Positions 1 to 64,000 of a stretch of DNA of 64,000 bases are shown one piece after another. The DNA is from Sneathiella marina (GTDB lineage Bacteria > Pseudomonadota > Alphaproteobacteria > Sneathiellales > Sneathiellaceae): contig NZ_CP098747.1 in assembly GCF_023746535.1 (NCBI RefSeq), positions 434,001 through 498,000 of the forward strand, in the 5' to 3' direction. Positions within the stretch are counted from its first letter, which is position 1; each line of letters begins with the position of its first letter. The notes under the pieces were generated by a model, which was not told the origin of the DNA, did no database searches, and was given only the letters and a program-made list of their open reading frames with translations. Made by a program: the position numbers and the translations under genes.

Positions 1-715
1 CATAAGGTGCGATATTCGGGTGAGAATTACCTGTAAGTTTTGGAGGGTTTCCAGACATTAGATAATTTGGTGCATGCGGGTGCTGAAGTTGAATGCCCGT
101 ATCATACAGGGATGCTTCAACAGATTGACCTTTGCCTGATGTATGTCGTTCGTTGACTGCCATCAAGATCCCGATCACCGCATTCATCCCCGTGCCTAAA
201 TCCACCAAAGGAATGCCGAGGCGAACTTGCCCTGATTCAGGGGAGCCATTAATACTGATGAGGCCCGCCCAGGCTTGGATAACGGCATCGTATCCTGGAA
301 AACCGCCGAAAGGACCGTCGGCGCCAAATCCGGTCACGCGACAATGAATGAGGCGTGGAAATTCCTTGGATAAAAAATCTTCGTATCCCAATCCCCATTT
401 CTCAAGACTGCCTGTCTTGAAGTTCTCTAGCATCACGTCGGCTTCAGCAAGAAGCTTGAGCAATATTTCCTTGCCCTCATCTTGCCTGATATCCAGAGAA
501 ATTGACCGTTTATTGCGATTGGTTCCTGAAAAGTAAGCAGACAGTCCATTTTCATCAAAGGGAGGCCCCCAGCCGCGGGTCTCATCGCCTTGAGGTGGCT
601 CAATCTTAATGACTTCTGCGCCATGATCGCCAAGAATCTGCGTGCAGAAAGGGCCGCCCAGTACGCGGGAGAGGTCGACCACTTTCAATCCGGTTAAGGC
701 ACCTTTACTTGACAT
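1..715 (-). CDS. CaiB/BaiF family CoA-transferase, C-terminus cut off by window edge
   Basis: The reading frame opens at the ATG at 713-715 and stays open to base 1, giving about 238 residues of a family that is usually near 400 long. The start MSSKGALTGLKVVDLSRVLG, the GDHGAEVIKIEPP segment and the FSGTNRNKRSISLD segment are typical of type III CoA-transferases. The Asp in PLVDLGTG (about residue 172) matches the family's catalytic aspartate, which carries the CoA thioester. It lies 62 nt after the two-subunit CoA-transferase and probably closes that operon. The acyl substrate cannot be told from sequence. Confidence 0.9.
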   Translation of the reverse strand, partial: MSSKGALTGLKVVDLSRVLGGPFCTQILGDHGAEVIKIEPPQGDETRGWGPPFDENGLSAYFSGTNRNKRSISLDIRQDEGKEILLKLLAEADVMLENFKTGSLEKWGLGYEDFLSKEFPRLIHCRVTGFGADGPFGGFPGYDAVIQAWAGLISINGSPESGQVRLGIPLVDLGTGMNAVIGILMAVNERHTSGKGQSVEASLYDTGIQLQHPHAPNYLMSGNPPKLTGNSHPNIAPY

Positions 716-777
716 AACAATCCTTTTTTCTTTCAGTTGATGAGTATATTGGCAAGACCCATATCTATTTATGTGCT

Positions 778-1512
778 TCAGCCTGCTTTTGCAAATATGG
801 TCTCAGTGAAGTTTGGATAAACCTCGGCAATCTTGGTTCGTACTTTCAGCTCCAAAAGCTGAAGAAGAGCGGGGTCCGGAGATTCTGTTGTTGGAACATC
901 GGCGGAATAGTCAAAATCGAAGCCCGTATTATCAAGAATATCTTCCAAAGAACTGCTTGGATGAACGGACATTAAGGAAAAGCGTTTCTGGGCCTTGTTG
1001 AAATGGAAAAAGCCCTTGCTGGTTAATAAACCGAAAGGTCCACCTTTTCTATAAACATGATCTTCCGATGTTCCGGGGGCACTGATGAAGTCAACCTTAT
1101 CGACAAGCGTTCGGCGCGAATGCTCTTCTCGAAATAAGATTACTTTCGGCACCAGAAAATAAAGGTAAGCAGATCCAAAAGTTCCCGGCCATCTCGGCTG
1201 TGAAAGCGGATACTCACCACGTCCCATTAAGTTAATATTTGCCTCTCCATCGATTTGTCCACCGCCTAGGAAAAACGCATCTATGCGGCCTTGCGCGGCG
1301 CAATCGAAAAGCTCGCCCCCGCCGCCTGTGAAGAAATTATTGGAAACGGACCCCAGGATATTTACATGCTGTGGAGTTCCCCAAGCAGCTTTCGCCAAAA
1401 GGGCTCCTGCCCCTGGTATGGGTGAGGCGGCACCGACCGCGACATGATTGCAATCCTTCAATAAGCCGGCAATCAAGCAAATCAGGGCTTTTTTATCGTC
1501 ACTTAAGCTCAT
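778..1512 (-). CDS. CoA-transferase, beta subunit (GctB/IpdB-like)
   Basis: A 244-residue family I CoA-transferase subunit, with VAVGAASPIPGAGALLAK near the N-terminus and the glycine-rich GRIDAFFLGGGQIDGEANIN stretch. Its ATG overlaps the stop of the alpha-subunit gene by 4 nt, so the two are translationally coupled. In glutaconate CoA-transferase the beta subunit supplies a catalytic Glu in a short ESG-type motif. Here the corresponding stretch reads NILGSVSNN and has no Glu. That resembles IpdB of steroid ring degradation, whose complex hydrolyses a cyclic CoA ester instead of moving CoA. A true transferase or an IpdAB-like hydrolase are both possible; the family call is firm, the activity is not. 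Confidence 0.85.
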   Translation of the reverse strand: MSLSDDKKALICLIAGLLKDCNHVAVGAASPIPGAGALLAKAAWGTPQHVNILGSVSNNFFTGGGGELFDCAAQGRIDAFFLGGGQIDGEANINLMGRGEYPLSQPRWPGTFGSAYLYFLVPKVILFREEHSRRTLVDKVDFISAPGTSEDHVYRKGGPFGLLTSKGFFHFNKAQKRFSLMSVHPSSSLEDILDNTGFDFDYSADVPTTESPDPALLQLLELKVRTKIAEVYPNFTETIFAKAG

Positions 1513-2375
1513 GCCCCAACACTTTCATCAAATACATAACGCTGAAGATACTCAGCAAATCCGTCATCAGATCCGGCCATTTGCATATACATCTTCAAAT
1601 GCTCGTCATCTCCGCCACCGGTAAACCAGAAAGGTAGAGGCCAGTTTCCTCCGGCGACTTCAGAAACCTTGGTGACGTAGAGGGCCGGCAATACACCTGC
1701 GGCCATTTTTTCGTCGTCAAACAAATTCCCATCGATAACTTCATCGACCGTTACGAGTGTTGACTTGGAGGCATGGGACATATTGATAAGTTCACGTTTG
1801 CGGCCAACCCAAACATTTCCTTCTTTATCGGCAAAGGGAGCATGAAACAGGGCAAAGTCCGGATTAATTGCTGGAATAGCTACTATAGGATCCTCTGACT
1901 CGACGAACGGATTTTGCAGCGTTATCCAATCCGGATGATGATCGAGAATATGACTTCCTATGATGCCGCGTAATGGCATAAAAGGGATTCCTTTTTGGGA
2001 CGCTTGCAGTCCGGCATGAATGGCGGGGCAAGTCGCGTCGACAAGTTTCACACTCCCGTCTCGCACAGATTTAGTAAAACGTGGCGCAGGGCCATATTCA
2101 CCTAAAGTAAGGGCTGAGCTTTCCAGCGTTTCGACACATCCAGCACCAATTAACAACTCTGCCTGGAGCCCCGTCGTTGGCGCACCGACCAAATGCAAAT
2201 TCTTGATTCCTTTGCGAATTATAGCTCGCGTCGCCGCCATAGATACACCGGCGTAATCGGCGGGAATAGCTAGTTTTGCGCCATCTGAAATCGCATCAAC
2301 CAGTTCATCAATCGCAACTATCGTATTTGATAAGGACATTTGCTTCTTATTTCCTGTTAATTTGCCCGCCGCCAT
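1509..2375 (-). CDS. CoA-transferase, alpha subunit (GctA/IpdA-like)
   Basis: A 288-residue family I CoA-transferase alpha subunit with the VGAPTTGLQAELLIGAG and VGRKRELINMSHASK regions. Acidic residues in VETLESSALTLGEYGPAP (82, 85 and 93 by this start) are candidates for the catalytic Glu that IpdA-type subunits supply. The ATG at 2375 shares one base with the TAA of the upstream transporter gene (TAATG), which favours this start. A second ATG at 2339 (MSLSNTIVAIDEL) lies behind a purine-rich stretch and fits family N-termini, so the real protein may be 12 residues shorter. It forms a complex with the next gene's product. Confidence 0.85.
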   Translation of the reverse strand: MAAGKLTGNKKQMSLSNTIVAIDELVDAISDGAKLAIPADYAGVSMAATRAIIRKGIKNLHLVGAPTTGLQAELLIGAGCVETLESSALTLGEYGPAPRFTKSVRDGSVKLVDATCPAIHAGLQASQKGIPFMPLRGIIGSHILDHHPDWITLQNPFVESEDPIVAIPAINPDFALFHAPFADKEGNVWVGRKRELINMSHASKSTLVTVDEVIDGNLFDDEKMAAGVLPALYVTKVSEVAGGNWPLPFWFTGGGDDEHLKMYMQMAGSDDGFAEYLQRYVFDESVGA

Positions 2376-3610
2376 TATGGTTGCTTTCTCATCTCTCTGA
2401 CAAGGATAAACGGCGCCGCGCCGATTAGTAAGGATATACCGGAATATAGAAAGACTGCATCATAGGTACCGGTCAGGTCGTATAGCAGGCCGGAAAAATA
2501 CGATCCACTGGCCATGCCAATACCGCTGCCGACTGAAATGCTACCATATATGGTTCCAAAATTCTTCCCTCTGAATAGGTGCGATGCAATGGTTCCGATC
2601 ATGGGGCCGCGAGATCCCATTGAGAGACCAAAGCAGAATATAAAGCCGTATAGAGCCCAAGTCTGATCAGGGCGTTCGAAGGACCATAGAAAGAGAATAG
2701 CTGCAAAGGTTACGACATAGCTTCCCATCGCTGTTGTCAGCAAACCGATACGCCGGATCAGGTATCCCGATCCAATCATGCCGACAGGAATGAATAATCC
2801 GGTTATGCCAAAACTGACTGACGCTTCAATCGGCGGCAACCCCACATCAATCAAATAGGTAACAGCCTGAATTATGACAGAAAACATGGCGCTGCCGGTA
2901 AAGCAGAAAACAGCAGAAAGTCCCCAAAACGGAATTGTTCTTAATGCTTTTGTCATCGTCCATTGGATCGGCGAAGTTGCTTCGGCATGAGGAAGCGCGG
3001 TTACAGGGCTTTTGCGCCCTGCGGCAAGTTTTCTCCAGGGTAGAAACAAAATTATTGGAAGTATGGCCAAAACACACAAGCCGAGTAGATATTCGGCCTG
3101 GCGCCAGCCAAAACTAGAAATAAAAATTTGAGACAAACTCAGGCCCAGAAGAGTTCCCGCACCGAGCGCAGAGTAGATTATGGCCAATGCCAGGGGCAAT
3201 TTTTCCCGAAACCATCGGCTGGCCAGAGCTGAATTGGTGACGTTGCCGCAACAGGCCGCTGAGAAACCGACAAGTATGCTTATGCTCAGATAAAAGAACC
3301 AGATACTATCTGCCATGCCCGCCAGCATGAGGCCGGAGCCACCAGACACGATACCGATACCGTACACGTTCCTTGGCCCAAGCCGGTCAAATAGGATACC
3401 TGCGATTGGCCCCGTCAGACCGGTAACGAGGGCGCCAAGAGAATAAATTGAGGCAATGGTTCCACGGGGCCAGCCAAATTCATTGCTGAGAGGCGATACT
3501 AAATTCGGAAAATTCTCAAAGGAGAAACGACCAATCATGCCGATCAGAAAGCAAAGGGCAAGGATGCCCATCGCAATCGCCGTAAATTCTGACGGTTTCG
3601 TAGTGTTCAA
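2375..3610 (-). CDS. MFS transporter of the acyl-CoA operon
   Basis: A 411-residue inner-membrane protein with about 12 hydrophobic segments and the MFS loop motif (GILFDRLGPRNVYG, near residue 75). The overall pattern resembles the OFA/monocarboxylate branch, as in the transporter at 57.4 kb. It is the first gene of the operon continuing through the two-subunit CoA-transferase to the CaiB-type enzyme, with a 1-nt overlap to the next gene. The context suggests uptake of the organic acid that those CoA-transferases act on, which is an inference. Confidence 0.85.
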   Translation of the reverse strand: MNTTKPSEFTAIAMGILALCFLIGMIGRFSFENFPNLVSPLSNEFGWPRGTIASIYSLGALVTGLTGPIAGILFDRLGPRNVYGIGIVSGGSGLMLAGMADSIWFFYLSISILVGFSAACCGNVTNSALASRWFREKLPLALAIIYSALGAGTLLGLSLSQIFISSFGWRQAEYLLGLCVLAILPIILFLPWRKLAAGRKSPVTALPHAEATSPIQWTMTKALRTIPFWGLSAVFCFTGSAMFSVIIQAVTYLIDVGLPPIEASVSFGITGLFIPVGMIGSGYLIRRIGLLTTAMGSYVVTFAAILFLWSFERPDQTWALYGFIFCFGLSMGSRGPMIGTIASHLFRGKNFGTIYGSISVGSGIGMASGSYFSGLLYDLTGTYDAVFLYSGISLLIGAAPFILVREMRKQP

Positions 3611-3744
3611 AAGCCTCGCTCCGGTTTTATTCTTCTTGTTTGAGCAGATGAGGTTGCATTTATGGAATACCTGTGTCGTATCCTCAGCAAGGGAATGTTC
3701 CTCGAAACTACCAGATTATTTCAAGGATTGATATATTCATTGCG

Positions 3745-4521
3745 TTAATCTTTGCGGAAGATTGCTGACGCTAGCCACCCGGCGAATAAGGCAACGAGAA
3801 TTGCCGCAATACCATATAGGGCGGGATAATCTTGGGCAAAGTCGAATATTGTACGACCGAGGCCAGATTTTTTAATGAAGAGGGGAGAGGTCTGAGCACT
3901 AATGAGATCTCCGCCCCTGAATAGATAAAATTCTGCAACATAATTGCCGACAGGCACATTCGCAGGAAATTCAATATTAGTCCTGAACAGGGTATTCCCG
4001 AGGAAATGGATATCCGTTTCCTGATCGGAATAGAGGTTTTCTTCAGTTTTCTTGCGAATTATGGCCTGCTGGAAAGGATGGCTTTCCTTCGCTGCTTCAG
4101 ATGATTTAAAGCTTAACCGGGTCGGGCCAATTTTAAGCCTATTCAATACATTTGCAGAAGTAATGTCAGCGACGGGCTTTGTGCTTACTATTGCATAAAA
4201 ACTGGGGACTCCGGTGAACTCGATGGATACCGCATTAACCCAGATACCGGCGACCCTGTCTTTGCGGCGTACCACCACTTTTTCTTCCGGTCCGCGAACC
4301 ACGATGATGACATCGCCATGTTCTGAATAATTGAGATCCGCACCTGTTTCTGTCGCGCCGAACAATAATAGCTCTGTGCCCGTAAAGTCAGACGTAACAG
4401 AAATCAGATGAGAAGAGATATCTGTTACCAACGGAGTACTGGCCGGCGATTGATGCGGAGTTGTCATGCTGAGCGTGGCAAGTACAAATAAGAACAATAT
4501 GAAATTTTTCATTATTCTCAA
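3745..4521 (-). CDS. TIGR02186 / Alph_Pro_TM family membrane protein
   Basis: A 258-residue protein with an N-terminal signal-like segment (MKNFILFLFVLATLSM), a beta-rich periplasmic middle and one C-terminal membrane span (ALYGIAAILVALFAGWLASAIF). Features such as LLLFGATETGADLNYSEHGDVII match the alphaproteobacterial family TIGR02186 (Pfam Alph_Pro_TM), which commonly sits beside TauE/SafE exporters. Its ATG overlaps the exporter's TGA (ATGA), which fixes the start and suggests the two act together. The function of the family is unknown; a periplasmic accessory role for the exporter is an inference. Confidence 0.85.
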   Translation of the reverse strand: MRIMKNFILFLFVLATLSMTTPHQSPASTPLVTDISSHLISVTSDFTGTELLLFGATETGADLNYSEHGDVIIVVRGPEEKVVVRRKDRVAGIWVNAVSIEFTGVPSFYAIVSTKPVADITSANVLNRLKIGPTRLSFKSSEAAKESHPFQQAIIRKKTEENLYSDQETDIHFLGNTLFRTNIEFPANVPVGNYVAEFYLFRGGDLISAQTSPLFIKKSGLGRTIFDFAQDYPALYGIAAILVALFAGWLASAIFRKD

Positions 4522-5438
4522 TGCCCCCCAGCCACACCAAGCGAATATAGATCATCCGGTGTTACAATCAGGTCGAAGGCTAATTTAGCGCAAACAATCA
4601 GAACCATTAGTGCAAGGAGACTACGAAGCTGTTCCCCCTTCATCTTGGTGCCAACTCTTGTTCCGATTTGGGCGCCGACAACTGCGCTGCTCATCAACAG
4701 CATTGCCAGCATGACGTCGACAGTTTGAGTATTAATTGAATGTAACAGCGTTACATTGGCCGTGACGAAAATGATCTGAAATAAAGATGTTCCGATAACA
4801 ACAGTTGTGGGCATTCCAAGAAGGTAAATCATGGCAGGAACCATAACAAAGCCGCCACCGACACCCATGATTGCCGATAAAATACCAACAAGAGTGCCAA
4901 TACCAAGGGGCATGAGTGCGCTGATATAAAGCTTTGATTTACGAAACCGCATCTTGAAGGGTAGCCCGTGAATCCAATAATGCTGATGTAATTTCTTTCG
5001 GCGCGTTGTTCCCTTTTTGGTTTTGATCAATGCGTTAATGCTTTCCACGAACATTAAGCTGCCGATGACACCCAGAAATATGACGTAAGAAAGAGAGATT
5101 AGCAGGTCGACCTGGCCCATGTTTTTAAGAACGGTAAATACCCAGGTCCCCAAGCCGGATCCCAGGATACCCCCGGCCAGCAAAACGCCCCCCATTTTGA
5201 AATCAACGTTGCCGCGCCGCCAATGGGCGAGAACTCCGGAGACGCTAGCTGCAGTAATTTGATTGGCTTCTGTCGCGACGGCTACGGCCGGCGGAATACC
5301 AATAAAAATCAGCAAGGGAGTCATAAGAAAACCACCGCCAACTCCAAACATTCCAGATAACAGTCCGACTGCCCCACCCATACCCAATATCAAAAACAAA
5401 TTGACGGATATTTCAGCAATGGGCAGATAAACTGACAT
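4518..5438 (-). CDS. TauE/SafE (TSUP) family anion exporter
   Basis: A 306-residue membrane protein built of two related halves, each with the family's glycine signature: SGMFGVGGGFLMTP near residue 30 and SAIMGVGGGFVMVP near residue 190, followed by ATEANQ and GTSLFQ. TSUP members move sulfite, sulfonates or related small anions across the inner membrane; the exact substrate cannot be read from sequence. A basic cytoplasmic loop (KKGTTRRKKLHQ) separates the halves. It is translated just before the Alph_Pro_TM gene with a 4-nt overlap. An AT-rich 241-bp gap upstream holds its promoter region and that of the divergent glycosyltransferase. Confidence 0.9.
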   Translation of the reverse strand: MSVYLPIAEISVNLFLILGMGGAVGLLSGMFGVGGGFLMTPLLIFIGIPPAVAVATEANQITAASVSGVLAHWRRGNVDFKMGGVLLAGGILGSGLGTWVFTVLKNMGQVDLLISLSYVIFLGVIGSLMFVESINALIKTKKGTTRRKKLHQHYWIHGLPFKMRFRKSKLYISALMPLGIGTLVGILSAIMGVGGGFVMVPAMIYLLGMPTTVVIGTSLFQIIFVTANVTLLHSINTQTVDVMLAMLLMSSAVVGAQIGTRVGTKMKGEQLRSLLALMVLIVCAKLAFDLIVTPDDLYSLGVAGGH

Positions 5439-5679
5439 ACGGCAAAAGAGGCCTTTACATGGAGTAGATGGGGATCATTCTAACGATTCTCCCCGCTATA
5501 CTATAAAAACAACGCAATTGTAATCACTTGCTGATTTTTTTTTGACCTGATAGCTGTGTAATTAGCCATTAAATCATTTAACTTTGGGCAGTAATCTAGC
5601 TAAATTAAATGAAATTCAAAGGTTACCTTGCTGTTCGTAAGCTAACCAGAAGTTCGTTTGGAAAAAGGATAGTTGTGGA

Positions 5680-6708
5680 ATGCGTGTTCTCTATGTCGGA
5701 AATTTTAACGAAAAACACGATGGAACTGCATTTTACGATTCCAATAGAAAGCTAGCCAACGGTTTTGTCAGAAATGGTCATCAGGTCTACCAGTTCAGTG
5801 ATCGAGATATTGCCCGTGCGTCGACAGTGTTTCGATCCAGGAAATTTGGTGTGGTTCCAGCTAACATTCGCCTGCTTGAAACCGCAAAAAATATTATGCC
5901 TGACTTGTTGTTCATAGGGCATGCAGGTCCAATTTTTGCGAGAACTCTTAAGCAGATCCGTCGGGCTGTTCCGCATATTAAGATTGCTCTTTACGATTTT
6001 GATGCAATTTGGCAGGATCAGACGGTTCAAAGAACGATGAAGCATGTTGAACTCGCGGATGCGACATTTATTACGACCGCAGGGCCAGAGTTACAAAAAT
6101 TTGCACGTAACAATAACGTAGTGAGCTTTTTCCCAAATGTTTTGGATAAAAGTATTGATAGTGTTCGCGCATTTGAAAACCCATCTCCGAAACATCGGTT
6201 ATTCTACGGTATGGGGAACGCCAAACCGGATAGTGAGCGGTTCCAAATAGGCACGAAGATTTTGGATGCTTTTCCCGATGAGTCCATGGAGATCCTCGGT
6301 ATGCGCGGTAAACCGCCTTTGTCTGGAATTTCCTACCATCGCGCTATTGGAGATTCGCGAATGGGCTTAAATCTTAGTCGCGGGGAAGTCTTCCCGCTTT
6401 ATAGTTCTGACAGAATGTCACAATATGTCGGGAATGGGTTGATGACCCTTGTCCATCGCAGGACCGGATATGATCAGATTTTTAAAGATGATGAGTTAGC
6501 GTTCTATGATGACTTTGATGAACTGATTAAGTTAATCGGCTACTATAACCTGCATGATGATGAAGCGCGCGAAATAGCCCGAAATGGATGGCGTCGTGGC
6601 CATGAAATATTCAATGAAACACTGGTAACGAAGTATATAACTGAAGTTACATTTCGAGAAAAACTGAGCGAAGACTATCAGTGGCCGACTGATTTGTATT
6701 CAGCTTGA
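5680..6708 (+). CDS. glycosyltransferase, CgeB/group 1-like
   Basis: A 342-residue protein starting MRVLYVGNFNEKHDGTAFYD, with a C-terminal segment (SRGEVFPLYSSDRMSQYVGNGLMTLVHR, then EIARNGWRRGHEIFNE) typical of the Glyco_trans_1_2 domain. These enzymes move a sugar from a nucleotide-sugar donor to a surface glycan or protein. AAGGA about 13 nt upstream of the ATG supports the start. It stands alone, with no other cell-surface genes nearby, and its stop is one base from the end of the convergent Mpo1-like gene. Acceptor and donor are unknown. Confidence 0.75.
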   Translation: MRVLYVGNFNEKHDGTAFYDSNRKLANGFVRNGHQVYQFSDRDIARASTVFRSRKFGVVPANIRLLETAKNIMPDLLFIGHAGPIFARTLKQIRRAVPHIKIALYDFDAIWQDQTVQRTMKHVELADATFITTAGPELQKFARNNNVVSFFPNVLDKSIDSVRAFENPSPKHRLFYGMGNAKPDSERFQIGTKILDAFPDESMEILGMRGKPPLSGISYHRAIGDSRMGLNLSRGEVFPLYSSDRMSQYVGNGLMTLVHRRTGYDQIFKDDELAFYDDFDELIKLIGYYNLHDDEAREIARNGWRRGHEIFNETLVTKYITEVTFREKLSEDYQWPTDLYSA

Positions 6709-6709
6709 T

Positions 6710-7039
6710 TTATGGAACACCGGCTTTTTTCAATTCATCGGGCAAGCGACCTGATAACCACAAGAAAAACATTCGAAAATCACTGTAAAGCGACCAAATC
6801 GGATATGTGAAAGTTGCGGGACGGTTTTTTTCCACAAAGAAATGCGCAATCCAGGCAGGGCCATATCCACCGACGGCGCAGGCCAATAAGAGAATTGGAT
6901 TGAAAGTAATCAGGAAAATTGCAAATCCAATAAGTGCAAGGGTAGTGCCCAAAAAATGTAGCCGGCGACAAAGCGCAGAGGAGTGTTCCTTTAAATAATA
7001 GGGCCAAAACTCGGAATATGTCTGTATTCTGTTTTGCAT
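6710..7039 (-). CDS. Mpo1-like (DUF962) membrane protein
   Basis: A 109-residue protein with two hydrophobic segments and the family's spaced histidines: H at about 19 and in RRLHFLGT, then AWIAHFFVEKNRPATF, followed by YPIWSLYSDFRM. Mpo1 of yeast is an iron-dependent dioxygenase acting on 2-hydroxy fatty acids; bacterial members are largely uncharacterised. The neighbourhood is rich in fatty-acid genes, which is compatible with such a role but not proof. It lies on the opposite strand between the glycosyltransferase and the MerR regulator. Confidence 0.85.
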   Translation of the reverse strand: MQNRIQTYSEFWPYYLKEHSSALCRRLHFLGTTLALIGFAIFLITFNPILLLACAVGGYGPAWIAHFFVEKNRPATFTYPIWSLYSDFRMFFLWLSGRLPDELKKAGVP

Positions 7040-7117
7040 GCTCTATTATTTCTTGATTCCAGCCACGAGTGCAATAGGTGACATAGATCGATCATGTAAA
7101 AATTATACTTGGCAATG

Positions 7118-7146
7118 TTGACGTTTACGTAAACGTCAACTATACT
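7118..7146 (+). promoter_or_regulatory. sigma70-type promoter with embedded perfect palindrome (MerR/LiuR-type operator)
   Basis: Bases 7118-7139 form a perfect 22-nt palindrome whose half-site is TTGACGTTTAC. Its first six bases double as a -35 box (TTGACG, 7118-7123), and TATACT at 7141-7146 follows after 17 nt as a -10 box. A palindrome between -35 and -10 is where MerR-family regulators bind, so autoregulation of the gene at 7175 is likely. A nearly identical site lies at 29616-29637. Confidence 0.75.
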
Positions 7147-7164
7147 CATTGTCAATAACAATGA
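7146..7164. repeat. short inverted repeat in MerR leader
   Basis: TCATTGT (7146-7152) and ACAATGA (7158-7164) are exact inverted copies around a 5-nt loop. The repeat sits just downstream of the -10 box and ends 10 nt before the regulator's start codon. It could be a second protein-binding site or a weak hairpin at the mRNA start. Confidence 0.4.
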
Positions 7165-7174
7165 TGGATTTGAT

Positions 7175-7615
7175 ATGAACGCAAATACAAAAATCAACGT
7201 CGAGGATGAAGCCCGTTATTCGATCGCAGATCTCGCTGAAGAATTCGGTGTGACGTCTCGAACTATCCGGTTTTATGAAGATAAAGGACTTGTCAGCCCT
7301 GAACGAGACGGATTAACCCGCATCTACTCTCGCAGTGACCGCGGACGGCTTAAAATTATCCTTCGCGGTCGACGACTTGGCTTTAGTCTGCAGGAAATCA
7401 AAAAGATGCTGGATATGTATTCTCCGGAAGGAGAAGCTACCGACCAGCTAAACTACACTCTTAAGAAATGCAAAGATCAGCTATCTAAGCTCGTCAGCCA
7501 GCGTGAAGACATAAATGAAGCAATTTCGGAACTTGAAGAAGGTATTCGAGATCTCGAAGAGCATCTTTCGTCGGGTAATGTTGCCGGCAAAAAAACTAGT
7601 AAAAAAATAGCTTAA
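7175..7615 (+). CDS. MerR family regulator, LiuR-like
   Basis: A 146-residue regulator with an N-terminal winged helix (YSIADLAEEFGVTSRTIRFYEDKGL, residues 12-36, then RIYSRSDRGRLKIILRGRRLGFS) and a C-terminal dimerisation helix rich in charged residues. It lacks the Cys cluster of metal-sensing MerR proteins. Members of this type (LiuR, BkdR-like) control branched-chain amino acid and fatty-acid breakdown in proteobacteria, probably sensing an acyl-CoA. Its promoter contains a perfect palindrome, and beta-oxidation genes follow directly. Assignment as LiuR rests on motif and context. Confidence 0.8.
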   Translation: MNANTKINVEDEARYSIADLAEEFGVTSRTIRFYEDKGLVSPERDGLTRIYSRSDRGRLKIILRGRRLGFSLQEIKKMLDMYSPEGEATDQLNYTLKKCKDQLSKLVSQREDINEAISELEEGIRDLEEHLSSGNVAGKKTSKKIA

Positions 7616-7745
7616 GGATTAGCGCCAAGGTTAGGCGAATTCATAAAAATGCATCCTCGATCGATTTGAGGATTGATGGAACAACAGCGACCCGGTCTTG
7701 AATGGCCCGTCGCATTATATGACAGTCTGAAAGGAAACACTGATA

Positions 7746-8882
7746 ATGAAGAACGTGGTAATAGCTGGGTACGCTCGTTCCCCCTTCACGCTTGCCAATA
7801 AGGGTGAGATGGTCAAAATTCGGCCTGATGAAATGTCTGCGCAAGTTGTTCGGGGCCTTATCGAGAAAACAGGCGTGAATGTAGAAGACATCGAGGACGT
7901 CATTTTCGGAAGCGCGTTTCCCGAAGCGGAACAGGGTTTGAACGTTGCCCGGATGATTAGTTTTCTAGCCGGAATTCCAAAATCAGCGGCGGCCACGACG
8001 GTAAATCGCTTCTGCGGTTCCTCCATGCAATCCATTCATATGGCTGCAGGTGCTATCCAGATGGGGGCTGGCGACGTCTTTATATGCGGCGGCATTGAAA
8101 GCATGACACGTGTTCCGATGGGCGGATTTAACCCGGCCCCGCATCCACGTCTTTATAAAGAATATCCCGAAGCCTATGTGTCTATGGGTATTACAGCAGA
8201 GAACCTGGCAAATCAGTATAAGATTTCCCGCCAGGAGCAAGAGGAAATGGCAGTCGAAAGCCATGCACGCGCTGCCGCGGCACGTGAGGCGGGGAAATTC
8301 GACGATGAAATAATTCCGATTGTTGACGGGAATATTCGGGTTGAACAGGATGGCTGTATTCGGCCTGAAACGACAATGGAAACCCTGGCAGGCTTGAAGC
8401 CAGCCTTTGATGCGGAAGGCACGGTAACAGCAGCGACATCTTCTCCACTTACCGATGGCGCGTCGTCGACACTGGTTTGTTCAGAAGAATATGCGGACGC
8501 CAACGGCCTGACAAAAATGGCCCGGATCAAATCCATTGCAGTCGCGGGCTGCGCCCCTGAAGTCATGGGTATTGGCCCGGTTCCGGCAACTGAAAAAGCT
8601 TTATCGCGCGCTGGATTAACGCTCAAGGATATTGACATCATCGAGCTGAACGAAGCATTTGCAGCCCAGTCTCTTGCTGTTCTGAAAGAAGCTGGCATGA
8701 GTTATGACAATACAAACCTTGATGGGGGTGCAATTGCGTTGGGTCACCCGATGGGAGCAACGGGCGCTCGGATCACCGGTAAGGTCGCAAGCCTGTTGCA
8801 GCGCGAAGGAAAATCTCTGGGTCTTGCGACCCAGTGTATTGGTGGCGGTCAGGGGATCGCAACAGTTCTGGAGGCTTGCTAA
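7746..8882 (+). CDS. fadA: acetyl-CoA acyltransferase (thiolase)
   Basis: A 378-residue thiolase. The acylated Cys is in RFCGSSMQS (Cys90), the catalytic His in GGAIALGHPMGATGAR, and the second Cys in CIGGGQGIA near the C-terminus. It cleaves 3-ketoacyl-CoA with CoA to release acetyl-CoA, the last step of beta-oxidation. The AAAGGAAAC stretch upstream is a fair ribosome site. Its stop is 2 nt before the FadN-type gene, so the products are made together. Because it is paired with a beta-oxidation enzyme, a degradative role is more likely than acetoacetyl-CoA synthesis. Confidence 0.92.
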   Translation: MKNVVIAGYARSPFTLANKGEMVKIRPDEMSAQVVRGLIEKTGVNVEDIEDVIFGSAFPEAEQGLNVARMISFLAGIPKSAAATTVNRFCGSSMQSIHMAAGAIQMGAGDVFICGGIESMTRVPMGGFNPAPHPRLYKEYPEAYVSMGITAENLANQYKISRQEQEEMAVESHARAAAAREAGKFDDEIIPIVDGNIRVEQDGCIRPETTMETLAGLKPAFDAEGTVTAATSSPLTDGASSTLVCSEEYADANGLTKMARIKSIAVAGCAPEVMGIGPVPATEKALSRAGLTLKDIDIIELNEAFAAQSLAVLKEAGMSYDNTNLDGGAIALGHPMGATGARITGKVASLLQREGKSLGLATQCIGGGQGIATVLEAC

Positions 8883-8884
8883 TC

Positions 8885-11218
8885 ATGGCTATTGAAAAAG
8901 TAGCTGTCATTGGCGCCGGTGTTATGGGTGCAGCGATTGCCGCTCATGTCACCAATGCAGGATATCCCGTTGTTCTTCTGGATATCGTTCCAGAGGGCGC
9001 TAAGAACAGGAACATGCTGGCCGAAGGCGCTGTGGCTACCATGTTGAAAACCAAGCCTGCGCCCTTTATGCACAAGAAAAACGCTCGCCTGGTGGCAACG
9101 GGTAATCTTGAAGACAATCTCGACATGGTTGCCGATTGTGATTGGATCGTTGAAGCGATCATCGAGCATCCGGGATTGAAGCAGGACCTGTACAAACGCC
9201 TGGAAACTGTCCGTAAAGCTGGTTCCATAGTGTCGTCGAATACATCTACCATTCCATTGAAAACATTGATGGACGGATTGCCGGAAAGTATCCAGCAGGA
9301 TTTTGCAATTACACATTTTTTCAATCCACCGCGTTATATGCGGTTGTTTGAGCTGGTGGGCGGCCAACATACTCGCAAAGAAGTGCTTGACGATCTCCGT
9401 CAGTTCGCGGACGTGGCTTTAGGCAAAGAAGTCGTTGATTGTTACGATACGCCCGGTTTTATCGGTAATCGCGTCGGTATCTATTGGTCATCCGTTGCTA
9501 TTCGAGCGGCTTATGATCTTGGCTTGACCGTTGAAGAGGCTGATGCCGTTTGCGGCAAGCCCATGGGAATTCCCTCCACCGGTATTTTCGGTCTTGGTGA
9601 TTTGACGGGAATCGACCTGGGACCAAAAGTGACGGCTTCAATGCTTGCGGAACTCCCAAAAAGTGATCCGTTCCCGCAAGAGTATGATGAAAACCACCCA
9701 ATGAATGCCATGATTTCCACAATGATTGCGGATGGGTACACGGGCCGTAAAGGCAAAGGCGGGTTTTACCGTATCAATAAAGAAGGCGGGAAAAAGACCA
9801 AAGAAGCCCGTAATCTTCAAACTGGAGAATATGCCAAGGCCGCAAAGCCTCAATTGGGTTCGGTCAAGGCGGCCAAAAAGGGGTTGCAGGCGCTGGTGGA
9901 ATTTGACGATAAAGGCGCTGAATATGCCTGGACGATCCTGTCCAAGGTTATTACTTATGCCGCGTCATTGGTCGGTGAAATTGCCGACGATATCATCGCA
10001 ATCGATTTGGCCATGAAAACAGGGTATGCGTGGAAATATGGCCCGTTCGAACAACTTGATCAGCTTGGCAATCAGTATTTCGTTGATCGCTTGACAGCTG
10101 AAGGTCTTCGTGTGCCGGAGTTTTTGAAAAAGGTAGGTGATCGTCCTCTTTTCAAAGAAGAAGGTACAGATGCTTACTATATGACGGCTGAAGGTGAATA
10201 TGCCGTTGTACCTGTGGTTGACGGTGCCTGGATGTTGTCCGATATCAAACGCGGGAATGAGCCTATCAAGGCAAACAAGGGCGCCAGCCTTTGGGATCTC
10301 GGAGACGGTGTTGCCTGCCTTGAATTGCACACGAAAATGAATTCCATCGATCAGGATGTCGTTGCCATGCTGACTGAAGCGGGCAAAATTGACAAAAAAG
10401 GATTTAAAGCCCTGATTATTGGTAACGATGCAGATAATTTCTCTGTCGGTGCCAATGTGGGTCTAGCCTTGTTTGCCGCCAATGCCGCTATGTGGCCAGT
10501 GATCGAGAATTCCATCAGCGAAGGACAGAACGCGCTGATGAAATTGAAATATGCGCCTTTCCCTGTTGTCGCCGCGCCTGCGGGCATGGCTCTTGGTGGA
10601 GGGTGCGAAATTGTTCTTGCGGCCAGCGCTGTGCAGGCCCACGCTGAAAGCTACATGGGCTTGGTAGAAGTCGGCGTTGGCGTTCTTCCCGGCTTCGGTG
10701 GTTGTAAAGAGCTTGTAATGCGAGCCATGACAAACAAGAAGCGGCCCGGGGGTGCAATGCCTGCCTTGTCAGGGGTTTTTGAAGCAATTTCCACGGCGAA
10801 AGTCGCGACCAGTGCGGCAGAAGCCCGGGATATGCTGATCCTTCGCGAGGGAGATTCCGTTACCATGAACCGTAAACGGGTTCTTGCGGATGCGAAAGCA
10901 AAAGCCCTTTCAATGGTCGATGGGTATGAAGCGCCAGAGGCCATTGAGGTGAACCTGCCAGGACCGACGGCTGCCGCCGCTTTTGATATGGCAGTTGGAG
11001 GGTTTGTTACCATGGGACGTGCGACGGCTTATGATGCAGTTGTTGGTGGTCAGGTGGCCCATGTCGTCACGGGTGGTGATACGGATATCACAGAGCCAGT
11101 CAGCGAAAAGAAAATGCTGCAACTGGAACGTGATGGCTTCATGACCCTCATTCGCAATCATAAAACTCTTGACCGCATCGAGCATATGCTCATGACCGGC
11201 AAGCCACTTCGTAACTAG
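8885..11218 (+). CDS. fadN: 3-hydroxyacyl-CoA dehydrogenase / enoyl-CoA hydratase fusion (FadN-type)
   Basis: A 777-residue bifunctional beta-oxidation enzyme. The N-terminus holds the NAD-binding fold (VAVIGAGVMGAAIAAHV) and the 3-hydroxyacyl-CoA dehydrogenase domains. The crotonase-like domain lies in the C-terminal half, with the oxyanion region PFPVVAAPAGMALGGGCEI near residue 570. This order is the reverse of E. coli FadB and matches Bacillus FadN. The ATG at 8885, 2 nt past the thiolase stop, starts exactly where the Rossmann fold begins; an in-frame upstream ATG at 8834 lies inside the thiolase gene and is unlikely. Confidence 0.9.
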   Translation: MAIEKVAVIGAGVMGAAIAAHVTNAGYPVVLLDIVPEGAKNRNMLAEGAVATMLKTKPAPFMHKKNARLVATGNLEDNLDMVADCDWIVEAIIEHPGLKQDLYKRLETVRKAGSIVSSNTSTIPLKTLMDGLPESIQQDFAITHFFNPPRYMRLFELVGGQHTRKEVLDDLRQFADVALGKEVVDCYDTPGFIGNRVGIYWSSVAIRAAYDLGLTVEEADAVCGKPMGIPSTGIFGLGDLTGIDLGPKVTASMLAELPKSDPFPQEYDENHPMNAMISTMIADGYTGRKGKGGFYRINKEGGKKTKEARNLQTGEYAKAAKPQLGSVKAAKKGLQALVEFDDKGAEYAWTILSKVITYAASLVGEIADDIIAIDLAMKTGYAWKYGPFEQLDQLGNQYFVDRLTAEGLRVPEFLKKVGDRPLFKEEGTDAYYMTAEGEYAVVPVVDGAWMLSDIKRGNEPIKANKGASLWDLGDGVACLELHTKMNSIDQDVVAMLTEAGKIDKKGFKALIIGNDADNFSVGANVGLALFAANAAMWPVIENSISEGQNALMKLKYAPFPVVAAPAGMALGGGCEIVLAASAVQAHAESYMGLVEVGVGVLPGFGGCKELVMRAMTNKKRPGGAMPALSGVFEAISTAKVATSAAEARDMLILREGDSVTMNRKRVLADAKAKALSMVDGYEAPEAIEVNLPGPTAAAAFDMAVGGFVTMGRATAYDAVVGGQVAHVVTGGDTDITEPVSEKKMLQLERDGFMTLIRNHKTLDRIEHMLMTGKPLRN

Positions 11219-11232
11219 AAGGGATTTCTGAA

Positions 11233-13023
11233 ATGCCAATTTACAATGCCCCTGTAAAGGACATCAAATTTGTACTCAACGACCTTCTCGGTGTTGACAA
11301 AATGACCAATATGCCTGGTTTTGAAGATGCGACGCCGGACATGGTGGATGCTATTCTGACAGAAGGCGCCAAATTGATGAGCGAAGTAATCCAACCGCTC
11401 AATCAGGTTGGAGATTCAGAAGGATGTACCTGGAACGATGGGGACGTTAAGACGCCCACTGGTTTCAAGGAAGCTTATGACGAGTATCGTCAAGCGGGCT
11501 GGATGGGGCTAGATGCGGACCCCGACTATGGTGGACAGGGCCTGCCTCATGTAATCGGAATTGCGTTTGCAGAAATGATGAGCTCGGCAAACATGGCATT
11601 TGGCATGTATCCGGGACTGACCCATGGTGCCTATGCGTCCATTCACCGTCATGGGACGGATGAACAGAAGCAAACATGGTTGCCTAAAATGGTAACCGGG
11701 GACTGGACAGGTACCATGAACCTGACGGAGCCTCATTGTGGTACGGACCTGGGTTTAATGAGGACGAAAGCTGTCCCGCAAGAAGATGGTAGCTATAAAG
11801 TCTCTGGTACGAAGATATTCATCTCGGCCGGTGAGCATGATATGTCCGATAATATTGTCCATCTTGTTCTGGCAAAAATCCCTGGCGGCCCAGAGGGAAT
11901 TAAAGGCGTGTCTCTGTTTATTGTGCCTAAATTCATTCTGGATGCTGACGGTAATCCCGGTGACCGCAATGGTGTTGCTTGTGGTTCCATTGAACATAAA
12001 ATGGGAATCCACGGAAATTCGACCTGTGTCATGAATTATGACGACGCGACAGGGTATCTTTTAGGGGATGCCCATAAAGGGATGCGGGCGATGTTCACCA
12101 TGATGAATGCGGCACGCTTAGGCGTAGGAATTCAGGGGCTGAGTCAGGCGGAAGTCGCCTATCAGAACGCAGTTGTCTATGCAAAAGACCGTCTTCAGGG
12201 TCGCTCGATTTCCGGTGTGAAAGCGCCGGAGAAAGCCGCGGATCCAATTATTGTTCACCCGGATATCCGTCGTAATCTGATGATGATCCGGGCCTTTACG
12301 GAAGGGGCGCGAGCATTGGGTCTTTGGGCGGGCTTACAGGTGGATATGGTCGAAAAACATCCCGAGGCGGATGGCCGTAAAGCGGCTGATGAAGCTCTTG
12401 GTCTTTTGACACCTGTGATCAAAGCCTACTTTACAGATATGGGTTTTGATTTAGCTGCAACTGCAATGCAATGCTTTGGCGGTCATGGGTATATTCATGA
12501 ATGGGGCATGGAACAGTTCGTTCGTGATGCCCGGATTACGCAGATTTATGAAGGCGCCAATGGTGTGCAGGCACTGGATCTAGTCGGCCGGAAATTACCT
12601 CAGAATCTTGGGCGTAATCTGCGTCAGTTCTTTCATCCTGTTGACGCCTTTATTCAGGAAAACATGATGGACCCTGAGATGAAGGACTACGTCATGCCAT
12701 TGGCAAAAGCTTTTGCCAAGCTTCAGCAGGGGACGGCTTTGCTGGGTGAAAAGGGGATGAAAAACCCTGATGAAGCTGGGGCGGCGTCAACTGAATATCT
12801 TCGGATGTTCGGGTTGGTCGCCCTTGGTTTTATGTGGGCGCAAATGGCCAAGATAGCTAAGCAAAAATTGGCGGAGGGCACAGACGATCCGCAATTCTTC
12901 GAAACAAAACTTGTCACCGCTCGCTTCTTCTTTGAGCGCATGATTCCGGATGTCTCTTCCCTTTTGGTGAAAATGAGTGCTGGATCAAATACCATGATGG
13001 AACTTGACGCCGAAGCATTTTAA
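11233..13023 (+). CDS. fadE: acyl-CoA dehydrogenase, long FadE type
   Basis: A 596-residue FAD enzyme with an N-terminal helical domain, the beta-domain signature MNLTEPHCGTDLGLMRTKA, a flavin-binding C-terminal half (QCFGGHGYIHEWG) and the catalytic base in IYEGANGVQALDL (Glu440). A C-terminal extension of about 130 residues marks the longer subfamily that includes Bacillus FadE and DmdC. It introduces the 2,3-double bond into acyl-CoA. It follows the FadN-type gene by 14 nt and ends in a strong terminator, completing a thiolase-FadN-FadE operon. Chain-length preference is unknown; a methylthiopropionyl-CoA role cannot be excluded. Confidence 0.88.
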   Translation: MPIYNAPVKDIKFVLNDLLGVDKMTNMPGFEDATPDMVDAILTEGAKLMSEVIQPLNQVGDSEGCTWNDGDVKTPTGFKEAYDEYRQAGWMGLDADPDYGGQGLPHVIGIAFAEMMSSANMAFGMYPGLTHGAYASIHRHGTDEQKQTWLPKMVTGDWTGTMNLTEPHCGTDLGLMRTKAVPQEDGSYKVSGTKIFISAGEHDMSDNIVHLVLAKIPGGPEGIKGVSLFIVPKFILDADGNPGDRNGVACGSIEHKMGIHGNSTCVMNYDDATGYLLGDAHKGMRAMFTMMNAARLGVGIQGLSQAEVAYQNAVVYAKDRLQGRSISGVKAPEKAADPIIVHPDIRRNLMMIRAFTEGARALGLWAGLQVDMVEKHPEADGRKAADEALGLLTPVIKAYFTDMGFDLAATAMQCFGGHGYIHEWGMEQFVRDARITQIYEGANGVQALDLVGRKLPQNLGRNLRQFFHPVDAFIQENMMDPEMKDYVMPLAKAFAKLQQGTALLGEKGMKNPDEAGAASTEYLRMFGLVALGFMWAQMAKIAKQKLAEGTDDPQFFETKLVTARFFFERMIPDVSSLLVKMSAGSNTMMELDAEAF

Positions 13024-13043
13024 ATTTCACAGGAGTTGATCGG

Positions 13044-13070
13044 AAAAGGCGGGTCTAATCCCGCCTTTTT
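13044..13070 (+). terminator. rho-independent terminator after fadE
   Basis: AAAAGGCGGG (13044-13053) pairs with CCCGCCTTTT (13060-13069) around a 6-nt loop and runs into T residues. It ends the thiolase-FadN-FadE transcript. Confidence 0.9.
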
Positions 13071-13151
13071 CTAATTCAATGTGATTTTTTGCCCTGTGGG
13101 CCTTTTTGATTGGTGTCTGCGCGAAGTGTTCGATAGAATAAAGCAAGAAAT

Positions 13152-13164
13152 TGACAAATTGTCA
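13152..13164. promoter_or_regulatory. 13-nt palindrome upstream of acyl-CoA dehydrogenase
   Basis: TGACAA-A-TTGTCA is a perfect odd-length palindrome, 46 nt before the start of the acyl-CoA dehydrogenase gene. With the preceding T it also contains TTGACA, a perfect -35 hexamer. A TATAAT lies at 13187-13192, but too far away (30 nt) to pair with it. An operator is plausible but unproven. Confidence 0.35.
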
Positions 13165-13209
13165 TTTACGGGAAAAGCCGCAAAAATATAATAAATCGAG
13201 GTGACGAAG

Positions 13210-14346
13210 ATGATTGAACGGTCCATTTTTAGTGAAGAACATAATATCTTTCGAGGGACAGTCCGCCGGTTCTATGAAGAGCATATCATGCCGCATCACA
13301 GTCAATGGGAAAAAGACGGACAGGTAAGCCGGGAAGCATGGCTGGAAGCTGGCAAGCAAGGATTGCTTTGTATGCCTATTCCTGAAGAATATGGCGGAGC
13401 TGGCGCCGACAAGCTTTACAGCATCATCATGATGGAAGAGCAGGCACGTGCAGGCGCGACAGGGCCGGGCTTTGGATTGCATTCCGAAATCGTGGCGCCG
13501 TATATCCTGAATTATGGTACGGAAGAGCAGAAAAAAGAGTTCCTGCCGAAAATGGCGCGCGGAGAAATAATTGGCGCTATCGCCATGACCGAACCTGGAA
13601 CCGGTTCTGATTTGCAAGGCGTTAAAACCCGGGCAGTGAAGGATGGGGATGACTACATTATCAACGGATCCAAAACATTCATTACCAATGGCTTTATGTC
13701 CGATGTCGTCATTGTTGTTACGAAAACTGATCCGGAGGCGGGCGCAAAGGGGACCTCGTTGTTTCTCGTAGAAGCGGATCGGAAAGGATTTGACAAAGGC
13801 AGAAATCTGGAAAAATTGGGACTGAAGGCTCAGGATACGGCGGAGTTATTCTTTGACGATGTTCGTGTGCCTGCCACGAATATGCTGGGGGGCGAGGGGA
13901 AAGGATTTTTTTGCTTGATGCAGGAACTGGCTTGGGAACGGTTGCAAATCGCCATTGGCGCTACGGCGACGATGGAAGCCATATTGGATGACACAATCGA
14001 ATATACGAAGAACCGCAGCGCGTTTGGTAAGAATATCATTGAATTCCAAAACTCCAGATTCAAGCTGGCAGAAGTCAAAACTGAGGTTCAGATTGCCCGC
14101 GTGTTTGTCGATAAATGTATCGAAGAGCTGTTAAAGGGTGAGCTGGAAGTAGCAACAGCCGCCATGGCCAAATACTGGTGCTCGGATCTTGAAAATAAAA
14201 TCATCGATGAATGCCTGCAGTTACACGGCGGCTACGGATTTATGTGGGAATATAGGGTAGCGCGCGCCTATGCAGATGCCCGTGTCCAGCGTATTTACGG
14301 CGGCACAAATGAAATTATGAAGGAGCTTATCAGCCGTACCCTGTGA
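13210..14346 (+). CDS. acyl-CoA dehydrogenase (isovaleryl/long-chain active-site type)
   Basis: A 378-residue acyl-CoA dehydrogenase with [20 protein letters not shown], the FAD-binding region [19 protein letters not shown] and the C-terminal [12 protein letters not shown]. The usual IYEG glutamate is Gly here. A Glu at residue 243 ([10 protein letters not shown]) occupies the alternative position used by isovaleryl-CoA and long-chain dehydrogenases, so the enzyme should be active. GAGGTGA sits 5 nt before the ATG at 13210 and supports it over the GTG at 13201. It is a stand-alone gene between two terminator or gap regions. Confidence 0.88.
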
Positions 14347-14418
14347 TGACCGGCAGTTACTAGCTTGCTCGACTTGCAATCATTTTAATGCTACCTCTTA
14401 CTAAAAAAGGAGAGGCAC

Positions 14419-16155
14419 GTGGACGCATATGATCTTGTCATTAGAGACGGGCTAATTGTTGATGGGACGGGCGGTGAACCTTATTCCGCTGATGTTGCAA
14501 TAGATGCCGGGAAAATTTTCAAGATTGGTGCCGTCCCCGAAAAAGGCCGCGAGGAGATTGATGCGCGTGGCTTAATCGTCACGCCGGGCTTTGTCGATAT
14601 TCACACCCATTATGATGGTCAGGCAACCTGGGATGACCGGCTGACACCTTCGTCACAACATGGCGTTACCACTGTTGTTATGGGGAATTGCGGTGTTGGC
14701 TTTGCGCCCTGTAAAGCTGAAGATCATGATCGTCTTATCCGGTTAATGGAAGGCGTTGAGGACATTCCCTTTCCGGTATTGACCGAAGGCTTGCCCTGGA
14801 ATTGGGAAAGCTTTGAGGATTATCTTACCGCTCTTGATACCCGGCGATTTGATATTGATGTCGCAACACAGCTTCCGCATGCCGCATTACGTGTTTTCGT
14901 TATGGGGGAGCGTGGTGCAAATAGAGAAGACGCAACAGAAGATGATATCGCGCAGATGGCAGCCATAGCGCGAGACGCTGTTGAAGCGGGCGCTCTCGGT
15001 TTTTCCACTTCCCGAACGCTCAATCATCGCACATCTGATGGACAGCCCACACCAACATTGACTGCAAGTGAAGCTGAATTGACGGGCATTGCCATGGCGC
15101 TGGAAGGCGCTGGTAAAGGTGTTTTGCAATTTGTTTCTGATTTCGATGAGCCAAAGAAGGAGACGGCGATGTTGCGCCGTATCGTCGAGCGTTCCGGCCG
15201 GCCATTGTCTGTCTCTCTCGCACAATCTGATGTCGCGCCGGAAGGGTGGCGTCATACACTTAGAACCATGGAGCAAGCAGCGGCGGACGGCCTGATTATG
15301 CGGGCGCAAGTGTGCGGCCGTCCTGTTGGTGTATTATTGGGACTGGAGCTAACACTCAATCCGTTTTCCGGACATGATGTTTACAAGGAAATAGCGAAGC
15401 AGCCTTTTGAGGAACGGGTGGCGAGACTCAGGGAACCTGAATTTCGGGCGCGCCTGCTCGGCAGTATGCCGGAATCCAAGAACCCGTTTGTGACCAACAT
15501 GCTTCGAAATTTCGGAAAAATCTTTGTCTTAAATGATGCGCCGGATTACGAACCGTCAGAAGAATTTACGCTTGCTTATATGGCTCGGATGCGTGGAATT
15601 TCTCCGCAGGAGCTTGCCCTGGATCTCATGCTTGAAGATGATGGCAAAGGGATGTTGTATCTGCCGTTTTTGAATTATGCTGGATCTAATCTGGATCCAT
15701 CCTATGAGATGCTAAAGCATCCCAATACAATACCTGGCCTGTCTGATGGCGGCGCTCATGTCGGGACCATATGCGATGGATCATTTCCCACCAGCATGCT
15801 CACTCATTGGACACGAGATCGGACGCGTGGCCCCAAATTTTCATTGGAATGGATTGTCAAACGACAGTCTTTTGATACGGCGGAAGCGGTTGGACTGATG
15901 GATCGTGGTTTGCTGAAACCGGGGTATCGCGCTGATGTAAATATCATTGATTATGAGAATTTGACCTTGCATAAACCTGATGTAGCCTATGATCTTCCTG
16001 CCGGTGGTCGTCGATTGATCCAGACTGCGTCGGGATATGTTGCAACGATTGTCGCCGGAGAAGTCATCAGCAGAAATGGCCATCCAACCGAAGCACGGCC
16101 CGGACGCCTGGTTCGGGGTGCCAAACAAGCACCAAAGATACAGGTTACAGCCTAG
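14419..16155 (+). CDS. amidohydrolase family 3, N-acyl-D-amino-acid deacylase-like
   Basis: A 578-residue metal hydrolase with the GLIVTPGFVDIHTHYDGQATWD signature (HxH metal ligands near residue 65), GNCGVGFAPC, and SDGGAHVGTICD (a late metal-ligand Asp). Family members remove acyl groups from N-acyl-D-amino acids or related amides in the cytoplasm. The GTG start at 14419 follows AAAAGGAGAGG at a good distance. It is convergent with the acetolactate decarboxylase gene, leaving 4 nt between stops. True substrate is unknown. Confidence 0.8.
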   Translation: MDAYDLVIRDGLIVDGTGGEPYSADVAIDAGKIFKIGAVPEKGREEIDARGLIVTPGFVDIHTHYDGQATWDDRLTPSSQHGVTTVVMGNCGVGFAPCKAEDHDRLIRLMEGVEDIPFPVLTEGLPWNWESFEDYLTALDTRRFDIDVATQLPHAALRVFVMGERGANREDATEDDIAQMAAIARDAVEAGALGFSTSRTLNHRTSDGQPTPTLTASEAELTGIAMALEGAGKGVLQFVSDFDEPKKETAMLRRIVERSGRPLSVSLAQSDVAPEGWRHTLRTMEQAAADGLIMRAQVCGRPVGVLLGLELTLNPFSGHDVYKEIAKQPFEERVARLREPEFRARLLGSMPESKNPFVTNMLRNFGKIFVLNDAPDYEPSEEFTLAYMARMRGISPQELALDLMLEDDGKGMLYLPFLNYAGSNLDPSYEMLKHPNTIPGLSDGGAHVGTICDGSFPTSMLTHWTRDRTRGPKFSLEWIVKRQSFDTAEAVGLMDRGLLKPGYRADVNIIDYENLTLHKPDVAYDLPAGGRRLIQTASGYVATIVAGEVISRNGHPTEARPGRLVRGAKQAPKIQVTA

Positions 16156-16159
16156 AATC

Positions 16160-17008
16160 CTATTTGCGATTTTCCGATGACGCTTTTTCCGCGATGTTCA
16201 ATGCGTCTGTCGGATCTGTATTCAGATCCGCATGGAGGAATGCTTCTGTTTCCGGAATAGCAATATGCAGGTCGGTTTCGAAATGCAGCATTGCAGATAG
16301 GTCTCTAGCCCTTACATTCAACAAATGACCGCCCTTTGAGAGATCTCTTGAAATAAAGTGAAGATGGTATCCGGGGACATTTAATGTTTTCGCATATTCG
16401 GGAGACCAGAAACCAACCAGAGTGCCTTCAATATTTTCAAAGCTGAACTCACTTTGATGTGCTGTAGCGGCGACAAGGTCTTCACCTGAATTCGCTTTGC
16501 AGGCGGCCCGCAGATCGATTTTTTCGAAAAACCCTTCAAGGCGAACACCAATAAAAATATTTTCAGAAGGGCGCGCGGAATCGAGCTGCTGTTCCAACTC
16601 GCCTATGTTACCCACAATGGGTATCTGTTTTGTTTGGTCTGCTTGGAAACGGGTTACCGTTGCGAAAGGAGTTGTCCACTCGTCATTTGCCTCCCGCGTG
16701 ATACCGTTCACCCCTGCTTGATAGCAGTGACCGTCCAACATCACCATCTCTCCGTCCAGATTGTCGAAAGTCCCGAGGCCAAAATCACCGTGTGATTTTA
16801 AGTCACTGACACGGGTGCATCCTTGAAACACTCCTTGCACGAGAGCACCGCTGGTCGATACTTGAAATATGGAATGATGATCCAGTCCCAGGGCCGAGGA
16901 TATTATATTCTCCAGGGTATGGGACATGCTGTCCCCTGTCCGATCCCTTTCTTTTTGCAAGGCATTCCAGATGCTCTCAGATATCCGGCAATTCAATTGT
17001 TTTTGCAT
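16160..17008 (-). CDS. budA: acetolactate decarboxylase with an extra ribbon-helix-helix-like N-terminus
   Basis: Residues 45-270 match acetolactate decarboxylase, which converts 2-acetolactate to acetoin. HLHFISRDLSKGGH supplies the three zinc ligands (His215, His217, His228), and GEMVMLDGHCYQ supplies the active-site Glu. Before this lie about 41 extra residues, beginning MQKQLNCRISESIWNALQKE, with the strand-helix-helix pattern of CopG/Arc DNA-binding domains (TGDSMSHTLENIISSAL forming the second helix). The family is usually around 235-260 residues, so 282 fits an added domain. No acetolactate synthase lies nearby. The SLC13-type transporter just upstream may share its transcript. Whether the extra part binds DNA is unknown. 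Confidence 0.8.
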   Translation of the reverse strand: MQKQLNCRISESIWNALQKERDRTGDSMSHTLENIISSALGLDHHSIFQVSTSGALVQGVFQGCTRVSDLKSHGDFGLGTFDNLDGEMVMLDGHCYQAGVNGITREANDEWTTPFATVTRFQADQTKQIPIVGNIGELEQQLDSARPSENIFIGVRLEGFFEKIDLRAACKANSGEDLVAATAHQSEFSFENIEGTLVGFWSPEYAKTLNVPGYHLHFISRDLSKGGHLLNVRARDLSAMLHFETDLHIAIPETEAFLHADLNTDPTDALNIAEKASSENRK

Positions 17009-17038
17009 CTTGTCACCTCACTCGCTTCAGATTTCTCT

Positions 17039-18301
17039 TCATCCAGATCCTGCGCCGACCAATTCTATCATGACATATACAATCCAGGCATAGCTGACGG
17101 CGATGGAAAAAATAGTCACGGGGAGAACCAGTCGCGAAAATTCCCAAAAATTAAAGGGCTGAGCTCCGAATTTCTCCGCTTGTTGGACAACAATGACATT
17201 GCTGGCAGCGCTAATGATAAATAGATTGCCGGCAAGCGTACTCATGCTTGCAAGAAGCATTAATGTTGCCTCATCCGATGTCGTCAATAAGTTGAGATAA
17301 ATTTCGACGACCGGCACATTTGAAAAAAGTTGACTGGCCCAGAAGGCAATGTTGGTAACAACGGCTGGTTCATTCAATCGGGTATGCCAAGGTCCCAGGA
17401 TGGACTGCAATGCACCTGATTCAAGGACCGATCCGGTCACAACAAACATGGCGACAAAGAAAACAAGCGTCGCCCAATCTACTTCCCGCGCGACGGTAAT
17501 GCGTTGCGCAGAGAATAAATAAACAGGAAGACAGGCAATGAGACTTAACCAGCCCAGCGGGATATCAAGATTTGGGAAGCTTTCCTGTAAGACACTATCT
17601 CCGATCACGAGAACCGCGAGCAAAATCGTGCTGAGATAGGCCGGCCAGGATTTGGTTGCGGTGGGCTCCGGCAAATCGACAGGTTTCGTATCCGTCGGCG
17701 CCTCACGGTCGAGACAAAATTTGTACCAGAAATATGCAAATATCATTGAAAGGACTGTCGGAATGGCAAGCCAATACAGGAACGTTCCGATGGGGTTAGA
17801 AAAATGGCCATCGGCAACAATCAGAATATTCTGAGGATTACCGACGGGTGACATCATGCTGCCAACTGTTACAGCAACACATAAGGCAATCAGGGGAATA
17901 GCCGGACGAATTCCGAGACTGGCAGCAATAGTCAGCGCAATGGGTGTCCCAATTACCGCGGCCGCATCATTGGTCAATGCGGCGGACCCGATAGCGACAA
18001 GCGCCATAAAATAAATCAGCATGCGCGAGGTTTTAATCTCGCCTTTGCAGAGAAAATTGCTGATCCGATGGGGTAATCCACAATCATATAGCGCATGGGC
18101 GATTGAGAAAACGCCAAAGAGGTATGCAATAACGTTCCAGTCAATCACTGACAGTGCTTTGGACGGCGAAATTTCACCAATCAGCAGTAAAATAATTGCG
18201 CCTGCCAGCATGATTTGCCAAATTCGAATTCGATCGGGAAGCCATTGCCTTATTGAGATAAAGAAAAAAATGGCAATAGCAACGGCAAGGCTGATGGTCA
18301 T
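17039..18301 (-). CDS. SLC13/ArsB-NhaD-type permease
   Basis: A 420-residue inner-membrane protein with about 11 spans. The segment ALTNDAAAVIGTPIALTIAASLGIRP followed by GSMMSPVGNPQNILIVADG is the signature of the citrate/arsenite/Na+-H+ (CitMHS, ArsB, NhaD) superfamily, and a later SNVPVVEIYLNLL repeats the pattern in the second half. Substrate could be a dicarboxylate, arsenite or Na+. It ends 30 nt before the acetolactate decarboxylase gene on the same strand, so the pair may be co-transcribed. Confidence 0.8.
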   Translation of the reverse strand: MTISLAVAIAIFFFISIRQWLPDRIRIWQIMLAGAIILLLIGEISPSKALSVIDWNVIAYLFGVFSIAHALYDCGLPHRISNFLCKGEIKTSRMLIYFMALVAIGSAALTNDAAAVIGTPIALTIAASLGIRPAIPLIALCVAVTVGSMMSPVGNPQNILIVADGHFSNPIGTFLYWLAIPTVLSMIFAYFWYKFCLDREAPTDTKPVDLPEPTATKSWPAYLSTILLAVLVIGDSVLQESFPNLDIPLGWLSLIACLPVYLFSAQRITVAREVDWATLVFFVAMFVVTGSVLESGALQSILGPWHTRLNEPAVVTNIAFWASQLFSNVPVVEIYLNLLTTSDEATLMLLASMSTLAGNLFIISAASNVIVVQQAEKFGAQPFNFWEFSRLVLPVTIFSIAVSYAWIVYVMIELVGAGSG

Positions 18302-18505
18302 CTTATACTTCTCTTTACACTTTCGAACTGATCAAACATGTGGTCATTTTTCGGAATTCTAGAAGATTGATTTACACAATCATACTATCGTTATGTTAAA
18401 CAACATAACCCATAAGAATTTCTAAATCTTTTTCCTGCAATTTCGGGTAGTGTAAATAATAGTATTGTAGAAAAGCATTGTATTGCTTTTTTACCGGAGC
18501 CAGTG

Positions 18506-19723
18506 ATGACCCTAAATAAACCTCTTCTCGGTGTAAATTTTTTTGCAGGAGATGTACTCGCGGGATTGGGCCCATATTTGGCTATCTATCTTTTGTCTGT
18601 TTTAAAATGGGCGCCTGGATCCATCGGCATTGCGCTAGCTCTTTCCACAATCTGTACGGTTATTGTTCAAACGCCGGCGGGGGGTATCGTGGATACGGTA
18701 CGCTGGAAACGGGGCTTGTTGGCGGTTTGCGCTATGACAATAGCTGTCAGCGCGGTTGCCATTACATTTTTTCACTCATCTTTTGCAATTTACGCCGCGC
18801 AAATGGCTATTGGTGTCGCGCTGGCTTTCGTCGGCCCAGCGATTGCAGCTATTACCCTCGGGCTTGTCGGGCCTGAAAAATTTACGGCACAGACAAGTGC
18901 AAACCAGGCTTGGAATCATGCTGGAAATATGATTGCCGCTGGATTAGCCGCCGGGATTGCTTTGTGGATTTCCGTGCTCGGAGTTTTTTGGCTCATCGCC
19001 ATGATGACTGTCGGTATGGTTGTATGTATCTGGATGATCAAGGCCGATTCAATCGATCACGATGTTGCGCGAGGAGGAGAAACACTTGAAGGCATCGTTG
19101 AAAAGCAGCCGTCTGGTTTTGCAACGCTTATCAATGATCGACGATTGCGTATTTTTGCCATCAGTGTTGTGCTGTTTCATTTCGCCAATGCGGCGATGTT
19201 ACCTCTTGTCAGCCAAAAATTATCTGAAAATAGTGACGCGGAACATGGAATAGCCTTTACGTCAGCCTGCATTATTGCGGCCCAGCTGGTTATGATTTTG
19301 ATGGCTTTGTTTTGCGGATGGAAAGCTGATGTATGGGGAAGAAAACCGCTTTTTCTTTTAGCTTTTGCCGTGCTTCCAATTCGCGGTGTCTTGTTCACGC
19401 TTGGAGATGAAGCAGTATATCTTATTGCAATCCAGGCATTGGACGGTGTCGCAAATGGCATCTTTGCCATGTTGTTCTTGCTGATACTGGCGGACATAAC
19501 GGCAGGGACCGGGCGTTTTAATTTGTCTCAGGGTGCTTTGGCAACCTTAGTCGGAGTTGGCGCTTCCCTGAGTAACCTCATTGCGGAAGAAGTTGTTGGA
19601 TTTACAAATTACACGACAGGTTTTTTAATGCTGGCTGCAGTTGGGCTTATAGGCCTGATAATTTTTGCCTTGTTCATGCCGGAAACTGCGCCGCATATTA
19701 CGAACAAGACGAAAGAACCATAA
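18506..19723 (+). CDS. MFS transporter
   Basis: A 405-residue protein with about 12 membrane spans, starting LGVNFFAGDVLAGLGPYLAIYLL and carrying the mid-loop motif CGWKADVWGRKPLFLL, typical of the major facilitator superfamily. GGAG at 18495-18498 sits 7 nt before the ATG at 18506 and supports this over a GTG one codon earlier. A 13-nt-stem-scale terminator follows. No dedicated regulator is adjacent; export of a small organic compound is the most that can be said. Confidence 0.8.
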   Translation: MTLNKPLLGVNFFAGDVLAGLGPYLAIYLLSVLKWAPGSIGIALALSTICTVIVQTPAGGIVDTVRWKRGLLAVCAMTIAVSAVAITFFHSSFAIYAAQMAIGVALAFVGPAIAAITLGLVGPEKFTAQTSANQAWNHAGNMIAAGLAAGIALWISVLGVFWLIAMMTVGMVVCIWMIKADSIDHDVARGGETLEGIVEKQPSGFATLINDRRLRIFAISVVLFHFANAAMLPLVSQKLSENSDAEHGIAFTSACIIAAQLVMILMALFCGWKADVWGRKPLFLLAFAVLPIRGVLFTLGDEAVYLIAIQALDGVANGIFAMLFLLILADITAGTGRFNLSQGALATLVGVGASLSNLIAEEVVGFTNYTTGFLMLAAVGLIGLIIFALFMPETAPHITNKTKEP

Positions 19724-19747
19724 TTTTGTAATTACGGATTCTGGTAG

Positions 19748-19777
19748 GAGAGCACCGAGACCGGTGCTCTCTTATTT
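19748..19777 (+). terminator. rho-independent terminator between convergent genes
   Basis: GAGAGCACCG (19748-19757) pairs perfectly with CGGTGCTCTC (19762-19771) around a 4-nt loop and is followed by TTATTTTTA. It ends the MFS gene and may also serve the convergent VOC gene. Confidence 0.9.
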
Positions 19778-20236
19778 TTATGGATGTTCTTCGTAGCCTG
19801 GCAATTCGTCCTGCGGATTGGACAATCGAGAGGCGGGGCTATCTCCTGGATATTCATCCAGTTCAATGACGTTTCTGTCCGGGTCCCGAATAAATACAGC
19901 GTTCATATCCTTAAAGGAAAACCGGCCTGTTATTTCAATGGTGTTTTCATTCAGAAAACTTTCGGCGTCGGGCAATGAAGATATCTTGAGGGCCATATGG
20001 GTGTAACCAGAATGCTTCTCCGATATATCCATGAGGATATTGTCTTCGCCCTGCGACGTACTGGGCCCCAGAAGATTAAGAACAATACCAGAGGGATGCT
20101 CCATCATTATCGGATGTCCGTTTTCAAAGCCTGTATCGATAACAAGCTTAAATCCCAATAGTTCGTAGAATGAAATGGATCTTTGTTTTTCTCGGATTCG
20201 AATGCCGATATGGTCAATCTTTAAAATACTTAACAA
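19778..20236 (-). CDS. VOC superfamily (glyoxalase-fold) protein
   Basis: A 152-residue single-gene VOC protein. KIDHIGIRIREKQRSISFYELLGFKLV is the first half-module, and SGYTHMALKISSLPDAESFL with FIRDPDRNVIELDEY is the second. The metal-ligand positions (His9, Glu near 71 or His near 79, Glu near 128) fit glyoxalase I and related metal-dependent lyases or dioxygenases. It is divergent from the LysR regulator and may be its target. Substrate unknown. Confidence 0.8.
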   Translation of the reverse strand: MLSILKIDHIGIRIREKQRSISFYELLGFKLVIDTGFENGHPIMMEHPSGIVLNLLGPSTSQGEDNILMDISEKHSGYTHMALKISSLPDAESFLNENTIEITGRFSFKDMNAVFIRDPDRNVIELDEYPGDSPASRLSNPQDELPGYEEHP

Positions 20237-20347
20237 GGTCTTTCCTCCGGTAATTGGTCGTCATCCGCTCATTTGACAGGGACCCATTCAAATTATATTA
20301 TTCCTAATGAAGATATAATAAGAGATTTAGATTATGATTGTTTCCAA

Positions 20348-21241
20348 ATGAGTGGTAATAAGCAAGCCCTGGATGGTATGGCCGTGTTTGTTCAGGTTGT
20401 GGAAAGCGGCGGGTTTTCTGCAGCCGCCCAGGTTTTCGGAAGTTCCCCTTCCTTTGTCAGTAAACAGATCACACGTCTTGAAGATCGGCTTGGTGGCCGT
20501 CTTCTCAATCGGACGACACGAAAAATCAGCCTAACCGATATTGGTGCGCAGTATTTTCAAAAATGTAAGCAGATATTGGATGATGCGGACGCTGCGGAGA
20601 AGAGCATTCATCAGCTCACGGACGAACCTCGTGGTACCTTGAAAGTAAGCGCTCCCGTCAGTTTTGGGCTTGGTTACCTGCGGGATGAACTGCCGGTTTT
20701 CATGGAAAAATTTCCGGATGTAAATCTGGATATAGAGTTAAACGATCGCTTTGTGGATGTCGTGGCGGAGGGGTTTGACCTCGTGATACGGGTTGGCCGA
20801 ATGGCTGATTCAGGCTTGATTAGCCGCATTATTATGGCGTCAAGGGGAGTAATTGTTGCCTCGCCTGACTATATAATGGCGCGGGGTAAACCTCAGCATC
20901 CTTCAGAGCTAATCCATCACGATTGTATCAGCTATGCTTACACCAAAACGCCTAATTACTGGGAGTTTAACACGGCAGAACAAAAACTGTTTGGGCAAAA
21001 AGTTGATCCACGTGTTTTATGTAACAGCGCTGAGCTTGAGCTTTCTTTCGCACTCGCAGGTACCGGCATAGCGCGGATGCCTCATTACATGTGTGAGCGA
21101 GAATTACAGGATGGCCGTCTGATGGAATTGTTTGCGGAATATGAGATGCCGCCATTGGGTGTCTATGCCGTATATCCAAGCAGGTTGCATCTTTCCGCAA
21201 AAGTGCGGGTTTTTATTGATTTCTTTGCGAACAGATTTTGA
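20348..21241 (+). CDS. LysR family transcriptional regulator
   Basis: A 297-residue LysR protein with the N-terminal helix-turn-helix (MAVFVQVVESGGFSAAAQVFGSSPSFVSKQITRLEDRLGGRLLNRTTRKISLT) and a substrate-binding domain beginning GTLKVSAPVSFG. The branch is the common CrgA/DsdC-like one. The ATG at 20348 is chosen because the fold starts there; the frame opens further upstream at 20273, and no strong ribosome site decides. It is divergent from the VOC gene and convergent with the MATE gene. Confidence 0.85.
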   Translation: MSGNKQALDGMAVFVQVVESGGFSAAAQVFGSSPSFVSKQITRLEDRLGGRLLNRTTRKISLTDIGAQYFQKCKQILDDADAAEKSIHQLTDEPRGTLKVSAPVSFGLGYLRDELPVFMEKFPDVNLDIELNDRFVDVVAEGFDLVIRVGRMADSGLISRIIMASRGVIVASPDYIMARGKPQHPSELIHHDCISYAYTKTPNYWEFNTAEQKLFGQKVDPRVLCNSAELELSFALAGTGIARMPHYMCERELQDGRLMELFAEYEMPPLGVYAVYPSRLHLSAKVRVFIDFFANRF

Positions 21242-21247
21242 CGATAC

Positions 21248-22582
21248 TTACCGCCAAGCTCCTAGTTTTATGGCTGTGGCAATTGTTATCCCAAGGGTTA
21301 TCATACCCAGAGCGACCAAGGCGAATACATTTTCAATCGTTGGGCTCCAATAGTATATCAGAATTAAACCGCCAACGCTGACGATAATCAGGCGGAAGGC
21401 CCCGGCGGCGACGGGCCAAAAAAGCCGCCGTGCTCCTTGAGAGGCAAAATACAAAGATAATCCGAGCCCAAAAAAGCCATATGTTGGACCGGCAATTCGC
21501 AAATATAACCGACAAGCCTCCCGAACGGCTTCAACATCAGTGAAGAGATTTGCCCAAAGATCCGGAAACAGGGCAAGGAGGCCACCGATAAACCCCGTTA
21601 CCAACGCTGCGCCAAATGCGCCGATCCACGCAATCTTATGTCCGCGGTCAACTTCGCCCGCGCCGAAATGAACACCGACCATGGTGATCAAGGCCGCGCC
21701 AATGCCAAAGATTATGGGAATAAGAAGAAATTCCAACCGAACACCAATACCATATCCGGCTAGCGTTTCCGGGCCAAGGCGGGCGACGAGCGCTGTTATG
21801 ACAATGGCACTACCAACAGAGGATAAGGGTGACACGCAAGCAAGAAGGCCGGGTCGCAATAAGTGGGCAAAGTCTGCTCGGCGGAACGAAATTTCTTTTA
21901 GATGTAGTCGAACGGCTGCGGTGCCGCTCATCAGGAACAGAATTAAGAGCAAGCTGCCAAAACTCGCACCGAGAACAGCCGCCAAAGCGGCACCTGAAAT
22001 ACCAAGTCCAGGAATCGGGCCCCATCCAAAAACCAATAATGCGCCCAATCCAATTTGGGAAAAGGAGGTTATGATCATAATTACCGCGGCGGTACGCATA
22101 TGACCGCAGCCTCGCACAACACTGGACAAAAAATTTAGGAGCCAGATACTGATGCAACCGGCAAATAAAATGTTTGAAAAAGCCAATGCCTCCTGAAGGA
22201 CCTGATCGGACCCTCCAAGTACGCTATAAATTGACGGTCCTAGGCTTAGAAAGATTAACGAGAAAACCCCCCCGGCTACAAAAGCAATAAGTATGGAATG
22301 TATGAGGAGCCGTTCAGCATGGCCACGGTCTTCAGCGCCAAGAGCCTGTGCGATAGCACCCGCAACTGCCCCGCCCATGGCCCCAGCGGACATCATAGTC
22401 ATTAGCATGAACATCGGGAAGGCCAATGCTAACCCGGCTAAAGCCGTTGTTCCTAATTGGCCGACATACCAAGCTTCTGCCGCAGATGTTGCCAACATAA
22501 CGGTCATTGCCAGCATGTTTGGCGCTGCAAGCCTCAAAATAGCGGGAATTATTGGCGCGGAGAGGAGAGCAAGCGTGTTCAT
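21248..22582 (-). CDS. MATE family efflux transporter
   Basis: A 444-residue protein with 12 spans and two MATE halves. The first half opens LRLAAPNMLAMTVMLATSAAEAWYVGQLGTTALAGLALAFP, and the second contains RPGLLACVSPLSSVGSAIVITALVARLG. MATE pumps export cationic drugs and metabolites using Na+ or H+ gradients. It is transcribed divergently from the HxlR regulator across a 110-bp gap with an inverted repeat, so HxlR probably controls it. Confidence 0.9.
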   Translation of the reverse strand: MNTLALLSAPIIPAILRLAAPNMLAMTVMLATSAAEAWYVGQLGTTALAGLALAFPMFMLMTMMSAGAMGGAVAGAIAQALGAEDRGHAERLLIHSILIAFVAGGVFSLIFLSLGPSIYSVLGGSDQVLQEALAFSNILFAGCISIWLLNFLSSVVRGCGHMRTAAVIMIITSFSQIGLGALLVFGWGPIPGLGISGAALAAVLGASFGSLLLILFLMSGTAAVRLHLKEISFRRADFAHLLRPGLLACVSPLSSVGSAIVITALVARLGPETLAGYGIGVRLEFLLIPIIFGIGAALITMVGVHFGAGEVDRGHKIAWIGAFGAALVTGFIGGLLALFPDLWANLFTDVEAVREACRLYLRIAGPTYGFFGLGLSLYFASQGARRLFWPVAAGAFRLIIVSVGGLILIYYWSPTIENVFALVALGMITLGITIATAIKLGAWR

Positions 22583-22594
22583 TATTAGTATCCT

Positions 22595-22636
22595 TTTTGA
22601 ACTTAATAAGCATAATCGTAAAATAAGTTCAAAAAG
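22595..22636. promoter_or_regulatory. inverted repeat between MATE and HxlR genes (candidate HxlR operator)
   Basis: TTTTTGAACTT (22595-22605) is exactly mirrored by AAGTTCAAAAA (22626-22636) across 20 nt. A third related half-site (AACTT, 22640-22644) follows. The repeat lies centrally between the two divergent starts, where an autoregulating HxlR dimer would bind. Confidence 0.55.
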
Positions 22637-22692
22637 TCAACTTAATATGCTATGAGCGATATGTTGCCATCGTTACTGGAACAAGATCTGGG

Positions 22693-23175
22693 ATGTCGAA
22701 AGAAAACTACAAACGTCAAAAATGCCCTGTTGCAAAATCCCTGAGTGTTTTTGGGGATCAATGGACGTTGTTGATTGTTCGGGACGTGTTACAAGGCATT
22801 GATCGATTTGAAGGATTTCAAAAGAGCCTTGGTATTTCTCGAAATCTGTTGACGATCCGGTTGAAAGATATGGTTGAAAGCGGATTGCTGACGCGGGAAA
22901 TTATAACGGGTTCGAGACGATATGCTTATAAGCCGACGGAAAAATGCCGGGATTTGCGGATAACACTCTCGGCTTTGGCTGGCTGGGGTGACCGCTGGTC
23001 TCCTGGGGAGGGAGGCGCTAGAATTGAATTGAAAGACCGCCATTCTAATGCACCGGCCGGCCTTGGATATTATCGTAAGACCGATAATGTTTTGCTTGAG
23101 CCGGAGGATGTAGTTTCACAGGCTGGGCCCGGCGCGAGTGCGGACCTTGTTCGGCGACTGGCTCGAAAATCATAA
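22693..23175 (+). CDS. HxlR family transcriptional regulator
   Basis: A 160-residue regulator with the HxlR winged helix: CPVAKSLSVFGDQWTLLIVRDVLQGIDRFEGFQKSLGISRNLLTIRLKDMVESGLL. The conserved Cys11 just before the domain is the redox- or electrophile-sensing residue in several relatives (QorR, HypR). A C-terminal tail of about 45 residues follows the core. It is divergent from the MATE pump, the usual arrangement for regulator and target. Confidence 0.88.
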   Translation: MSKENYKRQKCPVAKSLSVFGDQWTLLIVRDVLQGIDRFEGFQKSLGISRNLLTIRLKDMVESGLLTREIITGSRRYAYKPTEKCRDLRITLSALAGWGDRWSPGEGGARIELKDRHSNAPAGLGYYRKTDNVLLEPEDVVSQAGPGASADLVRRLARKS

Positions 23176-23325
23176 TTAGATTGTCTACTCAGTGATTTTG
23201 TCTTAGCTGCTCAAAGATAGCTTGATATAGGTCGCTGAAAGATCCGCGAAGGTGTCCGGTACAAGCGATGCTATTGAAGCTTTAATTCGAATTCCTTATC
23301 AGTTCTCGACCAAACCGGCACTCAA

Positions 23326-24228
23326 CTAGATATCGCATTTGAGGAGTTTGTCCTTTGGAAAGCTCGTAAATTCTGGGGGGAGCGCAACAGATTTGCGTAG
23401 CGTCATATCGAAGTAACAACCGAGTACTGTTGTCGTTACCGCAATTTCATTTGTATCGAGGTCGATCAGATTATGGCCAAAACGGAATATCTTCCCCTCC
23501 GCACCCATTAATCCGCTTCTTAATGCTATCGGCGAAGACATGCGAATGGGTGCGTGAAATTCGGAATAGTAGTCTAAAGCGGCAGACCCAAGGTTACGAT
23601 TTCGCACAGCTTCGCGGGTTAAGCCCACGGCGCCAAGTATATGTGTTGCTGCATCGGAGAAATAGCCAATAACATGCTGCAATTCAACATGGTCGAAAAT
23701 ATCACATTCCCATACGTCAACTGAGGAACGTGCGCTTTCGAACATATTTTCCAAATGTTTCGCCGGCATCATACTGCCGTCAAATGGCGAAGGTTCATAC
23801 ATATCAGAATGACTATCTGCAATATTTTCAGATGCTTCTCGTAGAAACGCTGGTAGAGCAAGAGGGAGGTGCTCTTCTAGGTCCATAAAAGTGGCCGTAA
23901 ATTCGTAGGCTGCGGAAAGTCGATTAAATGCAGTATCAAATAGCTGAATAAAACCTTTGATATTCTCACCTTCGATCCGGCGAACACCCGCCAATCCATG
24001 AAGAACGGATCCAGCGTGGACTTCAGCTTTGTACTGGATGCGGATATCCTTGAAACGCAATCCCTTCTTTTCCAGGCGGATATATGCCGGGGTCAATCCG
24101 AGAGAATTCTGTAAGTGACCAAAGGCTTGTGCTGCCTTTGATGCATAAAATTGGACATTCATATGGCCCATTTGATCACATTCCCAAGCGTCTACAGCGC
24201 CCCGGTAACACGGAATAAGCTTACTCAT
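23326..24228 (-). CDS. double hotdog thioesterase-like protein
   Basis: A 300-residue protein made of two 4HBT-type hotdog units. The first has WECDQMGHMNVQFYASKAAQ (residues 14-33), the second WECDIFDHVELQHVIGYFSD (about 173-192). Such enzymes hydrolyse acyl-CoA or acyl-ACP thioesters in the cytoplasm. In the second unit the usual HMN of the active-site region is changed to HVE, so the two sites may not be equivalent. It overlaps the single-hotdog gene by 4 nt and is controlled with it, probably by the TetR gene upstream. Confidence 0.8.
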   Translation of the reverse strand: MSKLIPCYRGAVDAWECDQMGHMNVQFYASKAAQAFGHLQNSLGLTPAYIRLEKKGLRFKDIRIQYKAEVHAGSVLHGLAGVRRIEGENIKGFIQLFDTAFNRLSAAYEFTATFMDLEEHLPLALPAFLREASENIADSHSDMYEPSPFDGSMMPAKHLENMFESARSSVDVWECDIFDHVELQHVIGYFSDAATHILGAVGLTREAVRNRNLGSAALDYYSEFHAPIRMSSPIALRSGLMGAEGKIFRFGHNLIDLDTNEIAVTTTVLGCYFDMTLRKSVALPPEFTSFPKDKLLKCDI

Positions 24229-24659
24229 TTTGCCTCCTCCTCATCGACCATCAAACTGGTAATCTTTTCGCGCATCACATCAGTAAGCGGGACAGCTTTT
24301 CGTAAATCAAGATCCATATAAGCAACTGTTGAAACGTTATTGAATGTTGGATTTCCTGTTGAACTGTTAAATAGTCGGTGGCGCAGAGTGATTGTTTTGT
24401 TCGATGATCGAAGGACGCCGGATTCCATGTGAACTATATCCCCTGCCATCAATTCAGACAAATAGGTGCTATCCTGCTGTACCGTTGCTAGCGCGCGTTT
24501 CCCTTCCTTAATTTCCTCTGGTGTCATTCCCAGGAAATAACACATGTTCCACGTGGCATGGCTCAAGCGAGAAATATAAAACTGTATATTCATGTGGCTC
24601 AATAGGTCACATTCGCTGGCGAGGACCTGCCCTCGATAGCTTTCAACATATCCACTCAT
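24225..24659 (-). CDS. single-domain hotdog thioesterase
   Basis: A 144-residue 4HBT-fold protein with SECDLLSHMNIQFYISRLSHATW, closely resembling the first unit of the double-hotdog neighbour. The ATG at 24659 is preceded by AGGAG ten nt upstream; an in-frame GTG at 24683 has only a weak site. Role is presumably acyl-CoA hydrolysis. Translational coupling (ATGA) to the next gene suggests a joint complex, possibly one three-unit assembly, which is an inference. Confidence 0.8.
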   Translation of the reverse strand: MSGYVESYRGQVLASECDLLSHMNIQFYISRLSHATWNMCYFLGMTPEEIKEGKRALATVQQDSTYLSELMAGDIVHMESGVLRSSNKTITLRHRLFNSSTGNPTFNNVSTVAYMDLDLRKAVPLTDVMREKITSLMVDEEEAK

Positions 24660-24701
24660 GGATGGAATACTCCTGATCTGCACGATTTCTTTTTTTTATT
24701 T

Positions 24702-25325
24702 TTACCGGTTACATCTTAATAGCATTTGATCGAGGTACTGGTCGACCATTTCTTGCGGCGTTTGACCCATAAGTTGTAACTGCCCCGAAGTACTCATCAT
24801 TAAGATACCTAACAAAAACGTCATGGCCTGCAACGTTTCTGACTGAGCATCTTCTGCTGAAAGATCTCCATACTCATGTACAGTATTTGCCAGCATGCCT
24901 AACACTGAGAGGAAGCGGTTATTAAGGTGCCGGAAGGTATCTTCTGAGAGACCTTGCTTGCCGTCGGCCATACTAGAATAAAAGGCCAGTAGTAAATATC
25001 GATCCTCTTTTGAGGAGAGGAAGTATTGAAGAAATGCTTTGAAGGTCAGGCTTATTTTCTGCTGGCCCGGGCCAGACTGCAGTAGTTCCGACCGTAATAA
25101 TCGAAGCAAATCGGTAAAGGAAAATGAGAGTAGCGCCGCAAATATATCTTCTTTAGACGTAAAATATGCATAGGCAGCGCCAAGGGAGTAGCCTGAGCCC
25201 TGTGCAATTGCTCTCATGGACGTGCCCGCCAGTCCGTTGTCTGAAATACAGGTCTTGGCGGCAGATAGAATTTTCTGCCGTTTGAATTCTTTTAATTCCT
25301 GTTGCCGCATTAATCGTTCTTGCAT
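24702..25325 (-). CDS. TetR/AcrR family regulator
   Basis: A 207-residue regulator with the N-terminal helix-turn-helix KRQKILSAAKTCISDNGLAGTSMRAIAQGSGYSLGAAYAYFTSKEDIFAALL and a variable ligand-binding C-terminus. It is the first gene of the thioesterase operon (42 nt before the single hotdog gene) and lies just downstream of palindromic TGAACA half-sites, so self-repression released by an acyl-CoA ligand is likely. The ligand is not identifiable from sequence. Confidence 0.88.
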   Translation of the reverse strand: MQERLMRQQELKEFKRQKILSAAKTCISDNGLAGTSMRAIAQGSGYSLGAAYAYFTSKEDIFAALLSFSFTDLLRLLRSELLQSGPGQQKISLTFKAFLQYFLSSKEDRYLLLAFYSSMADGKQGLSEDTFRHLNNRFLSVLGMLANTVHEYGDLSAEDAQSETLQAMTFLLGILMMSTSGQLQLMGQTPQEMVDQYLDQMLLRCNR

Positions 25326-25349
25326 TTTCCATCATTCTTATCATGAAAT

Positions 25350-25382
25350 ATGAACAATATATAAAAATATGAACATTGTTCA
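25350..25382. promoter_or_regulatory. candidate TetR operator
   Basis: TGAACA-T-TGTTCA at 25370-25382 is a perfect 13-nt palindrome, and a further TGAACA with the same orientation starts at 25351. The sites lie 25-57 nt upstream of the TetR gene, in the gap shared with the divergent EF-hand gene. The spacing suits binding of one or two dimers. Confidence 0.55.
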
Positions 25383-25468
25383 ATAAATAATTAGATTATT
25401 TTTTTCGACGGAATGAAGAAGCCGGCCCGTTGAAAGACTGAGTAACATAAACAAGGAGATCTGAGTAA

Positions 25469-25993
25469 ATGAAACGTAAATTGATTATTGGCAGCATGAT
25501 TGCCGCACTTGCCCTGCCCACAGCTGTTCTTGCAGCCAAGGACGGAGATAGAAAAGGTCATCATTCCAAAAACATGTTCGAACAGCTTGATGCGAACAAA
25601 GATGGTGAGGTGAGCTTGGAGGAAATGACGTCGCGGACGACAGAGAAGTTCCAAAAATTGGATAAAGATGGAAGCGGTACTATTAGTGTTGATGAAATGT
25701 CAGTACGTCAAAAGGAGTTTTTTAATAAGCTCGATACGGATGGTAGCGGAACCATAAGCCAGGAAGAAGCTAAGGCATTCAAGGAAAAGAAGCGTGAGAT
25801 GAAGCAAGAACGCCGTGCTTCTCGTTTGATGGAGCGGTTTGATACAAACAAAGACGGAAAAATTTCACGAGAGGAGTATCAGGCTATCGTTATGGAACGG
25901 TTTGATGCAGCAGATAGCAAAGGTGCCGGCTTCCTGACAATCGAAGAAGTTACAAACCTCGCGCCGAAAATGGGTAAAAAGCATTCTGGCTAG
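25469..25993 (+). CDS. secreted EF-hand calcium-binding protein
   Basis: A 174-residue protein with a signal peptide (MKRKLIIGSMIAALALPTAVLA, cleavage expected after residue 22). It has four clear EF-hand loops: DANKDGEVSLEE, DKDGSGTISVDE, DTDGSGTISQEE and DTNKDGKISREE. A fifth degenerate loop (DAADSKGAGFLTIEE) follows. The protein is exported to the periplasm and should bind several Ca2+ ions. The AAGGAGATCTGAGTAA leader is a good ribosome site. Target proteins are unknown; similar small calcium-sensing proteins are common in marine proteobacteria. Confidence 0.88.
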   Translation: MKRKLIIGSMIAALALPTAVLAAKDGDRKGHHSKNMFEQLDANKDGEVSLEEMTSRTTEKFQKLDKDGSGTISVDEMSVRQKEFFNKLDTDGSGTISQEEAKAFKEKKREMKQERRASRLMERFDTNKDGKISREEYQAIVMERFDAADSKGAGFLTIEEVTNLAPKMGKKHSG

Positions 25994-26034
25994 AATGTCC
26001 GTTTACTGCGACGATGAATTGCCGCCGCAGATGC

Positions 26035-26078
26035 ACGGTCCGTCATTACTTAGCGACATGGCGGGCCGTCGATTTTTG
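26035..26078 (+). terminator. probable terminator after EF-hand gene
   Basis: ACGGTCCG (26035-26042) pairs with CGGGCCGT (26062-26069), one pair being G-T, across a 19-nt loop, and ATTTTTG follows. The long loop makes it weaker than the other terminators here. Confidence 0.5.
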
Positions 26079-26081
26079 TCC

Positions 26082-27467
26082 TTATTTGGAATTTAGATCA
26101 GGTCCTTCCGCCAACTTTTTCTTTGGGAAATAGGTTTCGATAAATCCTGTTGTTGCGGATCCAGCAATAAATTCTTTGTGTGCGATGCAACTCAACAAAA
26201 ATAGTCTGTTTGTTGTTAGCCCTTTGTCAATGGTCCTCCTCAACCCTTCTTGGAGGTTTGCCCGCGCTGTTTCGCGGTTCGCACCGTAGCCAACTATTTT
26301 GGCTATCATGCCATCATAAAAAGGAGTGATTTCAAACCCTGTTTCCAAGCCGTGATCCGTTCGAATTCCTTCTCCTTCGGCGGCAAACCATTCAGACAAA
26401 ATACCAACTTTCGGCAAGAAACTTTTATAAGGATCCTCGGAATACAGCCGAGCTTCGATTGCATGTCCTCGAACGCTAATATCCTTCTGTGACAACGGTA
26501 ATGGCTCTCCAGAAGCAATTCTGATTTGCCATTCCACCAGATCAAGACCAGTGACGCATTCTGTCACAGGATGCTCAACCTGCAATCTCGTGTTCATTTC
26601 CAGAAAATAGTAGTTTTTGTCCTGATCCAAAAGAAACTCGAACGTTCCGGCACCGGAATAATTGATGGCCTTCGTGGCAGCAACTGCTGTTGCCCCCATT
26701 TTTTCACGTAATTCTGGCGAGACTGCCGGCGAGGGCGCTTCTTCGATGACTTTCTGGTGACGGCGCTGGATGGAACAATCCCGCTCCCCCATATGGACAA
26801 CATTTCCATGGTTATCCGCAAAAACCTGAATTTCAATATGCCTTGGTTCGATTATTGCTTTTTCGAGGATGAGTTCTGCGGAGCCAAAGGAACGTTCGCC
26901 TTCAGATCGCGCGGCCGTCAATCCTTTTAGAAGCTTTTCGGGTTTTGAGACAACGCGCATGCCACGGCCGCCGCCGCCAGCAGAGGCCTTGACCATAACC
27001 GGAAATCCGATTTCATTTGACGCTGAGACAAATCTATCATCGGATTGATCTTCACCTTCGTAACCGGGCACGCAAGGGACACCAGCTGCGGCCATCTGGC
27101 GTTTTGCTTCGGCTTTATTTCCCATCAGTGAAATAGCGCGCGGGGAGGGTCCGATGAATATTAAGCCTGCTTCTTCACAAGCCTTGGCAAATGCGGCATT
27201 TTCAGACAAAAACCCATAGCCCGGATGCACGGCATCGGCATTGGTCTGGACGGCTGCCGTGATTATCCGTTCGATAACCAAATAGCTTTCCGATGCCGGC
27301 GATGGCCCTAGGGCTACAGCCTCAGTCGCCATTTTTCTATGTGGTGCATCGGCGTCAGCTTCTGAATATACGGCGACGGTATCAATACCCATCGAATGGG
27401 CCGTTTTCATAATACGGCAAGCGATTTCGCCGCGGTTGGCAATAAGCAGCTTTGATATCTTTCTCAT
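26082..27467 (-). CDS. biotin carboxylase subunit of an acyl-CoA carboxylase
   Basis: A 461-residue ATP-grasp enzyme, beginning KLLIANRGEIACRIM. It has the glycine-rich ATP loop ASAGGGGRGMR, the QVFADNHGNVVHMGERDCSIQRRHQKVIEEAPSP signature and EMNTRLQVEHPVTE. It carboxylates biotin using ATP and bicarbonate. There is no biotin-carrier domain (no AMKM motif), and no carboxyltransferase gene lies in the window, so partners must be encoded elsewhere. The start at 27467 is where the fold begins, 14 nt after the acyl-CoA dehydrogenase stop. Operon context suggests a carboxylase of branched or odd acyl-CoA over housekeeping AccC, but AccC is possible. Confidence 0.85.
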   Translation of the reverse strand: MRKISKLLIANRGEIACRIMKTAHSMGIDTVAVYSEADADAPHRKMATEAVALGPSPASESYLVIERIITAAVQTNADAVHPGYGFLSENAAFAKACEEAGLIFIGPSPRAISLMGNKAEAKRQMAAAGVPCVPGYEGEDQSDDRFVSASNEIGFPVMVKASAGGGGRGMRVVSKPEKLLKGLTAARSEGERSFGSAELILEKAIIEPRHIEIQVFADNHGNVVHMGERDCSIQRRHQKVIEEAPSPAVSPELREKMGATAVAATKAINYSGAGTFEFLLDQDKNYYFLEMNTRLQVEHPVTECVTGLDLVEWQIRIASGEPLPLSQKDISVRGHAIEARLYSEDPYKSFLPKVGILSEWFAAEGEGIRTDHGLETGFEITPFYDGMIAKIVGYGANRETARANLQEGLRRTIDKGLTTNRLFLLSCIAHKEFIAGSATTGFIETYFPKKKLAEGPDLNSK

Positions 27468-27481
27468 TTTTTGTGCTCGTC

Positions 27482-28642
27482 CTATCCCCGGCGCTTCTGC
27501 GGAAGCGTCTCCATATACTTGCAAATGATACCGAGCATAACTTCGTCTGCGCCCCCGCCAATGGACCAGAGCCTGCCATCACGGAACTGACGGGAAATCG
27601 GGGTTTCATTCATAAATCCCATGCCACCATAATATTGTAAACACGCATCTGAGATCTCGCGGGCAAGTCGGCCGACTTTCAATTTGGCCATGGAGGCCAG
27701 CATGGTCACATCGCCGCCCTCCATATATTCCGCCACGGCTCGATAGGTAAGTGATCTGAGGAGTTCCACTTCCGTCTTTAGCTCGGCCAGACGAAAATGA
27801 ATATATTGATTATCGAGCAGCGACTTGCCAAAGGCTTCGCGGCTTCGCGTATAATCGATTGTATCATTTATGGTTTTTTCCAAAGGGTATAATCCCGCTC
27901 CAGCCGCCCATAATCGCTCTTCTTGAAATTGCTGCATTTGATAAGTGAAGCCCATACCTTCTTCACCAATAAGATTTTTCTGTGGCACGCGGACATCCTC
28001 GAAATATAGCTGCGCCGTGTCGGAGGACCGCATACCAAGTTTGTCCAGTTTTCGCGCGACGGTGATACCAGGTGTATCCATTGGCACAACAATCAGTGAT
28101 TTGCTGGAATGCATGGAACCATCACTGGTATTGACCAGCATTATCATTATGTCAGCCTGGATACCGTTGGTGATCCACATTTTTTGACCATTAATGATAT
28201 AGTCATCCCCCTCCTTTTTCGCAGAACTCTTGATGCCAGCGACATCGGATCCGGCGGAAGGTTCTGATACGCCTATACAGGCGACATAGTCGCCCGATAC
28301 CGCGGGGCTGAGAAAATTCTCTCTTACGTAATCTGATCCATGAAGCGCAAGGGCAGGCGTGGCCATATCTGTTTGAACACCAATCGCCATGGGAACCGCA
28401 CCGCAATTGATGCGTCCTAAAGTCTCCGACACAGCTAAACTGTAGGAGTAGTCAAGCCCCATTCCGCCAAATTTCTCCGGTTTGCAAACGCCCAGGAAAC
28501 CTTGGGCTCCCATTTTTTTGAACAGGTCATGGGCGGGAAACTGACCTTCAGCCTCCCATTCATCGACATAGGGATTTATTTCCTGATCAATAAATTTGCT
28601 TAATGATCGAATTATTTCTTGATGCTCGGGACCGTAAATCAA
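27482..28642 (-). CDS. acyl-CoA dehydrogenase
   Basis: A 386-residue flavoenzyme with IGVSEPSAGSDVAGIKSSA, FEDVRVPQKNLIGEEGMGF and YYGGMGFMNETPISRQFRD. The C-terminal IYEG glutamate is replaced (SIGGGADEVM), but Glu242 in FQEERLWAAG takes the position used by isovaleryl-CoA and long-chain dehydrogenases. It lies between the SDR gene (4-nt overlap) and the biotin carboxylase gene, a layout reminiscent of liu and related branched acyl-CoA operons. Substrate is inferred only to class. Confidence 0.87.
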   Translation of the reverse strand: MIYGPEHQEIIRSLSKFIDQEINPYVDEWEAEGQFPAHDLFKKMGAQGFLGVCKPEKFGGMGLDYSYSLAVSETLGRINCGAVPMAIGVQTDMATPALALHGSDYVRENFLSPAVSGDYVACIGVSEPSAGSDVAGIKSSAKKEGDDYIINGQKMWITNGIQADIMIMLVNTSDGSMHSSKSLIVVPMDTPGITVARKLDKLGMRSSDTAQLYFEDVRVPQKNLIGEEGMGFTYQMQQFQEERLWAAGAGLYPLEKTINDTIDYTRSREAFGKSLLDNQYIHFRLAELKTEVELLRSLTYRAVAEYMEGGDVTMLASMAKLKVGRLAREISDACLQYYGGMGFMNETPISRQFRDGRLWSIGGGADEVMLGIICKYMETLPQKRRG

Positions 28643-29517
28643 TCTTCTTCTCCCTCTTGAAACAGTTTTGGCGTTACAGCCAAATGAAATCCGTTATACG
28701 CCTTATTGTTTTTGTGGTCGGGCATGTCCCAGTTCATACGGATGTTTGGTGCGGCACCATCAACCCGAAGACAACTTCCGGAAATAAAGGCAGCGGCCTC
28801 AGAAAGTAGAAATACAATACCGGCTGATATTTCGGATTCCGTCCCCATACGTTTTACAGGATTTGATTTTACACGAATTTTGACGCGCTCTTTCCACCAG
28901 TCTGGATAGGTATCCATGCCGGAAGAAATGATCATTCCAGGGGCAATTGCGTTGACCCGAACACCGGCTGGGGCCCATTCCAGAGCCGCGGTTTCTGTGA
29001 GGCTGAGCATGCCCTTTCGTGCGGCGCCTGAATGAGCCATTCCAGGCATTGAATTCCACATGTCGGCAATCATGTTAACGATTGGTCCGCCGCCATTTTC
29101 TTTCATCCATTGGGTGTAGCACTCTCTTGCGAACAGAAATCCACCTGTCAGATTGGTTTTAATAACTGCATCCCATCCTTTAAGGGTAATGTCTTCTAAC
29201 GGAGCTGGAAATTGACCTCCCGCATTGTTTACAAGCCCGGTAATTTTACCTTGTTGTTTTATAATCTCGGAGACACAGCGCTTGACGGCCTCCTCATCGC
29301 GGATATCGCATGTGTGAAGAGTAGCCGTCCCGCCTTCTGCAGCAATTTCATCCGATACCGACTGCAATTTTTCCAAGTCACGACCGACGAGAGCAACCTT
29401 TGCCCCGAGCGATATGAGTTCATGTGCTGTACAGCGTCCAATTCCGCTACCGCCACCGGTTATGACGATGGAATGCCCTTCAAACAATCCGGGACGAAAA
29501 ATTGAACGATAACTCAT
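28639..29517 (-). CDS. SDR, peroxisomal-type trans-2-enoyl-CoA reductase-like
   Basis: A 292-residue short-chain dehydrogenase with the nucleotide motif VITGGGSGIGRCTAHEL (residues 17-33) and NNAGG. In place of the usual YxxxK the sequence reads HSGAARKGMLSLTETAALEW, as in the PECR/DECR branch that reduces enoyl-CoA or dienoyl-CoA with NADPH. It therefore probably handles double bonds in fatty acyl-CoA. It is the first gene of the SDR-dehydrogenase-carboxylase operon, 99 nt after a MerR-type palindrome. Confidence 0.8.
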   Translation of the reverse strand: MSYRSIFRPGLFEGHSIVITGGGSGIGRCTAHELISLGAKVALVGRDLEKLQSVSDEIAAEGGTATLHTCDIRDEEAVKRCVSEIIKQQGKITGLVNNAGGQFPAPLEDITLKGWDAVIKTNLTGGFLFARECYTQWMKENGGGPIVNMIADMWNSMPGMAHSGAARKGMLSLTETAALEWAPAGVRVNAIAPGMIISSGMDTYPDWWKERVKIRVKSNPVKRMGTESEISAGIVFLLSEAAAFISGSCLRVDGAAPNIRMNWDMPDHKNNKAYNGFHLAVTPKLFQEGEED

Positions 29518-29615
29518 CTCTGTAGCCTTCCACCGTTATTATTTTTTTTATCGTGGGGTAGGAGCTTAGCCCAGACCTGGATGGGATTCCAGAACAGTGT
29601 TTGACAGATCTATTC

Positions 29616-29637
29616 TTGACGTTTACGTTAACGTCAA
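29616..29637. promoter_or_regulatory. LiuR-type palindrome between SDR operon and SCP2 gene
   Basis: The 22-nt element starts TTGACGTTTACG and ends TTAACGTCAA. It differs from the perfect palindrome at 7118-7139 at one base only. It lies between two divergent genes, so one bound dimer could act on both. On the minus strand its TTGACG could be a -35 box with a poor -10 (AATAGA) 17 nt further on. Confidence 0.7.
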
Positions 29638-29698
29638 ATCAGCATCTCATCAGAAACAGTGGATGTTATTGTAAGAGATTAAATGGAAAGGAATTGAA

Positions 29699-30001
29699 AT
29701 GGCAACGATTGAAGAAATCACTGATGGCATGCGGGAACGTATCGGCGAAGACTGCGGTTTAGACGCGACGTTAAAATTCGATTTTGGAGATGATGGAATT
29801 GTGTTCGTTGACGCCGCTTCTGTCCCGAATGTCGTTTCAAACGAGGACAACGAAGCGGATTGTACCATTACGATCACCCAGGAGAATTTTGAAGCTCTGG
29901 CAGCGGGAGAGCTTGACCCGACAACGGCCTTCATGATGGGTAAACTGAAAATTGGTGGTAACATGGGGATTGCAATGAAGTTACAGAGTGTATTTTCCTG
30001 A
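29699..30001 (+). CDS. SCP2 sterol/lipid carrier domain protein
   Basis: A 100-residue single SCP2 domain, with ATLKFDFGDDGIVFVDA, DCTITITQENFEALAAGELDPTTAFMMGKLKIGGNMGIAMKLQ. The SCP2 fold has a hydrophobic tunnel for fatty acyl-CoA or sterols. Stand-alone members in bacteria are common near beta-oxidation genes and probably act as carriers. AAAGGAATTGAA before the ATG is a good ribosome site. It is divergent from the enoyl-CoA reductase operon across the shared palindrome. Confidence 0.88.
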   Translation: MATIEEITDGMRERIGEDCGLDATLKFDFGDDGIVFVDAASVPNVVSNEDNEADCTITITQENFEALAAGELDPTTAFMMGKLKIGGNMGIAMKLQSVFS

Positions 30002-30024
30002 TCTCCTGATTCTAACATTTATTA

Positions 30025-30055
30025 AAAAGGCGGTTCTTTTGAGCCGCCTTTTATT
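30025..30055 (+). terminator. rho-independent terminator after SCP2 gene
   Basis: AAAAGGCGGTTC (30025-30036) pairs with GAGCCGCCTTTT (30041-30052), with one T-G pair, around TTTT, and is followed by more T residues. Confidence 0.88.
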
Positions 30056-30205
30056 CTTTAAGAGGGAGTGTTCCTTCAAAAATAGACTGCATTGAGCTGT
30101 TTTGCAGATATTATCTGTATTAACAGAGGACTTTTTGCTTTCAGAATAAAAAACCGATCAAAAAAACCTATAAAGGCAAAGTTTTTCTGTACCTTTTGTC
30201 ATTCT

Positions 30206-30220
30206 GCCCTTATGAAGGGC
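30206..30220 (+). promoter_or_regulatory. GC-rich mini-hairpin in 5' leader of small basic protein
   Basis: GCCCTT and AAGGGC are exact inverted copies separated by ATG. The hairpin lies 39 nt before the proposed start codon of the next gene. A further 13-nt palindrome (CAGATA-T-TATCTG, 30105-30117) lies upstream. Either might matter for control; nothing proves it. Confidence 0.35.
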
Positions 30221-30258
30221 GCTTCGAATTTAAGTTATCAGTGAGTGGAGCTAGTCAC

Positions 30259-30465
30259 ATGACAGCGAGATCAGCACGAAATGGCCGCAACCAAGGCGGC
30301 AAGAGTCGTAAAAAAGGCGGCGGCGGCAGCGGCAGCGGTTTGACAAAGAATAGCCGTTCAAACGAGCAACGCGCAGCGCGCAAAGTAAATGCCAAGGCAC
30401 ATGGTCGTCATGCAGCCCGGCGGCTTTTGAAAAAAGTTCAGGCTGCTACGAGTGTAGCTGCTTAA
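30259..30465 (+). CDS. small, very basic, glycine-rich protein of unknown function
   Basis: The 68-residue product begins MTARSARNGRNQGGKSRKK, continues with a GGGGSGSG linker and ends in an Arg/Ala/Lys-rich helix (HGRHAARRLLKKV). About 18 Lys or Arg residues face a single Glu. GGAG eight nt before the ATG at 30259, plus a strong terminator after the stop, make it a credible gene; an in-frame TTG at 30196 lacks such support. The charge suggests nucleic-acid or ribosome binding, but I recognise no family. Confidence 0.65.
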   Translation: MTARSARNGRNQGGKSRKKGGGGSGSGLTKNSRSNEQRAARKVNAKAHGRHAARRLLKKVQAATSVAA

Positions 30466-30488
30466 CTTTATAGACTGTCCAAATTTGT

Positions 30489-30523
30489 ACGGCCGTACCG
30501 AATTATCGGTGCGGCCGTTTTTT
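30489..30523 (+). terminator. strong rho-independent terminator
   Basis: Bases 30489-30501 (ACGGCCGTACCGA) pair over 13 positions, one a T-G pair, with 30506-30518 around ATTA, and TTTTTT follows. It ends the small basic protein gene. Confidence 0.92.
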
Positions 30524-30782
30524 ATGCTCTCTTAAGTGGGGTACATTTTCCTGCTGTCGAAAAGCGTCGTAGGATTGCTTGCAAACCAGCCTAGACGCCA
30601 TTTGTTCTTCGGCTGTTTTAACCAATAGGTTAGCAAGAGAGCCCGGTGTAAGAAATCTTATTCGGATCAATGATTAGCTCCATTATGCAAATGATAATCA
30701 TTATTAAAACAAGAAGCCGGACTGGCGTCAATAGTTATTAGGAATGATTCGCAAAAACTTCTATGAGGCCGCGTGATATAGT
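30524..30782. other. convergent intergenic gap with Fur-box-like site
   Basis: Genes on both sides end toward this gap, so no known gene needs a promoter here. Bases 30687-30705 match the 19-bp Fur consensus at about 16 positions (core ATGATAATCATTAT). On the minus strand a CATAAT near 30685-30680 could be a -10 box. A 33-codon minus-strand frame from a TTG at 30731 to 30630 would encode a hydrophobic peptide (LLVLIMIIICIMELII) but lacks a ribosome site. No clear small-RNA terminator is visible on either strand. Confidence 0.4.
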
Positions 30783-31334
30783 CTATTGTTGATCGATTGC
30801 GATGTAACGTTCACCTACATTTTCGAAGCCGGTATAAAAGTCCCAGCCATCGCGTTCGGCGGCGATGACAATATTTGCGCAAGCGCGGCTATCGGATAAG
30901 GCGTCATGATGATTCAGATCCAGGCCGAGAAAATGAGCAACATTTGGGAGCTTCGTCGGCCGGACTTCCCACATTTTCCGTGCAAGCTGAACGGTGCAGG
31001 TAAATTCAGGGGGTGGTACAGAGACGTCGAAAGTCTTGCAGCAGCTATTCAACACTTTTGAATCAAAGCTTGAATTATGGGCGGCTAGAAAATCAAGGTT
31101 CTCAAACAGAGGGGCAATTTTCGGCCAGAGCTCTCCGAAATCGCAGGAATCTTTTACACTGTTCCAGGTTAGACCATGGATATGAGTAAAATAGAACTCC
31201 GGGGAGGGGGGCCTAATTAGATGAACTTCTTCTTGCCTGATTTTTCCATTTTCCACACGAACAAGACCAATGGCACAGGCACTGTCTGCGTTATAGTTCG
31301 CTGTCTCAAAATCGATGGCAAGAAAAGAACTCAT
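30783..31334 (-). CDS. DnaQ-like 3'-5' exonuclease
   Basis: A 183-residue DEDDh exonuclease. FLAIDFETANYN carries the first Asp and Glu, HIHGLTW the Exo-associated turn, AAHNSSFDSKVL the second Asp, and HHDALSDSRACANI the final His and Asp. It lacks further domains, so it is a stand-alone exonuclease for trimming DNA or RNA ends, not polymerase III epsilon proper. It lies 62 nt downstream of the FadD gene beyond an 11-bp hairpin, and so may have its own promoter. Confidence 0.87.
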   Translation of the reverse strand: MSSFLAIDFETANYNADSACAIGLVRVENGKIRQEEVHLIRPPSPEFYFTHIHGLTWNSVKDSCDFGELWPKIAPLFENLDFLAAHNSSFDSKVLNSCCKTFDVSVPPPEFTCTVQLARKMWEVRPTKLPNVAHFLGLDLNHHDALSDSRACANIVIAAERDGWDFYTGFENVGERYIAIDQQ

Positions 31335-31348
31335 GAAGATATCCTAGA

Positions 31349-31379
31349 GGAAAGCATCGTGAATAAGGCGATGCTTTCC
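31349..31379 (-). terminator. perfect inverted repeat between fadD and exonuclease gene
   Basis: GGAAAGCATCG (31349-31359) and CGATGCTTTCC (31369-31379) are exact inverted copies around 9 nt. The repeat lies directly after the FadD stop on the minus strand. No T-run follows, so it may be a rho-dependent end, an mRNA-protecting hairpin or an attenuator. Confidence 0.5.
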
Positions 31380-31396
31380 AAAAGTAGGTATTGGTT

Positions 31397-33115
31397 TTAT
31401 GAAGAGGCTTCGGCTTTCTTGCGTTCTTCATATTTTAGTTTTTCTTCTTCCACCAATTCCTTTTTCGATAGTTTTCCTACGAGTGTTTTCGGTAGCTCAG
31501 GACGGAATTCAACGGCAGCAGGAAGCTCGTGCTTACCAAGTTTGTCTGCTAAAAACTCGCGGAGCTCATCCAGATCGAATTCCTTACCTTCAGGTGTGAG
31601 CTTGATGAAGGCTTTCGCAGCTTCCCCGCGATAATCATCGGGGATGCCGACAACGGTTACTTCTTCAACGAAGGGGTGTTCAAACACAGCTTCTTCAATA
31701 ATTCGAGGATATACGTTAAATCCGCCGGAGGTAATCATGTCCTTGGTGCGATCAACGATATGCATATAGCCATCTTCATCGAGATACCCGGTATCGCCGG
31801 TCAGGAAGAAGTCGCCGATAAAACTTTCTTCTGTTGCCTCCGGCTTGTTCCAATAGCCCTTCATGACATTTGGGCCCTTTATGGCAATCTCGCCAATTTC
31901 ACCCGTCGGCATGATTTTCGATTTATCGTCGACATCGAAAATAGTAATTTCCACACCCGGGACTGGTACGCCGGCGGCGCCAGGTACCCTTTTGTCGGTT
32001 AACGGAGTTGAGGTGCCGGACGGAGAAGTTTCTGTCATTCCCCATCCTTCCAACAATAAACAACCGGTTACGCGCTGAAATTGCTCCTGAACTTCTACAG
32101 GGAGCGGCGCGCCGCCAGATGCACAGAACTTCAGGGAGGATAAGTCATAGTTGGCAATATCGGGATGGTTGGCGATCGCCATATACATGGTAGGGACGCC
32201 CGGAAAAATAGTGGGCTTCTTCTTGTTTAAATCCTTCATTACTTCATCAAGATCGAATTTAGGATGAAGGATAATTTCCGCCCCTCCCGCGATGCCATAG
32301 TTCATTATCACAGTAAGAGCATAGATATGGAATAGAGGTAAAACGGCTAACACTTTTTCCGTGCCATCGGTCAATATCGGGTCATCGCTTTCCTGCATGG
32401 CTCTGAGCTGCTGACATGCAGCGATGAGGTTCTTATGTGTTAGCATGGCGCCTTTCGGCAAACCCGTCGTGCCACCTGTATATTGCAAAACCGCAATGGT
32501 ATCTGCAGGATCAGGCACTGGAACAACATCGATCCGGCCGTCGTTGGCAAGCAATTGCTTAAAGGTTACATGCTGGTCATCGTTGGGTATTTTGGCGATA
32601 TCCTTGCTTTTTACCAACGGATAGAGCAGGTTTTTTGGGAACGGCAATACTTCTTTCAAGCAACCGACAATGACTTTCTTCAGGCGTGTGCTTTCGAGCA
32701 TCTTGCCGATATTCGGATAAAGTACTTCAAGATCGAGAGTGACAATAAAGTCGGTATGACTATCTTCGATTTTATGACGTAACTCTCGTTCCGCATCCAA
32801 CGGTGAATAATTAACGACTGTTCCACCAGCCTTCAAGATTCCGAAAAAACAGACAACGTAATGAGGCGTGTTTGGCAAATACAAACCGACATGGACACCC
32901 TTTTTAACACCAAGTTCAACAAATCCCTTAGCGGCCCGGTTAATCATGTCATCCAATTCTGCATAGCGAATTCGCTTGTCCATAAAATCAATGGCATAAT
33001 TATCTGGCCATTTTTTAACGGCTTCATCTAAAAGCGCGTAGACCGGCTTTTCTGCGATATCGATTTCCCATTTTACCCCAGGCGGGTAAGATTTCTCCCA
33101 CAAAAAGTCAGACAT
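31397..33115 (-). CDS. fadD: long-chain fatty acid-CoA ligase
   Basis: A 572-residue adenylate-forming enzyme with the P-loop LQYTGGTTGLPKGAMLTHKNL (near residue 210), LLEGWGMTETSP, LTGDTGYLDEDGYMHIVDRTKDMITSGGFNVYP and the late catalytic Lys in PKTLVGKLSKKEL. It activates fatty acids to acyl-CoA with ATP, feeding the beta-oxidation enzymes elsewhere in the window. GGGAGA just before the ATG at 33115 supports this start over a codon 54 nt upstream. Chain length is inferred from overall family resemblance. Confidence 0.87.
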   Translation of the reverse strand: MSDFLWEKSYPPGVKWEIDIAEKPVYALLDEAVKKWPDNYAIDFMDKRIRYAELDDMINRAAKGFVELGVKKGVHVGLYLPNTPHYVVCFFGILKAGGTVVNYSPLDAERELRHKIEDSHTDFIVTLDLEVLYPNIGKMLESTRLKKVIVGCLKEVLPFPKNLLYPLVKSKDIAKIPNDDQHVTFKQLLANDGRIDVVPVPDPADTIAVLQYTGGTTGLPKGAMLTHKNLIAACQQLRAMQESDDPILTDGTEKVLAVLPLFHIYALTVIMNYGIAGGAEIILHPKFDLDEVMKDLNKKKPTIFPGVPTMYMAIANHPDIANYDLSSLKFCASGGAPLPVEVQEQFQRVTGCLLLEGWGMTETSPSGTSTPLTDKRVPGAAGVPVPGVEITIFDVDDKSKIMPTGEIGEIAIKGPNVMKGYWNKPEATEESFIGDFFLTGDTGYLDEDGYMHIVDRTKDMITSGGFNVYPRIIEEAVFEHPFVEEVTVVGIPDDYRGEAAKAFIKLTPEGKEFDLDELREFLADKLGKHELPAAVEFRPELPKTLVGKLSKKELVEEEKLKYEERKKAEASS

Positions 33116-33263
33116 GATTCTCCCTTTGGCGATTGTTTTTTCCCAGTTTATTGAAAGATTACGTTGCAAATGCTGTAAGGGTCAACGGAAACCGTATTGT
33201 CTCCAATCGAAAGTCTTCAATTCAAGGATTCCGCTGCGTCAATGAAGGGTCGCCGCCACAAGG

Positions 33264-34193
33264 TCAGTATCCGTCAGGCCCGCTACCACAGATTATCGCG
33301 CAAACTTTCTCATTTTCACGTGGTGAGAAGACCCCGGCCCGCAGGGCGGCAATTGTTGCTGCTGCGGACAGCTCCAGACCCAAGCCGCAATTTTGCCAAA
33401 GCCATTCAGCTGAAGCCTGCATGTCTTCATCCGTAACAAGGGCAATCTGGTCTACATATTCAGAGATTATGTCAAAATTTATTTGAGCGGACTGCCGAGG
33501 GGCAAGTGTATTGGCTTTCGTTTCAATTTTATCCAATGCGACGAGCTTGCCGGCGTCGAGGCTATTTTTTAGGGTTGGGGCCCCTACAGCTTCAACACCA
33601 ATAACTTTTATATTGGGCTTGATCAGCTTTGCAGCTGAAGCAATACCGGAAATTAGTCCGCCACCGCCAATTGCGACTAACAGGACATCAATTTCGGGAT
33701 TGTCATGCAGGATCTCTAAGCCCAGAGTGCCCTGACCGGCAATAACACTTTCATCTGCAAAGGGATGCACATAGGTTTTACCAGTCTTTCGGGCGTCTTC
33801 AAGTGCGAGATTATTTGCATCGTCCCAAACATCACCGACAACGATAACTTTGGTCGCAATTTTCTCGAGTTTCGCAATTTTTGAAGCAGGTGTATTGCGG
33901 GGCAAATAGATGGTGGTCGACGCCCCCGTCATTGACCCAGCTGTTGCAACACCCAATCCATGGTTGCCGCCAGATGCTGTTACCAAACCTTTTGCCAATG
34001 CTTCAGGCTGCAAGGATAAGACAGTATTAAGCGCGCCACGAATTTTAAAAGATCCGGAGATTTGAAGATTTTCAAGCTTGGCCGTAACGGTTTGGCCGGA
34101 ATCAAGAACAATGTCCATTTGTGGTGTTCGACGAATTCGACCTGTAAGATTCTGCTGAGCGGTCTTAAAGACAGAGAGCGGCAATGGCGTCAT
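33264..34193 (-). CDS. threonine/serine dehydratase-like PLP enzyme
   Basis: A 309-residue fold-type II PLP enzyme. The cofactor Lys is in GSFKIRGALN, SGGNHG binds the substrate carboxylate, and IGGGGLISG holds the PLP phosphate. No regulatory ACT domain is present, so it is a catabolic-type dehydratase or a serine racemase-like enzyme. The ATG at 34193 follows the thioesterase stop by 5 nt with AGGGG upstream; an ATG at 34220 inside the thioesterase gene is an alternative. It is coupled to the PaaI-type gene, although their roles have no obvious link. Confidence 0.85.
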   Translation of the reverse strand: MTPLPLSVFKTAQQNLTGRIRRTPQMDIVLDSGQTVTAKLENLQISGSFKIRGALNTVLSLQPEALAKGLVTASGGNHGLGVATAGSMTGASTTIYLPRNTPASKIAKLEKIATKVIVVGDVWDDANNLALEDARKTGKTYVHPFADESVIAGQGTLGLEILHDNPEIDVLLVAIGGGGLISGIASAAKLIKPNIKVIGVEAVGAPTLKNSLDAGKLVALDKIETKANTLAPRQSAQINFDIISEYVDQIALVTDEDMQASAEWLWQNCGLGLELSAAATIAALRAGVFSPRENEKVCAIICGSGPDGY

Positions 34194-34198
34194 TTCAA

Positions 34199-34609
34199 TT
34201 ATGCCCCTATTATTTTCCATATACCGTCGGCGGTCATTATTCGTGTATCATCAACTAACAACTCGCCTCTGATAAATACAACCGCCTGTCCTTTTCGGCT
34301 CAAATCCGCTTTCAACTCAATCCAGTCGCCAGGCTTTGACGCAGCTACAAAATCACAATTTAGGCTTATTGTTGCGCACCGTTTTTTTCCGACAAGTCGC
34401 CAAACAATTTGCCCTAAAGCTTCGTCGAGAAAGCTCATGAGCATTCCGCCATGAATAACGCCGTGGTAATTCGCGTGGCTGTCATCTGCTAGAAAGCCAT
34501 AAGAATAGTTGTCGCCGTCGCGCTTGAAATAAAGAGGACCAATTTTCCCGGTGAAAGTACCTTCGGTCACGAACGGGCGGTAACCATCAGGTATAGAAGT
34601 AAGCGTCAT
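34199..34609 (-). CDS. PaaI family hotdog thioesterase
   Basis: A 136-residue hotdog protein of the PaaI type, with YHGVIHGGMLMSFLDEALGQIVW carrying the HGG motif and the downstream acidic residue. Such enzymes hydrolyse aryl- or acyl-CoA esters that stall in catabolism. It is the first gene of a two-gene unit with the PLP dehydratase, and it differs in family from the 4HBT-like proteins at 23-24 kb. Confidence 0.87.
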   Translation of the reverse strand: MTLTSIPDGYRPFVTEGTFTGKIGPLYFKRDGDNYSYGFLADDSHANYHGVIHGGMLMSFLDEALGQIVWRLVGKKRCATISLNCDFVAASKPGDWIELKADLSRKGQAVVFIRGELLVDDTRIMTADGIWKIIGA

Positions 34610-34717
34610 ACTAAGTCCAATGTGTAATAATTACTCAGTATGACATGTCTTAAAAACAGTGCAAGTGGGTGGCGAACAATTCAAATGGCTCAGCTGACTT
34701 ATCTAATTCCAAACGAA

Positions 34718-34909
34718 TCAAGTAGGGTCTTCCTGTACAAATCCATTCCGTTCGGCATTTTCAATACATTCGTGCTTATCTGCATATCCCTGTGTCGAAG
34801 CGCCAACGATCCGCCCGTTGCTTGCGGTTCGCCGCCAGCGCCATTTGTAATGCTTCTGATTGTGATCTTCATAGAATTCCCACTTATCGTTAGTACCTTT
34901 TTCTGTCAT
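34718..34909 (-). CDS. DUF1508 (YegP-like) protein
   Basis: A 63-residue protein matching one DUF1508 module: WEFYEDHNQKHYKWRWRRTASNGRIVGASTQGYADKHECIENAERNG. YegP of E. coli has two such modules; single-module forms are common. The start at 34909 is set by GGAGG 5 nt upstream; an earlier in-frame ATG at 34921 overlaps that ribosome site. Function is unknown. It is divergent from the ParB-like gene. Confidence 0.85.
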   Translation of the reverse strand: MTEKGTNDKWEFYEDHNQKHYKWRWRRTASNGRIVGASTQGYADKHECIENAERNGFVQEDPT

Positions 34910-35041
34910 CTTTGCCTCCATATATAAAATATGTTGGTAAGACGTGCGTATTGTGATTTTGTGATTATATCGAGAAGAGAAAAGTTTCAGGTGACCGAGA
35001 TTTAATTAGCGCTGAAATATGGTATTTGGCTGAAAGACGTT

Positions 35042-35287
35042 ATGAAAGTAATTAGCATCGATATTGAGAAAATTTATGCCCCGGTCAAAACACGCAAAAA
35101 CCTTAAATCTTCGCGTGTGGATGAATTGGCGGAAGATATTTTGGAAAATGGTCAAAAAACGCCGATCCAGGTTCGAACCGGTCAGGATCGGTATGTGTTG
35201 ATTGAGGGATTACACCGGATTGAAGCATTAAAGGCCCTGGGAGATTCCAAAATTAACGCAATTATTGTACAAGCGCGAAAACACTGA
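35042..35287 (+). CDS. stand-alone ParB N-terminal-like domain protein
   Basis: An 81-residue protein consisting almost only of a ParB/sulfiredoxin-fold nucleotide-binding domain: VISIDIEKIYAPVKTRKNLKSSRVDELAEDILENGQKTPIQVRTGQDRYVLIEGLHRIEALKALG. The GLHR sequence fits the CTP/phosphate-binding motif (GxHR). It lacks the helix-turn-helix and dimer domain of partition ParB, and no parA lies nearby, so it is not a chromosome-partition protein. Related small proteins are nucleases, kinases or of unknown role. Confidence 0.75.
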   Translation: MKVISIDIEKIYAPVKTRKNLKSSRVDELAEDILENGQKTPIQVRTGQDRYVLIEGLHRIEALKALGDSKINAIIVQARKH

Positions 35288-35293
35288 TCTTTT

Positions 35294-36754
35294 TTACCCT
35301 CCTACATTCGTCATCAGTTGCCGATAGAATTGAATGACCTCACCGTAATTATCAATCAGTATTCTCTCATTCGTGCCATGGATGCGGGATAGATCCTCTT
35401 TTCCAAATCTAAGGGGAATAAAACGATAGCTGTTATCTGCAATATTTACGTAATTTTTGCTGTCGGAGCCGGCAAGCATTAGTCCCGGTGATATCAAGAC
35501 GTCCGGGAAAACCTGTTGTATTGTTTTCTCAATAAGCTTGTACCCTACCGCAGAGGGGTCGGAAATTGGTGAAGGTTCGTTACCTTGTTTTATGTCGATG
35601 GAAATATCGGGGTCATCAATTACCGATTTTACATGCTGAACGACATCGTCAATTGTAGTCCCGGGCAAAAGCCGGAAATTTACGATAGCGATCGCTTCTG
35701 TAGGTAAAACATTATCTTTCGTTCCGCCTTCCACGATTGTAACGGCTGTTGTTGTCCGAACCATGGCATTTGTCGCACCGCCTTTTCCCAGTTCACTGAT
35801 GAGAATTGGATCCAGCAACCACCGATTTGAGATGATTGACTTGAGAGGTAGGGCCATATGAGGGGCAAGAGTGTCGAACATATCAGATGCCGGGCTCTGA
35901 AGAGCCGCAGGAAATCTGTTTTCCTCTAGGCGGTTGACTGCTCGGGCAATTTTACCAATTGCCGTTTTTCTTGGGGGCAAGGAGGAATGGCCGCCTTCTG
36001 CGTTAGCCGTTAATTTTAAGGTTAAATATCCCTTTTCAGCTAAGGCGATAAAGGCAATTGGTTCTTCAACTCCGGGCATAATTCCGTCGACAATCACCAT
36101 ACCTTCGTCCAGCGTAAAGGCTAGTTGGATGCCGCGACTTTCAAGCAGCGCCGAAATTTTGGCTGCACCCCTACCGCCGCCCAGTTCCTCATCATGGCCA
36201 AAAGCAAAATACAATGTGCGTTTTGGGCTAAAGCCAGCCGCCAGCTGCAATTCTGCCGCCTCTAGAATTGCAAACACTGAAAATTTGTCATCCAATGCCC
36301 CGCGCCCCCAGATTGCATTTTCTTCAATAGCACCTGAAAATGCTTCATAAGTCCAATCATCCTCCGTGCCGGGCTCAACAGGAACGACATCCATATGGGC
36401 AAGGAGCATGGCTGGTAGCAAACTTTGATCGCTGCCTTGCCAGGTATACAGGAGGCTATGGTCACCAACGACTTCACGTTTGAGATTAGCCGCTACGAGA
36501 GGGAAAAATTGATTTATTAAGGCGTGAAGTGCGGCAAATTCATCTGCAGCGGGAGGGTCGGATATCGACGTTGAAATCGTTTTCAATTTTATGGCGGAAG
36601 ATAGTCTATGTGCCGCAGCGGCAGTATCTATTGGTGACAGGGAAACAGGGTCTTCAGCAGTCATTTCTGCATTGTTTGTCACAGTGTTAAACGCGACAAT
36701 TCCGATGATCACAATGATAACTGCGATCAGCCCAAGGAGAATTCTTTTTATCAT
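35294..36754 (-). CDS. M20 family metallopeptidase with N-terminal membrane anchor
   Basis: A 486-residue zinc peptidase, starting with a membrane anchor (ILLGLIAVIIVIIGIVAF). The metal site is built from AHMDVVPVEP, WGRGALDDK and GHDEELGGGRGA, and there is a large dimerisation insert in the middle. The overall form is like carboxypeptidase S/PM20D1, which splits or forms N-acyl amino acids. The active domain faces the periplasm by prediction. Substrate is unknown, but N-acyl amino acids would suit the amidohydrolase at 14.4 kb. Confidence 0.82.
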   Translation of the reverse strand: MIKRILLGLIAVIIVIIGIVAFNTVTNNAEMTAEDPVSLSPIDTAAAAHRLSSAIKLKTISTSISDPPAADEFAALHALINQFFPLVAANLKREVVGDHSLLYTWQGSDQSLLPAMLLAHMDVVPVEPGTEDDWTYEAFSGAIEENAIWGRGALDDKFSVFAILEAAELQLAAGFSPKRTLYFAFGHDEELGGGRGAAKISALLESRGIQLAFTLDEGMVIVDGIMPGVEEPIAFIALAEKGYLTLKLTANAEGGHSSLPPRKTAIGKIARAVNRLEENRFPAALQSPASDMFDTLAPHMALPLKSIISNRWLLDPILISELGKGGATNAMVRTTTAVTIVEGGTKDNVLPTEAIAIVNFRLLPGTTIDDVVQHVKSVIDDPDISIDIKQGNEPSPISDPSAVGYKLIEKTIQQVFPDVLISPGLMLAGSDSKNYVNIADNSYRFIPLRFGKEDLSRIHGTNERILIDNYGEVIQFYRQLMTNVGG

Positions 36755-36895
36755 CTATAATGCCGCCCTGAATTCATTCATTTCCAACTTGTGTAAAAAA
36801 TAGAACCCTCAAAGTGGGGAGGTCAAGCAGGCATTCATTTTCTTTTATTGCGCAGAGCCGCCATCTAACTACAATAGTAAGAAAAAGGACAACAA

Positions 36896-37477
36896 ATGGC
36901 AGATAAATCAGAACGAAACAAAGCCGTTGCCCGGACTGTAGACAATATTCGGCGACTGACCAGCGGGAAAACAATTTCCGCGGAACTCCTGGCGGAAATT
37001 AAAGCTGAATTGCTTGCATTGGCCGCAAAAAGAGATTTCTTCTCATTTCAGGATTTTCCGCCACCAGAAAAGTCACTTAAGCGCCGTAGTTGCCTATACA
37101 GATTATCGGAAGACGATGATCATGGATTCGCTTTGTATCTGAATTCAGCTGATGGCCTTGTAAACGCCCCTCCGCATGATCATACGACTTGGGCTGTCAT
37201 TGTTGGCGTTCATGGCCAGGAGGAAAATCGTTTTTATAAGCGACTTGAGAGAGGTGTCGAGCAAGTTGGGGCGCAAATGGTAGAAGAAGGAACAGGGGTT
37301 GCCTTGATGCCCGATGACGTTCATACAATTCATATTGAGGCAGGCACACCAGTTCTCAATTTCCATATGTATGGCCGTGGCCTAGAGCAATTGGATAGCC
37401 GAAATTTCTGGAATAAGAAAAAGGAAATTTGGGAAGTATTTCCTGCCCATACGGATATTCGTGAGGCCCGTAAATGA
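36896..37477 (+). CDS. cysteine dioxygenase-family thiol dioxygenase
   Basis: A 193-residue cupin with PPHDHTTWAVIVGVHGQEENRFYKR (the two Fe-ligand His residues of HDH) and the third ligand in PDDVHTIHIEAGTPV. HMYGRG supplies the Tyr of the active site. These enzymes oxidise cysteine, 3-mercaptopropionate or similar thiols to sulfinates with O2. AAGGA precedes the ATG. It overlaps the four-domain rhodanese gene by 4 nt, linking it to sulfur transfer. Which thiol is used cannot be decided from sequence alone. Confidence 0.85.
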   Translation: MADKSERNKAVARTVDNIRRLTSGKTISAELLAEIKAELLALAAKRDFFSFQDFPPPEKSLKRRSCLYRLSEDDDHGFALYLNSADGLVNAPPHDHTTWAVIVGVHGQEENRFYKRLERGVEQVGAQMVEEGTGVALMPDDVHTIHIEAGTPVLNFHMYGRGLEQLDSRNFWNKKKEIWEVFPAHTDIREARK

Positions 37478-39066
37478 GTTATATGCACATATCACCCATA
37501 GATCTACGTCAGGTGATGAAATCGAAGGAGGAATACGCGCTTATAGATGTTCGTGAACAAGGCGTGCATTCCGAAGGGCATCCGTTTTTTGCGATCCCTT
37601 TGCCGCTCAGCAGGTTTGAGCTGGATGTCGACAGGTTGCTGCCCCGCAAATCTGTTCCGATATATCTTCTTGATCAGGGGCCGGAAATGGAATTGGCGGT
37701 ACGTGCTGCGGAGTTATTGATAGAACGTAGCTATACCAATATTGCGATTGTTGAGGGTGGAACCCTTGCCTGGCGCGAGGCTGGGCTGGAGTTGTTTTCT
37801 GGTGTGAATGTACCGAGCAAGGCTTTTGGCGAATTTGTTGAGGAAGCCTATGAGACACCCCACATAACTGCGGAGAATTTGGCGAAACGGCAAGAAAATG
37901 GAGAAAAAATAGCAGTTCTTGATAGCCGGCCCTTTCCTGAATATCATCGAATGTCCATTCCCGGCGGTATCGATATGCCGGGCGCTGAACTGGTTCACCG
38001 CGTGTTTGAAACTGTTGAGGATGACGAGACGCAAATCGTTGTTAATTGTGCAGGGCGTACCCGAAGTATTATCGGGGCTCAATCATTGATCAACGCCGGA
38101 TTGTCAAATCCGATTTGCGCGCTTAAAGACGGAACAATGGGCTGGTATCTGGCAAATCTTGAACTTGCCCATCGGGAAGATGCGGTTGCGCCCGCACCTG
38201 GCTCATCGGCGGCTGTTCGCAGCCAAAAAGCGGCCCTAGCTGTGGCGGATCGCTTCGATGTAAAATTTACTAATCTGGAAACCGTAAAATCATGGCAAAA
38301 TGACGATGAAAGAACACTCTATGTTCTAGATGTTCGAACGGAAGAAGAATTTTTGGAAGGACATTTGCCGGGATCCTACCATGCGCCTGGTGGCCAGCTT
38401 GTTCAAGCCACTGATGAATATGTGGCGGTTCGAAATGCCAAGATTGTGGTTGTGGATGATGACGCAACTCGGGCTGTTATGACGGCGTCCTGGCTTACGC
38501 AAATGGATTGGCAGGATGTTTATGTGTTGCAAGGTGTTTTGGACGTGGAGTGCGAGCAGGGATACCATTCCATGCCGTCAATCCCCTTGCAGCCGCATAT
38601 TTCAGTTCTTGAACTGGATGCCGTACTGACGTCCCGGGAGGCTGTTGCAGTTATTGATTTGGCGAGCTCTCTTGCTTATCGGAAAGGTCATATCCCCGGA
38701 GCTTATTGGGCAATTCGGTCTAGACTTTCAACGGATCACATATTTATTCCTCCGGTGGGGCTGATCATATTGACATCTGAAGACAGTCTGCTGGCTCATT
38801 TAGCCGCGCCTGAAATTGCACGACTTCGTCCAGATGCAATCATCAGAGTCTTGGAGGGAGGGACAACTGCATGGGAAAGTTCCGGACAAAAACTTGAAAG
38901 TGGTGATACAAGCCTGCTTAGCAAAGTTGATGATGTTTGGTATAAACCCTACGATACGGGCAATCCAGAAGAAATTCGGCGGCGCATGCAGGATTATCTG
39001 ACTTGGGAGGTTGGATTACTTGAGCAAGTAGAGCGTGATGGTTTGGTGCGATTCCGTCAATATTAG
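37474..39066 (+). CDS. protein with four rhodanese domains, one keeping the catalytic cysteine
   Basis: A 530-residue protein with four tandem rhodanese folds, opening at ALIDVREQG, VLDSRPFPEYHR, VLDVRTEEEFLEGHLPGSYHAPG and VIDLASSLAYRKGHIPGAYW. Only the second has an active-site loop with Cys (NCAGRTRS, Cys192). At the equivalent place the first has LLDQGPEM, the third VVDDDATR and the fourth LTSEDSLL, all without Cys. It probably moves sulfane sulfur from one site while the other domains serve structure or binding. Coupling (ATGA) with the thiol dioxygenase suggests joint processing of a thiol. Confidence 0.85.
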   Translation: MSYMHISPIDLRQVMKSKEEYALIDVREQGVHSEGHPFFAIPLPLSRFELDVDRLLPRKSVPIYLLDQGPEMELAVRAAELLIERSYTNIAIVEGGTLAWREAGLELFSGVNVPSKAFGEFVEEAYETPHITAENLAKRQENGEKIAVLDSRPFPEYHRMSIPGGIDMPGAELVHRVFETVEDDETQIVVNCAGRTRSIIGAQSLINAGLSNPICALKDGTMGWYLANLELAHREDAVAPAPGSSAAVRSQKAALAVADRFDVKFTNLETVKSWQNDDERTLYVLDVRTEEEFLEGHLPGSYHAPGGQLVQATDEYVAVRNAKIVVVDDDATRAVMTASWLTQMDWQDVYVLQGVLDVECEQGYHSMPSIPLQPHISVLELDAVLTSREAVAVIDLASSLAYRKGHIPGAYWAIRSRLSTDHIFIPPVGLIILTSEDSLLAHLAAPEIARLRPDAIIRVLEGGTTAWESSGQKLESGDTSLLSKVDDVWYKPYDTGNPEEIRRRMQDYLTWEVGLLEQVERDGLVRFRQY

Positions 39067-39239
39067 AAGATACGGTCTTCTTATGGTAATAATTGGCTTG
39101 ATTGACGCAACGGAATCCCTGCAAAGATCCAGTTGAATTTACAATTTGAAACAGGTACTTGCATTGGGCAAAAACCCGGCCTAGCATATGGATTAAATGG
39201 GCACACAAGAAACCCATATAAATAATGGAGAAAACCCCG

Positions 39240-40436
39240 ATGGATCTTTCATTCAATGAAGATGATGTAGCCTTCCAACAGGAGGTACGCGAATTTTTGG
39301 CAACTTCTTTGCCGCAGGATGTGAAGGAACGTGCTGACCGCGGCTTGCATCCGACAAAGGAAGGCCAGGTTAGATGGCAAAAAATACTAAACGAAAAAGG
39401 CTGGATGGCGCCTAATTGGCCCGTTGAATATGGCGGTACCGATTGGACGATTACGCAAAAATATATAGTGGCTCACGAAATGGGGTCCGTAGCGGCGCCG
39501 CAACCAATGGCATTTGGTGTAAGCATGGTTGGGCCGGTTATCTATACTTTCGGAAATCAGGAGCAAAAGGACAAATATCTTCCAAGAATTTTGAATTCAG
39601 AGGACTGGTGGTGTCAGGGATATTCTGAGCCGGGATCCGGATCGGATCTTGCCTCATTGCAAACCAAGGCGGTTCGTGACGGGGATCATTATGTCGTTAA
39701 TGGTCAGAAAATCTGGACGTCATATGCACAGCATGCAGATATGATATTTTGTTTGGTCAGAACCGACAGTTCGGTGAAGGCACAGGAAGGAATCTCCTTT
39801 CTTCTGATAGATATGAAAACGCCGGGCATAACCGTCAAACCGATTTACGGTCTTGATAAGGAAAACAGCCTTAACGAAGTCTTCTTTGAAGATGTCCGTG
39901 TTCCCATTGAAAACCGTATCGGAGAAGAAAACAAAGGTTGGACCTACGCGAAGTTTTTGCTGGGGAACGAAAGAACGGGTATCGCACGAGTTGCCAGATC
40001 GAAGCGGCAAATCGCCCGGGTGCGTGAAATTGCCGGGGCAGAGAAATGCGAAGAGGGTTACCTCCTGGAGGATCCCGATTTCGTGAGAAAACTTGCGAGA
40101 CTGGAAGTTGATCTTATGGCGCTTGAATATACGGAGCTCCGCTATTTATCAATGCTTAGCAATGGTAAGAAGCTCTCTGCCGAGCCCTCTCTGTTGAAAA
40201 TTAAGGGGACGGAGATACAGCAGCGGCTGACATCATTGCTTGTTGAATCTTTAGGGATGTATGGAGCCCCATATGAACCTGAGCGCGCCTATGAAGGTCG
40301 AAATGAAACACCGGTTGGGCCTGATTACGCCAATGGGCCAATGGCAGAACATCTATACTTGCGTGCCGCAACAATCTATGGCGGCAGCAATGAAATTCAA
40401 CGAAATATCGTCTCCAAGATGGTTCTAGGATTATAA
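39240..40436 (+). CDS. acyl-CoA dehydrogenase, PimC-like large subunit
   Basis: A 398-residue flavoenzyme with APNWPVEYGGTDWT, GYSEPGSGSDLASLQTKAV and the C-terminal TIYGGSNEIQRNIVSKMVLGL. Glu244 in LLGNERTGIA is a candidate base, since the C-terminal position is Gly. GGAG nine nt before the ATG at 39240 favours it over an ATG at 39225. The next gene, 13 nt on, encodes a partner dehydrogenase, so the two probably form a heteromeric enzyme as in pimeloyl-CoA or steroid side-chain dehydrogenases. Confidence 0.87.
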   Translation: MDLSFNEDDVAFQQEVREFLATSLPQDVKERADRGLHPTKEGQVRWQKILNEKGWMAPNWPVEYGGTDWTITQKYIVAHEMGSVAAPQPMAFGVSMVGPVIYTFGNQEQKDKYLPRILNSEDWWCQGYSEPGSGSDLASLQTKAVRDGDHYVVNGQKIWTSYAQHADMIFCLVRTDSSVKAQEGISFLLIDMKTPGITVKPIYGLDKENSLNEVFFEDVRVPIENRIGEENKGWTYAKFLLGNERTGIARVARSKRQIARVREIAGAEKCEEGYLLEDPDFVRKLARLEVDLMALEYTELRYLSMLSNGKKLSAEPSLLKIKGTEIQQRLTSLLVESLGMYGAPYEPERAYEGRNETPVGPDYANGPMAEHLYLRAATIYGGSNEIQRNIVSKMVLGL

Positions 40437-40449
40437 GGAATAAAAGAAA

Positions 40450-41586
40450 ATGGATTTTGAACTCTCGGATGAGCAAAATTTGCTGAAAGACAGCGTTGAG
40501 CGGTTCGTAAAGGACAATTACTCACCTGAAGCGCGGGCAAAATTGACAGAAACCGAACTGGGATTTAGCCGTGACCATTGGAAGACAATGGCTGAACTCG
40601 GATGGCTGGGATTGCCGTTCTCGGAAGAAGTCGGTGGATTTGGCGGGACCGCTGTTGAAACCATGATTATGATGGAAAGTATGGGACGCGGTCTCGTACT
40701 GGAGCCATTTCTAAGCACCGTCATTTTGGGGGGTGGATTGGTCGCAGAAGGCGGCAGTGCCGAGCAAATAGAAAATATTATACCTGAGGTAATCGAAGGT
40801 AATTTGATGCTGGCTTTTGCATATGCTGAAAAACAATCCCGATTTAATCTGAACGATGTTGAAACATCGGCCAGTAAATCAGGGGACGGCTATATCCTGA
40901 ACGGTCATAAAGCCGTCGTGTATCATGGGACTACGGCGGATAAGATCATTGTCTCCGCCCGGACAAGCGGTGCATCAAAAGATAAGGACGGCATATCCCT
41001 GTTCATCGTTGACAATAATGCACAAGGTTTGAGCAGGCGTGACTATGCGACTATTGATGGGCAGCGCGCCGCTGATATCGTCTTTGAGAATGTTGCCGTC
41101 GATGCATCTGCACTTTTGGGCCAAGAAGGTGCCGCTCTTCCTGTTATTGAAAAAATTGTTGAACGCACGATTGGAGCGCTGTGTGCGGAAGCTGTTGGCG
41201 CGATGGAGACGGCCAATGACATTACCAACGAATATATGAAACAGCGTAAGCAATTCGGCATTCCCATCGGTAAATTCCAGGTCCTCCAGCATCGTATGGT
41301 GGATATGTTTATGGAAGCTGAACAATCTAAATCCATGTCCGATATGGTTGCAATGAAACTAGAACTTGAGGACGCAGCCGAGCGGAGCAAGGCAGTTTCT
41401 GCGGTAAAGGCTCAAGTCGGCCAGGCAGCGAAATTTGTCGGAGAACAATCCATTCAATTGCATGGCGGGATGGGTATGACAGATGAGTATTCTATTGGTC
41501 ATTATTTCAAGCGATTGACCACCATTGAAATGCTGTTTGGCAACACAGATTATCATTTTAAACGGTTTGCCGCGCTGTCTGCCTAA
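40450..41586 (+). CDS. acyl-CoA dehydrogenase, PimD-like small subunit
   Basis: A 378-residue acyl-CoA dehydrogenase relative: MDFELSDEQNLLKDSVERFV, WLGLPFSEEVGGFGG, IQLHGGMGMTDEYSIGHYFKRL. The usual EPGSGSD stretch in the flavin domain is degenerate (AYAEKQSRFNLNDVETSA), and the C-terminus reads EMLFGNTDYHFKR in place of [10 protein letters not shown]. Such divergence is usual in the second subunit of alpha2beta2 dehydrogenases. It probably pairs with the product of the preceding gene. Confidence 0.85.
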   Translation: MDFELSDEQNLLKDSVERFVKDNYSPEARAKLTETELGFSRDHWKTMAELGWLGLPFSEEVGGFGGTAVETMIMMESMGRGLVLEPFLSTVILGGGLVAEGGSAEQIENIIPEVIEGNLMLAFAYAEKQSRFNLNDVETSASKSGDGYILNGHKAVVYHGTTADKIIVSARTSGASKDKDGISLFIVDNNAQGLSRRDYATIDGQRAADIVFENVAVDASALLGQEGAALPVIEKIVERTIGALCAEAVGAMETANDITNEYMKQRKQFGIPIGKFQVLQHRMVDMFMEAEQSKSMSDMVAMKLELEDAAERSKAVSAVKAQVGQAAKFVGEQSIQLHGGMGMTDEYSIGHYFKRLTTIEMLFGNTDYHFKRFAALSA

Positions 41587-41612
41587 CGGTCAGCTTCGGC
41601 AGGTTAACTGGA

Positions 41613-41640
41613 GGGAAAGGGATTTACCCTTTCCCTTTAT
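41613..41640. terminator. terminator shared by convergent dehydrogenase and tdk genes
   Basis: GGGAAAGGG (41613-41621) pairs with CCCTTTCCC (41627-41635) around 5 nt; TTTATT follows on the plus strand. The stem includes the last codons and stop of tdk. Confidence 0.8.
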
Positions 41641-42229
41641 TAAGGGATGTAGATCCGTAAGTTGCCTCCTTGAAGTGAAGTCGGCATAAAGCGACATACC
41701 GATCATTTCCACCAATTTCTTTTTGTGCTCCAGCTCTAACCGGATTTCCGGCATCGTCAACCCGGATAACCATGGTGGCCTTTTTCCCACAGTGGCAGAT
41801 GGTTTTCAGCTCTCGAAGTTCGTCAGCCCAAGCTAGTAAATACTTGCTTCCTTCGAACAAATTTCCTTGAAAATCAGTGCGAAGACCATATGCAAGAACG
41901 GGAATATGGAGCATGTCCGTAATCTCTGAAAGCTGATACACCTGATCACGGGACAGAAACTGGGCTTCATCCACCATGACGCAATCGATAGATCGGTTTT
42001 CCAGCTCTTTCCTAACAATTTCTAGAACATCAGTATCATCGCCAAAAAGTAAGGCTTCGGCCTCCAGACCAATGCGAGAAGCAATTTTGCCCTTCCCAAA
42101 TCTGTCATCTAACGCAGCTGTAAACAAGAGCGGGTGCATTCCACGTTCTTGATAATTAAAACTTGATTGCAGCAATGTTGTCGATTTTCCTGCATTCATA
42201 GTTGAGTAATTGAAATAAAGTTTAGCCAT
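41624..42229 (-). CDS. tdk: thymidine kinase
   Basis: A 201-residue type II thymidine kinase. It has the P-loop [14 protein letters not shown] (residues 8-21), [37 protein letters not shown], and a zinc-binding region where ICHCGKKA survives. The second pair of the zinc ligands appears as a single Cys in VALCRLHF. It phosphorylates thymidine or deoxyuridine for salvage. It is followed 3' by a shared hairpin; the DUF1643 gene lies 15 nt upstream on the same strand. Confidence 0.93.
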
Positions 42230-42244
42230 TTGTCGGTTTCTGTA

Positions 42245-42742
42245 TCATCCGGTTGACCATAAGAAGGGTTGCTTTGAGTAGGGGAGATAAAGGGGATGGC
42301 CTGGTAGCCCATTGGCCGTTAGAGATAAGACATATAGAGGAATAGCATGCTGTCGTAAAAGGCTAACAATTTCATCATGTCGCTGGTTATGATTTCCATG
42401 CCCGCCCCAGGCGCATATGGTCATATCAGCATCCTGCGCACTTTTTAACAATCTCATGTCATTTAGTGGGCCGACAGGTTTTTTGGACTTTTTCAAGTCT
42501 TTTGGATTGGTTGCCCGATAAGCAAATATGTTTACGACATCTAAGGCGTCAAACCCCATATCGACGGCTCGCCGGTGGCAGCGCTCAATCGTTGGATCGT
42601 TGCTGGTTGCATCTGCTGTAGAGGGATTTAGCATTACGAACGTTACTTTTGCACCATTGCCCCATCGTCGCCAAAGGCAATAGCGATAAGTTTCGCAGTC
42701 GCTAAACTCGGCGCCGGATTGAGCAAAATAACTAGCGTCCAT
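42245..42742 (-). CDS. DUF1643 protein
   Basis: A 165-residue protein with the DUF1643 hallmarks YRYCLWRRWGNGAKVTFVMLNPSTADATSNDPTIERC and VVNIFAYRATNPKDL, then TICAWGGHG and PGHPLYLPY. The family is widespread in bacteria and phages; its role is unknown. The ATG overlaps the GST gene's end by 11 nt and has GGAAAA upstream. It sits between GST and tdk in one minus-strand unit. Confidence 0.88.
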   Translation of the reverse strand: MDASYFAQSGAEFSDCETYRYCLWRRWGNGAKVTFVMLNPSTADATSNDPTIERCHRRAVDMGFDALDVVNIFAYRATNPKDLKKSKKPVGPLNDMRLLKSAQDADMTICAWGGHGNHNQRHDEIVSLLRQHAIPLYVLSLTANGLPGHPLYLPYSKQPFLWSTG

Positions 42743-43460
42743 GGTTTTCCGGAAAAGTTAGACCGAGGGTTCCCTCTGTCCAGATTTCCCGTTTTTTCAT
42801 CACATATTTGAAGGCATCGGTATTCAATTGATCGCCAAGCCATTTTTTAAGCTTGGGATAGGGCGACTGATCAAACCAATCCTTGTCCGAGTTGGCAAAC
42901 TGGCGGATAAAGGGGAAAATAGCTGTATCGGCAAAGGTCATTTTATCTGATGTTAAAAATCTGTGCCGGGAGAGTAAATCTTCAAGTTTTCTTAAAAATT
43001 CCTCGCCTTGGGACCGATAGGTTTCTCGTGGATTGTCGGGATGCCGGACAAAATATTTATACCGGTCCAAATTATCTTTAAAAGGACCGTCATTTTCAGT
43101 CACGAGGTCAAATATAGCCTGGCGTTGTTTTTCTTCGTTGGGCAGCCAGCAATCAGGGTCATTCTGATCAAGCGCCCAAAGCATAATGTCGAAACTCTCG
43201 TCCAGCACAGTTCCATCTGAAACCTTCAATACAGGCACCGTTGCTTTCGGGCTGGCCGCGATCATGTCTTCGGGTTTATCTTTCAAGAGAATGTCGCGAA
43301 GTTCTACCGTGATGCCAGAATATACCAGCGTCATGCGGCTTCGAATTGCATAGGGGCAACGACGAAAGCTATATAAAACAGGTAAAGTCGTTATCTGGTT
43401 TTGGAGGCTTGGTTCGGTCATAGGGCTTGATCTGACATTCGATAATTCTGCCTTATTCAT
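42732..43460 (-). CDS. glutathione S-transferase, Cys-type
   Basis: A 242-residue GST with an N-terminal thioredoxin-like domain (VLYSFRRCPYAIRSRMTLVYSGI, then ATVPVLKVSDGTVLDES) and a helical C-terminus. The RCPYA motif gives a Cys active site, as in omega/GstI-type enzymes that reduce disulfides or dehydroascorbate. The frame also offers an ATG at 43421, close to where the fold begins; no strong ribosome site decides. Likely cytosolic thiol chemistry. Confidence 0.82.
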   Translation of the reverse strand: MNKAELSNVRSSPMTEPSLQNQITTLPVLYSFRRCPYAIRSRMTLVYSGITVELRDILLKDKPEDMIAASPKATVPVLKVSDGTVLDESFDIMLWALDQNDPDCWLPNEEKQRQAIFDLVTENDGPFKDNLDRYKYFVRHPDNPRETYRSQGEEFLRKLEDLLSRHRFLTSDKMTFADTAIFPFIRQFANSDKDWFDQSPYPKLKKWLGDQLNTDAFKYVMKKREIWTEGTLGLTFPENHGR

Positions 43461-43478
43461 AAAGAAAAATAGGCATGA

Positions 43479-44174
43479 TTACCAGCGAAGTCTGTTTACG
43501 CGCCTTCTCATCGCGGCCCGTAACGTTTCCTTGCGCTTAAATTCAATGTCAATGACCGGCTCGTCATCCGAGAAGTCGAAATTTGGTACATCTGAAGAAT
43601 AAACACTACCGGCTTTATAAAAATCAGAATGCTCTGTTGCCTCGTCCCGTCCCGGTTCCAAATCAACAACATCGACGGTTTCACGTTTTAATTTTGATCC
43701 GCGAAAACGTTCTTGCGTAGGTGACTTCAATAGATCGATTTCTTCCGGAGCCAGGTCAGGCGATACCTTATAATCAGACGGCTTCGATGCTTCTGCTTTC
43801 GAAGAGCATTTTTTTCTCTTGGAAAATTGCATTTCGGGTGCAGGCTCTGCAAATTCAATTGGTTCCTGAAATGTTTCAAGTATTTCTACTTTTTTCGGCT
43901 TATGTTTTTTATATTTTGGCTCTTCTTGAAATGGCCTTTGATCTTTGAATGTACGTTCCGTTTTGTTCGGCTTTTCATCCGCCACACTTTTCGGAGCCTC
44001 TAGGGACGGTAACTTTGTCTCAATGTGATCCACCAAGGTTAAAATCGCATCGCTTAAGCGCCTGTTCTTATCACGAAGCAGATTATTTTCGGCCAATAAC
44101 TCCCGTTCCCGTACTGAACTGATATCAGTATGGCCATAAAGCGATCTTCCAGGGTTATGCCGAGCGAAACTCAT
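43479..44174 (-). CDS. uncharacterised charged, mostly disordered protein
   Basis: The 231-residue product has a short N-terminal coiled-coil-like stretch (SVRERELLAENNLLRDKNRRLSDAILTLVDHIETKL, residues 20-55). A long low-complexity middle rich in Lys, Glu, Pro and Ser follows, ending in a basic tail (RAAMRRRVNRLRW). I recognise no family. It might be a scaffold or adaptor. It lies 19 nt upstream of the GST gene and has a long 333-nt non-coding region on its 5' side. Confidence 0.6.
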   Translation of the reverse strand: MSFARHNPGRSLYGHTDISSVRERELLAENNLLRDKNRRLSDAILTLVDHIETKLPSLEAPKSVADEKPNKTERTFKDQRPFQEEPKYKKHKPKKVEILETFQEPIEFAEPAPEMQFSKRKKCSSKAEASKPSDYKVSPDLAPEEIDLLKSPTQERFRGSKLKRETVDVVDLEPGRDEATEHSDFYKAGSVYSSDVPNFDFSDDEPVIDIEFKRKETLRAAMRRRVNRLRW

Positions 44175-44507
44175 TTGAAGCGCAATTACCGATCCATAGT
44201 CGAAAATTTGTCTGCGAAATCAACATCGAAAAAACGCAAGACATCGAGATTTGCTCTTAGTTTATGTTGGAATTTGGTCCGAAACTACTCAAAAAACAGA
44301 ATTTATGGTTAATTTACATAATATTTTATCTAATTTTTTAGATGGTACGCGACGAGAGGATAAAGTTAACTATAATTCTTTTTGAATATACGAAATTTCT
44401 CTCATTTTTATGAAAATATGACCCGAAGATGTGCGGTGTTTTCATATGGATATGGTTAATACGAATCAGTAAAATGGCATTGGAAAATGACATTTTACTG
44501 ATTTTAA
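44175..44507. other. AT-rich non-coding gap with one inverted repeat
   Basis: No convincing gene is visible. CAGTAAAATG (44467-44476) and CATTTTACTG (44491-44500) are exact inverted copies around 14 nt, just past the lipoprotein gene's stop. The stem is AT-rich and no T-run follows, so it is a weak terminator at best. The remainder should contain the promoter for the gene ending at 43479. Confidence 0.4.
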
Positions 44508-44888
44508 TTATGACGAACTGTTTTTTACTATTTTATCGAGCTGACATTCGTTCCTAGGGTAAATGGCTTGAATTTGACAACTTCTGTTCATTTTAACCAC
44601 GTAATTACCCTTGCAGTTTTTGAAGCTCAACCAACCTTCATAATCATATAGCTCACCAATTTCCCCCATGGAAATATAGGATTTGATATACTCTATTTTC
44701 GTTATATTTGAGCGATCAATGGACAATCTGTCAATTTCCTGTTCGACCACAGGTGCGCAGTCTTCTGCGTCATAGGCAGCGATACCGCCCGGTAAGTAAT
44801 CAGAATCCGCACAGCCAGAAAGGAAAGGGATACACACTAAAAACCCGAGGAATTTAGAAATATTTTGTGTCATTTGGGTATCTTTCAT
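44508..44888 (-). CDS. small putative lipoprotein of unknown function
   Basis: A 126-residue protein (121 if started at the ATG at 44873) with a lipoprotein signal, FLGFLVCIPFLSGC, where LSGC is the lipobox and the Cys becomes residue 1. The mature part has four further Cys residues (DCAPVV, KNCKGN, RSCQIQ, NECQLD), which suggest two disulfides in the periplasm. I recognise no family. It stands alone between long AT-rich gaps. Confidence 0.6.
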   Translation of the reverse strand: MKDTQMTQNISKFLGFLVCIPFLSGCADSDYLPGGIAAYDAEDCAPVVEQEIDRLSIDRSNITKIEYIKSYISMGEIGELYDYEGWLSFKNCKGNYVVKMNRSCQIQAIYPRNECQLDKIVKNSSS

Positions 44889-44988
44889 ATCTTTTTACTA
44901 TAAAGAAAAATATGTTTTCTTATTGCTTAGTCGTGGTCTTTGATTTTGAAATAGAACAGTGAAATTTAATATCAATTGATGCGTTTAA

Positions 44989-45675
44989 TCATTTTAATGT
45001 GATCGCAATTGGCGTAAGTCCCTCAATGCAGCCTTCGATTTTGTCACCTGATTGGATGGCTCCGACACCAGCTGGCGTGCCAGTGTAGATTAGATCACCT
45101 GGTTTTAATGCAAACTCTGCAGATAAAAACGCGATGACTTCTTCGATAGACCAGATCAAATCCGCAATCGTGGCAGACTGTCGTGTTTCTCCATTGACGG
45201 TAAGCCAAATTTTAGAGTTTGTAATGTCAGATACCTCAGTCGCAATTGTGAGAGCTGCGCAAGGAGCGGATTGATCAAACGCTTTGCCGCTGTCCCAAGG
45301 GCGTCTTTTGTCCTTGGCAATCTGCTGAAGATCGCGCCTGGTCAAATCAATTCCTGCGCCATATCCAAATATATGATCCGAAGCCGTTTCCTGGGCAATG
45401 TTGACTCCGCCCTTGCTGATAGCAACGACAAGCTCCATTTCATGGTGAAGGCTGTTCGTGGCTTGCGGAAATGGTATTTTCGCCCCGCTATCAACCACGG
45501 CATCTGCTGGTTTTGTAAAAAAGAAAGGCGGTTCCCGATCAGGATCTCCGCCCATTTCACGTGTATGTTCTGCATAGTTGCGGCCAACACAAAAGATCCG
45601 GCGAACCGGGAAACGTTTGGAGGTTCCCTTTACAGCAACAGTTGGGATCTGAGAGGGTTCAAAAACATATTCCAT
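44989..45675 (-). CDS. fumarylacetoacetate hydrolase family protein
   Basis: A 228-residue FAH-fold enzyme: IFCVGRNYAEHTREMG, EPPFFFTKPADAVV, the metal-ligand region HHEMELVVAISKGG with GYGAGIDLTRRDLQ, and DLIYTGTPAGVGAIQ. Members cleave C-C bonds in diketo acids or act as oxaloacetate decarboxylases and isomerases. The ATG at 45675 is favoured; the frame extends 18 nt further to a TTG inside its own ribosome site (GGAG). It is divergent from the metallo-beta-lactamase-fold gene. Confidence 0.87.
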   Translation of the reverse strand: MEYVFEPSQIPTVAVKGTSKRFPVRRIFCVGRNYAEHTREMGGDPDREPPFFFTKPADAVVDSGAKIPFPQATNSLHHEMELVVAISKGGVNIAQETASDHIFGYGAGIDLTRRDLQQIAKDKRRPWDSGKAFDQSAPCAALTIATEVSDITNSKIWLTVNGETRQSATIADLIWSIEEVIAFLSAEFALKPGDLIYTGTPAGVGAIQSGDKIEGCIEGLTPIAITLK

Positions 45676-45772
45676 AATTACTTTTTTCTCCAAGTGTTAC
45701 GTGACTTGTATGGCATTAGGACGGCGTTATACTGAGTGGCATCAAACTATAATAAAAATCGGTGGTGAACAA

Positions 45773-46624
45773 ATGAATGTCTGGAAAATTGGGGACGTAA
45801 AAGTAACTCGCGTAGTTGAAATACAAGCGACTGGCGGAACGCGCTTTATTTTGCCGCAAGCAACGCCTGATGCCGTTAAGCCAATTGAATGGTTGACCCC
45901 TCACTTTGCGACAGACGAAGGCAAACTTATTATGAGTATTCACGCACTGATAGTCGATACCGGTTCGCGTCGGATAATTGTTGATACCTGTCTTGGCAAT
46001 GATAAAGAACGGGAAATTCCGGCATGGAATAAGCTTCAAACGACATTTTTAGAGGACCTGGAGACGGCTGGGTATCCCAGAGAGTCAATCGACACCGTCC
46101 TATGTACGCATCTTCATGTAGATCATGTGGGATGGAATACGATGCTCCGTGATGGCGAATGGGTGCCGACATTTCCCAATGCCCGGTATTTGATGGGAGC
46201 TGAAGAATGGGCGTATTGGAAAGATGCGTCGCAAGAAGAGTTCGGTGATGTTATTGGAGATTCTGTGATGCCGATAATTAGCGCTGGTCTTGCTGATTTT
46301 GTCGATATGGATCACCAGATTTGTGAAGAAGTAAAATTATTTCCATCAACCGGACATACGCCGGGGCATGTCAGTGTAGAAATCAAATCCCGGAACGAAG
46401 AAGCGGTGATTACAGGAGACAGTACGCATCATCCGTGTCAAATAGCACATCCGGAATGGTCAAGTACGGCTGATTATGATCAGGAGGCGTCGTGGAAGAC
46501 TAGGGAAGCCTTTTATTCAAAATATGCTGATACAAACACTCTCATTATCGGGACACATTTCGCGACACCTTCTGCGGGCTATTTGAAGAAGACCGAAAGT
46601 GGTAATTATTGGTTGGAAGTTTAA
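45773..46624 (+). CDS. metallo-beta-lactamase-fold hydrolase, lactonase-like
   Basis: A 283-residue MBL hydrolase with the zinc motif THLHVDHVGWN (HxHxDH), then TGHTPGHVSVEI and AVITGDSTHHPCQ, and a late TLIIGTHFATPSAG. The arrangement resembles the acyl-homoserine lactonase and related branch, so a lactone or ester could be the substrate. The ATG at 45773 follows GGTGGTGAAC; the frame is open upstream. No quorum-sensing genes lie near. Confidence 0.8.
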   Translation: MNVWKIGDVKVTRVVEIQATGGTRFILPQATPDAVKPIEWLTPHFATDEGKLIMSIHALIVDTGSRRIIVDTCLGNDKEREIPAWNKLQTTFLEDLETAGYPRESIDTVLCTHLHVDHVGWNTMLRDGEWVPTFPNARYLMGAEEWAYWKDASQEEFGDVIGDSVMPIISAGLADFVDMDHQICEEVKLFPSTGHTPGHVSVEIKSRNEEAVITGDSTHHPCQIAHPEWSSTADYDQEASWKTREAFYSKYADTNTLIIGTHFATPSAGYLKKTESGNYWLEV

Positions 46625-46760
46625 AATGTGGCGCACATTAAGCTAGATTATCCGGTACAGAGAAACGTCGCCATCTCAATACTAACAGACGGTTAGAGAA
46701 TGGTTCGCTTGGACGTCGGCGCGCACGATTAGATGATCATTTAAAACAGGGAAATACAAA

Positions 46761-47711
46761 ATGTTAAAAAAACTATCACAGGGGTTATTGGTTCTCGGGG
46801 TATCCATATTTGGATATAATGCAAGCGTTCTCGCCGCTGACCCGGCTTCTTGTAAACAAGTCCGTTTTTCTGATGTTGGATGGACTGATATCACGGCGAC
46901 AACCGCAGCTGCATCCGTGGTATTGGACGCTTTGGGATATGAGCCGACAGCAACAGTTCTTTCCGTACCAGTGACTTATGCGAGCCTGAAAAATGGAGAC
47001 ATCGATGTGTTTCTTGGAAACTGGATGCCGACGATGGAAGGGGACATTGCGCCTTATAGGGAAGACGGGTCCGTTGAAACAACGGGGAAGAATTTATCCG
47101 GTGCCAAATATACGCTGGCAGTAAACAAAGCCGCTGCCGATGGCGGGATTACGAGTTTTGCCGATATTGCGCAACATAAGGAACAGTTGGACGGAAAAAT
47201 CTACGGTATCGAACCTGGAAATGACGGTAACCGTCTCATACAGGATATGATAGATGGAGATGCATTCGGATTGAAGGGCTTCGAAGTTGTCGAAAGTAGC
47301 GAGCAGGGCATGTTGGCGCAGGTTGCGCGGGCAGACCGCAAAAAAGAATGGGTGGTTTTTCTCGGTTGGGAGCCCCATCCGATGAACGCGAATTTTTCAA
47401 TGACGTATCTTTCCGGCGGAGATGACTATTTTGGACCAAATTTTGGCGGTGCTGAAGTGTTTACAAACGTTCGAAAAGGATATGTCACTGAATGCCCAAA
47501 TGCAGGCAAGCTGATCTCCAATTTGCAATTTACGTTGGTGATGGAAAACGAGATTATGGCCGCAATTCTAGATGATGGCTTGGAACCTAAAAAAGCTGCT
47601 GCTGCCTGGTTAAAGAAGCATCCTGACGTCCCGGCTGCTTGGATTTCCGGTGTAACAACAGTTGATGGCGGTGATGCCAAAGCGGCGCTTAGCAAAGCGA
47701 TGGGCATGTAA
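46761..47711 (+). CDS. choX: choline ABC transporter, substrate-binding protein
   Basis: A 316-residue periplasmic protein. The signal peptide covers about residues 1-25 (LSQGLLVLGVSIFGYNASVLA). The mature part reads KQVRFSDVGWTDITATTAAASVVLDALGY and LGNWMPTMEGDIAPY, typical of ChoX-type receptors that hold choline in an aromatic box. AGGGAAA precedes the ATG. It is first in choX-choW-choV and is separated from choW by a terminator-like hairpin, which would raise its level over the membrane parts. Confidence 0.9.
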   Translation: MLKKLSQGLLVLGVSIFGYNASVLAADPASCKQVRFSDVGWTDITATTAAASVVLDALGYEPTATVLSVPVTYASLKNGDIDVFLGNWMPTMEGDIAPYREDGSVETTGKNLSGAKYTLAVNKAAADGGITSFADIAQHKEQLDGKIYGIEPGNDGNRLIQDMIDGDAFGLKGFEVVESSEQGMLAQVARADRKKEWVVFLGWEPHPMNANFSMTYLSGGDDYFGPNFGGAEVFTNVRKGYVTECPNAGKLISNLQFTLVMENEIMAAILDDGLEPKKAAAAWLKKHPDVPAAWISGVTTVDGGDAKAALSKAMGM

Positions 47712-47719
47712 TTGTAATT

Positions 47720-47747
47720 CGGCCGGGCTTGTTCCGGCCGTTTTTTT
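47720..47747 (+). terminator. terminator or attenuator between choX and choW
   Basis: CGGCCGG (47720-47726) pairs with CCGGCCG (47734-47740) around 7 nt and is followed by seven T residues. Its place inside the operon suggests partial read-through, leaving more choX than choWV message. Confidence 0.85.
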
Positions 47748-47782
47748 GTCCATTCAATATCAATATCAGGAGGGGGGAAGGC

Positions 47783-48631
47783 ATGGAATGGCTGACTGAT
47801 CATAAAATTCCGCTTGGGAATTGGATCCGCGATGGCGTTAATCTTCTCTTGGACCATGGCGCATGGATATTTGATAGCTTCTCTGACGCGCTGGCATTTT
47901 TAATCGACGGCATGGTCGACATAATGCTTTGGTGCCCTCCTTTATTGCTGGTTGGACTTTTTGCACTGGGTGCTTACGCATTGCACCGTAGCTGGAAACT
48001 ATCGCTGCTAATCGTTGCGTGTCTCTTGCTTGTCATCAATCTTGGATATTGGGAAGAAACAGTTCGGACACTCGGGTTGATTATTTTCGCGACGCTCACC
48101 TGTGTTATTGTCGGTGTTCCACTTGGTATATTAGCAGCCCATCGACCAAGATTTTACACTGTACTCAGACCCATATTGGACCTGATGCAGACGATTCCAA
48201 CTTTTGTTTACTTGATCCCAACGATGATCATGTTTGGATTAGGCGTCGTCCCCGGCCTCATTTCGACAGTAATATTCGCTATCCCGGCGCCCATCCGACT
48301 GACCTATTTAGGAATTTCTGGCGTTCCCAAGGCTTTAGTCGAAGCGGGGGAGGCTTTTGGCGCGACGCGGCGGCAAATCCTGTGGAAAATAGAGTTACCA
48401 CATGCTGCTCCGACCATCATGGCGGGCGTCACTCAATGCATCATGTTGTGTCTGTCCATGGTTGTGATAGCTGCAATGGTTGGTGCACCGGGCCTCGGAG
48501 TTCCGGTGTTAAGGGCGTTAAATACGGTAAATATAGCAAAGGGATTTGAAGCTGGATTAGCAATCGTGATCATTGCCATATTGTTGGATCGGGTATGCAA
48601 ACAACCTACACAGAAAAAAGAAGGCAGGTAA
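47783..48631 (+). CDS. choW: choline ABC transporter, permease
   Basis: A 282-residue integral membrane protein with about six spans and the binding-protein-dependent permease loop EAGEAFGATRRQILWKIELPHAAPTIMAG (EAA motif) near residue 190. The ATG at 47783 follows the strong ribosome site AGGAGGGGGGAAGGC. It forms the membrane channel for choline with ChoV. It ends one base before the choV ATG. Confidence 0.9.
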   Translation: MEWLTDHKIPLGNWIRDGVNLLLDHGAWIFDSFSDALAFLIDGMVDIMLWCPPLLLVGLFALGAYALHRSWKLSLLIVACLLLVINLGYWEETVRTLGLIIFATLTCVIVGVPLGILAAHRPRFYTVLRPILDLMQTIPTFVYLIPTMIMFGLGVVPGLISTVIFAIPAPIRLTYLGISGVPKALVEAGEAFGATRRQILWKIELPHAAPTIMAGVTQCIMLCLSMVVIAAMVGAPGLGVPVLRALNTVNIAKGFEAGLAIVIIAILLDRVCKQPTQKKEGR

Positions 48632-48632
48632 A

Positions 48633-49802
48633 ATGGCCGTTGTTGAATTCCGTGATGTGGACATTATTTTTGGAGATAAATTGCCTCCGGCGCTTGCCCT
48701 GCTAGACACGGGGGCTGATCGTGAAAAGATCCTTGCTGAAACCGATGCGGTGCTGGGAGTTGCTGGTGCCAGCATGACGGTGGAGGCAGGTGAAATTTGT
48801 GTATTGATGGGGTTGTCCGGTTCCGGCAAGTCAACACTTCTACGAGCGGTAAATGGCCTGAATAAAGTATCGCGGGGCGATGTGCTGGTTGAGCATGAAG
48901 GTCAGCAAATAAATCTGGCAAGCTGTGATGCAAAAACGCTTCGGCATTTACGTATGCATCGAATATCAATGGTATTCCAGCAATTTGCCCTTCTTCCCTG
49001 GCGTACTGTGGAAGAAAATGTCGGCTTCGGTCTGGAGCTTCGCGGGCTTGCAAAGCAACAACGTGCCGAGATAGTTGCTGAAAAGTTGGAATTGGTTCAA
49101 TTGGACCAATGGAAAGATAAGTTTGTCCATGAGCTGTCTGGAGGCATGCAGCAACGTGTTGGCCTTGCACGGGCATTTGCCACCGATGCAGACATTCTGT
49201 TGATGGATGAGCCCTTTTCGGCTTTAGATCCACTTATCAGGGATCGTCTGCAAGACGAATTGCTTGCACTACAGGAAAAAATGCAAAAGACCATTATTTT
49301 TGTCAGTCATGATTTGGATGAAGCGTTAAAAATCGGCAACAGAATTGCGATTATGGATCAGGCCCGTATTGTTCAATACGGGGAGCCCGAGGAAATTGTG
49401 CGTAACCCTGCGAATAAGTATGTCGCTGACTTTGTGGGTCACATGAATCCGCTGAATGTACTTCGTGGCCGAACCCTGATGACGGCTGTTGCCGATATAC
49501 CGACCCAAAGCGACGAGCTGCTTCTCGATCGTGCCGGATATTGCCGATTGAAACTGGATCATCAGGGGTGTCCTGCCTTTGCGACTTCGAACGGCATTGC
49601 GTCACAAATTGTTTCTTACAACGAGAAGACTGGCGTCGGTTCTCTTGTTGACACGAATTTCGCCACTGCGTCACCTGATATAATGCTGCGCGAGGTTATC
49701 GAAATACGACATAAAACCGGCTCACCTGTATTGTTTGTTGAGAATGGCCAGCTTGTTGGTATGATCGGCGATGACGAAATATTCGAAGGGTTCCTTCGCT
49801 AA
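48633..49802 (+). CDS. choV: choline ABC transporter, ATP-binding protein
   Basis: A 389-residue ATPase with Walker A GLSGSGKSTLLRAVNG (near residue 60), signature LSGGMQQRVGLARA, Walker B ADILLMDEPFSALDP and the H-loop VSHDLDEAL. The C-terminal region (about residues 300-389) looks like the CBS-type tail of ProV/OpuA-class proteins. The ATG at 48633 follows the choW stop by one base. It drives choline import from the cytoplasmic side. Confidence 0.9.
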   Translation: MAVVEFRDVDIIFGDKLPPALALLDTGADREKILAETDAVLGVAGASMTVEAGEICVLMGLSGSGKSTLLRAVNGLNKVSRGDVLVEHEGQQINLASCDAKTLRHLRMHRISMVFQQFALLPWRTVEENVGFGLELRGLAKQQRAEIVAEKLELVQLDQWKDKFVHELSGGMQQRVGLARAFATDADILLMDEPFSALDPLIRDRLQDELLALQEKMQKTIIFVSHDLDEALKIGNRIAIMDQARIVQYGEPEEIVRNPANKYVADFVGHMNPLNVLRGRTLMTAVADIPTQSDELLLDRAGYCRLKLDHQGCPAFATSNGIASQIVSYNEKTGVGSLVDTNFATASPDIMLREVIEIRHKTGSPVLFVENGQLVGMIGDDEIFEGFLR

Positions 49803-49842
49803 ACGTTTTTCCGGGCGCACTAGATAAACAGAAAGAAAAAGA

Positions 49843-50472
49843 ATGAAACTCTATGATTTTCCGGGACCACCCAGCCCACGACGTGTAAGGATTTTTATCG
49901 CTGAAAAAGGATTGGATATCGAAAAAGTGTCTGTCAATCTTCGCGAAGGCGAGCATTTGTCGGATGACTTCAAAAAGATAAATCCTCACTGCACCATACC
50001 TGTTCTGGAAATGGACAATGGCGTCAGAATATCTTCCATTGATGCCATCAATCGTTATCTTGAGGATATGTATCCAGAGCCGCCTTTGTTCGGTAGAAAT
50101 CCGGAAGAACGGGCGGTCATTAATGACTGGAACCATTATACCAATGTGAACGGATTTATGGCTGTTGCCGAAGCATTGCGTAATTCCGCGGAACGCCTGA
50201 AAGGCCGGGCAATTACAGGGCCGCGAGATTTTGATCAAATACCAGCTTTGGCAGAACGCGGCCGTGCGCGTGTAATGAATTTCTTTGAAGATTTGAATTC
50301 GCATTTGGCAGGTCGAGAATTTATTGCCGGTGATAATTATTCCGTCGTCGACATTGGGGCCATGGTCGTTGTCGATTTTTCAGGTATGGCAAAACTGACG
50401 GTTCCTGAAGAATATACGGACCTGAAAAGATGGCATGCAGCAGTTGCTGCGCGCCCAAGCGCTCAGGCCTGA
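49843..50472 (+). CDS. glutathione S-transferase, Ser-type
   Basis: A 209-residue GST with the N-terminal thioredoxin-like fold MKLYDFPGPPSPRRVRIFIAEKG (Ser active site around residue 11), IPVLEMDNGVRISSIDAINRYLE, and a helical C-terminal domain with VVDIGAMVVVDF. It differs from the Cys-type GST at 43 kb. It follows choV by 40 nt on the same strand and could be transcribed with the choline genes, although the functional link is unclear. It ends 2 nt before the convergent bmt gene. Confidence 0.85.
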   Translation: MKLYDFPGPPSPRRVRIFIAEKGLDIEKVSVNLREGEHLSDDFKKINPHCTIPVLEMDNGVRISSIDAINRYLEDMYPEPPLFGRNPEERAVINDWNHYTNVNGFMAVAEALRNSAERLKGRAITGPRDFDQIPALAERGRARVMNFFEDLNSHLAGREFIAGDNYSVVDIGAMVVVDFSGMAKLTVPEEYTDLKRWHAAVAARPSAQA

Positions 50473-50474
50473 AG

Positions 50475-51503
50475 TTATTTCCTGCGGCGACGGCTTGTCC
50501 GTCGTCCGCTTTCGCTTTTTGCTCCATGCCCTGCTTCAGCTGGAAGCTCCACTGTCCAAACAGGGCCGAACCTCGCTTCAATTTTGGGAATATCCAATGA
50601 CGGATTAGGCGTATAACCGTCCAGTGCGTCGGACATTGCCTTTAAATGCGCGTGACTGGTACCACAACAGCCGCCAATAATCCGAGCCCCAGCATCCGCT
50701 GCCAAACGGGCATAATCCGCCATAACATCCAATGTACCACTATAAGTCAGGGCGCCATCCTTAAATTCCGGGATGCCGCAATTTGCCTTTGAGACAATGA
50801 TGTCGCCCTCCCTCGCTGTTGATTTAAGTCCAATAAGAGTTTCAAGCATTTCACCGGCTCCCACACCGCAATTTGCTCCCCATCCCATTGGCTTAGAAGG
50901 TAATTCCTGGCAGAATTTCGTGTAATCGTCTGGCTTAATTCCCATCATTGTTCTTCGATTGGTGTCAAAGGACATGGTGCAAACCACCGGAAGTCCGGTT
51001 GAGGCCGCAGCAGCAACAGCGGCTTCCATTTCCTCTGTCGCTGATAATGTCTCGATCCACAATACGTCAACGCCGCCTTCAACAAGAGCTTCTGCTTGTT
51101 CTGTAAAGGCAGCTATGGCGTCGTCAGGCGTCAACTCGCCCATGGGAACCATCAATTCGCCGGTTGGACCCATTGAACCGGCAACAATAACCGGCCGTTC
51201 AATCCTGTCGGCCTCCGCACGGGCTATTTTTGCAGCTGCAAGATTGAGTTCATGTACGCGCGACTGTGCATTATGTAACTTAAGCCGTTGGGCAGTGCCG
51301 CCAAAGCTATTGGTCAGAATAATATCTGACCCGGCTTCCACAAAGCCGCGATGCAATGCATGAATTTTTTCCGGTGCATCGATATTCCACAACTCTGGCG
51401 CATCTCCGGATTGCAGTCCTGCCGCAAACAAATTTGTTCCGACAGCCCCGTCGGCCAACAGAAAGGGTTTGTTGTCCAGCAATTCTTGAAGTTTATTTGC
51501 CAT
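50475..51503 (-). CDS. bmt: betaine-homocysteine S-methyltransferase
   Basis: A 342-residue zinc enzyme of the homocysteine S-methyltransferase family: LLADGAVGTNLF, GSMGPTGELMVPMG, and the three zinc-ligand cysteines in GANCGVGAGEM and IIGGCCGTSHAHL. Its position beside the choline transporter supports betaine as methyl donor, giving dimethylglycine and methionine. The C-terminus is basic (SGRRTSRRRRK), an unusual tail. I looked for a SAM or SAH riboswitch in the 147-nt leader and could not make one out. Confidence 0.85.
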   Translation of the reverse strand: MANKLQELLDNKPFLLADGAVGTNLFAAGLQSGDAPELWNIDAPEKIHALHRGFVEAGSDIILTNSFGGTAQRLKLHNAQSRVHELNLAAAKIARAEADRIERPVIVAGSMGPTGELMVPMGELTPDDAIAAFTEQAEALVEGGVDVLWIETLSATEEMEAAVAAAASTGLPVVCTMSFDTNRRTMMGIKPDDYTKFCQELPSKPMGWGANCGVGAGEMLETLIGLKSTAREGDIIVSKANCGIPEFKDGALTYSGTLDVMADYARLAADAGARIIGGCCGTSHAHLKAMSDALDGYTPNPSLDIPKIEARFGPVWTVELPAEAGHGAKSESGRRTSRRRRK

Positions 51504-51650
51504 TCCATCAGCCTATGCGTTGAATATTTTCTAGACCCGTTCATGACATAGTGTTGAGGTTAGCGCAAATTGAAATCCTTGAATATTAAGGGCGGCTGCC
51601 AGATGGCATCGTTACGTGGGTGATTTCATTGCCCGGTGACATGAGATGGC

Positions 51651-52055
51651 CTATTCATCACTTTGATCAGAGTCATCCTTTGACGATTTTTTCTTTGTAG
51701 CAGGTTTCTTTTTTTCCGATGCTTCTTCGACTGGTTCGGCGACGATAATTACATCGTCTGCTTTTTGAGCCGGCGCCGCAGGCTGTTCTGGCCAGGGCCC
51801 AACAGGAAATGGTTTTTCCTCACTTTGATATGAAAGAAACTCAACTACCTGTTTGTTATATTCTGCCAATGACCCGCCGAAGGACTGCAGCTGGGGAAAG
51901 GGGGAGCCTGTAAAAAGAGCTTTAAGAAATTGTATGATTGTTATCGCAAACAGAACAATGCTTGCTATTCTGTAAGTGATAGCAAACAGAATTATAAACA
52001 CTAACCTTGTCCAGGTAGATTTTGATTTTACGTTTGTTTTAACATCATCTGTCAT
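51651..52055 (-). CDS. DUF4389 membrane protein
   Basis: A 134-residue protein with the DUF4389 pattern: a cytoplasmic start, two adjoining hydrophobic stretches (RLVFIILFAITYRIASIVLFAITIIQFLKALFTG, residues 17-50), then PFPQLQSFGGSLAEYNKQVVEFLSY and a disordered acidic/lysine-rich tail. The function of the family is unknown. It is a single gene between bmt and the small methyltransferase. Confidence 0.85.
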   Translation of the reverse strand: MTDDVKTNVKSKSTWTRLVFIILFAITYRIASIVLFAITIIQFLKALFTGSPFPQLQSFGGSLAEYNKQVVEFLSYQSEEKPFPVGPWPEQPAAPAQKADDVIIVAEPVEEASEKKKPATKKKSSKDDSDQSDE

Positions 52056-52116
52056 CGGGAGCGCCCCACATTAATTTCTGTTAAGATAATCGGTTCGCAA
52101 CTTGGTTTTTTTAGCT

Positions 52117-52581
52117 TCAAATCCAGCGTCGAACCTTTTCCTTATATTGTAGATATTCTTCGCCGAACTTATCTTCAAGGTATGCTTCTTCTTTTGCTAT
52201 AACAAAAATACGGATCAGCAAGAGACAAAAGAATAGTAAAACGATTGCCACCAAGCTGGATGCAGCTATCGCTATTCCCAGGTAAGTTACTGCCATTGCT
52301 ACATAAATTGGATTGCGTGAATATTTGTGAAGCCCATCAGTTATTAAGGCTGTAGTCGGCTTCCAAGGCTCAACATTAGTGCCAGAAGTTTCATGCTTAC
52401 GAACGGATTTTAATAGAAATATAGCCCCGACAACCGTAATAATGGTGCCAACTGCCAGCATATAGGGTGAGCCGATTTTTCCTTGAACCCAGGCTGAGCT
52501 TTGCCAAATTCCAAGGGCGAGAAAAGACAAAAAATACAAAGGCGGCGGAATACGAACACCTGCATTATCGGGTTTTTCCAT
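52117..52581 (-). CDS. isoprenylcysteine/phospholipid methyltransferase-type membrane protein
   Basis: A 154-residue integral membrane protein with about four spans. The C-terminal half has the conserved NPIYVAMAVTYLGIAIA and AKEEAYLEDKFGEEYLQYKEKVRRWI, the SAM-binding features of the ICMT/PEMT family. Bacterial members methylate lipids or small hydrophobic substrates. The gene order beside betaine and choline genes is suggestive of methyl-group metabolism, but this is weak evidence. Confidence 0.82.
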   Translation of the reverse strand: MEKPDNAGVRIPPPLYFLSFLALGIWQSSAWVQGKIGSPYMLAVGTIITVVGAIFLLKSVRKHETSGTNVEPWKPTTALITDGLHKYSRNPIYVAMAVTYLGIAIAASSLVAIVLLFFCLLLIRIFVIAKEEAYLEDKFGEEYLQYKEKVRRWI

Positions 52582-52639
52582 AAAATTTCTCCGGGCTCAG
52601 GAAAGTGTTTTTGTCCAATTACGTGCAGTCATTTTCGCA

Positions 52640-53827
52640 TCAGACGGAGACATTCTGAGCGAGATACTCAATCGCTGCCTGAACGCCGCCTTTCCCATGA
52701 GGGATGTTCAATGCTTGCAAACTCATTTCGATTGCACCCAACGTTCCCAATAACATTGGTGCATTTATATGGCCCATATGCGCGATCCGAAGCGCCTTAC
52801 CACTTAAAGCCGCAATTCCAATGCCAACAACGACGCCGCATTTTTCATCACAATAATTCAGAATTTCGTTGAGAGCTTTTTCGTCATTTACAAGAACTGT
52901 TGTCACTGAATTTGAACGCTGGGAAGGGTCAGGAATATTAAACGATAACACACCTCCTTCGCACCATTTCGAAACAGCGGCGCGGGTTGCGCTTGCAAGC
53001 AAATGGTGCCGCAAGATGACGTTTTCCAACTTTTCGTCATTTATCATTTCAAAAGCTTTTTGTAAGCCAAACAGATGATGGACAGGGGGTGTGCCTGCAT
53101 ATTTGTGATAGTGTTCCTCGCCATCTCTCGCTGTCCAATCCCAGTAAGCGGTGCGCAGGTTGGCGTGCGTGTGTTTTTCTTTTGCCTTGCGGTTGGAAAT
53201 CGTAAAGCTCAGGCCCGGTGACATCATCAGGCCTTTTTGGCAAGCGGCCACGGTTACATCAACACCCCAGTCATCCATTTTATAAGGCATGGTACCGAGT
53301 GAGGCGATGGTATCGACCATGAACAATGCGTCATGCCCGGCATTATCAATAGCTTTTCGAATAGCCGGTATATCGTTGACAACGCTGGAAGCTGTATCTA
53401 CCTGCACAACTAAAACAGCTTTGATGTCCTTGCTGACATCGGCCTTCAGGCGCGCTTCAACGGCAGCTGGATCAACGGCTTTTTGGTAGCTGCCTGGAAG
53501 AACCTCGACGTCCAAACCGATTGTGGCACCTGCTTGGCCCCAACCGGCAGCGAATGAGCCGCTTTCCAGCACAAGTACTTTGTCGTCCCGGGACAAGACA
53601 TTGCTCAAAGCCGCTTCCCATGCGCCATGTCCGTTGGCGATATAGATGTTCGGAAAACCAGTTGTCTGGCACAAGTTGCGTAAATCCTGTAACAGTCCGT
53701 CTGTAATTTCCACGAGCTCGCCAGTCCGGATATCAATAGGGGGGCGATGCATTGCGGCAAGAACTTCATCAGGGACAGTTGTCGGTCCTGGAATGCTGAT
53801 AAACTGGCGACCGTTTCGAACGCTCAT
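52640..53827 (-). CDS. class V aminotransferase, serine-glyoxylate type
   Basis: A 395-residue fold-type I PLP enzyme: ISIPGPTTVPDEVLAAMHRP at the N-terminus, ANGHGAWEAALSNVL, MVDTIASLG, and the cofactor Lys in AACQKGLMMSPG. This pattern fits alanine/serine-glyoxylate aminotransferases, which move an amino group to glyoxylate to make glycine. It could link to one-carbon metabolism from choline and dimethylglycine, which is an inference. The start at 53827 suits family length. Confidence 0.87.
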   Translation of the reverse strand: MSVRNGRQFISIPGPTTVPDEVLAAMHRPPIDIRTGELVEITDGLLQDLRNLCQTTGFPNIYIANGHGAWEAALSNVLSRDDKVLVLESGSFAAGWGQAGATIGLDVEVLPGSYQKAVDPAAVEARLKADVSKDIKAVLVVQVDTASSVVNDIPAIRKAIDNAGHDALFMVDTIASLGTMPYKMDDWGVDVTVAACQKGLMMSPGLSFTISNRKAKEKHTHANLRTAYWDWTARDGEEHYHKYAGTPPVHHLFGLQKAFEMINDEKLENVILRHHLLASATRAAVSKWCEGGVLSFNIPDPSQRSNSVTTVLVNDEKALNEILNYCDEKCGVVVGIGIAALSGKALRIAHMGHINAPMLLGTLGAIEMSLQALNIPHGKGGVQAAIEYLAQNVSV

Positions 53828-53927
53828 TTCAAGGTTTTCCTTCTGAAATATTTGTTTGAAGGCGGCAGAGTTTATTCTTTTTTACCCGGAGGGCAATATC
53901 TAAATAATAATGTGCCCCAGACGTTTT

Positions 53928-55187
53928 TTAACTCTTCGTGTTCCTCTTATTTTGGGATGCCTGGACAGTACTGTAAAGCTGCTTACTGGAAGTTCCATTG
54001 CTCCCTAAGGGCAGGAAGCTCGCTTTATGTTCACCGGAGGGTCGTTGAATGATCCGCAATATGGCAAACAGAGCAAGGAAAACAGCGCATGCAGCAATAA
54101 AATAGAACAGTCCTGCCGGCCCCATAACCCCCATTATTTGAGAGGCAATGATCGGGCCGATGCTGGCGCCTGTGCCATAGGCTAATAAAAGGCCTGCGGA
54201 AACCTGTACGAGGCGTTCTTGGTCCGCCATATCATTCACCTGGGCAGACGATAAGGGGTAAACAGTGTAGCAAAAACCACCATATATCGCACCGATTGCA
54301 AACAAAATAATTACCGAACTTTGATCAGAGGCCCAGATAATGCCCGCGGCGGCTAGAGATGTAAGTAATGTCGATATGATGAGCGTGCCACGTCTGTCAA
54401 GGTGATCTGAAAGTCGGCCAATAGGAAACTGCAGCAACATTCCGCCCAGCAGAATACTCGCCATAAAGGTTGAAATCTGGGTAATGGTCAACCCTATGGA
54501 AGCCGCAAAAATTGGCCCCATACTGTTAAAAGAAGCATTTGTCATACCGGCAATAAGCGTGCCGAGCACTCCAACAGGCGAGATCTTGAAAAGGCTGGAA
54601 AATTTCATCCGTTCCGGAACGGAAGGTTTAGGCGCTGTTGCTCGTGTTAAAAGGATCGGAACTAAGGCAACGGAAAAAATGATCGATGCGATCGAAAACA
54701 GTTGAAAACTGTCTGGATTTGCCACGGTCAGGAGAAACTGCCCGACACCACCGCCAAGATAGTTGGTGATCATATATAGAGAAAGAACACGACCACGATT
54801 GGCATTGGTGGATCTTTCGTTTAGCCAGCTCTCGACAATCATAACCATGCCGGCCATGCAGAAACCAGCAATCGCCCGCAGAAAAAACCAGGCAATAGCA
54901 TCGATTATCAATACATGAGCCAAGACTGAAACAGACATGACGGAGGCAAAGGCTGCAAATGCGCGAATATGCCCGGCACTGGCAACGACGCGAACGGCAT
55001 AAATCGCTCCCAACAACATCCCGAGGAAAAAACCGGCCATAATGACACCGATAACTTCTGTCGAAAAACCCTCCAATTTACTCCGGAGGCCGAGCAATGT
55101 TGAAAACATGGCATTTGCCAGCATCAGCAATCCGTAACTGGAAAGGAGAGAGGCAACAGATTTGATTGTCGGCCACATCGGAATCAT
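53928..55187 (-). CDS. MFS transporter, YcaD-like
   Basis: A 419-residue, 12-span permease starting LLSSYGLLMLANAMFSTLLGLRSKLEGFSTEVIGVIMAGFFLGMLLGAIYAVRVV. The second half has IGRLSDHLDRRGTLI in the MFS loop position. It resembles the YcaD/UMF branch. It overlaps the Bcr-type gene by 4 nt, so the two exporters are made together. Substrate unknown. Confidence 0.82.
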   Translation of the reverse strand: MIPMWPTIKSVASLLSSYGLLMLANAMFSTLLGLRSKLEGFSTEVIGVIMAGFFLGMLLGAIYAVRVVASAGHIRAFAAFASVMSVSVLAHVLIIDAIAWFFLRAIAGFCMAGMVMIVESWLNERSTNANRGRVLSLYMITNYLGGGVGQFLLTVANPDSFQLFSIASIIFSVALVPILLTRATAPKPSVPERMKFSSLFKISPVGVLGTLIAGMTNASFNSMGPIFAASIGLTITQISTFMASILLGGMLLQFPIGRLSDHLDRRGTLIISTLLTSLAAAGIIWASDQSSVIILFAIGAIYGGFCYTVYPLSSAQVNDMADQERLVQVSAGLLLAYGTGASIGPIIASQIMGVMGPAGLFYFIAACAVFLALFAILRIIQRPSGEHKASFLPLGSNGTSSKQLYSTVQASQNKRNTKS

Positions 55188-56413
55188 CCTTCACTTCCGC
55201 TGGGTGCCGTCTTGATCGTCCAGATCATGGCCGCGAGCGATAACGCACCCAAAACGGCGAAGCTACCAATCAAGGGGGAGACCGTTCCGTCATAAAGCTG
55301 TGCAATCACTGTTCCAAGCGCCATGGAAACAAAGGTTGTCAATGAGCCAATTACGGCGGCGGCGACGCCGGCAATATGACCCAGAGGCTCCATAGCCATT
55401 GCGTTGAAGTTCCCGAACAAAATGCCGATGCAAAAGAAGGTGACCATGAAGAAGCTGACGAGGGTCCATAAGGGCGGATGGCCATTTTGTATATATGTAT
55501 AAAACCAGAATCCGAATGAAATGACTGTAAGGGCAATGAGTGCGTAATGTGTGAGTTTTCTCATGCCGAACCGCATCACCAGCCGGGCGTTGACAAAAGA
55601 TGCCAGGCCCAGGGCAATGGCCAAGACGCCGAAATACACTGCGAATAAATCTCCGACACCGTATTGATCCTGAAAGATCTGTTGTGACATGGTCAGGTAG
55701 CCTAAAAAGGCACTAAAAATAAACCCGCCAACCATGGTGAAGCCAAATGCTGCACGCGTTAAAAAAACTTCTTTGACGGCACTAACGATCCGGCGAGCCG
55801 ATAGTTTTGCCCGCTTTGCCGGAACAAGGGTTTCCTCCTGTCGAATGCCGAACCAGACCAAAACACCGAAACCCAGAATAAATAGGACCACGAAGATCAT
55901 GCGCCAGTCACCAACGAATAGAATAGCTTGTCCGAGAGCGGGAGCGAGAATAGGGACCAGGATGAAGACGGTCATCACAAGTGAGACAAATCGGGCCATT
56001 TCTCGCCCTTCATACTGATCACGGATAAGAGCAAGACTTACTATTCTGGGCCCGGCAACACCGAGACCCTGTAAAAACCGGCCGATCAGCATCGTGTCGT
56101 AATTAGTGGCGAAGATGGAGAGAAGGGTGCCTGCCAAAAAAAGACCAAAACCAAAATAAATCGCTGGCTTTCTCCCCGTACTATCGGAAACAGGTCCGTA
56201 AGCAAGTTGACCGATGGCCATGCCGAGGAAAAGGACAGCCACAACATATTGACGTTCATTCGCATCACCTGCATTAAGATCCCGCCCGATGTCATACAGA
56301 GCAGGCAGCATCACATCAATAGAAAGTGCCACCATGGAGATCATGAGTGCAAGTAAGGAAACCTGCTCGATAAATCCGAGTTTTGTCGGTTGCGTTGGCA
56401 TGCTATTGCTCAC
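55184..56413 (-). CDS. Bcr/CflA family multidrug efflux MFS transporter
   Basis: A 409-residue, 12-span drug:H+ antiporter. The motifs AIGQLAYGPVSDSTGRKPAIYFGFGLF (loop 2-3), RFLQGLGVAGPRIVSLALIRDQYEGREMARFVSLVMTVFILVPILAPALGQAI match the Bcr/CflA branch. It is followed by the YcaD-like gene with an ATGA overlap. A terminator for the gene further upstream lies just before its start. Confidence 0.87.
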   Translation of the reverse strand: MSNSMPTQPTKLGFIEQVSLLALMISMVALSIDVMLPALYDIGRDLNAGDANERQYVVAVLFLGMAIGQLAYGPVSDSTGRKPAIYFGFGLFLAGTLLSIFATNYDTMLIGRFLQGLGVAGPRIVSLALIRDQYEGREMARFVSLVMTVFILVPILAPALGQAILFVGDWRMIFVVLFILGFGVLVWFGIRQEETLVPAKRAKLSARRIVSAVKEVFLTRAAFGFTMVGGFIFSAFLGYLTMSQQIFQDQYGVGDLFAVYFGVLAIALGLASFVNARLVMRFGMRKLTHYALIALTVISFGFWFYTYIQNGHPPLWTLVSFFMVTFFCIGILFGNFNAMAMEPLGHIAGVAAAVIGSLTTFVSMALGTVIAQLYDGTVSPLIGSFAVLGALSLAAMIWTIKTAPSGSEG

Positions 56414-56420
56414 AGTACGG

Positions 56421-56467
56421 AAAAAATAAAAAGCGAAGCGAAGCCGCCAAATGTAACAGGCTTCGCT
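56421..56467 (-). terminator. rho-independent terminator (minus strand)
   Basis: On the minus strand AGCGAAGCC (56467-56459) pairs with GGCTTCGCT (56445-56437) around 13 nt, and the stretch TTTTTATTTTTT follows. It ends the uncharacterised gene at 56555-57100 and precedes the Bcr/CflA gene. Confidence 0.85.
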
Positions 56468-56554
56468 CGCTGTCGGACGAATTACAAGTAAACGTTGATA
56501 TCCGTAATAGAGTGCAGATTGTTTTTAAGCAATCAATTCGTCTGATTTCTTTGT

Positions 56555-57100
56555 TTAAAAAGAGACTGTGTTACCTAACGCAAACTGAATTCGGGAAAAT
56601 GTGTAATTATCCCAGTTTTTAGTTCCATATTGCCCCGCGAGGTTACCTTCTTCGTTAGTGTCGAAGTCGCTCATGTCCATTTTTATACCTAATGCCTTCA
56701 TGTAATCGTCATCAACAATGATGAATTGGGTTTTAAACGGCACAATATATTTACCAGGATGCAATAAATGCTGTTTCTTCGCTTCATCGTAATCTCTGCA
56801 CCAGATGTTGAGAAATACCTGGCATCTGCGGGTATACCATAACGTGCCCATGTCTTCGCCAATTTGGGACGAGCCGGAAAGAACATGACTGGCATGTTGC
56901 CAATTTTTAAAGCCCGCCCATTGGGACACAAGCTTGAGCCCGTCTTTATGTTTGTACGGGCCGGCCGCAACGCCATTCCGAGAAAACAGTTCGATTGTAC
57001 CGGGATTGTTCTGGTTAGCTGATTTAAGCATAATTTTGCTGCGAATTTTGAGCTCAGCAAGTGATTTATGCGGTTGATATTGGCAGGCGAAATTATCCAT
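56555..57100 (-). CDS. uncharacterised protein
   Basis: The 181-residue product is soluble, with no signal peptide. A stretch near residue 62 (LVSQWAGFKNWQHASHVLSG) recalls the helix that ends in GF-x-NW found in glyoxalase-related and DUF5623-like proteins, but the rest (YTRRCQVFLNIWCRDYDEAKKQ, KYIVPFKTQFIIVDDDYMKALG) is unfamiliar. It has its own strong terminator. Function unknown. Confidence 0.55.
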   Translation of the reverse strand: MDNFACQYQPHKSLAELKIRSKIMLKSANQNNPGTIELFSRNGVAAGPYKHKDGLKLVSQWAGFKNWQHASHVLSGSSQIGEDMGTLWYTRRCQVFLNIWCRDYDEAKKQHLLHPGKYIVPFKTQFIIVDDDYMKALGIKMDMSDFDTNEEGNLAGQYGTKNWDNYTFSRIQFALGNTVSF

Positions 57101-57356
57101 TTTTTTATTCCTTCAATTTATCCGGCATCCCGCGAGGCCAAACTTGAAAGTAAAAAATAGAGAGACGCAATTTATCTCGACAAGGTGATGTCATCTTTAG
57201 CGGGCAGGCTCCCTTGCGAACCTCGCCGGACTATACAAATCATGATTGTTAAGTCAAGTCGGTTGATTTCGTTTCGTTTGACACCGGGACTGGAGTAAGG
57301 TTTAGGCAACTGGCGAGCATGTTTGCCCGCCAAAATAAAAATAATAAGGTTATCGC

Positions 57357-58721
57357 ATGTCTCAACCTTCCGTAAAAAAACCGCTTAGCGGTCTCGACGC
57401 CAAGCTTGCCAAGAGTCCTTTTTTCTATGGTTGGGTGGTGGTCGCAATTGTCTTTGTGACCATGGGCATCGGCGTTAATGTGCGAACGGCATTCTCTTTA
57501 TTGTTTCCTGCAATTCTGGATGAATTTGGCTGGGATAGAGCGACCACGGCGGCCGCCTTTTCCATTGGATTTGCCGTCGCCGCGTTCTTATCCCCATTGA
57601 TTGGCAAGCTTTTGGAGTATATGGCTCCCAAATACCTTCTGTCCTTTTCAGCCATCTCTGTAAGTGCAGGGTTGGTTTTGTCCACCTATGCGACGGAGCC
57701 TTGGCATTTTTATCTCACCTTGGGCGTTCTTATGGTCGGCACCGGCATCGTTGTGACATATGTCGGGCAGTCCATGTTTTTACCCAACTGGTTTCAACGC
57801 AAGAGAGGATTGGCGATTGGTCTTGCGTTCTCGGGGGTTGGGATTGGATCCATTGTATTGATGCCCCTCATACAAGAGACAATAGATCTGGAAGGTTGGC
57901 GGCAAGCTTGCTGGCTGATGGCGATCTTGCTTCTCACTATTGTTTTGCCATTAAATTACTTTTTGCAAAGAAAAGAACCGGCGGATTTAGGATTGTATCC
58001 GGATGGAGATTCTTCACCCGAGGATGCAATTGCTCAAGGGCAGAAAATTGCCGCAGATCCGGTGGTTGATAAGGAATGGGTGAAAACTGATTGGACTCTC
58101 GTCAAAGCGATGAAAACAGTGACCTTTTGGTGGATATCGTTAGCTTGCTCTTCTGCGCTGTATGTTTGGTATGCGGTACAGGTTCATCAAACGAAGTATC
58201 TTATTGAAATAGGGTATTCGGATATTGAAGCGGCCTTTGCCCTGGGTTTGGTGGGCTTTGCTGGAGTATTGAGTCAAATTTATCTTGGTCATCTTTCGGA
58301 CCGGCTTGGCCGGGAATGGGTCTGGTCCATCTCATTGCTCGGCTTCATGATTTGTTGTTTCTTATTGTTGGCAATGGAAGCAACGCCAAGCCTGACCATG
58401 ATGTATGCGATGGTTATTCTGCAAGGCATCGGTTATGGTGCCGCCACAGTTTATGGTTCCATGCCGGCCGATGTATTCCAAGGCAAGGGCTATGGCGTGA
58501 TATTTGGCACCATAAGCACGATGGCCTTGATTGGTGGTGCCGTCGGACCTTGGTTAACAGGTTTACTTTATGACAATGGCGGAAATTATCATTTAGCCTT
58601 TCATGTTATTATCGGTATGTCGGCACTCTCAATATTTTCTGTTTGGATGGCGGCCCCTCGAAAACGGCGTCTTGTTGCAGGCCAGGCCGAGAAGAGAGCG
58701 GCGAAATTACAATCGGTCTAA
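57357..58721 (+). CDS. MFS transporter, OFA/monocarboxylate-like
   Basis: A 454-residue, 12-span protein: FYGWVVVAIVFVTMGIGVNVRTAFSLLFPAILDEFGWDRATTAAAFSIGF, then LGHLSDRLGREWVWSISLLGF in the central loop and FQGKGYGVIFGTISTMALIGGAVGPWLTGLLYD. These are features of the oxalate:formate antiporter and monocarboxylate branch. It shows the same design as the transporter at 2.4 kb. Substrate is likely an organic acid. It ends in a 4-nt convergent overlap with the PAS gene. Confidence 0.85.
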   Translation: MSQPSVKKPLSGLDAKLAKSPFFYGWVVVAIVFVTMGIGVNVRTAFSLLFPAILDEFGWDRATTAAAFSIGFAVAAFLSPLIGKLLEYMAPKYLLSFSAISVSAGLVLSTYATEPWHFYLTLGVLMVGTGIVVTYVGQSMFLPNWFQRKRGLAIGLAFSGVGIGSIVLMPLIQETIDLEGWRQACWLMAILLLTIVLPLNYFLQRKEPADLGLYPDGDSSPEDAIAQGQKIAADPVVDKEWVKTDWTLVKAMKTVTFWWISLACSSALYVWYAVQVHQTKYLIEIGYSDIEAAFALGLVGFAGVLSQIYLGHLSDRLGREWVWSISLLGFMICCFLLLAMEATPSLTMMYAMVILQGIGYGAATVYGSMPADVFQGKGYGVIFGTISTMALIGGAVGPWLTGLLYDNGGNYHLAFHVIIGMSALSIFSVWMAAPRKRRLVAGQAEKRAAKLQSV

Positions 58722-59296
58722 CGTGAAATCCGTGTTAAATAGACATTGATTTGATCGGCGTTTGTATGTGCATGCGCCACTAGATACCGGGCACCCTCAG
58801 GCTTGAAGTCGATTTCAAATCGATCTGCATTTTGCCCTTTATTCGCAATTTTTTGCCAGTTTTCCCGTCCGATCAGATCATATGCGGTTTCAATGTTGTA
58901 CGAGCTGAAAAACCTACTCGTTACAGCCCCGACTTCGACAAATTTTCCATCTCTCGTTGCGCGAAATACCGGACTTGGGTTCCGATCAGGAAAATCTGCA
59001 ATAGATTCCAGCCGTCGATTTTTATAGCGGGTCCCCACAGAAGAATACAGAGCCACACCAAATGGAAAACAGAATGTTATCAGGATTGTAGATATTGTGA
59101 GAAACGGTCTGATTTCCAGTTCGTGAAGAAGTAATAGAAATGGGTTTTTCCCGGATCTCATCCAAGGAACCAGCAAATGGCCGTAGCAGTTAATTGCTGT
59201 GCCAACAATGAGCGCGAGCCAGTAAAGAGAGGGATCTTTCAGCCTGTCTTTGATAAATCGGCCGATCAATTGATAATTCATTATCAAGTCCAGCAT
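58718..59296 (-). CDS. membrane protein with a C-terminal PAS-like domain
   Basis: A 192-residue protein with two hydrophobic spans (LYWLALIVGTAINCYGHLLVPW and PFLTISTILITFCFPFGVALYSSVG) and a cytoplasmic PAS-like part beginning FPDRNPSPVFRATRDGKFVEVG. It has no kinase, cyclase or other output domain, so it would need a partner. A sensing role is an inference. The start at 59296 could also be the ATG at 59278. Confidence 0.6.
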   Translation of the reverse strand: MLDLIMNYQLIGRFIKDRLKDPSLYWLALIVGTAINCYGHLLVPWMRSGKNPFLLLLHELEIRPFLTISTILITFCFPFGVALYSSVGTRYKNRRLESIADFPDRNPSPVFRATRDGKFVEVGAVTSRFFSSYNIETAYDLIGRENWQKIANKGQNADRFEIDFKPEGARYLVAHAHTNADQINVYLTRISR

Positions 59297-59409
59297 TTAC
59301 ACTTCGTTAGCGCGCCCGCTATTTGAAAGTAGCCTAACCGCTTTCATATTGTTTCAGCAAGAGGACAGTCCTATGCTGTGCTGATTAGTTTGGATTAAGG
59401 GTGGAAAAC

Positions 59410-60168
59410 ATGGGGAAGATAACAAAATATGCGGTGGTAACCGGCGCTGGAACGGGAATTGGTCGCGCAGTTTCGCTGGCACTGTTAGAAAACGAATATG
59501 CTGTTGCATTGACAGGGCGTCGTGAACAGCCTTTGGAAGAGACTAAATCAATGGCGGGCGGCAACAGCGCGAATGCCATGGTTATTCCCTGCGATGTCGC
59601 AGACCCGAATTCTGTGCAAGCATTATTTGCCAGGATAAAGAGTGAATTCGGTCGGCTGGATTTGCTCTTCAATAACGCAGGTATGGGGACACGCCCGGTT
59701 CCCCCCGACGAGCTGGAGATAGAAGCTTGGCAAAATGCCGTGAATACGAACCTGAACGGGTCTTATTATTGCGCTCGAGAAGCCTTTGGGATTATGCGAC
59801 ATCAAAAGCCTATGGGGGGCCGTATTATCAATAATGGCTCTATTTCCGCGCATGTGCCGCGGCCCTTTACCGCCCCATATACGTCGACTAAACATGCAAT
59901 TACGGGATTGACCAGGAGTTTGTCTTTGGACGGACGCCCCTATGATATTGCCTGCGGTCAAATTGACATCGGCAATGCGGAAACTGAAATGACCCAGACA
60001 ATCAAGAAGGGCGTACCGCAAGCAAATCTTACTCTGGCGCCAGAGCCTGTGATGGACGTGGAAAATGTGGCGTCAGCTATTCTTTACATGGATAGTTTGA
60101 GCTTGGAGGCAAATGTCCAGTTCATGACGATAATGGCGACAAAAATGCCGTATATAGGGAGAGGGTAG
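59410..60168 (+). CDS. short-chain dehydrogenase/reductase
   Basis: A 252-residue [22 protein letters not shown] (cofactor loop, residues 8-26), [22 protein letters not shown], and the active-site Tyr and Lys in [14 protein letters not shown]. The ATG at 59410 is preceded by GGTGG; the GTG at 59401 overlaps that site. Oxidises or reduces an alcohol/ketone with NAD(P); substrate unknown. Pirin and a flavin reductase follow on the same strand with gaps of about 100 nt. Confidence 0.88.
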
Positions 60169-60275
60169 GAAGCCATAAACATATGGTTTTCCGGACTTTA
60201 AAATCACGGGTATGCGCCTATATAGTGAGAGGTAACCGACTGATCATTCCAAAATATTAGAAGGACAAGTTCCGA

Positions 60276-61115
60276 ATGACAAGTGCCCGTACTGTTTCAC
60301 GCCTCGTTAAATCACAGATCGCCTCGGATGGCGCAGGGGTAAAGCTTAGGCGCTCCATCGGCTCAGGTGAAATATCGGAGCTTGATCCGTTTTTACTGCT
60401 GGATAATTTCGGTACGGAAAATCCTGACGATTATATTGCAGGATTTCCGGAGCACCCGCACCGTGGGTTCGAGACAGTTACCTATATGATCGCGGGGCAA
60501 ATGCGACATAAGGATTCAACAGGTGCCGAAGGCGTACTTGGGCCGGGGAGTATCCAATGGATGACAGCAGGGCGGGGCATTTTGCATTCGGAAATGCCGG
60601 AACAACGAGAAGGAGAGATGAGTGGGTTTCAGCTTTGGGTCAATTTGCCCGCCAAAGACAAACTCTGTGCACCGCGTTATCAGAATATTGAGCCAGAAGA
60701 TGTGCCCTTTGCACAGATAGAGAAGGGTCAAATCCGAGTTTTGGCGGGGGAAGTAGAAGGAATAGACGGACCGGTTTGCGGCCCTGTCTCGGATGTTGCC
60801 ATTGATCCTGTTTATATCGACATCAACCTGCAATCCGGCGGATCCTACAGACATTCTGTTGAACCCGGACATACCGCTTTTGTCTATGTATTTGATGGAT
60901 CGGTCGAGGTGGCTGGAAAAACTGTTGAGAAACATCATCTCGCCATATTATCGGATGGCGACAGCGTTCAGCTATCGTCGAGGGGGGGAGGACGGATGAT
61001 TTTGGTTGCCGGGCGGCCTATAGGCGAGCCTGTTGCCCGCTATGGCCCGTTTGTCATGAATACATTCGAAGAAATACAACAAGCTGTTGAAGATTTTCGA
61101 TCCGGAAATTTTTAA
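60276..61115 (+). CDS. pirin family protein
   Basis: A 279-residue bicupin. The N-terminal cupin has the pirin signature: ELDPFLLLDNFG, FPEHPHRGFETVTYMIAGQMRHKDSTG (two His ligands and Glu), then GSIQWMTAGRGILHSEMPE with a third His. Bacterial pirins bind iron; some have quercetinase activity and others control pyruvate dehydrogenase. AAGGA lies 15 nt before the ATG. Its task here is unknown. Confidence 0.9.
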   Translation: MTSARTVSRLVKSQIASDGAGVKLRRSIGSGEISELDPFLLLDNFGTENPDDYIAGFPEHPHRGFETVTYMIAGQMRHKDSTGAEGVLGPGSIQWMTAGRGILHSEMPEQREGEMSGFQLWVNLPAKDKLCAPRYQNIEPEDVPFAQIEKGQIRVLAGEVEGIDGPVCGPVSDVAIDPVYIDINLQSGGSYRHSVEPGHTAFVYVFDGSVEVAGKTVEKHHLAILSDGDSVQLSSRGGGRMILVAGRPIGEPVARYGPFVMNTFEEIQQAVEDFRSGNF

Positions 61116-61225
61116 CCAATGTTTGGAAATTGACCGCTCGCCGCATTATCTTGATTTAACCCCTAAAAGCCAGTAATTTTCAAATAGAAATTGTCACTGC
61201 AAGAATGACGAAATAAGGAATAACC

Positions 61226-62455
61226 ATGACTATTGATATCTCTTCGCCTCTCACCCTGCCTTGCGGGGTTTCTGTGAAAAATCGAATTGCCAAGGCGCCA
61301 ATGACGGAAGGATTGGCGGATGAGATGAACCGGGCCACGGCTCGGCATGAAACTTTGTACCGAAAATGGGCTGAAGGCGGTGCGGGTATATTGGTGACGG
61401 GAAATGTCCAGGTCGATCGACGGTTTCTGGAGCGCCCGGGCAACGTTGTCATTGATCAAAATGGGGGACTGGAGGAATTGCAGGCCTTCGCTGCAGCCGG
61501 TACAGTTAATAATACCTTGCTGTTAATGCAAATCGGGCATGCTGGACGGCAAACACCACGCCGGGTTAATCCGCAACCTGTGGCGCCATCGGAAATTCCG
61601 CTTGCTTTGCCCGATAGCGCATTTGGTCGTCCCCGGGCGCTTTCCTCAGAGGAAGTAGAAGATGTCGTTGAGCGTTTTGCTCATGTGGCCACAATTGCAA
61701 AAGAAACCGGGTTTTCAGGCGTTCAAATCCACGCTGCACATGGATACTTGATCTCAGAGTTTCTTTCACCTCTCGCCAATCAACGGCAGGACAAATGGGG
61801 CGGATCCCTTGAAAACCGGGCTAGATTGCTGCGTGAGGTTGTTCGCACCACCCGCCGCGCGGTTGGCCCGGAATTTCCAATTTCGGTCAAGCTGAACTCA
61901 TCGGATTTCCAAAATGGCGGTTTCAGTCATGAAGACTGTCTTCAGGTTGTTAAATGGCTTGAACAGGATTCGATTGATTTGCTGGAAATCTCGGGTGGAA
62001 ACTACGAAAATCCGGCAATGATGATTGGCGGGCGCGGTGCCGATGAAATCAAGGGAACGACCATAGCGCGTGAAGCTTACTTTTTGGATTATGCTGCAAA
62101 TATCAGAAAGGCTACAGCAGTTCCGCTTATGGTAACCGGCGGGTTTCGTACCCGTTCCGCCATGGATGCGGCTTTGCTAGAAGGGAATGTGGATTTTATC
62201 GGGATTGGCCGTCCCATGTGCGTTGATACGGATGCCCCCAATCAGTTGCTGGTCAGCAAAGATGCTGAAGCGATTGCCTATGAACAATCCATAAAACCCT
62301 CAAAAGGAGCGTTGGGCTGGTTTTGCCTCAACATTATCCGTCATGCGGACGGGCTGGATGCCGATACGGATATGACCGGTGGAGATGCGATAAATGCTTA
62401 TCTCGTTAATGAAGAAAATACCGCGGCTGCGCTGGTTGACCGCCGGCTTGATTAG
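61226..62455 (+). CDS. Old Yellow Enzyme-type NADH:flavin oxidoreductase
   Basis: A 409-residue FMN barrel enzyme with KNRIAKAPMTEGL, LMQIGHAGRQ, GVQIHAAHGYLISEFLSPLANQRQDKWGGSLENRARLL and GGFRTRSAMDAALLEGNVDFIGIGRPM. Only the flavin-barrel domain is present; the iron-sulfur and second flavin domains of 2,4-dienoyl-CoA reductase FadH are missing. It reduces activated double bonds of enones or nitro compounds. AAGGAATAACC precedes the ATG. Confidence 0.88.
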   Translation: MTIDISSPLTLPCGVSVKNRIAKAPMTEGLADEMNRATARHETLYRKWAEGGAGILVTGNVQVDRRFLERPGNVVIDQNGGLEELQAFAAAGTVNNTLLLMQIGHAGRQTPRRVNPQPVAPSEIPLALPDSAFGRPRALSSEEVEDVVERFAHVATIAKETGFSGVQIHAAHGYLISEFLSPLANQRQDKWGGSLENRARLLREVVRTTRRAVGPEFPISVKLNSSDFQNGGFSHEDCLQVVKWLEQDSIDLLEISGGNYENPAMMIGGRGADEIKGTTIAREAYFLDYAANIRKATAVPLMVTGGFRTRSAMDAALLEGNVDFIGIGRPMCVDTDAPNQLLVSKDAEAIAYEQSIKPSKGALGWFCLNIIRHADGLDADTDMTGGDAINAYLVNEENTAAALVDRRLD

Positions 62456-62461
62456 GGATCA

Positions 62462-63391
62462 TCATCGGCAGCGGATCAACTCCATACATTCCATCACGAC
62501 AGTGGCTGCGAGCTGGGCGGTTACCCCGTTTCGATCATAAAGCGGGCTCACTGTATTTATATCACAGGCGACAATATTTAGTCCGGCAAGCTCTTTTAAA
62601 AGCTGCAGGCCCTCAAAGGTTGTCGGGCCGCCTGGCGTCGGGGTGGCGACACCTGGGGCGACGGAGGGGTCAAAAAAATCCATATCAAAACACAGGTAAA
62701 TTGGCTTCCCTTCTGTGGTTGACCTAATCAACTGGCTGACTTCGGGCACGGATAATTCTGATATGTCTGACCAGGGCAAAACACGATACCCGAGATTTTC
62801 TGTGTATTTAATGCTTGCTGTGGCATTTACAGGAGCGCGGACCCCTATATGGACAGAGGCACTAACATTGATCAGGCCTTCGTTGGCTGCATGGGTGAAG
62901 GGCGTTGCATTGTCGAAATGGTCGTTGGTTTTCAAAGGATATGTATCCGTATGCGCGTCGAAATGAATAACAGCTAAATCGGGGTAAAATTTTGACGTTG
63001 CCCGTATTTGGGGAAGGGCAACAGCCCCATCTCCTCCAAGCGTAACTGGTGTGCAATTTCCCTCAAAAATGGCTGACAAAGCTGCTTCGGTAGCGCTGTA
63101 GAAGCTATTTATATCGGCAATCCCGCCACCGCTAAAATTAACGTCTCCTGCGTCTATGGCGCTGAGCGCAGTAAGGGGATCATTGTGGGCATCTTCGATC
63201 AACTCAAGCGTAAGAACAGATTCCTGGCGAATAGCGTTCGGACCGAGGCGGGCGCCAACACGTGTCGGATGCGTACCGCAATCAAAAGGCAGCCCAAGAA
63301 CAGCAATATCAGCAGAGGAAAAATCTTGACTATAGGGAAGTCTCGCGAAAGTTAGGGGCGGGACAAATAGACCTTCGCGTTCCGTCCGCAT
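62462..63391 (-). CDS. arginase/agmatinase family ureohydrolase with an altered metal site
   Basis: A 309-residue ureohydrolase. VLGLPFDCGTHPTRVGARLGPNAIRQES is the entry signature, VIHFDAHTDTYP and CFDMDFFDPSVAPGVATPTPGG carry the Asp and His metal ligands. The usual GGDHS motif reads GGDGAV, so the first Mn-ligand His is a Gly. The ATG at 63391 has GGAG 7 nt upstream; an upstream TTG at 63421 is unlikely. Substrate is a guanidine compound or a formimino-like relative by family; activity may depend on how the missing ligand is replaced. Confidence 0.82.
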   Translation of the reverse strand: MRTEREGLFVPPLTFARLPYSQDFSSADIAVLGLPFDCGTHPTRVGARLGPNAIRQESVLTLELIEDAHNDPLTALSAIDAGDVNFSGGGIADINSFYSATEAALSAIFEGNCTPVTLGGDGAVALPQIRATSKFYPDLAVIHFDAHTDTYPLKTNDHFDNATPFTHAANEGLINVSASVHIGVRAPVNATASIKYTENLGYRVLPWSDISELSVPEVSQLIRSTTEGKPIYLCFDMDFFDPSVAPGVATPTPGGPTTFEGLQLLKELAGLNIVACDINTVSPLYDRNGVTAQLAATVVMECMELIRCR

Positions 63392-63489
63392 TAAACACTC
63401 CGTTACGTTCTGACGGTACAATCATTTGAACCGAATTTCGTAACTATGGAGGGATTTTACCCATTGGGCAAGTTTCAGATAGAGGGTCG

Positions 63490-63930
63490 TTATGTGGCGG
63501 CACCAGGCCGCTTTACGAGATAGACGCCAGATATGCGCCAATTACCGTTCGATTGTTGCTCGAAGGTATAAAGAGCAGCCCATAAAGTACCTTTTGGACC
63601 CACGATGGTTACAATCTGAGTGGGCTGGCCATTTTTTAGTTCCGCAGGCCCGAATTCAAAAGATTTTGGTCGATAGACAGGTGCATATCCTTGTTTGACC
63701 ATAGAGATAAAATTTTCCGGGGATCGGAATATTTCTTGTAACTTCGGTGTTGCAAAGGCGAAAGCCGCATCAGCATTGTCAACTTGGAACGCCTTTATTT
63801 GGGATGTGATTATTTCCTGAAAAGCAGCTGCATCTTCATTTGCGATTTCATCTGCAGAGGCCGCCACGGCAACAATTACGCAAACAAGGCTGAAAAAAGT
63901 TGCGATGAATAGAGTTCCAATTTTTCTCAT
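63490..63930 (-). CDS. DUF4864 secreted protein
   Basis: A 146-residue protein with an N-terminal signal (MRKIGTLFIATFFSLVCVIVAVAASA) and the DUF4864 body: FQEIITSQIKAFQVDNADAAFAFATPKLQEIF, YAPVYRPKSFEFGPAEL, WRISGVYLVKRPG. Family members are periplasmic alphaproteobacterial proteins of unknown role. The ATG at 63930 is chosen because the signal starts there; the frame opens at 63969. The remaining 70 bases of the window hold no gene. Confidence 0.85.
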   Translation of the reverse strand: MRKIGTLFIATFFSLVCVIVAVAASADEIANEDAAAFQEIITSQIKAFQVDNADAAFAFATPKLQEIFRSPENFISMVKQGYAPVYRPKSFEFGPAELKNGQPTQIVTIVGPKGTLWAALYTFEQQSNGNWRISGVYLVKRPGAAT

Positions 63931-64000
63931 TAACCAGCCCTTTGTTGAAATCTTCCTGCGAATAGTCATTGCTCGTAACTCTAATATACGCCGTAAGAAC

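Follow-up and report, generated by a model that had tools for sequence, protein, structure and literature searches.

A predicted ribbon-helix-helix domain on an acetolactate decarboxylase of Sneathiella marina, a putative trigger enzyme

The fusion gene and its enzyme domain

The window, the whole stretch of 64,000 nucleotides of Sneathiella marina DNA that was analysed, contains a gene for an acetolactate decarboxylase (ALDC) with an additional N-terminal segment, and a transporter gene lies upstream of it (Table 1). The open frame of the fusion gene consisted of 285 codons and left just 3 codons before the ATG, so the start codon was well fixed; a GAGG run was found immediately 5' of the ATG. 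In the Pfam profile search, the protein scored 244.8 bits against PF03306 (cut-off 25), and in the NCBIfam search, residues 46-266 matched TIGR01252 with 221.3 bits (cut-off 180.65). The fusion gene was the only PF03306 match in the S. marina genome. The first-pass annotation of this DNA had claimed that the enzyme part keeps its zinc histidines and active-site glutamate. The alignment bore this out, since H215, H217, H228 and E87 were identical in all 37 aligned ALDCs, as was R167, the active site of the window protein included. In line with ALDC structures, we take the three histidines to bind zinc and E87 and R167 to be catalytic. Judged from its sequence, the window protein is an ALDC with an intact active site, and its activity is predicted.

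With the known ALDCs (BudA/AldB/AlsD; PF03306, TIGR01252), the protein has in common the whole enzyme domain, the zinc histidines and the 4bt2/4bt3 fold, and it differs from the solved ones in its first 45 residues. Seven solved ALDC sequences aligned with it from residue 45-47 onward only, which indicated that residues 1-45 are an addition to the ALDC. In a separate observation, the Foldseek search with the enzyme part also returned PPC-type or 'putative DNA-binding' proteins (3hwu, 2h6l, 2dt4 and 3htn) at E-values of 8e-5 to 7e-4. The common strand and the 30-base spacing suggest that the transporter gene and the fusion gene are probably co-transcribed. In NCBIfam, the transporter matched MamN, ArsB and DASS models, all below cut-off.

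Table 1. Features of the fusion locus (positions in the window)
Feature	Position	Strand	Basis
RHH-ALDC fusion gene, 282 aa, ATG start	16160..17008	-	open reading frame; PF03306 and TIGR01252 matches
Predicted N-terminal ribbon-helix-helix unit, residues 1-45	16874..17008	-	AlphaFold; PDB fold matches; RHH_1 in relatives
Probable extended strand, residues 3-9 (outward Q4, N6, R8; inward L5, C7, I9)	16982..17002	-	alternating alignment pattern
Predicted helix A, residues 11-24	16937..16978	-	AlphaFold
Predicted helix B, residues 28-39	16892..16927	-	AlphaFold
Acetolactate decarboxylase domain, residues 47-263	16220..16870	-	PF03306 E 8e-73; predicted model against solved ALDCs 4bt3/4bt2 at rmsd 1.3 (Foldseek)
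E87, invariant glutamate, taken as active-site Glu	16748..16750	-	identical in 37/37 aligned ALDCs
Stretch holding H215, H217, H228	16325..16366	-	identical in 37/37 aligned ALDCs
CitMHS-type transporter, its end 30 bases upstream of the fusion gene	17039..18301	-	PF03600 E 1e-41
Inverted repeat GTTATGTT-N4-AACATAAC, weak operator candidate, upstream of the transporter	18390..18409	.	repeat search

The N-terminal segment

The first-pass annotation had also read the N-terminus as similar to a ribbon-helix-helix (RHH) domain. The RHH_1 profile matches of relatives, the predicted fold and the conservation of the segment agreed with this reading. AlphaFold modelled residues 1-46 alone with a pLDDT of 86 (17-row alignment) and the full protein with a pLDDT of 91 (37-row alignment), and both models agreed on an extended stretch at residues 1-10 and helices at residues 11-24 and 28-39. 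No strand was assigned by DSSP in the monomer models, as would be expected if pairing occurs only between chains. When the segment model was searched with Foldseek, CopG came first (probability 0.96, E 0.16), MatP and Arc were among the best matches and VapB26 had rank 25; no PDB match was found at E<=0.001. VIA-align of the segment model returned CopG, Arc and the PutA DNA-binding domain (2gpe and 2ay0) over 41-46 residues with Z of about 6, and it warns that Z under 8 may reflect just a common arrangement. Which of the listed PDB fold matches are RHH proteins was judged from their entry titles. The prediction gave helices of the RHH type with CopG, Arc and PutA nearest, and a contrary fold was not seen. 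The PDB sequence search with the segment profile gave weak support: repeat or designed proteins, none with an individually significant stretch, headed the list by E-value, and VapB26, MazE7 and CopG appeared at E 0.15-0.44.

By themselves, window residues 1-45 matched no Pfam or NCBIfam model. We therefore give the results for the family as 46 segments, which comprised 17 of the 18 diverse segments and 29 from the family of genome G837, one gene being counted once. That family is presumably picocyanobacterial, as a psbA-like gene adjoining the G837 operon suggests. RHH_1 matched 22 of the 46 segments (best 6e-8, E-values up to 10), the window segment being outside the 22. The other matches were SeqA_N (8), RHH_4 (7), PSK_trans_fac (7), RHH_5 (3), Arc (2) and FitA-like RHH (2), and a few unrelated families also matched 1 or 2 segments each. 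Among the 18 diverse segments, Pfam gave RHH_1 in four (best 5.8e-5) and RHH_3, RHH_4 and RHH_5 in one each, and NCBIfam gave a RelB-like antitoxin in four, YlcI/YnfO in two and the BrnA antitoxin in one (8.2e-5). The Ancylobacter polymorphus segment alone scored 21.4 bits against RHH_1 (cut-off 20.5), and 16.8 bits within the whole protein. As a control, RHH models matched 0 of 23 stretches before the enzyme part of ALDCs outside the fusion group; these stretches were 24-45 residues long, reached back to the preceding stop codon or to a limit of 45 residues, and may be untranslated in part.

The alignment was consistent with these results. Inward positions 5, 7, 9, 13, 17, 32, 35 and 36 were mostly hydrophobic or small in the 18 diverse segments, the exceptions being T at 5 or 7, P at 5 and S at 35. 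The linker is very short, helix B ending at residue 39 and the first enzyme strand beginning at residue 46, and the step from helix B to the enzyme was short and near-constant across the fusions. CopG, Arc and the RHH_1 repressors and antitoxins are mostly small proteins without an enzyme. The segment shares with them a strand-helix-helix of about 45 residues, the hydrophobic pattern and, in most cases, a GxS turn, and it differs in that conservation of its outward strand residues does not extend to all lineages. Collectively, the fusion and the RHH identity of the segment, the latter resting on prediction and on the profiles of relatives, are well supported, and we regard both as almost certainly correct.

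Occurrence, history and gene neighbourhood

The same fusion was sought in relatives and found, with the segment conserved across the family. A public genome scan gave 31 relative-encoding loci, and a comparable segment was seen by eye in four of them (L002, L004, L006 and L007). The gene was present in 3 of 23 congeners (some genomes incomplete), all three with the segment. In the class of the window genome, an ALDC was found in 10 of 385 genomes, four of which, its own included, carried the segment. Across its phylum, 12 of 398 genomes matched, and the segment was present in its own genome and in G933. The phylum of G095, which is that of Granulicella (L004), gave matches in 5 of 247 genomes, two with the segment. 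The phylum of G096, which is that of a Melainabacteria record (L002), gave matches in 5 of 194, three with the segment besides a frame-split case in G845. In the latter (L091), the segment and most of the ALDC lie in different frames, by decay of the gene or by sequencing error. In the family of G837, 43 of 300 genomes matched; 29 of the 30 loci examined had the full 45-residue segment and one was cut by a contig end. The fusion was also found on a plasmid of A. polymorphus, next to alsS. The fusion is widespread, with nearly all cases in one ALDC clade that has members in Alphaproteobacteria, acidobacteria and, presumably, cyanobacteria. Edaphobacter modestus (G097) carries three fusion paralogues (L093, L094 and L095) with different outward strand residues.

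Other N-terminal stretches were seen on ALDCs and their relatives. For enteric BudA, some Pantoea/Duffyella plasmid matches aligned from residue 6, 21, 22 or 26 (among the 40 listed of 171 records). These were rejected as the same segment, as the two examined carry a different stretch with CSCE or CLCE. Enteric-type N-termini (L074-L076), which are within the 23-ALDC control, were rejected as RHH because no RHH model matched them. Eleven phage records matched, and the 10 listed aligned only from residue 34 or 47 on. ALDCs outside the fusion group (L013, L018, L020, L026, L028, L031, L057 and L073) often had, by eye, signal-peptide- or lipoprotein-like N-termini, with a single weak LPAM_1 match in the profile search; such N-termini suggest that acetolactate may there be decarboxylated outside the cytoplasm.

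In the 38-row tree of the ALDC part alone, 17 of the 18 fusion proteins grouped together with two Legionellaceae proteins without the segment. The latter look like cases of loss, because they are nested well inside the fusion group. L090 was the most basal of the 17 and joined with 93/83, the remainder joining at 100/100 and 100/99; in the 52-row tree it switched sides, so that it may have gained the segment separately. The eighteenth fusion, L092 (G933), was placed among ordinary ALDCs in the 38-row tree, on which the fusion label required 3 changes. L092 thus has its RHH-like segment on an ALDC from a different clade and is perhaps an independent fusion. In the 52-row tree, a group of 33 rows (99/96) united the window protein and its genus with the cyanobacterial rows and the two Legionellaceae, and L147, from the family draw of G837, grouped with G409, G384 and G307. 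This tree kept 5 of the 18 ordinary ALDCs of the 38-row tree besides the two Legionellaceae, and it excluded the near-copies L142 and L144; its 'noRHH' labels include L089, the segment of which was entered as L066, and L139, at a contig end.

The gene neighbourhood was surveyed at 17 fusion loci, comprising the 16 with an ALDC recognised in the survey and the Ancylobacter plasmid (L086 outside). alsS adjoined the fusion gene in 13 of them, namely the three congeners, G409, G307 (divergent), G651, G837, G095, G099, the three G097 copies and Ancylobacter; no alsS was recognised next to the fusion gene in G741, G845, G096 and G933. At 20 further loci from the family of G837, an adjacent AlsS match was found in 12 (partial in L151 and L161) and none in 8. 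Two observations count against a DNA-binding reading of the segment: the window fusion gene has no alsS neighbour, unlike the three congeners with the gene, and the two Legionellaceae without the RHH segment retain the alsS-ALDC pair. The S. marina genome has 8 AlsS-like places, the best at 32% identity. AlsS above cut-off was found in none of the 4 places scanned (L104 in part), of which L102 was a biosynthetic IlvB (PRK09107 above cut-off) and L103 was PRK08199. The window genome thus keeps an ALDC without a recognised catabolic AlsS. Beside the fusion ALDC and alsS, cytochrome bd subunit-like genes were observed in L085, L095, L096 and L098, and genes like those of malic enzyme and fumarase/aspartase in L085 and L093, all read from their first residues. 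These neighbours suggest a malate-to-acetoin set.

Outward-facing residues, operator search and possible function

The residues on the outer face of the ribbon were counted in the window clade (the genus and the apparent picocyanobacteria, n=29). Strand position 8 was R/K/H in 25 and D/E in 0, and position 6 was R/K/H in 18 and D/E in 3. At position 4, basic and acidic residues were equally frequent (8 each), which counts against DNA binding. R/K was found at position 23 in 21 and at position 33 in 19, and acids clustered at 26, 38, 41 and 43. The count leaves out L066/L089 (one gene, with S at position 8), L142 and L144; with all included, position 8 was basic in 27 of 32. In the other fusion proteins (n=14), position 8 was basic in 1 and acidic in 5, with a Fisher p of 8e-7 that is too small because relatedness was ignored. 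The difference at position 8 suggested that the window clade resembles DNA-binding RHH proteins more than the other fusion lineages do. Since position 8 is acidic in 5 of the 14, DNA binding cannot be the common reason for retention of the domain. Over the 18 diverse segments, the outward residues varied freely, including D/E, L, P and A. The window protein itself has the outward triad Q4, N6 and R8, which we take to be that of Arc, and E33 where 19 of 29 clade members carry R/K. The RHH unit of the window clade also has many conserved histidines (positions 3, 6 or 8, 30, 44 and 45). The net charge of the segment was rejected as a sign of DNA binding, as it was similar in RHH_1 proteins of related genomes (p 0.18; 13 control rows, including the mis-mapped row L116 from a contig edge).

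The operator search gave one weak candidate, the inverted repeat at 18390-18409. The genome contained it once as a perfect copy and in two further places with 2 mismatches, and the reversed-pattern control gave one. A different repeat outscored it in the same upstream region (p about 0.05), and it was not common to the relatives, whose locus differs. No palindrome was common to all of the aligned regions upstream of alsS in the three congeners, or to all of the picocyanobacterial regions upstream of alsS (11) and of the ALDC gene (7). A fuzzy search for a block common to L155 and L156 found none in L151 or L171-L180. When the best inverted repeats were compared with 60 shuffles each, p<=0.05 was obtained in 2 of 34 upstream regions, which equals the chance expectation; one of the two was the window region upstream of the transporter (p about 0.05).

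To our knowledge, PutA is the sole case of an RHH domain fused to a metabolic enzyme. PutA type C has in common with the fusion an N-terminal RHH domain on a metabolic enzyme, and the RHH model matched the PutA DNA-binding domain. The fusion differs in being a decarboxylase with a very short linker and no known flavin or membrane switch, and its DNA binding and operator are putative. Trifunctional PutA is described as an RHH-fused autogenous repressor, and addition of the RHH domain conferred DNA binding on a chimaera (PMC5293562).

The first-pass annotation had proposed a self-regulating trigger enzyme, with oligomerisation as the alternative. The RHH part of that interpretation held; the trigger enzyme is possible, with strand positions 6 and 8 mainly basic, position 4 mixed and no operator found. 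A front domain of the DNA-gripping type, recurring in other lineages, suggested that the enzyme may have a second role in turning genes on or off. Our main reading, to which we give about even odds (0.5), is that the protein is an RHH-dimerised ALDC that, in the window clade, binds DNA and links the metabolism of acetolactate to transcription in a PutA-like manner. The RHH ribbon, the outer face of which mostly retains basic residues in the window clade, would join two chains, and the dimer would bind DNA near its own operon or near acetolactate-related genes. Acetolactate or its product, bound in the enzyme domain, might then alter the RHH geometry and hence transcription, as proline does for PutA. 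A wider reading, which we consider unlikely as a whole, is that the proteins form, alongside PutA, a second RHH trigger-enzyme family, largely of single origin in one ALDC lineage and spread over at least three phyla, which would sense acetolactate through the zinc site and perhaps, within the window clade, acidity through the RHH histidines, and would set the acetoin-pathway genes.

It is quite possible, at somewhat less than even odds, that the RHH unit acts only in dimerisation or tetramerisation, stabilising ALDC subunits or linking them, and has lost DNA binding. This alternative was retained because no operator was found and because the outward faces are acidic or hydrophobic in several other fusion lineages. 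The mostly hydrophobic or small inward positions, with outward residues free to vary in the 18 segments, the short and near-constant step from helix B to the enzyme, and the SeqA_N matches in 8 of 46 segments, SeqA_N being an oligomerisation domain, are all consistent with it. However, dimerisation would not require the basic residues seen at positions 6 and 8 of the strand, nor the lack of acid at 8 (n=29), and the two Legionellaceae enzymes manage without the segment. For the window clade, we lean towards DNA binding combined with metabolic control over pure dimerisation. A further reading, which we regard as improbable, is that instead of an operator the RHH unit recognises another protein, in the manner of RHH antitoxins, or a different polyanion. 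The RelB-like (4) and BrnA (1) matches in NCBIfam among the 18 segments point that way, but they probably reflect just the shared RHH part, and no toxin-like neighbour was recognised by eye in the surveyed fusion loci. Finally, the segment could be a chance helical extension and not an RHH unit, since the window segment alone matched no profile and the Foldseek E-values were not below 0.001. This is very unlikely, given the RHH_1 matches in 22 of 46 family segments (best 6e-8) versus 0 of 23 controls and the RHH proteins among the best fold matches.

The window protein is best placed as an ALDC with an RHH domain, and as a putative trigger enzyme. In the literature search, no paper with both 'acetolactate decarboxylase' and 'ribbon-helix-helix' was found, no listed title or abstract opening described the fusion, and none of the open papers dealt with the ALDC dimer interface. 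A second, unrelated RHH-fronted enzyme, conserved in many apparently picocyanobacterial genomes, would make the repeated evolution of enzyme-regulator fusions testable. If the main reading is true, it would show gene feedback by acetolactate, from which valine/leucine synthesis and acetoin overflow branch. In the one annotated case examined, that of A. polymorphus, the fusion is hidden under the plain name acetolactate decarboxylase.
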